This document shows, in pieces, positions 1-28,833 of a stretch of DNA of 28,833 nt (position 1 is the first letter of the stretch; every line of letters starts with the position of its first letter). Position numbers and translations under genes: made by a program. Source of the stretch: a virus; the IMG/VR virus record IMGVR_UViG_3300029319_004065, positions 1 through 28,833 of that record. One strand, written 5' to 3'. The notes beneath the pieces were generated by a model. It made no database searches. It was not told the DNA's origin and saw only the letters and a program-made list of their open reading frames with translations.

Positions 1-1
1 A

Positions 2-418
2 ACTATTATAACAGTTACAAATGCGATATGTAGTAGAATGGGATATGAAAGTGGTGATGTGATTGTAAAAGAAATGTGGGCAAGTATATTGAAACCAGAT
101 AGTCATAATACACATGCGCCACATACACATGGTAATGGTGTATTCTCTGGTGTATTTTATTTAAAAGGTGGTAGTGATATTATACTACAAGATCCAAGAC
201 CTCAAGTCGCGGTGTTGAGACCCAGAGTTGCTAACATGAATGAGTTTAATATACCAAATCATCATATACCATCAACACCTGGCACTGGTATAATATTTCC
301 TGGTTGGTTAAGTCATTACGTGCCAAGGACAGATGAAGAACGTATATCTGTGGCATTCAACATTATATTAAAGGGTAATTATGGACAGAAAGGATCTTTA
401 GCAGAATTAAAACTATAA
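2..418 (+). CDS. 2OG-Fe(II) oxygenase-like protein, 5' end outside the window
   Basis: The frame is open to the left edge with no stop, so the gene almost certainly starts upstream. The first internal ATG is at 38, but the residues before it read as normal protein. The visible part has an HTHAPHTHG iron-ligand region, then the segment NGVFSGVFYLKGG, and near the C-terminus FPGWLSHYVPR with a distal His and an Arg in EERISVAFN that would hold 2-oxoglutarate. This order (HxH, then H, then R on a strand) is the double-stranded beta-helix dioxygenase pattern of the small phage family (PF13759-like) common in marine T4-like phages. It resembles the 190-aa protein at 1898-2470. The substrate is unknown; protein or nucleotide hydroxylation is only a guess. 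Confidence 0.75.
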   Translation, partial: TIITVTNAICSRMGYESGDVIVKEMWASILKPDSHNTHAPHTHGNGVFSGVFYLKGGSDIILQDPRPQVAVLRPRVANMNEFNIPNHHIPSTPGTGIIFPGWLSHYVPRTDEERISVAFNIILKGNYGQKGSLAELKL

Positions 419-421
419 ATA
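414..421 (+). promoter_or_regulatory. T4-type late promoter box TATAAATA
   Basis: Perfect TATAAATA octamer, the T4 late -10 element read by gp55-type sigma with gp33 and the clamp. It overlaps the stop codon of the preceding oxygenase gene. It lies about 100 nt before phoH, so unlike the other copies in this window it would give a transcript with a real leader. The octamer is all A/T and could occur by chance in DNA this AT-rich. Confidence 0.5.
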
Positions 422-431
422 ATATTAGATA

Positions 432-497
432 AGTGGCAGACAATAGTAGGCATATTATATACTGGTAACCAGAATCCGAAATGTAAACTGAGCCACT
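432..497 (+). other. possible structured leader element upstream of phoH
   Basis: The 103-nt gap before phoH contains AGTGGC at 432-437 and its exact complement GCCACT at 492-497, enclosing a small CTGG/CCAG hairpin at 462-472. With the late promoter at 414-421, this would form the 5' leader of the phoH message. It is short and could be chance pairing. The spacing suggested a tRNA, but no T-arm or anticodon arm can be drawn. Confidence 0.25.
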
Positions 498-521
498 ACT
501 CATAAACAAAGTGAAAATAAT

Positions 522-1238
522 ATGGTAAGTAAAAAGAAAACATTGGCAATATCATCAACTGAATTAAATGATATCAAGCCAATAACAGAAAATCAAAAAG
601 AGGTATTCTCCTCTTATAGTAAAGGACAAAATCTTTTTCTATATGGTGTAGCAGGAACAGGTAAAACTTTTGTTGCTTTATACAACGCATTAAAAGATGT
701 GTTGGATCCTAAATCACCTAGAGAGCGAGTGTACATAGTCCGTTCATTGTTACCAACAAGAGACATAGGTTTTTTACCTGGCGATGAAGAAGACAAATCG
801 TATTTGTATCAAGTGCCATATCAAAACATGGTACGATTTATGTTTAAACAACCTGATGAAAGGGCGTTTGAACAACTGTATAATAATTTAAGAAATCAAG
901 GCACAATTGATTTTTTATCTACGAGTTTTTTAAGAGGTGTTACGATTGATAATGGTGTAATTATTGTAGACGAGTGTCAAAACTTAAACTTCCATGAATT
1001 AGATACCATTATGACTAGAGTAGGGCAAGATACTAAGATTATATTTGCTGGTGACATACAACAAACAGATTTAACAAAAACGAATGATCGTAACGGAATA
1101 TTAGATTTCGTTAACATAATGCAACAAATGAAGGAGATGGATTGTATAGAGTTTGATATAGGTGATATAGTAAGATCAGGTCTACTTAAATCATATCTCA
1201 TAAACAAAATTAAGTTAGGACTCCACTATGAAGCATAA
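522..1238 (+). CDS. phoH: PhoH-like P-loop ATPase
   Basis: 238 aa. A Walker A loop GVAGTGKT lies at about residues 42-49 and a Walker B segment IIVDECQN at about 147-154, followed by the sensor-like stretch IIFAGDIQQTD. This is the PhoH/RNA-helicase-like ATPase fold; phoH is very common in marine T4-like phages, but its role is unsettled (RNA metabolism or phosphate response have been proposed). The length fits a single-domain PhoH. The last 11 nt overlap the lysozyme gene. The start at 522 follows an AT-rich leader without a clear Shine-Dalgarno sequence. Confidence 0.93.
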   Translation: MVSKKKTLAISSTELNDIKPITENQKEVFSSYSKGQNLFLYGVAGTGKTFVALYNALKDVLDPKSPRERVYIVRSLLPTRDIGFLPGDEEDKSYLYQVPYQNMVRFMFKQPDERAFEQLYNNLRNQGTIDFLSTSFLRGVTIDNGVIIVDECQNLNFHELDTIMTRVGQDTKIIFAGDIQQTDLTKTNDRNGILDFVNIMQQMKEMDCIEFDIGDIVRSGLLKSYLINKIKLGLHYEA

Positions 1239-1740
1239 TTGGGAAAAAAGTTTAGAAGTAATTTTACACCACGAGGGCGGTTATGTAAATCACCCTAAAG
1301 ATCCAGGTGGTGAAACTAACATGGGTGTAACTAAAAGAGTATACGAAGACTTTGGTGGCACTAAAGATATGAAAGATTTAACACATGAAGATGTAGAACC
1401 AATCTACAAAAAAAATTATTGGGATAGAGTTAAGGGTGATGATTTACCTGAAGGACTTGACCTAATGATATTTGACTTTGCTGTTAATGCAGGTACAGGT
1501 CGTGCCGCAAAATTTATACAACGATTAGTAAACACAACCGTTGATGGTGGCATTGGACCAAACACACTAGGTAAAATCAAAGAGTATGTTGACCATTATG
1601 GATTAGAACAAACAATATCATCATATGCTTTGATGAGACAAAACTATTACGAAAGTTTATCTACCTTTGACACATTTGGTAAAGGATGGACTAGACGAGT
1701 AAGTGAGGTAACAGAAAAGGCAAAAGAATGGATATCTTAA
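1228..1740 (+). CDS. phage lysozyme/endolysin, GH108 family
   Basis: 170 aa. The N-terminus has the GH108 signature HHEGGY (catalytic Glu16) followed by DPGGETNMGVT, then YKKNYWDRVKGDDLP and DFAVNAGTGRAAKFIQRL. The C-terminal part fits the peptidoglycan-binding region that accompanies this family. It would cleave the peptidoglycan glycan backbone at lysis. There is no signal peptide, so it needs a holin. It overlaps phoH by 11 nt, with an AGGA ribosome site inside the phoH end, and it overlaps the small membrane-protein gene at 1728 by 13 nt, a plausible lysis pair. Confidence 0.92.
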   Translation: MKHNWEKSLEVILHHEGGYVNHPKDPGGETNMGVTKRVYEDFGGTKDMKDLTHEDVEPIYKKNYWDRVKGDDLPEGLDLMIFDFAVNAGTGRAAKFIQRLVNTTVDGGIGPNTLGKIKEYVDHYGLEQTISSYALMRQNYYESLSTFDTFGKGWTRRVSEVTEKAKEWIS

Positions 1741-1898
1741 CATTACATATACTTGCTGTTGGTTGTATCATATACCTATCATATAGATATGGTGTATATA
1801 AAGCCAATAAAGAATTTGATAAATTTTTACAAAGAATGTCTGAGGTTGAGAAAGAACTCAACAAGAAACCTGTAGACCCTTTTTTTACTAGGCGATAA
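1728..1898 (+). CDS. small single-span membrane protein, possible lysis accessory
   Basis: 56-aa ORF. It starts inside the end of the lysozyme gene in another frame and stops in a TAATG overlap with the next gene. Residues 1-22 are hydrophobic (ILAVGCIIYLSYRYG), and the rest is a charged, probably helical segment (EFDKFLQRMSEVEKELNKK). The topology, a short N-terminal membrane anchor followed by a hydrophilic coil, resembles an inner-membrane spanin or a small holin helper. Tight coupling to the lysozyme supports a lysis role, but there is no recognisable family signature. Confidence 0.65.
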   Translation: MDILTLHILAVGCIIYLSYRYGVYKANKEFDKFLQRMSEVEKELNKKPVDPFFTRR

Positions 1899-2470
1899 TG
1901 CCAGTAGATTTACTTTATCCTACACCAATCTTTGTAGATAAAACAACTGATGAAAATATTTTTGTAGAAATACAAAATGCAGTAGATAGTGAAACATATA
2001 GTTATAATGACTATTGGGGTAAGACCCATGAACTATCTGAAAGTGGTGATATCATAAAAAAGTATGAATGCCATCATCTTCAAACATGGTTAGAGAAATC
2101 ATTAAAAGAATATTACACGGTATTAAATCGAAGTCTATTGAAGTTTAATGATGATTTTGCCATAGAGAGTTGGATTGCAAAATTTAATCCTGATGATTAT
2201 GCACATATTCATTCACATGGACATGCAGATATATCAGGTGTATTCTACCATCAGACAAACGATATAGATGGTCATTTATGGTTTGAGAATCCTGCAGTAC
2301 AATCAGAGCAATCTCTATCTTATACACAAGAGGTTATTAAGTATGCACCTCAAAAAGGTAAACTTATAATGTTTCCTGGTTATATGAAACATGGTGTATT
2401 GAGAAATCAAACACAGGACACCAGAATAAGTCTATCATTTAATATTTACTTTCCAAAGAAAACTGCTTGA
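1898..2470 (+). CDS. 2OG-Fe(II) oxygenase family protein
   Basis: 190 aa. An N-terminal PTPIFVDKT motif is followed by a helical region, then the iron ligands in HIHSHGHADISGVFY and the distal ligand region FPGYMKHGV, with the 2-oxoglutarate Arg in QDTRISLSFN. This is the complete double-stranded beta-helix core of the PF13759-type phage oxygenases. It is the second such protein within 2.5 kb. The start codon overlaps the preceding stop (TAATG), indicating translational coupling. The substrate is unknown. Confidence 0.85.
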   Translation: MPVDLLYPTPIFVDKTTDENIFVEIQNAVDSETYSYNDYWGKTHELSESGDIIKKYECHHLQTWLEKSLKEYYTVLNRSLLKFNDDFAIESWIAKFNPDDYAHIHSHGHADISGVFYHQTNDIDGHLWFENPAVQSEQSLSYTQEVIKYAPQKGKLIMFPGYMKHGVLRNQTQDTRISLSFNIYFPKKTA

Positions 2471-2495
2471 CTTTTTGGTCAGATTGTGATATAAT
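2467..2495 (+). promoter_or_regulatory. sigma70-type extended -10 promoter
   Basis: TTGACT at 2467-2472 and TATAAT at 2490-2495 with a 17-bp spacer, and TG one base before the -10 box (extended -10). The layout is nearly the same as the promoter at 6333-6361. The expected start, about 7 nt after the -10 box, falls on the A of the exonuclease ATG at 2502, so the transcript may be leaderless. It probably drives early transcription by host RNA polymerase of the exonuclease-gp33-gp59 block. Confidence 0.8.
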
Positions 2496-2501
2496 AATAT
2501 T

Positions 2502-3176
2502 ATGTTTTTACACAAACCCCCAACGAAAGATTTACCACCTCTAAAGGCCAAGACCTCAGATGTTGGTAGATTTTATACAAACCTAGAGACTAACGAATCC
2601 TACCCTTCTATTACTACTGTTCTTGGTGCACAAAGTAAACAAGGCATATTAGAATGGAAGAAAAGAGTTGGCGAAGATGTCGCCAATCATATATCAAATC
2701 AGGCCGCAACAAGAGGTACGGCAGTACACAATATGGTAGAAGACCACCTCAATAATATAAATGTTGATGAAGTTGAAAAATATAAAAAACAGTTTCTACC
2801 TAGAATGATGTTTAATGTTTTGAAGCCTGAATTAATTAAAATAAATAATATTAGATTACAAGAAGCCGCGATGTATTCAAGTGATTATACAGTTGCTGGT
2901 CGTGTTGATTGTATTGGTGAGTATGACGGTGTATTATCTGTTATAGATTTCAAAACATCTACAAAAGAGAAAAGTGAAGATTGGATTGAAAACTATTTCG
3001 TACAAGGTAGTGCCTATTCTCAAATGTACAAAGAACACTTTGGTGAAGAAGTGCCACAGATTGTAATACTAATAACAACTGAACAAGGTACAACGCAGGT
3101 ATTTAAAAAGAACCCGTATGATTACCTTGAGAAATTAAAACAATATGTCGAAGAATTTTATAAAACACTTTCTTAG
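2502..3176 (+). CDS. PD-(D/E)XK family exonuclease
   Basis: 224 aa. The motif GTAVHNMVE near residue 78, followed by RVDCIGEYDGVLSVIDFKTS, gives the conserved Asp and the D-F-K catalytic triplet of the PD-(D/E)XK nucleases (MGME1/RecB-like exonucleases found in T4-like marine phages). A C-terminal QGSAYSQMYKEHFG helix fits the family's QxxxY-type motif. It likely processes DNA ends in recombination or degrades host DNA. The first codon lies directly behind a strong promoter and there is no Shine-Dalgarno sequence. Confidence 0.85.
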   Translation: MFLHKPPTKDLPPLKAKTSDVGRFYTNLETNESYPSITTVLGAQSKQGILEWKKRVGEDVANHISNQAATRGTAVHNMVEDHLNNINVDEVEKYKKQFLPRMMFNVLKPELIKINNIRLQEAAMYSSDYTVAGRVDCIGEYDGVLSVIDFKTSTKEKSEDWIENYFVQGSAYSQMYKEHFGEEVPQIVILITTEQGTTQVFKKNPYDYLEKLKQYVEEFYKTLS

Positions 3177-3549
3177 TTTTTGGTGTATTCTCATTGTAGT
3201 TAGTTTTTTTGCAAAACAATTACAAAGTGAAGAGCACCCTTTATTTCCAAATGGCGTTATGACAACGCAAAATGTACCAATATTTTGTGGTAGTGGTCCA
3301 GTAGTATTTTCGTATGCGAGTAGTATATTTAAACAAAAATCAATCGCATGGTCAGATGTAAAATCAGTTGGTGATCCTAATTCAGAAACTTTTGCTTGGG
3401 TGTCATTTTGGTATAGTGAAGAACTAAAAAATGGCTCTGTGTTTTTAACTATTAAAGAAACAGGTCAAACATGTTTGATGGGTTACGGTATGGATTGGAT
3501 ATTTGATACAGAATTATTATTAGATATAGTAAATGAGAATATGGAATGA
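3145..3549 (+). CDS. exported protein of unknown function
   Basis: 134 aa, not recognised. It begins inside the end of the exonuclease gene in another frame (32-nt overlap). Residues 1-28 form a signal peptide or membrane anchor (FLSFWCILIVVSFFAKQLQS), followed by a soluble domain with two widely spaced Cys (in FCGSG and TCLMG) that could pair in the periplasm. It overlaps the next gene by 4 nt. The host-envelope destination is inferred from the signal alone. Confidence 0.7.
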   Translation: MSKNFIKHFLSFWCILIVVSFFAKQLQSEEHPLFPNGVMTTQNVPIFCGSGPVVFSYASSIFKQKSIAWSDVKSVGDPNSETFAWVSFWYSEELKNGSVFLTIKETGQTCLMGYGMDWIFDTELLLDIVNENME

Positions 3550-4304
3550 GAATAGATTTTTATTGCCCTTACTACGATTTGATAGAGTATAAACCATACC
3601 CTATCAAACAAAACATGCCAGATTGGTTTAGAAAATTACCAATGTTCCATGATAGACAAATAAATCAAAGAACTGTTAAGGCATGTGTACCATTCGTTGA
3701 GGCGATGACTAGTGGTTATTGTATACCAACACCGTTTGATTTAAAGATTAAAAAACAAATGAATGAAGATGGTAACTTTAGTTTATGGACAGAGTGGGGC
3801 ACACTAGGTGCAAGTGAATTGATTGATAACAAGTATGGTAAATTACCAATGTTAGACTTTAGTGGTCATGACCCACATCAATATACAGACATGCCATTTC
3901 CTGATGGTTATTGGAATCTAGTTGCAAAGTTTGTATTGCCATGGTCAATAAAAACACCTGGTGGTTATAGTTGTTTATTTACACCACCAATGAATAGAGA
4001 AAGAGTATATTTTGAAATCATATCTGGTATTATTGATACAGACATGTTTGAATTTAATTTAAACTTTCCTATCTACATGAAAGATTGGGACGATAGTAAA
4101 GGCCCTTATAGAGAACTTGTTATACCTGGTGGCACACCCATTGCACATGTATTTCCATTTAAACGAGACGATTGGAAAATGCACATTGGTAAAGACCCTA
4201 GACATAGCACCACTGAAAAGAAATATAAACGCCATGTAAAATTTCTATCAGACGCTGTACATAATTACAGAAATAAAACATGGAGAAAGAAAAGTTATAA
4301 ATGA
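3546..4304 (+). CDS. conserved phage protein of unknown function
   Basis: 252 aa, rich in aromatic residues and Pro, with an N-terminal FYCPYYDLIEYKPYP and MPDWFRKLPMF, and later motifs such as GGYSCLFTPPMN and GGTPIAHVFPF. I recall similar proteins in marine T4-like phages but know no function. No membrane segment or catalytic motif stands out. ATGA-type overlaps at both ends place it in one operon with gp33 and gp59, so an early or middle role in takeover or replication is possible. Confidence 0.75.
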   Translation: MRIDFYCPYYDLIEYKPYPIKQNMPDWFRKLPMFHDRQINQRTVKACVPFVEAMTSGYCIPTPFDLKIKKQMNEDGNFSLWTEWGTLGASELIDNKYGKLPMLDFSGHDPHQYTDMPFPDGYWNLVAKFVLPWSIKTPGGYSCLFTPPMNRERVYFEIISGIIDTDMFEFNLNFPIYMKDWDDSKGPYRELVIPGGTPIAHVFPFKRDDWKMHIGKDPRHSTTEKKYKRHVKFLSDAVHNYRNKTWRKKSYK

Positions 4305-4510
4305 CCCCAAAACAATTTGCTCTCCTGATAGAGAAACGTGCCAGTCAGAAAAAGATATCACACATGGACGCTGTATTAGATTACTGCTCAGAAAAAGAAA
4401 TAGAACCAGACCAAGTGACACATTTAATTAACAGAAACTTAAAAGAGAAAATAAAGATGAACGCCCAAGACTTAAACTTTCTACCAAAGACAGCAACACT
4501 ACCAGTATAA
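4301..4510 (+). CDS. 33: late promoter transcription co-activator gp33
   Basis: 69 aa. The sequence (LLIEKRASQKKISHMDAVLDY, then EKEIEPDQVTHLI and LKEKIKMNAQDLNFLP) closely resembles what I remember of gp33 proteins in T4-like cyanophages. gp33 binds the RNA polymerase flap and the sliding clamp gp45, and activates late transcription at TATAAATA promoters together with the sigma factor gp55, which is not in this window. The late-type boxes in this window agree with its presence. It overlaps its neighbours by 4 and 1 nt. Confidence 0.8.
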   Translation: MTPKQFALLIEKRASQKKISHMDAVLDYCSEKEIEPDQVTHLINRNLKEKIKMNAQDLNFLPKTATLPV

Positions 4511-5088
4511 TGCAAGATGGTTACGAAGCATACAAGAAATACTTGGCACTAAAATTACATTTTACGAGGGACGATTATGACTTTTTTAAATTTAACGGAC
4601 AGACTAAAGCAAGTTATGAAACATTTATACAACGCAACGATAAGTATTTCTTTATCAAGGCAGCCAGAAAATATGGCGATAGTATTGTGGACTTTTTTGT
4701 TAGCAACTTCATTTCTAGTAAGTCGCCTTACATAAAAGACTTTAACCAAGAGGCACATTTAGATAGACAAAAACGAATTGATGGTATATCATATTACTTT
4801 GAAACAGACATGGCACAACTATTAAGAAAATCACAAGGAGACTTTAACAAGATATTTAAAATTACGAGAGGGCAACACCCCATATTAGTGAAAACATATA
4901 TGGCAAAGAGAGTAACCTTAGAGACCTTATGTGTCCTACAAAACATGTTTAATTACATCAAAGATTTTGATAAACATATTTCTGACACAATTATATGGCC
5001 ACAACTAAAGACAAAAATATTAAAGTATAAACCTTTTCTACAATATAATGAGACTAAACTAAAATTAAAACTGAAAGAAATGGTATGA
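4510..5088 (+). CDS. 59: helicase loader gp59
   Basis: 192 aa, all-helical in appearance and rich in Lys, Phe and Tyr, with an N-terminal DGYEAYKKYLALKLHF and DYDFFKFNGQTKASYETF. This pattern and the size (T4 gp59 is 217 aa) match the gp59 family, which loads the gp41 helicase onto gp32-coated single-stranded DNA at forks. The position directly after gp33 also fits T4-like gene order in marine phages. It is coupled by TAATG to gp33 and ATGA to the next gene. Confidence 0.8.
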   Translation: MQDGYEAYKKYLALKLHFTRDDYDFFKFNGQTKASYETFIQRNDKYFFIKAARKYGDSIVDFFVSNFISSKSPYIKDFNQEAHLDRQKRIDGISYYFETDMAQLLRKSQGDFNKIFKITRGQHPILVKTYMAKRVTLETLCVLQNMFNYIKDFDKHISDTIIWPQLKTKILKYKPFLQYNETKLKLKLKEMV

Positions 5089-5495
5089 TAACAGTAACAA
5101 ATAATTTTGCGAGTGATGTGGTAACTTGGGAAGAAGCAATACATGATTACGATAAAAGTATGAAAGAAGGACTAGAGGTTAAATCATCTACCCCACCTGG
5201 TTTCTTTGTAACACATAATATAAATTATTTACCTAAAGTAAAGAAAGTATTAGATAAATTAACTTATAGTGTGGCACACTTGTATTGCAACTTAACAACA
5301 CTTGCACCTACATTTGGTGAACATGCGGACAATGTTAATGTTTGTTTCTGGCAATGCCAAGGTGAAACAAAGTGGGTGATAGAAGAAAAAGATTACATAC
5401 TAAAACCAGGTGATTTAATATTTGTGCCTAAAGGTATTAAACATAATGTTATACCTTTGACACCTAGACTTGGTATATCAATGAGTAAAACATGA
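5085..5495 (+). CDS. cupin-like metal-binding protein
   Basis: 136 aa. The C-terminal half has EHADNVNVCFWQCQG, then WVIEEKDYILKPGDLIFVPKGIKHNVIPLTPRLGISMS, which is the cupin layout with HxD and a distal His after a PGD turn. This could be an Fe(II) dioxygenase site of the JmjC/cupin_8 type or a plain cupin. It is the third protein in this block with a probable double-stranded beta-helix metal site. The substrate is unknown. It sits in an overlapping operon between gp59 and an unknown gene. Confidence 0.65.
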   Translation: MITVTNNFASDVVTWEEAIHDYDKSMKEGLEVKSSTPPGFFVTHNINYLPKVKKVLDKLTYSVAHLYCNLTTLAPTFGEHADNVNVCFWQCQGETKWVIEEKDYILKPGDLIFVPKGIKHNVIPLTPRLGISMSKT

Positions 5496-6343
5496 GTGAG
5501 AATTTATTTGTATTAGGTAATGGTGAGAGTAGAAAAGACATAGATGTCGAACTACTGAAAAGTAAAGGTAAAGTATATGGTTGTAATGCCATTTTTAGAG
5601 AACATGAACTAGATGGTTTAATTGCAGTTGACCCAATGTTAGAACACGAAATATATCAAAGTGGTTATGCACATAAGAATCCATGTTACTTTAGAAGTTG
5701 GGATGGCATGCCTGTTGATCATTATGAAATGATGAAAGAGGCACAAACAAGTAATATGAAAAGTCCTAACATAAGAGAATGGAAGTATAACCAAGAGGGA
5801 CACTATCTATCTTTTGTAATACATGGCACAGCCGCAATAGATACGAACAGAAAAACTGATAGATGGAAAGGTGAGGGTTTTGAAAATGTTTATATCACAT
5901 GGTTATATGGACACGATAAGGTAACACAATTAAAAGAAATTATGAATGATTACTATGCCGGGTCATGGGAAGGTGAAGAGAGAGGTCCTGAAGATCCTGG
6001 TTGGTCATCTGGTGCAACGGCGATGTACATAGGTTGTAAACTAGAAAAACCTAAGACATGTTATTTGATAGGCATGGACATGTACAGTACCACAGATTTT
6101 ATTAATAATTTATATAAGAACACACATGGATATCTCAACCAAGACGAGTCCTCAGTAACACCACAAAACTGGATTACACAAATGGGCAGAGTAATGGTGA
6201 GATATAAAGATATTCAGTTTATTAAGGTAAACCCGGAGGGCAACTCAAAAGTAAGTGAGAGAATGTTACAATGGGATTCCATACCAAATCTGACTTATCA
6301 ACATACTAAGGAATTTATTTCACATTTAGCGCTTGACTTTTAA
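5492..6343 (+). CDS. conserved phage protein, possible nucleotide-sugar-type Rossmann fold
   Basis: 283 aa. The N-terminus LFVLGNGESRKDIDVELLKSKGKVYGCNAIFRE has a strand, a glycine-rich loop and a strand as in DUF115/MptE-like or glycosyltransferase-type Rossmann proteins. A later SSGATAMYIGCKLEKPKTCYLIGMDMY forms a second conserved patch. Homologues are, to my memory, widespread in marine T4-like phages without a known activity. It ends the operon; its last codons overlap a -35 promoter element (6333-6338) for the following intergenic RNA. Confidence 0.7.
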   Translation: MSENLFVLGNGESRKDIDVELLKSKGKVYGCNAIFREHELDGLIAVDPMLEHEIYQSGYAHKNPCYFRSWDGMPVDHYEMMKEAQTSNMKSPNIREWKYNQEGHYLSFVIHGTAAIDTNRKTDRWKGEGFENVYITWLYGHDKVTQLKEIMNDYYAGSWEGEERGPEDPGWSSGATAMYIGCKLEKPKTCYLIGMDMYSTTDFINNLYKNTHGYLNQDESSVTPQNWITQMGRVMVRYKDIQFIKVNPEGNSKVSERMLQWDSIPNLTYQHTKEFISHLALDF

Positions 6344-6361
6344 GCCTACCTGTGTTATAAT
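6333..6361 (+). promoter_or_regulatory. sigma70-type extended -10 promoter before the intergenic RNA and gp32
   Basis: TTGACT at 6333-6338, a 17-bp spacer and TATAAT at 6356-6361, preceded by TG at the extended -10 position. The expected start is about 6368, right where the closing stem of the predicted RNA begins. It has the same architecture as the promoter at 2467-2495, and both share CTTGACTTTT at the -35 side. It would be active with host RNA polymerase early in infection. Confidence 0.85.
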
Positions 6362-6365
6362 AGAG

Positions 6366-6592
6366 TTATCATTTAGCAGAATTATATTGGTTGCAAACTT
6401 TATATCGTTCTGGCTGAACAATGCTTAAGAGGGCATAAGGCAAAGTGGTTAGAGGGTAGTGGGCAAACGCCTCAAGACACTAACTGTTTGTTTATTAGTA
6501 GGGACCATATCTGTACGAAAGTATGACTTGGACTCTTCCTGAAAAATTGTGGGTAATACTCCAGTTGAATCCCACGAACGGCTAAATGATAA
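6366..6592 (+). ncRNA. probable structured non-coding RNA or gp32 leader, about 230 nt
   Basis: The only gene-free stretch over 300 nt (6344-6676). TTATCATTTAGC at 6366-6377 is exactly complementary to GCTAAATGATAA at 6581-6592, closing a multibranched fold. Internal helices drawn by eye: 6407-6410 with 6416-6419; 6421-6424 with 6433-6436; 6457-6461 with 6478-6482, enclosing GGC/GCC; 6500-6507 with 6529-6540, interrupted by a bulge and capped by a GAAA tetraloop hairpin at 6513-6524; and GTGGG 6549-6553 with CCCAC 6571-6575. The 5' end coincides with a strong promoter's start and the 3' stem runs into TTAATTTT. It matches no RNA family I know. It could be free, or a leader controlling gp32 translation. 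Confidence 0.6.
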
Positions 6593-6616
6593 TTAATTTT
6601 CACTAAAGGTAAAAAC

Positions 6617-6638
6617 TTGTATATATACTAATATACAA
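6617..6638 (+). repeat. AT-rich inverted repeat in the gp32 leader
   Basis: TTGTATAT and ATATACAA flank a 6-nt loop, 38 nt before the gp32 start. This could be an operator, a weak hairpin, or the loading site through which gp32 represses its own translation, as T4 gp32 does at an unstructured AT-rich leader. A good AAGGA ribosome site follows at 6666-6670. Confidence 0.4.
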
Positions 6639-6676
6639 TTATACGAATACAACGAATACAAACATAAGGATAAAAT

Positions 6677-7591
6677 ATGTCATTTGCAAATTTAAAAAGA
6701 AGTCGTGGTAACTTCGACAAACTAACTAAAGAACTAGAAAAAGTTACAACCCCAGCAACAAATCAAAACTCATCAGACGATACAAGATTTTGGAAACCAG
6801 AACTTGATAAGAGTGGTAATGGTTATGCTGTTATTAGATTTTTACCTGCAGTAGAAGGTGAAGAACTACCATGGGCAAGAGTATGGTCTCATGCTTTTCA
6901 AGGTCCTGGTGGTTGGTACATTGAGAACAGTTTAACAACACTTGGTCAAAAAGATCCAGTTGGTGAAGAAAACAGTAGACTTTGGAATACTGGTTCTGAA
7001 GCAGACAAAGAGATTGCTAGAAAGAGAAAAAGAAAGTTATCATACTTTACTAATATCTTTGTAGTATCTGATCCTGCACACCCAGAGAATGAAGGTCAAG
7101 TAAAACTTTACAAGTTTGGTAAAAAAATATTTGACAAAATTACTGAGGCGATGAAACCTGAATTTGAAGATGAACAAGCAGTTAACCCATTTGACTTTTG
7201 GGAAGGTGCAAACTTCAAACTTAAAATTCGTAAGGTAGATGGTTACTGGAATTATGACAAATCAGAATTTGAATCACCATCAAAACTCAAAGAGAATGAT
7301 GAAGATATAGAAGCACTTTGGAAAAAACAATATTCCTTAAAAAGTTTTTCAGACCAATCAAACTTTAAATCATATGATGAACTCAAAGCGAAATTTGAAA
7401 GAGTTGTATTTGGTTCTGGAAATACCGCGACCGCAGACGAAGTAAATATCCCACCTGTAAGTGCGGTTGAAAGTGTTGTGGAAGAAACTAAGGTAGAAAC
7501 AGCACCGTCAATACCTGAAACTGCTACTCCCCCTAGTAGTGAAGACGAAGACGATACTATGAACTACTTTAGCAAATTAGTCAACAATTAA
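6677..7591 (+). CDS. 32: single-stranded DNA-binding protein gp32
   Basis: 304 aa (T4 gp32 is 301). The N-terminal basic LKRSRGNF matches the LAST-type cooperativity motif. The core has FWKPELDKSGNGYAVIRFLP, WSHAFQGPGGWYIENSLTTLG and NPFDFWEGANFKLKIRKVDGYWNYDKS, which are hallmark gp32 segments. The C-terminus is acidic (SSEDEDDTMNYF), the protein-interaction tail. It coats fork DNA and works with gp59. There are no cysteines at all, so the zinc site of T4 gp32 is absent, as I recall for cyanophage gp32. AAGGA at 6666-6670 is a proper Shine-Dalgarno, unlike many neighbours. Confidence 0.95.
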   Translation: MSFANLKRSRGNFDKLTKELEKVTTPATNQNSSDDTRFWKPELDKSGNGYAVIRFLPAVEGEELPWARVWSHAFQGPGGWYIENSLTTLGQKDPVGEENSRLWNTGSEADKEIARKRKRKLSYFTNIFVVSDPAHPENEGQVKLYKFGKKIFDKITEAMKPEFEDEQAVNPFDFWEGANFKLKIRKVDGYWNYDKSEFESPSKLKENDEDIEALWKKQYSLKSFSDQSNFKSYDELKAKFERVVFGSGNTATADEVNIPPVSAVESVVEETKVETAPSIPETATPPSSEDEDDTMNYFSKLVNN

Positions 7592-7618
7592 TCTCTCCTG
7601 TTGAGTCCACAACTTATG

Positions 7619-7657
7619 GTCCGTGCTCTATATAAATAGAGCATGGACTTATTTTTT
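7619..7657 (+). terminator. rho-independent terminator after gp32, overlapping the next start codon
   Basis: GTCCGTGCTCTAT at 7619-7631 pairs with ATAGAGCATGGAC at 7636-7648: 13 bp with one G-T wobble and a 4-nt loop, followed by TTATTTTTT. This fits an intrinsic terminator for the gp32 message. The same hairpin contains a late box (7631-7638) and the ATG of the next gene (7643-7645) in its 3' arm. Confidence 0.75.
7631..7638 (+). promoter_or_regulatory. T4-type late promoter box TATAAATA inside a hairpin
   Basis: Perfect TATAAATA ending 4 nt before the ATG at 7643. The expected start of transcription is at or next to that ATG, so the message would be leaderless and would lack the hairpin that closes the start codon in read-through transcripts. 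It would drive the membrane-protein trio and perhaps the curli-like genes. Confidence 0.65.
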
Positions 7658-7924
7658 ACAATATTAGTAGATTTTGGATTACCCGTTGCCGCAGCCATGG
7701 TGATGGGTCTTTTCATTTATATAATCCTAAAGTATATATTGGCAGGTGTGGTAGACCAAGTTGGTACAATCACAATGTTAATATCTGCTTTAGATAACAG
7801 AATAAAAACTATGAACCACGACATGATAAAACTAGACATACTGATTTCAAGTGCCTTAAACTTACGACCAGATTTAGATAGAGTATCAAGGTCAGATGGT
7901 AAAGAAGACGCAAGAAAAGATTAA
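7643..7924 (+). CDS. small membrane protein, first of a paralogous pair
   Basis: 93 aa. One long N-terminal hydrophobic segment (about residues 10-36, GLPVAAAMVMGLFIYIILKYILAG) is followed by a helical, probably coiled-coil stretch (ITMLISALDNRIKTMNHDMIKLDIL) and a charged tail. The membrane segment and the following IDNRIxxxxxDxIxL pattern match the next gene, so the pair arose by duplication. There is no Shine-Dalgarno sequence; a late promoter abuts the ATG. Alignment with the paralogue supports this start. The function is unknown; a holin-like or envelope-scaffold role is possible. Confidence 0.75.
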   Translation: MDLFFTILVDFGLPVAAAMVMGLFIYIILKYILAGVVDQVGTITMLISALDNRIKTMNHDMIKLDILISSALNLRPDLDRVSRSDGKEDARKD

Positions 7925-8241
7925 TGGTAGAAGTAGAAGTAACAAGTCCAATCATTGAAATGTTAAATCAATATGGTTTTGCTACAGTGGCTGCCATAGC
8001 GATGGGTTGGTTCATCTATTTCATATACAATTATGTTACTGGTCAGATTATAGAAAAACTTGATAAGGCACAAATGACTACCATAGCACTAATAGATCGT
8101 ATTAGAATGCTAGACAATGACTTGATACGATTAAGGTCAAAACTTAACACCGTATTAGAAATGAGAGAAAATGAACAAAAAGATAACAAGCGTAGAGAAC
8201 CAGATAGAATACCTGAAAGCCCTAAAGACAGCGGGGATTAG
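7924..8241 (+). CDS. small membrane protein, second of a paralogous pair
   Basis: 105 aa. An N-terminal extension (MVEVEVTSPIIEMLNQ) precedes a hydrophobic segment at about 18-40 (FATVAAIAMGWFIYFIYNYV), then a coiled-coil-like MTTIALIDRIRMLDNDLIRLRSKLNTVL and a very charged tail rich in Lys, Arg, Glu and Asp. It is similar to the upstream protein in topology and in the MGxFIY and IDRIRMLDNDLIRL motifs. The start overlaps the upstream stop (TAATG). It could form a hetero-oligomer with its paralogue in the inner membrane. Confidence 0.8.
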   Translation: MVEVEVTSPIIEMLNQYGFATVAAIAMGWFIYFIYNYVTGQIIEKLDKAQMTTIALIDRIRMLDNDLIRLRSKLNTVLEMRENEQKDNKRREPDRIPESPKDSGD

Positions 8242-8302
8242 TTTAGCAATACTCATACTAGGTACAGTATGGGGCGTAATGATATACTCCTGGTTTTTAT
8301 AA
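8171..8302 (+). CDS. 43-aa tail-anchored membrane protein in an overlapping frame
   Basis: This ORF starts inside the preceding gene in another frame and runs 61 nt past it. It encodes a charged N-terminal helix (KKITSVENQIEYLKALKTA) and a clean C-terminal membrane span (GISLAILILGTVWGVMIY). Its stop overlaps the late box at 8298-8305. A well-formed transmembrane segment exactly where the frame leaves the overlap argues for a real gene. With its two neighbours it makes a cluster of three tiny membrane proteins directly upstream of the curli-like genes. Confidence 0.6.
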   Translation: MNKKITSVENQIEYLKALKTAGISLAILILGTVWGVMIYSWFL

Positions 8303-8305
8303 ATA
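8298..8305 (+). promoter_or_regulatory. T4-type late promoter box TATAAATA before csgF-like gene
   Basis: Perfect TATAAATA ending 7 nt before the ATG at 8313, with no ribosome-binding sequence in between. The predicted start falls about on the ATG, so a leaderless message is likely. It makes the curli-like cluster a late-expressed unit. Confidence 0.7.
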
Positions 8306-8312
8306 GTAGTAT

Positions 8313-8780
8313 ATGAAAACACTAAAATGGTTAGTGTTAGGTTTTACATTATGTCTGGCGATACCTGGCATTACAAGTGAATTAGTACATAATTTTGCCA
8401 ACCCTTCTTTCTCTGGGTCTGGTTATTCTACCCATGTATTATCACTTGAACAATTAAGATACAGTAGAGAAAAGAATATTGCGGACGACGCTAGGTCTGC
8501 GGCAGCGGCTGCAGAAAGAGACGCCAACAATACTACTATCAACAAGTTTATTAAGAATGTTGAGAGTAGAATATATGCCAATCTATCTAAACAGTTGGTT
8601 GACAATATGTTTGGTACAGAATGTGAAAGTGAATGTGAAACTTCTGGTACTGCTGAAGTTGAGGGTTCTACAATCTATTGGATCAAAGATGAGACCACAG
8701 AAATTATTACATTAACAATTACATCACCAGATGGCACTACAACGACCATGAGTGTGCCTGTAGGCGATTTCAAGTTTTAA
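8313..8780 (+). CDS. csgF: CsgF-like curli assembly factor
   Basis: 155 aa. The signal peptide MKTLKWLVLGFTLCLAIPGITS precedes ELVHNFANPSFSGSGYSTHVLSLEQL, which matches the mature N-terminus of CsgF (FxNPxFGGNPxNGxxLLNSAQAQ), the part that plugs into the CsgG pore. An Ala-rich helix (ARSAAAAAERD) and a C-terminal beta domain with CEC-type cysteines follow, ending in GTTTTMSVPVGDFKF like the CsgF C-terminus. In bacteria CsgF sits at the outer-membrane pore and anchors the nucleator CsgB. The gene is immediately followed by csgG, as expected for a functional pair. Confidence 0.85.
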   Translation: MKTLKWLVLGFTLCLAIPGITSELVHNFANPSFSGSGYSTHVLSLEQLRYSREKNIADDARSAAAAAERDANNTTINKFIKNVESRIYANLSKQLVDNMFGTECESECETSGTAEVEGSTIYWIKDETTEIITLTITSPDGTTTTMSVPVGDFKF

Positions 8781-8781
8781 T

Positions 8782-9600
8782 ATGTCTATATCTTTTCCAC
8801 ATGTAGCGGCGGTGATTGCGGTCTTTTGTTTAACTGTTGGTTGTGCGTCAACTAAATCTGATAGTGTGTTTTATGGCGAAACACCTTACACACTAGAAAC
8901 AGACACAATTAAAAGATTAAAAAATATACCAGAACTAGGGCAACCACAGATTACAATTGCTGTATATAATTTTCCTGACAAAACAGGACAAAGAAAACCT
9001 AACGATAGATTTTCTCAACTATCTACGGCAGTAACACAAGGACCAGAAGTATGGGTCATCAACTCATTAAAGGCAGTTGGTGGTAATGAACCTTGGTTTA
9101 GAGTATTAGAAAGAGAAGGACTAGATGCTCTTATAAAAGAGAGACAACTTATAAGAAGTACAAGAGAACTATATGATGGTGAAAGTGATGTAAAGAACCA
9201 ATTAAAACCTTTACTATTTGCAGGACTTATAGTAGAAGGTGGTATTGTAGGATATGATACGAACATTACATCTGGTGGTGTTGGTATGAGATATTTTGGT
9301 ATAGGGGCAAGTGAACAATATCGTACAGACCAAGTAACAGTTTCGCTTCGTTTAGTTTCTGTTCAGACAGGAGAAATCTTGTTAACAGTATCAGCAACAA
9401 AAACGATAGCGTCATATTCAAGTGGCGGAGATGTATTTAGATTTTTAGACATGAGTACAAAAGCGCTTGAAATAGAAACTGGTGTCGCAACTAATGAGCC
9501 AGTTAACTATGCAATCAGAACCACAATAGAACATGCGGTGCATAATTTAATATATGAAGGTATCGAATGTGAGTTGTGGTCATTTAAAATAGAGGAGTAA
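8782..9600 (+). CDS. csgG: CsgG-like curli secretion pore lipoprotein
   Basis: 272 aa (E. coli CsgG is 277). The lipobox LTVGCAST predicts cleavage before Cys and outer-membrane lipidation. Family blocks: ITIAVYNFPDKTGQRKP, PWFRVLEREGLDALIKERQLIR, GGIVGYDTNITSGGVGMRYFGIGASEQYRTDQVTVSLRLV, TGEILLTVSATKTIASY, VFRFLD and TNEPVNYAIRTTIEHAV. These include the transmembrane hairpins that build the nonameric barrel. At the constriction loop the E. coli residues Tyr51, Asn55 and Phe56 are not conserved (KPNDRFSQLSTAV here). It starts 1 nt after csgF, without its own ribosome site, so it is probably translationally coupled. Confidence 0.93.
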   Translation: MSISFPHVAAVIAVFCLTVGCASTKSDSVFYGETPYTLETDTIKRLKNIPELGQPQITIAVYNFPDKTGQRKPNDRFSQLSTAVTQGPEVWVINSLKAVGGNEPWFRVLEREGLDALIKERQLIRSTRELYDGESDVKNQLKPLLFAGLIVEGGIVGYDTNITSGGVGMRYFGIGASEQYRTDQVTVSLRLVSVQTGEILLTVSATKTIASYSSGGDVFRFLDMSTKALEIETGVATNEPVNYAIRTTIEHAVHNLIYEGIECELWSFKIEE

Positions 9601-9605
9601 AAAGC

Positions 9606-10286
9606 ATGTACGCTAAAATTATAATGATATTGATGTTGTTTGCCTTACCGGTAATGGCGAATGATATCTATGTTACACAATCAGGTGCTACGCTTGACCT
9701 CGACATTACCCAAGACGGACAAAACAATACTGTTGGTAATAGTACAACATCATCAAGTGTGATTGGTGCTACTACCACTATCGACATTGATCAAGTTGGT
9801 AATAGTAATGTTTTAAAGTTTGATGTAAACGGTGCAACTTTTACAGGTACTTTTAGTACAACTGGTAACTCAAACGATATTGATTTTAATTGTGATAGTG
9901 CAGGAAATAATTCTTCATGTGCTACTGCTACTGCTTCAATCATATGGGCAGGTAATAGTAACGATTTAGATATTGATATTGGTGAGACAGCAGACGCTTC
10001 AAATGCCACTGTAAGTATAACAGGTTCAAGTGGTAGTGATTCCAATGTCGTTGCGGCGACAATAGATGGAACATCTGCTATTTTAACCTTAACCGTTAAT
10101 GGTGATACAAATAATTATTTAATTGATATAGATGGTGATGGTGATGTCAACGGACACACTTTAGTTCATTCCCACACGGGATCAATCGCTGATGTAGATA
10201 TAACTCAATCTGGTGTTTATGATAATATAATTAACTTGACAACAAGTGGTGATAACCATGATATTGATATATCACAAACTGATTAA
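9606..10286 (+). CDS. curlin-repeat amyloid-type subunit (CsgA/CsgB-like)
   Basis: 226 aa. Signal peptide MYAKIIMILMLFALPVMA, then a mature chain of irregular curlin-type repeats built on IxQxGxxNxxxIxI: ITQDGQNNTV, IDQVGNSNVLKFDV, STTGNSNDIDF, WAGNSNDLDIDI, ITQSGVYDNI and TSGDNHDIDISQ. The composition is Asn, Asp, Gly, Thr and Ser rich, with few charged basic residues, as in secreted functional amyloids. A DIDGDGDVNG segment resembles a calcium-binding loop. AGAGGAG at 9591-9597 is a strong ribosome site. It is presumably exported through the adjacent CsgG-like pore. Whether it polymerises cannot be told from sequence. Confidence 0.85.
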   Translation: MYAKIIMILMLFALPVMANDIYVTQSGATLDLDITQDGQNNTVGNSTTSSSVIGATTTIDIDQVGNSNVLKFDVNGATFTGTFSTTGNSNDIDFNCDSAGNNSSCATATASIIWAGNSNDLDIDIGETADASNATVSITGSSGSDSNVVAATIDGTSAILTLTVNGDTNNYLIDIDGDGDVNGHTLVHSHTGSIADVDITQSGVYDNIINLTTSGDNHDIDISQTD

Positions 10287-11379
10287 AGAACTAATAATAT
10301 TATTAATAATATTCTATACTGGCTCTTTATGGGCCAGTATAGGAGAAGTAGACCAAGTAGAAGGTAACGGAGTTATCGACCGTAATAAAACAGATATAAC
10401 AATCGAACAAGAATTAGAGATAGAACAATACGATACAGTAAAAACTGGTAATGGTAAAGTTGGTATATTATTTGTAGATGATACCAGAGTAGATGTAACG
10501 CAACACAGTAAACTTATCATAGATGAATTTGTATTTGACCCTAACAGTGGTACAGGTAAACTTACACTAAAGGCTGCACTTGGCACAGTTAGATATGCGT
10601 CAGGACAGATTGCAAAAAACTCCAGACAAGATATAAAGATTACAACACCTACAGCCACAATAGGTGTAAGAGGCACAGACTTTACAATGACGATAGATGA
10701 ACTAGGTGGTTCTACTATTATACTACTACCGTCCTGTGATGTCAATGGTAATTGTGTTGTTGGTGAGATAAGTGTTGAGAGTGCCGCAGGGCAAGTCATA
10801 CTCAATCAGGCATTTCAAGCGACACAGGTAACTGTACCAGAGAACCCTCCTACCCCACCTGTAAAATTAGATTTAGAAATAGACATGATTAATAACATGT
10901 TGATAATTTCTAAACCTAAAGAAATAGAAGACGAAAACTATGTAAAGAAAATTAAGGCAGTGGCAGACGCATTAGATATTGACTTTTTACAATTTGATGA
11001 TTTAGACCAAGACTACCTCGAAGAAGAAGAAAACCTATATGTAACAGGACTTGATATAGATTTTCTACAACAAAATTTTTTGGCAGACATACTTAAACAA
11101 ATCAATGAAGAACTTGCAAAAGAGATGTCAGATGAATTTGAAAAACAAAAAACTGTTGGTGAGATTAAACTAGGTAAAGACCCAGAAACAGGTGTCATTA
11201 TATTAGATGAAGACCCACAATGGGTGTGGATAAGAGAGGCTGCAAGTGGGGCATATATAGAGTTACGCCTGGACAAAGAGTATGGGTACATTATAAATAT
11301 AGTACAAGATGATTTTGAAATGTATGACTTCGAACTTGGTGGGCAAGATAACGAAATAACAATAGAACAGTATCAATAA
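10258..11379 (+). CDS. FecR-domain protein with a curlin-like C-terminus
   Basis: 373 aa from the ATG at 10258; a GTG at 10246 is possible. The gene overlaps the curlin gene's end. A hydrophobic signal or anchor (LIILLIIFYTGSLWA) precedes a FecR domain of about 170 residues: IGEVDQVEG, a YDTVKTGNGKVGILFVDDTRVDV segment, TLKAALGTVRYASG and the characteristic KITTPTATIGVRGTDF. An acidic, helical middle follows. The last 25 residues (INIVQDDFEMYDFELGG, QDNEITIEQ) resemble a curlin repeat. FecR proteins with secreted or surface partners occur next to CHASE2 cyclases in bacteria. Its location suggests a link between curlin-like material and sensing, which is inferred only. Confidence 0.85.
   Translation: MILIYHKLIKELIILLIIFYTGSLWASIGEVDQVEGNGVIDRNKTDITIEQELEIEQYDTVKTGNGKVGILFVDDTRVDVTQHSKLIIDEFVFDPNSGTGKLTLKAALGTVRYASGQIAKNSRQDIKITTPTATIGVRGTDFTMTIDELGGSTIILLPSCDVNGNCVVGEISVESAAGQVILNQAFQATQVTVPENPPTPPVKLDLEIDMINNMLIISKPKEIEDENYVKKIKAVADALDIDFLQFDDLDQDYLEEEENLYVTGLDIDFLQQNFLADILKQINEELAKEMSDEFEKQKTVGEIKLGKDPETGVIILDEDPQWVWIREAASGAYIELRLDKEYGYIINIVQDDFEMYDFELGGQDNEITIEQYQ
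11292..11299 (+). promoter_or_regulatory. possible internal late promoter box
   Basis: Perfect TATAAATA inside the FecR gene, about 83 nt before the start of the 507-aa structural protein. It may provide extra late transcription of the two large structural genes. An all-A/T octamer within coding sequence can easily be chance. A weaker box, TATCAATA at 11371-11378, lies 3 nt before the ATG. Confidence 0.25.
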
Positions 11380-11381
11380 CT

Positions 11382-12905
11382 ATGGCGTCAGAATTGCAAG
11401 AAATGATGGCAGAACTGAATAAGGCTGCCTCAGAGGAAAAGAAAAAGTTTGTAGAAAAAGTCAGAAATGATGATGATATACAATCTATGTTTTCTCAACT
11501 GGCAGAATTAAAAAAAGAAACAGACGCAAAAGAAGTACAGGTTGCTAAAGAAAAGAAATCACTTATTGATGAACTATCTGCTGTTGCAGACGAATTAGAA
11601 GAAGGCCCTAGAATACCAAGAAAGAAAGGTCAACCTGCAGGTAGTAAAAAACATAGTGATTTATATACAGACGAAAACCCTAAAGGTACAATACAAGGTC
11701 TTGGGTTTAAAGATGTAAAGACGGCAGAGGCAAGTGTAAGAAAAATAGAGAACTCTGGTAAGACACATGCCCATAAGATACAGGCTGCGATTGCGATGGA
11801 ACAGCGTGCAAGAGTTATGGGTAAAACCGCAGAGGCGGCAGTATATCGTAGATATATTGAGAAGATGAAAAAGATTACAAAACAAAGACAAAAGAAAAAT
11901 GAAGAAACAGAATCCAATAGCGAAAGACTTGAAGACACCCAAGTACAAACAGAGGATAGTGAAGAACAAGAAGATATACAACAGGAAGAAATCTTTGTTA
12001 CAAAAACTGTTGAACAACTTGGAAAACAAAACCTAGTCAACGAACAATCAGAAAAAGATTTAGAAACTGAATTTAGAAAGTTTAAAGATTTAGTTACAAA
12101 ACAACTATCAAGTCTTGGTGGTGGTGGTGAAGTACGATTAGAATTTTTAGATGATGTTGATAGAACAAGTGCCAAAGTAGATGGTAAAGCATTAGTCTAT
12201 CAAGCGTCAACTGGTAAGTTTATTGGTGGTGAAGCAGGTGGTGGTGTATCTTCAGGTGTATTACAACAAGAAGGTTCTACAGACAATATAGTATTAGATG
12301 GCACAGACGCAAGTGCCACAGACGCAGGTGATTCCATAACACAAGAGATAGGGTCAGAGGATTATGTACTTGGTGATGATGGTTATTTAAATGATGATGG
12401 TTTTGAATATATCAATGATAACAATACATCAACATCATTAGATACACCTAATACATTTGTTACATTAACAAATGCTAGAAAGAACGCTGGTGATCCAGTC
12501 TCTGGTTCATTATCACAGTATCTACCAAAGAGACATGGCACTAATAGTAGAATTGTAAGAATATGGGACGATACAGAGGATAAATTTTTCTTCAATGAGT
12601 TAGAAAGAAAAGACGCTTTGATTATGAGATTTGGTTTGAAGATAAATCCACAAGTACATAATATAAGAGTAGTTGTAAGATTATTAGTTACATTAAAACA
12701 TGGTGGGTCATTTGGTTTAGAATGTCCTGCAACAATACTTGGACCAAGTGGTGCAGGTGTTTCATACGACCCAGAATTTATCACTACATTTTTTGTAGGT
12801 GATTTAGAGGGTTATAAATCAACTGATACCTTCGCACAGGTACAGGCATCCGCAGATGGACCTTGTACAATCGAAGACTTTGACATACTCACAATAAAAG
12901 TATAA
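11382..12905 (+). CDS. predicted virion structural protein with N-terminal coiled coil
   Basis: 507 aa, no signal peptide. Residues 1-75 are charged coiled coil. About 90-165 hold GTIQGLGFKDVKTAEASVRK and KTHAHKIQAAIAMEQRARVMG, a segment I recall from marine T4-like phage structural proteins. About 165-240 is Glu/Gln-rich coil. Then comes a Gly linker and VDGKALVYQASTGKF, a motif typical of marine phage fibre proteins. DGTDASATDAGD near residue 308 is shared with the next protein. A C-terminal domain of about 140 residues looks like a beta-sandwich. A tail-fibre or baseplate-appendage role is likely. Its cytoplasmic nature contrasts with the exported proteins on both sides. Confidence 0.65.
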   Translation: MASELQEMMAELNKAASEEKKKFVEKVRNDDDIQSMFSQLAELKKETDAKEVQVAKEKKSLIDELSAVADELEEGPRIPRKKGQPAGSKKHSDLYTDENPKGTIQGLGFKDVKTAEASVRKIENSGKTHAHKIQAAIAMEQRARVMGKTAEAAVYRRYIEKMKKITKQRQKKNEETESNSERLEDTQVQTEDSEEQEDIQQEEIFVTKTVEQLGKQNLVNEQSEKDLETEFRKFKDLVTKQLSSLGGGGEVRLEFLDDVDRTSAKVDGKALVYQASTGKFIGGEAGGGVSSGVLQQEGSTDNIVLDGTDASATDAGDSITQEIGSEDYVLGDDGYLNDDGFEYINDNNTSTSLDTPNTFVTLTNARKNAGDPVSGSLSQYLPKRHGTNSRIVRIWDDTEDKFFFNELERKDALIMRFGLKINPQVHNIRVVVRLLVTLKHGGSFGLECPATILGPSGAGVSYDPEFITTFFVGDLEGYKSTDTFAQVQASADGPCTIEDFDILTIKV

Positions 12906-12908
12906 GTA
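12901..12908 (+). promoter_or_regulatory. degenerate late promoter box before the 1446-aa gene
   Basis: TATAAGTA, one mismatch from TATAAATA, ends 5 nt before the ATG at 12914 and overlaps the upstream stop codon. The spacing matches the better copies at 17251, 24816 and 24800, which is the main reason for listing it. Confidence 0.4.
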
Positions 12909-12913
12909 ATAAT

Positions 12914-15900
12914 ATGAGTGTATTTAGAATATTCAGAAACAAAAGAGACACATTCGTTGTCTTTCAAAAACTGGCAAGAAAGATTGGTAACAGGCAGTTA
13001 GATACATTGACAGCCCGTGCCAACCCTACTGGTTCAGGTGTTGATATATTAGATGATGATGAAACAGAAACACTAGGTGAAGACTTTTTAGTATTATCAA
13101 ATGGTGCCGTAGATAAATTTAGATTACGATTTTGGGATTCTAAAAGAAGAAATCTTGGCGCTCAACAATCATATACTGATAGAGACGCCTTAGTTGTTGC
13201 ATTAAACTCAATTCTACAAACAACGGAAGATGACGCTGACTTATTAGATATTTTATTACTAGATGGTACAGATGATGCAGGTACTAATGCTACAGACGGT
13301 ATTGTACTAAACGCCATAGATGCTAATGGTACTGATGAGGATGGTGGTATTGTATTAGAAAACAATACAATGGACCACATTGCTAACCCACCAATTAAAT
13401 CTATTAACTTAATTGAAAACGCAAATGATTTCAATGTAATACGAAATGAGAAAGGATCAAATGTAGAGTTTTTAGGTGCAAATAAACCTAACTTCTTTTT
13501 AGGCACACTTACAGCGATAGCAGGTAGTACAAGTACAAAACTTTCTATTCGTAATGACGCCAGAACAGTAGATAATAACAATGCTGTATTTGAGTTTTTT
13601 GATTTAGAATTTACACGATTTAGAAATTCTAGTGGTGAACTATTTGCTAATAGAGATACCGCAATAACTGAACTAAACATTTTATTTTCTGAATTACCAA
13701 CTGCTTCAGTTATTGCCACACAAGACTTTTTTCATAATGATGATAACTCACAATTGACTGGTAGAACTTTTGATCCATCAAAAGGGCCTGCGTTTTGGGG
13801 TACAACATTAAAAGCAGGTGAAGAATTAACTTTCTCTGGACATTCTTCAGGTAAAGTTTTACTTGTTGGTAAGTTTGGTGGTGCGACAAGCACAGTAGGT
13901 CAAAGTGCTTTCAATGTAGGCAATTGGGATAAACGAATTGGTATTAATACAAGTGGTCAATTACAAGCAAATGGTAGTAATAGGGATTCAAGTGTGGCAA
14001 TGGGTATTGGTCGACAACAAGATCATTCAAATGCAAGTTTTGCTATGAGATATGATAGAGATAATTTTAAATTACAACTTGTTGATTTATCATTTGGTTT
14101 TGAAATGATAGTTGGTGAGGCAAGTGTCGCTGAAGATGGTAGTGCGATTACAATACATTTTGCCGCTTCATCATCTACAAGTGATTATACCACTACAATA
14201 GAACTACCGGCAGTTACTCAACGAAAAGTAGATTTAATTTTACATGCTGAACATACAGCGAATGATGTAACGGACGATGATTATACAAACGGTGTTGTAG
14301 AGGACGCTGTGTTTAGTATGAACAAACCACTCAACAAAGGTGAGAAGTTAGTATTTACACCACAAACCAATCATGGCGCTCAGGCAATATTACTTGATTA
14401 CACAGGTAGTTCTGGTAGTGGTACAGGTCAAACAGGTGTTGAAAGTAGAACAAATGCTGGACTTATATTTGCGGCACATGATGACACTAACGCTGGTAAT
14501 GTAACTTCATCAACAGGTTTTACAATTAATCAATATTCAAGTCGTTATGATACATCAACAAGAACATCAAATCAAATTGGTCGTGCTATGTCTATAAGAT
14601 ATCATACAGATAATAAAATTGATTTGTATGATGAAACGGCAGAAGAAATACTATTCACAAAAGATAGTAATGCTGATGGTAACCCTATTACATTATTTTT
14701 AGCAGGTCTTGTTGACGATAGTGGTAGTGATAAAGTATTACATTTAAAAGGATTGAACATGGAACCTGTTGGCACAGACATGGCTGCCAGACCTAGTTTT
14801 ATTTCCTATACTCATGGTACTTCCTCTGATGTATCAATCAATACGGACCCGGATCAAATTAAGAATAGATTATATTCAGATACAGGTAATCAATCAAGTG
14901 GTGTTGATAAGTTACAAGGTCCACATGATAGAGTACAATATGGTGCGACACTACGAGGTGGTATGGAAACATCATTTACTGGCCCTTCAACTTTTATAAC
15001 AAGTAATAAAACTGCCGGGAATAATTTTGGTGTATCAACAGGCCCAAGTGTGAGTAATGATTGGTCAACAAAATATTCTATTTTAAGAGATGGTGAATTA
15101 TCAAGTGATAACCTCATCAATGCTTCTATAACTTCAAGTGATTTCATAGATTTAGATAGAACAGACGCAAGTGGTTCAGACGCAGGTGATGAAGTATTAC
15201 TTGATAGAACAGACAGTAGTGGTTCAAATGCTGGTGGTAAAATAGTCATAGAACAAAACGATAGTGATTTGTTTGAAGACTTATCTGGTATTGATATGAG
15301 ATTACGATACGAACACGGTACAAACTTATTACATTTAGACGCTATACAAAATGGCGTGAGAAAAAGAATTGCCACAGGTAATGCCCAAGTAGATAGTGAT
15401 GGTGATTTTGTACATATTACCAGTTCTGGTGATGATACCAAAGTATTACCATTTAGTACGCCATTCTTCTATGGTATGGAATATGCCCATACGGCGACAG
15501 CAAGTCCACAAGAGTATCGTGGTTTGAATAATCAGTTTTTAGATTGGCCGACACAGAATACAACATTAAAAGCAGACACAGTATTAAGACACATTGATGG
15601 TATCATGCCAGGTTTTAAAATACATTTTCAACTACCAACAGAAACTGGCAATACTATTAATTTCAAGTTTGGTGATTGGAAAACAGGTAATGCCGCTTCT
15701 GGCGAATCAAACCCAGTTACAGATAATGCTAAATGGAATTGGGGTTTTGAATTAAATGATGGTAATGAAAAGATACTTGCAAGTGATTTACATAACATGG
15801 AGTTTAACAAGAAGCACCCATTCTATAATCCTGGACCACCAGATGCTGTTGATACTGATACTGAATTTTGGCAAAGACCAAACAATGAAAACAAAAAGAC

Positions 15901-17254
15901 AAATGTTTCATTGAGATACCATGATAATAATACAGTAGATATATTTGATGAAGATGTTGGTAAAGTAATATTAAATTACATAGGTTCGTTAGATGGTAGT
16001 GCCTTCAAGTTTGCCTGGTGTACAGATGGTGATATATCTAATTCATTACACCCAGGTTATATTACAAATGCTGATCCTAAAGTAAGTAGAATTACAGAAG
16101 CAGATGGTGATTTACCAAACGGTCAAGTTAGTCAATTATTACGAGGTAAATCACCTCTACTAGGTGCTGGTTATTATGTTGCATATGGTCCAGATAATGG
16201 TTCTAAAAAGAACACGCCATTGGCTGATAGATCATTACACCCAGTTTACTTCTCAAACAGTTTAGATTACAGACACGAATTTACTTTTAACACTCCTGGT
16301 TCTGGTCAAACAGGTAGTAGTCTTTATTCAATACAACTTTGGTCAGGTAATACTAATGCACCAGCAGGAACAAACGCACAACAGGCGGCAAATGTAGAAC
16401 TGGCAATTGGTGTTTCTGATACTGGTATATCAACGAATGATACTTTTGGTACAGATTTATCATCAAGTTTACTTTTATCAGACGATACAGAATTAGTATT
16501 ACGATATGATTATGATGGCTTTGTAAGATTATTAAAACCAAGTAATGGTTATGAGGTACTTCTTACATCAAATAGAAGTTTCTTAGGTGAGAATTGTCTT
16601 TATATACATTTGTCTGGTAATGCCAACGCTTCTGATGGTAATACATCAGCGCCAAGTTTTGCTGAACGAGGTGATTTCTGGAAACTTATCGCCTTTGATT
16701 CCTCTAACGCCCCATCTGGTTACAATTCACAAGATTGGCGTACTGATAGTATAACTCAACATGTAGTCTATCAAGCAGTAAGACCTATATCACCAGGTCA
16801 AAAATATGCAGGTATAAAATTACCAGAGCAAGCACCAAATACCATGTTTGGTATCGCATATAATGGTTGGCAAGGTGAAACTGATTTAACATTAACTTCT
16901 GGTAATGATTTCACAGATGAGATAGGGGCGAGTGGTTCTGGTTTATCATTTAGATGGCAAACAAATGAAAAATTTGATAATGTTACTAACGCTACCTTAA
17001 ATACAAGTAACAGTAATTACAATGGTGGTAGTGCCGCATGGATACCAGGCACAGTTGCAGGTGGTATAAACATAGAGTTTAGATATATTTCTTCTTCAAA
17101 GAAAGTAGAAGTATGGGACGCTGACCAGAATGAAAAGATACTTGAATCCACAAATGCAATAGACGCCTCTGGTAGAGACATAACTTTAGTTATTGGTTCT
17201 GTACAGAATGATATAGATGACCAATTAACAGAATATAGAATAGAACAAAACTAA
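12914..17254 (+). CDS. giant modular structural protein, probable tail fibre or adhesin
   Basis: 1446 aa, the largest gene here, without a signal peptide. The first 60 residues (RIFRNKRDTFVVFQKLARKIG) may be an attachment domain. Two Asp/Gly/Thr-rich linker sets occur: LLDGTDDAGTNATDG with NAIDANGTDEDGG at about 115-150, and LDRTDASGSDAGD with LDRTDSSGSNAGG at about 750-780. Six copies of a sandwich-type module end in a pattern like RYHxDNxxxLxD, then I/V-L, DG, IxLxxxG, near residues 376, 556, 793, 996, 1192 and 1384. This spacing of 180-237 residues suggests tandem lectin-like (LamG/concanavalin type) domains. Surface glycan binding during host recognition is likely but not proven; no catalytic motif is seen. 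Confidence 0.7.
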   Translation: MSVFRIFRNKRDTFVVFQKLARKIGNRQLDTLTARANPTGSGVDILDDDETETLGEDFLVLSNGAVDKFRLRFWDSKRRNLGAQQSYTDRDALVVALNSILQTTEDDADLLDILLLDGTDDAGTNATDGIVLNAIDANGTDEDGGIVLENNTMDHIANPPIKSINLIENANDFNVIRNEKGSNVEFLGANKPNFFLGTLTAIAGSTSTKLSIRNDARTVDNNNAVFEFFDLEFTRFRNSSGELFANRDTAITELNILFSELPTASVIATQDFFHNDDNSQLTGRTFDPSKGPAFWGTTLKAGEELTFSGHSSGKVLLVGKFGGATSTVGQSAFNVGNWDKRIGINTSGQLQANGSNRDSSVAMGIGRQQDHSNASFAMRYDRDNFKLQLVDLSFGFEMIVGEASVAEDGSAITIHFAASSSTSDYTTTIELPAVTQRKVDLILHAEHTANDVTDDDYTNGVVEDAVFSMNKPLNKGEKLVFTPQTNHGAQAILLDYTGSSGSGTGQTGVESRTNAGLIFAAHDDTNAGNVTSSTGFTINQYSSRYDTSTRTSNQIGRAMSIRYHTDNKIDLYDETAEEILFTKDSNADGNPITLFLAGLVDDSGSDKVLHLKGLNMEPVGTDMAARPSFISYTHGTSSDVSINTDPDQIKNRLYSDTGNQSSGVDKLQGPHDRVQYGATLRGGMETSFTGPSTFITSNKTAGNNFGVSTGPSVSNDWSTKYSILRDGELSSDNLINASITSSDFIDLDRTDASGSDAGDEVLLDRTDSSGSNAGGKIVIEQNDSDLFEDLSGIDMRLRYEHGTNLLHLDAIQNGVRKRIATGNAQVDSDGDFVHITSSGDDTKVLPFSTPFFYGMEYAHTATASPQEYRGLNNQFLDWPTQNTTLKADTVLRHIDGIMPGFKIHFQLPTETGNTINFKFGDWKTGNAASGESNPVTDNAKWNWGFELNDGNEKILASDLHNMEFNKKHPFYNPGPPDAVDTDTEFWQRPNNENKKTNVSLRYHDNNTVDIFDEDVGKVILNYIGSLDGSAFKFAWCTDGDISNSLHPGYITNADPKVSRITEADGDLPNGQVSQLLRGKSPLLGAGYYVAYGPDNGSKKNTPLADRSLHPVYFSNSLDYRHEFTFNTPGSGQTGSSLYSIQLWSGNTNAPAGTNAQQAANVELAIGVSDTGISTNDTFGTDLSSSLLLSDDTELVLRYDYDGFVRLLKPSNGYEVLLTSNRSFLGENCLYIHLSGNANASDGNTSAPSFAERGDFWKLIAFDSSNAPSGYNSQDWRTDSITQHVVYQAVRPISPGQKYAGIKLPEQAPNTMFGIAYNGWQGETDLTLTSGNDFTDEIGASGSGLSFRWQTNEKFDNVTNATLNTSNSNYNGGSAAWIPGTVAGGINIEFRYISSSKKVEVWDADQNEKILESTNAIDASGRDITLVIGSVQNDIDDQLTEYRIEQN
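14040..17215 (+). repeat. diverged tandem protein modules within the giant adhesin
   Basis: Recurring segments FAMRYDRDNFKLQLVD, MSIRYHTDNKIDLYD, MRLRYEHGTNLLHLD, VSLRYHDNNTVDIFD, LVLRYDYDGFVRLLK and IEFRYISSSKKVEVWD, each followed 25-40 residues later by a strand such as ITLFLAG, FKFAWC, LYIHLSG or ITLVIGS. The DNA copies are strongly diverged, so the duplication is old. The interval marks the first to last recognised motif. Confidence 0.6.
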
Positions 17255-17257
17255 ATA
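17251..17257 (+). promoter_or_regulatory. late-type box CTAAATA before the second curlin gene
   Basis: CTAAATA overlaps the stop of the 1446-aa gene and ends 5 nt before the ATG at 17263; no ribosome site is visible. The following GTAGT is identical to the bases after the box at 8298, giving AAATAGTAGT in both. Confidence 0.55.
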
Positions 17258-17262
17258 GTAGT

Positions 17263-17616
17263 ATGATACGATATCTCATTATTGGTATATTACTTTACCT
17301 ATTATTTCAATGTTGGACAAAAGATGTTATGGCCAACGATTTACATTTTACAATTGATAATCTCACAGATGGTGGTACATTTAATTCTGTACAAGATGGT
17401 ATAGATAATGACATTGATTTTGACATTGTAAGTATGGACGGGTTTATCATAGATATAGACCAGATAGGCAATAACAATACAATTGATGTAGATGTAGATG
17501 GTAGAACAAGTAATGGTTCTTCAATGTATTTCACACAATCTGGTAACAATAAATCATACACAGGCAGTTTATACTGTGGCCATAGTTTCTGTACTATGAC
17601 CGTAACACAAGACTAA
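17263..17616 (+). CDS. short curlin-repeat protein (CsgB-like minor subunit)
   Basis: 117 aa. A signal peptide of about 24 residues (YLIIGILLYLLFQCWTKDVMA) is followed by ND, the same first mature residues as the larger curlin protein. The mature chain carries IDIDQIGNNNTIDVDVDG and YFTQSGNNKSYTGS, two clear curlin-type units, and ends in MTVTQD. Two Cys near the C-terminus (YCGHSFC) could form a disulphide. The small repeat number suggests a nucleator or cap rather than the main fibre subunit. It is separated from its partner genes by the structural pair. Confidence 0.8.
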   Translation: MIRYLIIGILLYLLFQCWTKDVMANDLHFTIDNLTDGGTFNSVQDGIDNDIDFDIVSMDGFIIDIDQIGNNNTIDVDVDGRTSNGSSMYFTQSGNNKSYTGSLYCGHSFCTMTVTQD

Positions 17617-17621
17617 TTTAA

Positions 17622-17628
17622 CTAAATA
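17622..17628 (+). promoter_or_regulatory. late-type box CTAAATA before the CHASE2 cyclase gene
   Basis: CTAAATA ends 6 nt before the ATG at 17635 in an 18-nt intergenic gap with no Shine-Dalgarno sequence. It has the same geometry as the boxes at 17251 and 24816. Confidence 0.55.
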
Positions 17629-17634
17629 ATTAAT

Positions 17635-19470
17635 ATGAAATGGTTGACACACTGGTCAACTGCCTTTATTACATTGGTGGTATTGACCTATATTGGATTA
17701 CAAGACCCAGGGTTCAAAGAAATCTTACGCCTAAAATCATTTGATTATCTACTAGGCAACGAGGAAGTCAAACCATCACAGGACATTACCATAGTAACAA
17801 TAGATGAACAAGCCATAGAGAAGTATGGTCAATGGCCATGGCCTCGTAATGTATTATCAGACTTAATTGTAAATTTAAGACAATCACAAACTGGCATAAT
17901 TGTTATGCCTATATTGTTTAGTGAACAAGATCGTTTTGGACATGATGAAGAATTTTGTATTACATTAGGTTATGGTACAGTAATTGCACAAACAGGTACA
18001 ACGCAAACAAGAAAATCTAATCCTGTGCCAAGAGGTGTGGCAAAGATTGGCGACCCACTAAACTTTTTATATGAATGGCCTGGTATGGTTGGACCATTAC
18101 CAAGTCTGGCACAATGTACACAAGGTGTAGGTGTTATCAATACAGCACCAGAGATAGATGGCGTTACAAGACGAGTGCCATTATTGATGAAGATAGGCGA
18201 AGAAGTTTATCCTAACATGGCAATAGAAACAATAAGAGTTGCTGTTGGTGATCCATCTTATCAAGTCAAAGCAGATGATACAGGTGTTGTGGCGATGAGA
18301 GTGCCTGCATATGCAACAATCAATACAGACGCTAATGCCAGAATATGGTTACGATGGAATAAAGAGTTTAAAACAATAAGTGCCGCAAGTGATAACTTTG
18401 ATGAGGCTGCAGGTACAACTGTTATAATTGCATTGACGGCAGAAGGTCTATCAAGTGTAATTGCAACACCTACTGGCGAACAATATGATTATGTTATAAG
18501 TGCCAACTCACTACAAACAATACTTGATGGTGAGACAATTAAAAGATATGATAGTTTAATTGAATTAGCGCTTGCATTTTTGGCAGGTTGTGTTATAATA
18601 GTATTAACAAGATATGCACCATACTGGATTATTGGTCTTGCATTGATTATTGGTACACTTGGTATTGGTAATTACTTCACGGTTGCATTTGAGACATTAG
18701 TATTAATAGATGTTACATGGATATTATTGACACTATGGGTATGTGGTTTTCATGCTACATTCTTACGATTTATATTAGAGTTTAGACTTAAACAACAAAT
18801 ACGAAAACAGTTTGAAAAGTATCTGGACCCAAGACAAGTTGCAATACTTGTAAAGAATCCAGAGAAGTTAAAACTAGGTGGTGAACGAAAAGAAATGTCT
18901 TTCTTGTTTATGGACATTGTAGGTTTCACACCTATTTCAGAATACTATAAGAACAATGATGATCCAGAAGGACTTGTCAATGTCATCAATGACTATCTAA
19001 ACAGAATGAGTAAGATAGTATTGAAGAACGGTGGTACAATAGACAAGTATATGGGTGATTGTATTATGGCATTTTGGAACGCACCGTTAGATTGTCCTAA
19101 TCATGCTGAGATGGCAGTAAAGACATCTATTGAGTGTGCTGAAGAAACAGATAGAATTAAGAAAGAGTTTAAAGAAAAAGGTTTGCCAGATATTAACATT
19201 GGTTCAGGTGTTAACACTGGTACATGCATAGTAGGTAATATGGGTAGTGAAATGCGATTAGATTATTCTGTTATAGGTGATAGTGTAAATCTTGCGGCAC
19301 GATTAGAAGCGGCAACAAGAAATTACAAAGATAAGAATGGTAAAGTTACACCTACTTTATATTCATCTTATACACAGGAACAATTGGTTGATATTAAATC
19401 AGTTGAAGTGGATAAGATAAAGGTGAAAGGTAAAGAAGAACTGATCACCATCTATAAACCAATGGAGTAA
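17635..19470 (+). CDS. CHASE2-domain class III adenylate cyclase
   Basis: 611 aa. A first membrane span is at residues 4-22, followed by a periplasmic CHASE2 sensor to about 300 (ITIVTIDEQAIEKYGQWPWPR, GVGVINTAPEIDGVTRRVPLL). Three further spans lie near 305-325, 330-350 and 355-377, then a linker FEKYLDPRQVAILVKNPEKL and the catalytic domain. Catalytic residues are all present: metal ligands Asp427 (FMDIVGF) and Asp475 (KYMGD), adenine-specifying Lys471, Ser545 in YSVIGD at the position usually Thr in class IIIb, and transition-state Asn552 and Arg556 (VNLAARLE). It should therefore make cAMP in response to an envelope signal. A complete receptor cyclase is very unusual in a phage. Confidence 0.93.
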   Translation: MKWLTHWSTAFITLVVLTYIGLQDPGFKEILRLKSFDYLLGNEEVKPSQDITIVTIDEQAIEKYGQWPWPRNVLSDLIVNLRQSQTGIIVMPILFSEQDRFGHDEEFCITLGYGTVIAQTGTTQTRKSNPVPRGVAKIGDPLNFLYEWPGMVGPLPSLAQCTQGVGVINTAPEIDGVTRRVPLLMKIGEEVYPNMAIETIRVAVGDPSYQVKADDTGVVAMRVPAYATINTDANARIWLRWNKEFKTISAASDNFDEAAGTTVIIALTAEGLSSVIATPTGEQYDYVISANSLQTILDGETIKRYDSLIELALAFLAGCVIIVLTRYAPYWIIGLALIIGTLGIGNYFTVAFETLVLIDVTWILLTLWVCGFHATFLRFILEFRLKQQIRKQFEKYLDPRQVAILVKNPEKLKLGGERKEMSFLFMDIVGFTPISEYYKNNDDPEGLVNVINDYLNRMSKIVLKNGGTIDKYMGDCIMAFWNAPLDCPNHAEMAVKTSIECAEETDRIKKEFKEKGLPDINIGSGVNTGTCIVGNMGSEMRLDYSVIGDSVNLAARLEAATRNYKDKNGKVTPTLYSSYTQEQLVDIKSVEVDKIKVKGKEELITIYKPME

Positions 19471-19472
19471 AC

Positions 19473-19616
19473 ATGACTATAACTAGGCAGGTAACAACAA
19501 TGTTATCACAATTTAAAGGGAGAACTAAAATGAAAAACTTAAAGAAACAAACGAAACAAACAAAGATTAAAAATTATTCTAACTTAATGAAGACGCCTAG
19601 GTATCAGACGGCATAA
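19473..19616 (+). CDS. small basic protein after the cyclase
   Basis: 47-aa ORF starting 2 nt after the cyclase stop, with GGAG at 19464-19467. An in-frame ATG at 19530 has an even better ribosome site (GGGAG at 19518-19522) and would give 28 aa. The product is Lys/Thr/Gln-rich (MKNLKKQTKQTKIKNYSN) and has no hydrophobic segment. It is the last gene of the rightward run, ending 9 nt before the terminator stem. No family recognised; it could be a small regulator or a decayed end. Confidence 0.45.
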   Translation: MTITRQVTTMLSQFKGRTKMKNLKKQTKQTKIKNYSNLMKTPRYQTA

Positions 19617-19621
19617 ATCTT

Positions 19622-21631
19622 TTACCCTGTGGGGCTACCAGCGCCCTGCAGGGTTTTCATTGTAGGGTCATTTGGCGTAGTATCTTTACCTACAGAAACA
19701 GTATTACCAGTATTATTAGTTTGGAATTGTTTATTATCTGTATTAACAACTGTAACTGTTTGTCTATCATTCATAATTGCCTCATCATATAACGCCTCTA
19801 ATTCTTCTATTCTGTTTAACAATCTACTTTCTTCTTGTATATTATTTGCAAGGTCAGCGTCTTCTGCCGCACTTTGTAGGGCACTAATATAACTGTCTAA
19901 TTCCTCAGTTGTCATTTGAGTTACTTGTGGTCCTGTACCAACAGACATATCCTGACCTGGCATAATTATTGAACCACCAGAATATGTTGCACCTGAAGCA
20001 AATGCTTCTGCCACTTGTCTTAATTCATCTGGTAAAAATTTATAGATAAATCCTAGATAACCATTTGGATCTGGTAACATACCACCAACAGCATTCATTA
20101 ATATATCAGTAATGTTTGGTAGATTGAATGATGGGAAAGATGGTAGTTTGAAACCAAATACCTCACCAGTTTCTGGGTTATATATTTTCTTTGCAAAATT
20201 TGTTAGACTTTCATACATGCCAGATATACTTGGTAGTTGTGGTAATTCAAATCCAAATATTTCTGCTCTACCACTTTCACTTTCACTTGGTTTAGAGAAT
20301 ATCTTTTTTCTAAAACCTTCTAGTGTATCATACATCTCCTGAAAAGATGGTAAGTTTAATTTTTCTTTTAAATCTGTTGCAAGATTTTTGATTGTTTCTA
20401 TTGGACTGAATATCGCCCCAATAATACTATCAAACAATTCTGTAAACTTAAATGATTTTAGTGCCTCTTCAGCACCAGTAAATCCAAACTTACCTAGTAC
20501 AAATCCAACAGCACCCTTTAAGAAGTCTAGTGGCATACCAACAAGTGAATTAACAAGACCTTTTAGACCACCTTCTATACCACCCATAAGTTTTGCAATC
20601 TTACTTGGTGGTTCTTTTACAACCATACCTGCAGGACCAGATACAACATCACCACTTGCACCTGTAACCCCATCAATAATACCTTTGATAGTATCAAATG
20701 CCGCAATAACAATTGTAAATGGTAAGAATAATTTACCTAACATTTTTAAGAAACCACCAGTCTTACTAAAGAATGATGTAAATGAAGATATAACAGGTAA
20801 CTTTGTAAGAGTGCCTGCTAATTGACCAACTGGTGCGAATATACCTTTTAGTTTTGTAACCAACCCTGTTTCACCAAATAACATTAACCCTTTACCACCA
20901 GTAAAGAACCTAGTTAGATTACGAGTTGCGATATTCAGACTAATATTTACTCTACGAATAAATCTACCAATTATACCTTTTTTAGGATCCATCAACATTC
21001 TAAATGTTGCTGTAAGTCCAAGACCAGCGGCTGGTAACCCTTTATATTCTTCTGGGTCAGGACCATTTACACCAAAGTCTTTAATTAATTTAAATACATC
21101 TAATACTGCTTGAAAACCTTTTGTAAGACCTATAACTGTATATGTTAATATAGTTTGTAATATAGGCATGAGTGGCACAAAGACTTCATCTTTGATAAAA
21201 ACAAATACATCTTTCATCGCCGTAAATAAATCTTTGACCGCACCTTTGAACTCAGCATTTTGTAATGCTTTTACGATACCTAATATACCTAAGAAGAATA
21301 TTGCCACACTACCTATGAGTGCCTTTAGACCACCAAGTGATTTAGCAAATACACCACCACCTAAATCTTTACCCTCAACTGCCTCAACTTTATTATCTTG
21401 GTTTTGTAATAATGCCAATCTTTCTTGTTCAGCCAACATAGAGGCCTGCTGTTGTAATGCGTCTTCTTGTAAACCAATTTGTTTACCAAACTGTTTGGCA
21501 AGAGATTGACCAAAACTTCTATTGGTCGTTTTTGAGGCTGCGATAATTGTCTCTTTTAATTCTTCATTACGAACAACATCATTAGCGTCATTCTCTCTTA
21601 ACTTATCAATTACATCAGAAAAATCAGCCAT
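19622..21631 (-). CDS. tail tape-measure-like protein (gp29-type)
   Basis: 669 aa. The N-terminal third is charged and helical (MADFSDVIDKLRENDANDVV, LAKQFGKQIGLQEDALQQQA). Several long hydrophobic helices follow (LKALIGSVAIFFLGILGIVKAL, LPFTIVIAAFDTIKGIIDGVTG), then amphipathic repeats with Phe/Pro/Gly, and a polar C-terminus. Hydrophobic spans in a long helical protein beside gp26, gp51 and gp54 genes are typical of tape measures, which fix tail length and may help DNA cross the inner membrane. T4 gp29 is 590 aa; at about 1.5 angstrom per residue this would give a tail near 100 nm. The ATG follows the upstream gene after 3 nt. Confidence 0.65.
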   Translation of the reverse strand: MADFSDVIDKLRENDANDVVRNEELKETIIAASKTTNRSFGQSLAKQFGKQIGLQEDALQQQASMLAEQERLALLQNQDNKVEAVEGKDLGGGVFAKSLGGLKALIGSVAIFFLGILGIVKALQNAEFKGAVKDLFTAMKDVFVFIKDEVFVPLMPILQTILTYTVIGLTKGFQAVLDVFKLIKDFGVNGPDPEEYKGLPAAGLGLTATFRMLMDPKKGIIGRFIRRVNISLNIATRNLTRFFTGGKGLMLFGETGLVTKLKGIFAPVGQLAGTLTKLPVISSFTSFFSKTGGFLKMLGKLFLPFTIVIAAFDTIKGIIDGVTGASGDVVSGPAGMVVKEPPSKIAKLMGGIEGGLKGLVNSLVGMPLDFLKGAVGFVLGKFGFTGAEEALKSFKFTELFDSIIGAIFSPIETIKNLATDLKEKLNLPSFQEMYDTLEGFRKKIFSKPSESESGRAEIFGFELPQLPSISGMYESLTNFAKKIYNPETGEVFGFKLPSFPSFNLPNITDILMNAVGGMLPDPNGYLGFIYKFLPDELRQVAEAFASGATYSGGSIIMPGQDMSVGTGPQVTQMTTEELDSYISALQSAAEDADLANNIQEESRLLNRIEELEALYDEAIMNDRQTVTVVNTDNKQFQTNNTGNTVSVGKDTTPNDPTMKTLQGAGSPTG
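19625..19658 (+). terminator. strong rho-independent terminator ending the rightward run
   Basis: ACCCTG at 19625-19630 pairs with CAGGGT at 19650-19655, continued through two G-T wobbles to GGGC/GCCC, a 12-bp stem with a 7-nt loop followed by TTTT. It stops plus-strand transcripts of the curli/cyclase block. The same bases encode the last residues of the convergent tape-measure gene. There is no T-run on the minus side, so it appears one-way. Confidence 0.8.
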
Positions 21632-21634
21632 GTT

Positions 21635-21967
21635 CTATTTCTTTTTACCTATTGCTTGAGCACCAAAGAAGGCTGCGACAATACCTGCAACAGCGATAAA
21701 ATATACACCTGCCATATCACCAAGTATTTTTGCACCTTGATCTAGTCCTGCAATTGTAGCACCAACTATTGCAATGGGATATAATAACATACCATATAGA
21801 GAATACCATGCCATAGTTCTTTGTGCGTCTCTCATAGCGTCAGCGTCTTCTAACTCTTTACGCTTGAACTCCATATACATTTCATGCTCTTTATCTGATA
21901 CTTTACCATCACCATTCGTATCTGCTGGGTGTGGTTGTTGTACCACTGTTTTAGTTTCTTCAGCCAT
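21635..21967 (-). CDS. EF-hand, two-span membrane-type protein in the tail cluster
   Basis: 110 aa. The N-terminal loop DTNGDGKVSDKEHE is a classic calcium-binding EF-hand loop, followed by a charged helix (KRKELEDADAMRDAQR) and two hydrophobic segments (WYSLYGMLLYPIAIVGATIAG and GVYFIAVAGIVAAFFGAQAI). I recall similar proteins beside tail genes in T4-like cyanophages, unnamed. It could be a hub or tape-measure partner that inserts in the host membrane, or a holin-like protein. AGGGG lies upstream as a ribosome site. Confidence 0.75.
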   Translation of the reverse strand: MAEETKTVVQQPHPADTNGDGKVSDKEHEMYMEFKRKELEDADAMRDAQRTMAWYSLYGMLLYPIAIVGATIAGLDQGAKILGDMAGVYFIAVAGIVAAFFGAQAIGKKK

Positions 21968-21968
21968 T

Positions 21969-22160
21969 CTATCCCCTTTGTTTTGCCTCTCTTATTTTTC
22001 TGTTCTCTTCCTTTACATGCTCATTCAGTAAAGCAAGATAAACTTCACGCTCATATGGTACCAAATTTTCAATCTCCGTCAATGTGATGAAATTTTCATG
22101 CATACACATTTTGAAATTAATCTCATAATAATGTTCAAGGTTAATATGCGAGAGGCACAT
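21969..22160 (-). CDS. 51: gp51-like baseplate hub assembly protein
   Basis: 63 aa from the ATG at 22160. The conserved-looking core starts near residue 20 (MHENFITLTEIENLVPYEREVYLALLNEHVKEENRKI), as I recall in small proteins annotated gp51 in marine T4-like phages; T4 gp51 itself is longer. The start codon overlaps the gp26 stop as TAATG, and no ribosome site precedes it. A -1 slip on the T8 run just upstream would join it to gp26. Residues 1-19 may therefore be a linker in a fusion or spurious if translation starts at an internal ATG. The role in hub assembly is by name only. Confidence 0.6.
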   Translation of the reverse strand: MCLSHINLEHYYEINFKMCMHENFITLTEIENLVPYEREVYLALLNEHVKEENRKIREAKQRG

Positions 22161-22861
22161 TAAAAAAAACTTTGCATACCTTCTATTTTATATTTAGCCT
22201 TTTTCTTTGTCTTTGGGTGTGTCAAAGTTACAATATGCGATAACTTTGGCATTGTAGTAAAGAACTTTTGAATTTTAGAAAACTGGTCTTGCGTTAAGTT
22301 TTCTATAAACTCACCTTTATCTTCTTTAGACAAATCAACTGCCTCATATGTTTCTACACCGTTTATTACTTGATGAATACATCTACTTGTCATTTCAACA
22401 GCGTCATCTGCCGTTAACTTGTTTATTTTGATACCATTAAATGTTTTAATTGTAGGGTATCTCATAACAACTGACACTTGATCCGTCAAGTCAATTTTAT
22501 TAGTGTGTTCTTCGTCCATATGTACCTCTACTTTTGACAAGTCAACTTTAGTAGGTACTTTCACATTCTCATCGCCAGGGAATGGTAAGTTAAGTGTAAC
22601 TTTCTCACCAACTGCTTTAGATCGTATCTTCAAAAAGATATACTCTAAATCAAATGATGGTAATTTATTGACATCTAACTTACCAAATGTACAACTTGTA
22701 ACAACATCTGCTACAGCGTCCATCATTTCTCCCTCGCCACCTTCTTGTGCCTGAAGCAATATCTTTTCTTCTTTGACCAAGAAAGGTCTATATTTAATCT
22801 TCTCGTCCGTACTAGGGACTTCTAACTCATAAGTTTGAGTGTTTAACTTTGGTAAAGCCAT
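22160..22861 (-). CDS. 26: baseplate hub protein gp26
   Basis: 233 aa (T4 gp26 is 208). The N-terminal ALPKLNTQTYELEVPSTDEKIKYRPFLVKEEKILLQA is the hallmark of the T4 baseplate gp26 family (PF12322). The rest is mixed alpha/beta with DLEYIFLKIRSKAVGE and a C-terminal MPKLSHIVTLTHPKTKKKAKYKIEG. It takes part in hub assembly. An AAGGAG ribosome site sits just before the ATG. Its 3' end holds the T8 run and the TAATG overlap with gp51. Confidence 0.85.
   Translation of the reverse strand: MALPKLNTQTYELEVPSTDEKIKYRPFLVKEEKILLQAQEGGEGEMMDAVADVVTSCTFGKLDVNKLPSFDLEYIFLKIRSKAVGEKVTLNLPFPGDENVKVPTKVDLSKVEVHMDEEHTNKIDLTDQVSVVMRYPTIKTFNGIKINKLTADDAVEMTSRCIHQVINGVETYEAVDLSKEDKGEFIENLTQDQFSKIQKFFTTMPKLSHIVTLTHPKTKKKAKYKIEGMQSFF
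22162..22169 (-). promoter_or_regulatory. T8 slippery run at the gp26/gp51 junction
   Basis: The last codons of gp26 read AGT TTT TTT TAA on the minus strand. The run contains the heptamer T TTT TTT in the X XXY YYZ phase. A -1 shift gives TTA ATG TGC and continues into the gp51 frame, fusing the two proteins. No downstream stimulator has been identified. Confidence 0.45.
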
Positions 22862-22874
22862 AATATCTCCTTAA

Positions 22875-23822
22875 TTAAAAAGTAAATGGTGGAAAAATTT
22901 TACCTCCAAATACTCTACCAATTGGTATACTACGCTTCAATTGATTTAAAACGCCTCTACCTGTTCGTCTCAATTCAGGTGGTAAACTACTAAATAATCC
23001 ACCGCCTGCTTTCACTTCGCCTGAAGATAGACCGCCAACTTTGCCTGTGCTGTCTATGTCCAGATTAAAGTTTAACCAATCTCTATATGCAAATGTAACT
23101 TCAATTGCAACAAACTGATTTTGGTTACCACTATCATATTGTATTTGATTAATTGCTGTTGGAAAACATTCTCTTAATCTTACACCGTATGTAGCACTAT
23201 CTCTATCGTTAAGACTATCAAACTGTCCTAACTGAAATATATCTAAAGGCGATACATACTCATCATAAAAATTAAACATACCTGTTTGATTGTTATATAT
23301 GATGTTTTGCCACGCCTCAAAAAATGTTCTTAATCTTAAAAATTTATCACCTATAAATGTCGCTGTTATGTCCGTGTATTGTACCTGTGTAGGATACTTA
23401 TATGGTGCACCTGCAATACGATATGGACTTGTATTAATTGTTCTACCTGGCATTGTAATGTTTGTACACATCAAAGCGACAGTTGGTGCCAGGTCTTTTT
23501 CATAAGACAATGTATCACCTAACTTTTGTCCAGTTGCACCAGATACTTCTTGTCCTGCGTCATCAGCGCCAAAGAATAATGGTGAGATTGCTTCTTTCAA
23601 TGCACCACCTTTTGGTAGTTGTATGTTGACTAAAAATCTTGTGTTTCTTGCAACGCCCTCACCCTTGGCAATTGCACTTCTAAATCTATTGATTGTAGTT
23701 TCTGGATTTGCACGCTGTTTGATACGAGGATCACCTGGTATGTTATCATACTCACGCCCACGAGGGAAACCTATTCGTATATCAAATGGTCCTAATCTTT
23801 TGCCGCCTCTAAATATTGCCAC
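22875..23822 (-). CDS. 54: baseplate tail-tube initiator gp54
   Basis: 315 aa (T4 gp54 is 320). Segments NTRFLVNIQLPKGG, ALMCTNITMPGRTINTSPYRIAGAPYKYPTQVQYTDITATFIGD, LRTFFEAWQNIIYN and MFNFYDEYVSPLDIFQLGQ follow the tail-tube-like fold of gp54 and related tube proteins. It caps the baseplate and starts tube polymerisation with gp48, which is encoded at 25328. The start is a GTG at 23822, supported by GGAG at 23829-23832 on the minus strand with a 6-nt spacer. The gene follows the nuclease stop after 1 nt. Confidence 0.75.
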   Translation of the reverse strand: MAIFRGGKRLGPFDIRIGFPRGREYDNIPGDPRIKQRANPETTINRFRSAIAKGEGVARNTRFLVNIQLPKGGALKEAISPLFFGADDAGQEVSGATGQKLGDTLSYEKDLAPTVALMCTNITMPGRTINTSPYRIAGAPYKYPTQVQYTDITATFIGDKFLRLRTFFEAWQNIIYNNQTGMFNFYDEYVSPLDIFQLGQFDSLNDRDSATYGVRLRECFPTAINQIQYDSGNQNQFVAIEVTFAYRDWLNFNLDIDSTGKVGGLSSGEVKAGGGLFSSLPPELRRTGRGVLNQLKRSIPIGRVFGGKIFPPFTF

Positions 23823-23823
23823 T

Positions 23824-24267
23824 TTATTCTCCGTGATACTTTCTTCTTACTAATTTTTTTCTATTCTTCATATGTGCTTCTTCTACCAACTTCTTATTCT
23901 GTCCATAATACTTGACAGCATAACCTTCATTACACATCATAAGATTAACAGACTTACCATCTATAAACACATCACCAAGTATTCTACCAAACTTACCAGT
24001 CTCTTCACCTTTATAAGTCTTAATAGCAATCTTCTTAGCAGACTTTAACTTGTTTGTCAAGTATTTTTTTGACATAAGTCCATATTCTTTTTCTATCACA
24101 TCACGGGTTCTACTTTCTGGTGTATCTATACCAAATAGTCTTACTCTACTTTTAAACATTATGTCGAAACCTAAATCTAACATAACATCTATTGTATCGC
24201 CGTCAATAATCTTTATGACTTTTGCCACACGATAACTAAAATCTGTTGGGTCTCCTAACTTTGCCAT
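23824..24267 (-). CDS. staphylococcal-type thermonuclease (SNase family)
   Basis: 147 aa. The SNase fold is clear: VIKIIDGDTIDV (metal Asp), then RVRLFGIDTPESRT with Arg43, Asp48, Thr49 and Glu51 at the positions of R35, D40, T41 and E43 of the staphylococcal enzyme, and KFGRILGDVFIDGKSVNLMMCNEGYAV with the second Arg. All catalytic residues are present. There is no signal peptide, so it acts in the infected cell or in the virion. A nuclease between tail genes is odd; it might degrade host DNA or be packaged. It overlaps the upstream gene's stop by 1 nt. Confidence 0.88.
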   Translation of the reverse strand: MAKLGDPTDFSYRVAKVIKIIDGDTIDVMLDLGFDIMFKSRVRLFGIDTPESRTRDVIEKEYGLMSKKYLTNKLKSAKKIAIKTYKGEETGKFGRILGDVFIDGKSVNLMMCNEGYAVKYYGQNKKLVEEAHMKNRKKLVRRKYHGE

Positions 24268-24794
24268 TATCCTGCAATCCTTCTACTATCTCTATGTGCC
24301 GCTGTCATACCTGCTTTCTTAAATGATTGAACTGGCATGAATATTGCAGGCGCATAATCTATTTCATCTAATCTATAAAACCCACTTGCAAACTGTGATC
24401 GTAGATAGTGTTTAATACACGGTTTGATAAGTTTAATATTTTTTAACTTTCTATAATCACCAGCAAATTTTCTTTTTGCCAATGTTTCTAACAATCTCAT
24501 TCTCATTGGTATTGGTAGATAGTGAAAGTTTATGCCATAGAAACCACCTGGTGCACTATCTATAGGCATGACTAATGGAAACACATCATAGTAAGGTAAG
24601 AGTGCCGCAGTTTTAGGGTTGTATCTAAAAAAATTAAGTTGATTAAAACCTGGTGTTTTGAGTATCTTGCCCTCTCTCATCAATCGACCTGCAGATATTC
24701 TACTTGCCAATTGTGATACTTTTCTACGATACCATGTAAGAGATAATTCCCTATCACCTACATCTTGTCTTATCTTATCAAATATTGTTGCCAT
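24267..24794 (-). CDS. conserved T4-like phage structural protein, possibly gp2-type DNA end protector
   Basis: 175 aa, strongly basic (TWYRRKVSQLASRI, LAKRKFAGDYRKLKNIKLIKP). The centre reads LLPYYDVFPLVMPIDSAPGGFYGINFHYLPIPMR, a block I associate with conserved proteins of marine T4-like phages, some of which may be annotated as DNA end protector gp2. That assignment is uncertain. The gene starts the leftward operon directly behind a CATAAATA box and faces gp4 across 33 nt. A head/DNA-end role would agree with gp4 next door. Confidence 0.6.
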   Translation of the reverse strand: MATIFDKIRQDVGDRELSLTWYRRKVSQLASRISAGRLMREGKILKTPGFNQLNFFRYNPKTAALLPYYDVFPLVMPIDSAPGGFYGINFHYLPIPMRMRLLETLAKRKFAGDYRKLKNIKLIKPCIKHYLRSQFASGFYRLDEIDYAPAIFMPVQSFKKAGMTAAHRDSRRIAG

Positions 24795-24799
24795 ACTTC

Positions 24800-24807
24800 T
24801 ATTTATG
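24800..24807 (-). promoter_or_regulatory. late promoter box CATAAATA, leftward
   Basis: Read on the minus strand, CATAAATA ends 5 nt before the ATG at 24794. It would drive the whole leftward tail operon (24794 to 19622). It stands back to back with a rightward box 8 nt away. Confidence 0.7.
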
Positions 24808-24815
24808 TGGTCATA

Positions 24816-24822
24816 CTAAATA
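24816..24822 (+). promoter_or_regulatory. late-type box CTAAATA, rightward, before gp4
   Basis: CTAAATA ends 5 nt before the ATG at 24828, the gp4 start chosen here. The divergent partner is at 24800-24807. T4 late promoters need only the -10 box, so such close packing is possible. Confidence 0.6.
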
Positions 24823-24827
24823 ATATT

Positions 24828-25313
24828 ATGCGAAAGATAAAGAGATTGCCTCATAAAATGTTAGTACAAGGCAAGTTTAAACCACGATTTCCACAGAAAT
24901 ATAAAGGCGACCCTAGTAACATAGTATTCAGGTCATCATGGGAACTCACTTGTTTTAGATACCTAGACAATAATCAAAATGTATTGAAGTGGGCAAGTGA
25001 GGAGTTTTTTGTGCCATATAAACACCCTATGACAGGCAAGATAAGTAGGTACTTTCCTGACATATGGATTAAATATAAGAATAAAGATGGCATTATAACA
25101 GAAACAGTATGGGAAGTCAAGCCAAAAAAGTACACCATACCACCACATATACCAAAACGCAAGACCAGATCATGGGCATATACCGCAGAACAATTTGTTA
25201 TTAACACCGCAAAATGGAATGCAGCCAAAGAGTATTGTAAGAAACGAGGTCAAAACTTTCAGATAATAACAGAGGACCAACTAAAACATTGGTCAACTAT
25301 TGCCCCACTTTAA
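24828..25313 (+). CDS. 4: head completion protein gp4
   Basis: 161 aa from the ATG at 24828. The frame is open further upstream to 24765, but that would run through both promoters and into the divergent gene. The sequence MLVQGKFKPRFPQKYKGDPSNIVFRSSWE, then KWASEEFFVPYKHPMTGKISRYFPDIWIKYK and VWEVKPKKYTIPP, matches gp4 of T4-like phages. It has the D and E-x-K spacing of a nuclease-like (PD-D/E-XK type) fold, which gp4 is thought to have. It completes filled heads before tail joining. Confidence 0.85.
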   Translation: MRKIKRLPHKMLVQGKFKPRFPQKYKGDPSNIVFRSSWELTCFRYLDNNQNVLKWASEEFFVPYKHPMTGKISRYFPDIWIKYKNKDGIITETVWEVKPKKYTIPPHIPKRKTRSWAYTAEQFVINTAKWNAAKEYCKKRGQNFQIITEDQLKHWSTIAPL

Positions 25314-25321
25314 CATAAATA
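25314..25321 (+). promoter_or_regulatory. late promoter box CATAAATA before gp48
   Basis: CATAAATA begins right after the gp4 stop and ends 6 nt before the ATG at 25328. No ribosome site lies between. It is the same octamer as the leftward box at 24800-24807. Confidence 0.65.
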
Positions 25322-25327
25322 GTACAC

Positions 25328-26503
25328 ATGACAAGTTTAGCAGAAAAATTAAGACAAAGGTTATTTGGTCAACCATCAGCGAGTGCCTTAACAAATAGCG
25401 CACCTATTCGTAACAGCAGACAAAGTGGTTTTACAACTGACCCATTTGAAGGTACTGAACAAAACAAATACGCCTATGGCACACTTCGTTACCCAGATAA
25501 TTTAGGTGAGTTTGAGTTTGGTCATTACTTACTCTTTCACATCTTTGAAATATCACAAAGTAAGTATGTAGGACCACAATCAGAAACGCAAGAAATAAAT
25601 TTATCAAAGTATGGTATGGGTGGTGGTGTTGCTGGTGGCAAAGCAAAAACACAAAAAAAGATTAACAAACAAGAACACAATTTATACTCACCAAGTGTGG
25701 CGTATAGTAATGACGCTTCTGAATTAAATGACATTACCAGAGACACAACCACAGAGAGTGGTGGTAGTGTAAGTAGGGCATTAAGACAATCTGGTAGACT
25801 AAAACGATCTACTGATACTATTGCATTATACTTACCACCTAACATAAAACAATCTGTTACTGCTAACTATAAAAATAGTGAAACAGGTCTTGCAGGTGTA
25901 CTTGGTGCAGACTTAATAGGTGCGTCTAATGTAGATGACTTACTAAACAGACTTGGCACACAAGGTACTTTTAACACATTAAGAGACGCACTTACTGATA
26001 CACTAGGTGTTAAGTTTGCCGCAAGTGTAACAGACTTTGTTACCGGTGGTGATTTAGAGGGCGTTATAAGAAAAGGTACGCAACGGGCATTGAATCCTGC
26101 GTTAGAGGCAATCTTTCAAAGCGTAAACTTTAGAGAATTTAGTTTTAGTTTTAGATTTACACCACGAAACGAAAGAGAACTTGCGTCCGCAGATAGTATT
26201 ATTAAGATGTTTAAGTTTCATATGTTACCAGAAAGAGTTGCCGGGCAGAAAATTGGTAGACATTTACTCTTTCCAAGTGAGTTTGAAATACAATACATGT
26301 TTCAAGGCACAGAAAATACATGGTACCCATTTGTAAAACCATGTGTATTGACCAGTCTTAATGTAGATTATGGACCAGGTGGTGAAAGTCAACACTTTAG
26401 ACCAAACGAAGATGGTAAACCTGCGCCTACAGAAATGAACTTAACACTTAACTTTACAGAAACAGAAATTATTACAAAAGAAAGTGTTGTAGAGGGATAT
26501 TAA
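25328..26503 (+). CDS. 48: baseplate tail-tube cap gp48
   Basis: 391 aa (T4 gp48 is 364). The N-terminal SLAEKLRQRLFGQPS, then TLRYPDNLGEFEFGHYLLFHIFEI, a variable Lys/Gly/Ser-rich insert, RLKRSTDTIALYLPPNIKQSVTANYKNSETG, and the C-terminal ADSIIKMFKFHMLPE with FPSEFEIQYMFQG are features of gp48-like tube-cap proteins in marine T4-like phages. It binds gp54 on the central hub before tube growth. It overlaps gp53 by 1 nt (TAATG). Confidence 0.75.
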   Translation: MTSLAEKLRQRLFGQPSASALTNSAPIRNSRQSGFTTDPFEGTEQNKYAYGTLRYPDNLGEFEFGHYLLFHIFEISQSKYVGPQSETQEINLSKYGMGGGVAGGKAKTQKKINKQEHNLYSPSVAYSNDASELNDITRDTTTESGGSVSRALRQSGRLKRSTDTIALYLPPNIKQSVTANYKNSETGLAGVLGADLIGASNVDDLLNRLGTQGTFNTLRDALTDTLGVKFAASVTDFVTGGDLEGVIRKGTQRALNPALEAIFQSVNFREFSFSFRFTPRNERELASADSIIKMFKFHMLPERVAGQKIGRHLLFPSEFEIQYMFQGTENTWYPFVKPCVLTSLNVDYGPGGESQHFRPNEDGKPAPTEMNLTLNFTETEIITKESVVEGY

Positions 26504-27012
26504 TGACTTATTTTAGTAAATATCCTGTCTATCAATACGACCTAGAAGACAATCAAAATCGAAAACTCATTACAGATATATTAAGACGAGTAGCGATGAA
26601 GGCTAATGTACTTGCAAATACGCAGGTGTTTGACAATTACACGGTCAAAGATGGTGAACAACCTGATATCGTTGCAGACAAATATTATGGTGATAGCACA
26701 TTACATTGGGTCATAGTTTTAGTAAACAACATAACCTCCCGTTATGATTGGCCACTTGACCAAGTTGCGTTAAGTTCCTTTGTGAGTGATAAGTATGCCA
26801 GTCCTTCTGGTATCCATCACTATGAAATTAACGCAACGAGTGGCGATACGACAAAAAAACTTAAGGTATCAAGTGATACTGAAGGCGCAGTGGCAGTAAC
26901 TAATTATGAATTTGAACAGACAGAAAACGATAATAAACGCAGGATACGATTATTAGATAAGTTATATGTAGGACAATTCATATCAGAATTTGAAAAACTG
27001 ATTAGGAGATAG
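26503..27012 (+). CDS. 53: baseplate wedge protein gp53
   Basis: 169 aa. MTYFSKYPVYQYDLEDNQNRKLITDILRRVAMK followed by DNYTVKDGEQPDIVADKYYGDSTLHWVIVLVNNITSRYDWPL is the gp53 signature (PF11246), with a LysM-like DGEQPDIVADKYYG segment and the H-W-V-I pattern. gp53 holds baseplate wedges together around the hub. The gene lies between gp48 and the hub gene in one operon with 1-nt gaps or overlaps. Confidence 0.9.
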   Translation: MTYFSKYPVYQYDLEDNQNRKLITDILRRVAMKANVLANTQVFDNYTVKDGEQPDIVADKYYGDSTLHWVIVLVNNITSRYDWPLDQVALSSFVSDKYASPSGIHHYEINATSGDTTKKLKVSSDTEGAVAVTNYEFEQTENDNKRRIRLLDKLYVGQFISEFEKLIRR

Positions 27013-27013
27013 T

Positions 27014-28333
27014 ATGTCCAAAGAAATGCAATTCGCTGGTGATTATCAGTTAGAAAACATACTGGTTCATGCGCCATCAACAAACGGTTCACTAGACATC
27101 AAAGGCCTCATGCTTGAATTGAATGTCTATGAGAGTATATACACGCCAAATCTATCTGGTAGTTTGACCATTGCAGATAGTGCCAATCATTTACAAAATG
27201 TACCATTTATTGGACAAGAAGAATTAGAGTTTAAGTTTGGTATACCTGACAACGATTTAATTGACTTTACACGCCACAGGGCCCGTATTACAAAGATATC
27301 AAATGTTGTAAGAACAGAGGAAAGGCAACAAGTCTATACCCTTAATTTTACAACCAAAGAGTTTGTACGAAACCTGCGTCATAAGGTCGCAAAGTCCTAC
27401 AAGGGTAACGCATTACAAATCATACATGAGGTCCTGAAAGACACAATTGGTACAGATAAGAGTTTACGATTAGAAGATACGAAACAAAGATTACAATTAT
27501 TAGGTAACAACATGGACCCGTTCTCTTTTTGTTCTATGGTTGCAAAGAGATCAAGTAGTAGAGACTTTAATACTGATGGTATGCTGTTCTACGAATCCCA
27601 CTTTGGATATAATCTATCATCATTTGGGTCAATAAGTCAACTAGAACCTAAGATCGAATACTTTGTCAATCCTACAGACGATAGAGATACAGAGGCTGAC
27701 ATGCACAAAATATTAGAATATAGAATAACAAAGAACCAAGACTTATTGGCACATATAAAGACTGGATTACTCGCCTCTACTCACTATACATACGAACATA
27801 CGAATAAGAAGTACAGTACCACAACGCAAAAGTATTTCGACACATTCGCCAATATACCCTATCATACTGATAACGCTCCGATTTATTCACAAACACCCGA
27901 AGACGAGAAAGGTAACACCGTATCAGACTTTACAGAGGCTTCTATTACATACTCTACAAGTAATCCCTACCTTTTCACCAAAAATTCTGTAGATTTCCAA
28001 GACTACTCTAACACATCTAATTTAAAACCTAGTAGAGTATATAACTACCTGTCCAACGATGCTTTCTCCGTTAAGTGTACAGTACCAGGTAATAGTGTGC
28101 TAGGTGCGGGTGATGTTGTCGTATTAAATCTACCATCATTAGAACCAATCCCAGATAACTCCGTAGGTCGTAATGTGTATGACCAATACCTATCTGGTAG
28201 ATACATATTGACAAACATTGTACATACATTATCAAGCACAGGTTACAGTACAACCTTCGATGCAGTCAAAGATAGTGTACCAATAAAATATGTACCAGGT
28301 GCAACACCAAGAGAAGTGATTAACAGATTATAG
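27014..28333 (+). CDS. baseplate hub protein, gp27-like
   Basis: 439 aa (T4 gp27 is 391). The N-terminal half has LNVYESIYTPNLSGSLTIADSANHLQNVPFIGQEELEFKFG and QVYTLNFTTKEFVRNLRHKVAKSYKG, then LLGNNMDPFSFCSMVAKRS, consistent with the tandem beta-barrel hub proteins (gp27/gpD type). The C-terminal half includes VPGNSVLGAGDVVVLNLPS, like the hub's second barrel region. It is followed by gp5, whose product sits on gp27 in T4, which supports the call. AGGAG at 27004-27008 is a good ribosome site. Assignment to gp27 is by position and general shape. Confidence 0.65.
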   Translation: MSKEMQFAGDYQLENILVHAPSTNGSLDIKGLMLELNVYESIYTPNLSGSLTIADSANHLQNVPFIGQEELEFKFGIPDNDLIDFTRHRARITKISNVVRTEERQQVYTLNFTTKEFVRNLRHKVAKSYKGNALQIIHEVLKDTIGTDKSLRLEDTKQRLQLLGNNMDPFSFCSMVAKRSSSRDFNTDGMLFYESHFGYNLSSFGSISQLEPKIEYFVNPTDDRDTEADMHKILEYRITKNQDLLAHIKTGLLASTHYTYEHTNKKYSTTTQKYFDTFANIPYHTDNAPIYSQTPEDEKGNTVSDFTEASITYSTSNPYLFTKNSVDFQDYSNTSNLKPSRVYNYLSNDAFSVKCTVPGNSVLGAGDVVVLNLPSLEPIPDNSVGRNVYDQYLSGRYILTNIVHTLSSTGYSTTFDAVKDSVPIKYVPGATPREVINRL

Positions 28334-28334
28334 T

Positions 28335-28439
28335 ATGCCAGATCCAAAGTATCAAAGAGAGAAACGAAAGAAAAAACATGTTGCAAAGCGTAAAGGTAAA
28401 GTAGATTATCGTACTGGTAAGAGAGGTAAGAGTAAGTAA
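28335..28439 (+). CDS. 34-aa strongly basic protein
   Basis: MPDPKYQREKRKKKHVAKRK, then GKVDYRTGKRGKSK. It starts 1 nt after the hub gene stop and overlaps the next start as TAATG. About half of its residues are Lys or Arg, so it may bind nucleic acid. I recall similar tiny proteins in this position in marine T4-like phages. It is too short for a family call. Confidence 0.6.
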   Translation: MPDPKYQREKRKKKHVAKRKGKVDYRTGKRGKSK

Positions 28440-28669
28440 TGAAAGACTATATATGGAACAGAATAGAGGCACTGCGTAAGAGTAATGTCGTAGATTTTAT
28501 GACAGAATATATGAAAAGATCTGGTGCAGAATTAGAAAACATGAGAGGTAATAGTGAGATATTGCATACAGATAGTTTGTATCGCCACAATTACGCAAAG
28601 AAAGAAAAGAATATGAAGTCTAGTGAAGTTAAACAAGGCACTTATCGTCACGGAGAAGAGGACCAATGA
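28439..28669 (+). CDS. small hypothetical protein between hub genes
   Basis: 76 aa, charged and helical (MKDYIWNRIEALRKSNVVDF, then KRSGAELENMRGNSEILHTD), no membrane segment or signal. It is locked between the 34-aa gene and gp5 by TAATG and ATGA overlaps, so it is co-translated with baseplate hub proteins and may assist their assembly. Function unknown. Confidence 0.65.
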   Translation: MKDYIWNRIEALRKSNVVDFMTEYMKRSGAELENMRGNSEILHTDSLYRHNYAKKEKNMKSSEVKQGTYRHGEEDQ

Positions 28670-28833
28670 AAAATTATTACGGTGTTGTAGAGGACCGCAG
28701 TGATCCTAAACAGTTAGGTAGGCTACGAGTTAGGGTACTTGGCCTGCACACTGAGGACAAAACAATTCTACCTACAGAGGAGTTACCATGGGCCACAGTA
28801 TTATCACATGATGGTGCCATGTCTGGCCTTGGC
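28666..28833 (+). CDS. 5: baseplate hub/tail lysozyme gp5, 3' end outside the window
   Basis: The first 56 residues are visible: MKNYYGVVEDRSDPKQLGRL, RVRVLGLHTEDKTILP and TEELPWATVLSH. This is the N-terminal OB-fold of gp5, which binds the gp27 hub, with the GVVEDR and LGRLRVRVLGLH pattern common in marine T4-like phages. Whether the lysozyme domain and the needle helix follow cannot be seen. It overlaps the previous stop as ATGA. Confidence 0.85.
   Translation, partial: MKNYYGVVEDRSDPKQLGRLRVRVLGLHTEDKTILPTEELPWATVLSHDGAMSGLG

Follow-up and report, generated by a model that had tools for sequence, protein, structure and literature searches.

Adenylate cyclases with a CHASE2 sensor are not new to phages: the gene is published, widespread in marine phages and part of the pelagiphage curli module, and Wittmers 2022 described the cyclase inside this T8SS module together with metatranscriptome support for the module (PMC9599517). 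The cultured Pelagibacter (SAR11) phage HTVC008M encodes such a protein, gp19 (YP_007517885.1), annotated as adenylate/guanylyl cyclase, and another is carried by four Melnitz isolates infecting OM43 (Methylophilales). In bacteria, the available parts of the reports on the CyaD1/CyaD2/CyaK-NsrA-Clr system of Sinorhizobium meliloti describe CHASE2 cyclases that answer a protein signal via the outer-membrane protein NsrA (PMC13001267), with the FecR-domain protein SMc02177 among the Clr targets (PMC13001267, PMC5498481). This system differs from the phage loci in having the CRP-family reader Clr, and those parts describe no curli or T1SS module. The Burkholderia BiofilmReg operon has a role in biofilm formation and combines a FecR protein with a CHASE2 histidine kinase, whose sensor gene is adjoined by the periplasmic FecR gene much as in the locus studied here; its output is a histidine kinase with a response regulator rather than the predicted cAMP enzyme of the phage, and the ligands of CHASE2 were described as unknown (PMC5192318).

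The window that we analyzed comprises the 28,833 nucleotides (positions 1 to 28,833) of the IMG/VR virus record IMGVR_UViG_3300029319_004065. By analogy with HTVC008M, from which the host is deduced, its virus, a marine one, appears to be of the SAR11 phage type. The window contains the following module:

7643–7924, plus strand: hypA, small membrane protein (PHROG 18771)
7924–8241, plus strand: hypA2, small membrane protein (PHROG 18771), no histidine-kinase domain
8313–8780, plus strand: CsgF (PF10614, 2.6e-11)
8782–9600, plus strand: CsgG outer-membrane pore (PF03783, 3e-53)
9606–10286, plus strand: curlin-type fibre subunit (PF07012, 5.4e-4, slightly under the gathering cut-off; also judged by its neighbours)
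10246–11379, plus strand: periplasmic FecR-domain protein with C-terminal strands ending NEITIEQ (PF04773, 3.6e-9), proposed input of the cyclase
11382–12905, plus strand: 507-aa tail-fibre-like protein (PHROG 30742, 2.6e-16), between fecR and the second curlin gene
12914–17254, plus strand: 1446-aa protein that matched no family, also located between fecR and the second curlin gene
17263–17616, plus strand: short second curlin-type fibre protein of 117 aa, assigned by relatives in the equivalent position of other phage loci and by C-terminal strand motif statistics
17635–19470, plus strand: CHASE2 receptor adenylate cyclase of 611 aa, an intact ORF with ATG start

The genes thus run in the order hypA, hypA2, csgF, csgG, curlin, fecR, two inserted genes, short curlin and cyclase, all on the plus strand with intergenic gaps below 75 bp and with the cyclase as last gene. 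This includes the conserved order csgF, csgG, curlin, fecR and cyclase of the pelagiphage T8SS. The short curlin had no match in the Pfam search, and no homologue of the 1446-aa protein was found in the other viral loci examined. A histidine-kinase label has been given to the small upstream genes (PMC9599517); we reject it for the pair in the window, as these proteins of 93 and 105 aa have no Pfam kinase family (HisKA/HATPase).

The window cyclase is 81% identical to gp19 of HTVC008M, and in both phages the gene follows csgF-csgG-curlin-fecR and precedes a convergent tail gene. However, a single 1326-bp gene separates fecR from the cyclase in HTVC008M, whereas the window has the genes of the 507-aa protein, the 1446-aa protein and the short curlin there. 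Melnitz shares the module order, but its cyclase has only 47% identity to ours overall, with 59% in the CHASE2 domain (QZI94833.1) and 37% in the catalytic domain. The latter is of an exchanged type with Asp545 and Ser552, common to 78 viral copies. This Melnitz type, in which Ser replaces the transition-state Asn and Asp takes the adenine-contact position, was seen in locus L083 (12001–14052) and in L316–L395.

Within the cyclase gene we assigned the following features, to which the AlphaFold2 model adds a first membrane span at residues 9–23:

17680–18579, plus strand: CHASE2 periplasmic sensor domain, residues 16–315 (PF05226, 5.1e-37; AlphaFold2 model)
18553–18813, plus strand: three membrane helices and signalling helix, residues 307–393 (model helices 307–327, 330–353 and 361–393)
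18787–18834, plus strand: conserved linker, residues ~385–400, site of catalytic-domain exchange (sliding identity profiles; separate sensor and catalytic trees)
18889–19449, plus strand: class III cyclase catalytic domain (Pfam, alignment and structure match)
18913–18915, plus strand: D427 codon, catalytic domain
19045–19047, plus strand: K471 codon, catalytic domain
19057–19059, plus strand: D475 codon, catalytic domain
19267–19269, plus strand: S545 codon, catalytic domain
19288–19290, plus strand: N552 codon, catalytic domain
19300–19302, plus strand: R556 codon, catalytic domain

The initial annotation had read the gene as a CHASE2 adenylate cyclase that is carried by a phage, has all of its active-site residues and is linked to a curli-like module, and domains, residues and neighbours all bear this out. 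Residues 419–605 match Guanylate_cyc in Pfam (2.6e-19) and the ORF matches PHROG 35576 with 1050 bits. All six residues listed above were named at the correct positions, and they include the two metal-binding Asp, the substrate Lys and the transition-state Asn and Arg of class III adenylate cyclases. Ser545, said to occupy the class IIIb Thr position, indeed aligns with the Thr of Pseudomonas aeruginosa CyaB (RMDYTIIG in CyaB, RLDYSVIG in the phage) and is the usual residue in this family (64 Ser and 13 Thr among 77 bacterial homologues). The sensor and the four membrane spans are intact as well: Pfam recognizes CHASE2, and the model (pLDDT 88.8) places helices at 9–23, 307–327, 330–353 and 361–393, in agreement with four spans, with the CHASE2 domain between the first span and the three further ones. 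Structural alignments, which mainly cover the catalytic part, gave Z 26.4 and rmsd 1.7 over 185 residues with CyaB (3r5g), and Z 25.4 for the catalytic domain with 1wc1. CyaB thus has the same catalytic fold at 39% identity; its N-terminal architecture is other than that of the CHASE2 phage cyclase. The substrate residues of the phage cyclases, K and S/D, are of the ordinary ATP type. Based on sequence and model, we predict with high confidence that the encoded enzyme is a catalytically competent class III adenylate cyclase.

The initial annotation had also considered that the gene might be missing from related phages and reflect an assembly artefact. This can be discarded, given full-length copies in two cultured phage species, relatives of the cyclase encoded on at least 589 IMG/VR stretches, and D427, K471 and D475 invariant in 309 of 309 viral copies. 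A pseudogene is likewise ruled out by the conservation of the active site and by dN/dS values against eight relatives of 0.09–0.15 overall and 0.00–0.095 in the catalytic part. Full-length cyclases occur in 6 of 50,697 phage records, and hypA, fecR and the full-length cyclase co-occur in exactly these six. The gene is therefore rare among sequenced isolates yet common in marine viral contigs, so that the rarity originally claimed for it applies to isolates only, besides the gene having been published (PMC9599517). Among 322 viral cyclase loci, curli genes lie nearby in 200, T1SS genes in 31 and both in one; neither is in view in 90, many of which are short contigs. hypA, FecR and CsgG were found together in 64 of 73 loci of at least 18 kb. 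That the cyclase belongs to a phage-borne fibre-export module can be stated with high confidence. One short contig, L457, has two cyclase ORFs, the second of which lies on the other strand and adjoins csgF and csgG.

The T1SS-linked phage cyclases (L085, L396–L462) resemble that of the window in pairing CHASE2 with a class III cyclase and in the company of the hypA pair and a FecR domain. They differ in that the FecR domain is part of the exported protein, that TolC/HlyD and cadherin or RTX adhesins replace curli, and that their sensors form a separate clade. In L085 and its IMG/VR relatives, the genes before the cyclase encode an adhesin, TolC (PF02321), a 248-aa membrane protein and HlyD (PF13437); L085 itself is a phage-like contig in the bin of a Rickettsiales MAG. 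In all eight T1SS adhesins tested (six phage, two bacterial), the N-terminal part contains a FecR domain and is followed by cadherin or RTX domains. Curli and T1SS are unrelated ways of export, and the cyclase is thus found together with a FecR-domain protein in both, which is new here; literature searches on phage T1SS adhesins and on FecR with cyclase and T1SS found nothing. Baseplate and 2OG-oxygenase matches suggest that the L085-like records are phages, and Gp23 was absent from all seven records of this set, leaving a T4-like nature unsupported. In the phage T1SS modules, the gene of ABC type (L085, 3950–4696; L440, 8197–8949) encodes a membrane part of ~250 aa in which no Pfam ATPase domain was found.

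Ordinary alphaproteobacterial curli operons consist of csgF-csgG without FecR or cyclase, whereas the window has both. Neither gene was found beside csgF-csgG in any of 37 alphaproteobacterial control loci, which had been chosen by csgF match. Contig L084 of a Caulobacteraceae MAG, in which the flanking genes are chromosomal, carries csgF-csgG-curlin-curlin-fecR-cyclase at 5983–12040. The absence of FecR and cyclase genes from bacterial curli operons, as published, therefore holds as a general rule with one exception. In trees, CsgG and the sensor of L084 fall within phage groups and away from 14 other alphaproteobacterial CsgG entries, and the operon may represent a transfer from phage to cell; mis-binning is also possible.

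A second new observation is the repeated exchange of catalytic domains under the sensor, with the junction at residues ~385–400. The sensor tree and the catalytic tree conflict: placing the six catalytic types on the former takes 15 changes, although 5 would suffice. Identity profiles of mosaic copies change partner near residues 361–420, clearly in L463, L367, L370 and L282 and more weakly in L244. L463 even joins the two export settings, being of the curli type (L335-like) up to the linker and of the T1SS type (L085-like) behind it.

Beyond phages, FecR-domain genes were present in 18 of 78 bacterial CHASE2-cyclase loci versus 0 of 37 control loci (Fisher p 6e-4, an optimistic value because the bacterial loci are related); most of the bacterial loci had no FecR within the stretch examined. 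HlyD genes made up 23 of 368 genes near bacterial CHASE2 cyclases versus 3 of 292 farther away. As FecR stands beside the cyclase in two export settings and in bacterial loci, we infer with moderate confidence from this gene company that FecR-domain proteins are the input of CHASE2. According to alignment and model, the FecR protein of the curli module starts with a signal helix, which is followed by the FecR domain, a disordered linker and, at the C-terminus, strands (pLDDT 69.9, good in the FecR domain only), and PF04773 was found in 33 of 33 relatives of the stand-alone protein. This topology, with no further span predicted behind the FecR domain, led us to reject a classical FecR sigma regulator, which would sit in the membrane with an anti-sigma part in the cytoplasm and be encoded beside FecA and a FecI sigma factor; no sigma factor was among the family matches of its neighbours. 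The C-terminal strand motif occurs in 96% of FecR proteins, 88–100% of the larger curlin groups and 4% of other proteins. A profile of the FecR C-terminus retrieved only 1 of 171 curlin2 proteins, so the attempt to read the tail as a curlin repeat failed, and the shared end is a short motif rather than proven homology.

Also new here, two elements of the T4-type late-promoter kind precede the module genes:

7631–7638, plus strand: TATAAATA before hypA, inside a 14-pair hairpin
8298–8305, plus strand: TATAAATA, T4-type late-promoter-like element before csgF

The hairpin (7618–7649) lies after gp32, and its 3' arm covers the hypA start codon. When positions −120 to +40 of viral genes were scanned, with expectations from letter shuffles, the element was found near hypA in 41 of 165 (3.1 expected) and near csgF in 31 of 129 (4.0 expected), versus 0 of 140 for csgG, 0 of 152 for fecR and 8 of 278 (6.9 expected) for the cyclase. 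Clustering at 70% identity gave 10/19, 9/41, 0/38, 0/60 and 3/51 for hypA, csgF, csgG, fecR and cyclase, respectively. In the whole window the element is at chance level (4 found, 5.2 expected), and a sigma-70 promoter scan returned 77 sites with 68.5 expected. The motif before hypA and csgF would fit late transcription with the cyclase as distal gene. The late timing assumed in the initial annotation thus becomes plausible through the related loci, although the cyclase has no motif of its own.

A cAMP signal needs a reader to have a visible output. The cNMP_binding domain was found in 5 of 117 genomes of the SAR11 family, in three of these only within open frames of 870–1002 aa unlike CRP, as opposed to 10 of 14 control genomes. 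This search covered cNMP_binding-type receptors in genomes that may be incomplete. The family was identified by the SAR11-441R probe, whose site is exact in 57 of the 117 genomes. Among 19 phage records, HTVC008M and Melnitz included and some of them fragments, none encodes a cNMP-binding domain. Class I cyclases were absent from all 117 genomes, and class III cyclases were matched in three, in L487 below the family cut-off; the two strong matches, L485 and L486, are CHASE2 cyclases on contigs in SAR11-family assemblies. The neighbours of L485 are phage-like, a nuclease and small ORFs, which fits infection or prophage-like contigs in bins. The near-absence of cNMP-binding proteins from the SAR11 family and their absence from the phage records weaken the proposed control of host physiology where it would act through a CRP-type receptor; lacking a reader, such a signal would have no visible output in SAR11. 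The other proposal, in which an envelope cue controls the curli module, is possible; the signal flow may also be reversed, with the FecR protein of the module informing the cyclase.

We consider it about an even call that the cyclase is the inner-membrane signalling end of the fibre-export module and probably receives its input from FecR. The operon hypA-hypA2-csgF-csgG-curlin-fecR-curlin-cyclase would probably be transcribed late from the T4-type promoters before hypA and csgF, and curlin-type subunits would be exported by CsgG/CsgF. The periplasmic FecR protein, with its fibre-like C-terminal strand motif, would meet the CHASE2 domain, its occupancy or release would report on fibre export, and its state would switch the cytoplasmic cyclase and thereby change cAMP. 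We regard as rather doubtful the wider proposal that the phage installs a cAMP signal in a host without a known cAMP receptor, that CHASE2 sensors of fibre- and adhesin-export modules generally have FecR-domain proteins as ligand, and that the cAMP is read by a so far unknown phage or host receptor such as a product of the hypA pair. A switch of host physiology, in which an envelope cue acts through cAMP on a host CRP/FNR-type regulator, is close to the csgD analogy of Wittmers 2022 (PMC9599517). The accounts of S. meliloti, in the parts available, provide a precedent with CHASE2 cyclases signalling via the CRP-family regulator Clr (PMC13001267, PMC5498481), and OM43 and the freshwater hosts of relatives may have receptors; still, the cNMP_binding counts given above make this reading unlikely.

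Equally unlikely in our view is a lysis or secretion device in which CsgG is a gated pore and the cyclase times envelope damage instead of fibre export. The small membrane proteins hypA and hypA2 adjoin the module and the Melnitz authors propose lysis control with CsgG as a gated pore (PMC9004378), but cyclase and hypA pair also stand beside T1SS adhesins (L085, L402, L440, L442) and FecR has the fibre C-terminal motif. Slightly less probable again is a role in counter-defence or nucleotide economy, in which the enzyme, gated by CHASE2, would compete against an immune signal made of cyclic nucleotides or deplete ATP. The repeated replacement of the catalytic domain beneath a conserved sensor resembles an arms race, and most of the host group has no known receptor, yet the strict linkage to fibre-export modules, the FecR company in two settings and the ordinary ATP-type substrate residues speak against it. 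That the gene is passive, host-derived cargo with no phage role seems very improbable: FecR and cyclase are not always in curli regions (PMC9599517), but dN/dS of about 0.1, the invariant catalytic Asp and Lys and the conserved gene order argue for function.

The near-absence of cNMP-binding proteins from SAR11 implies either that these phages, abundant in the sea, rely on an unknown cAMP receptor or that their cAMP acts outside classical signalling, a question that is testable with the cultured pair HTVC008M and HTCC1062. In addition, because FecR-domain proteins turn up with this sensor in two export systems that are unrelated, and in both phages and bacteria, they are a concrete candidate for the CHASE2 ligand.
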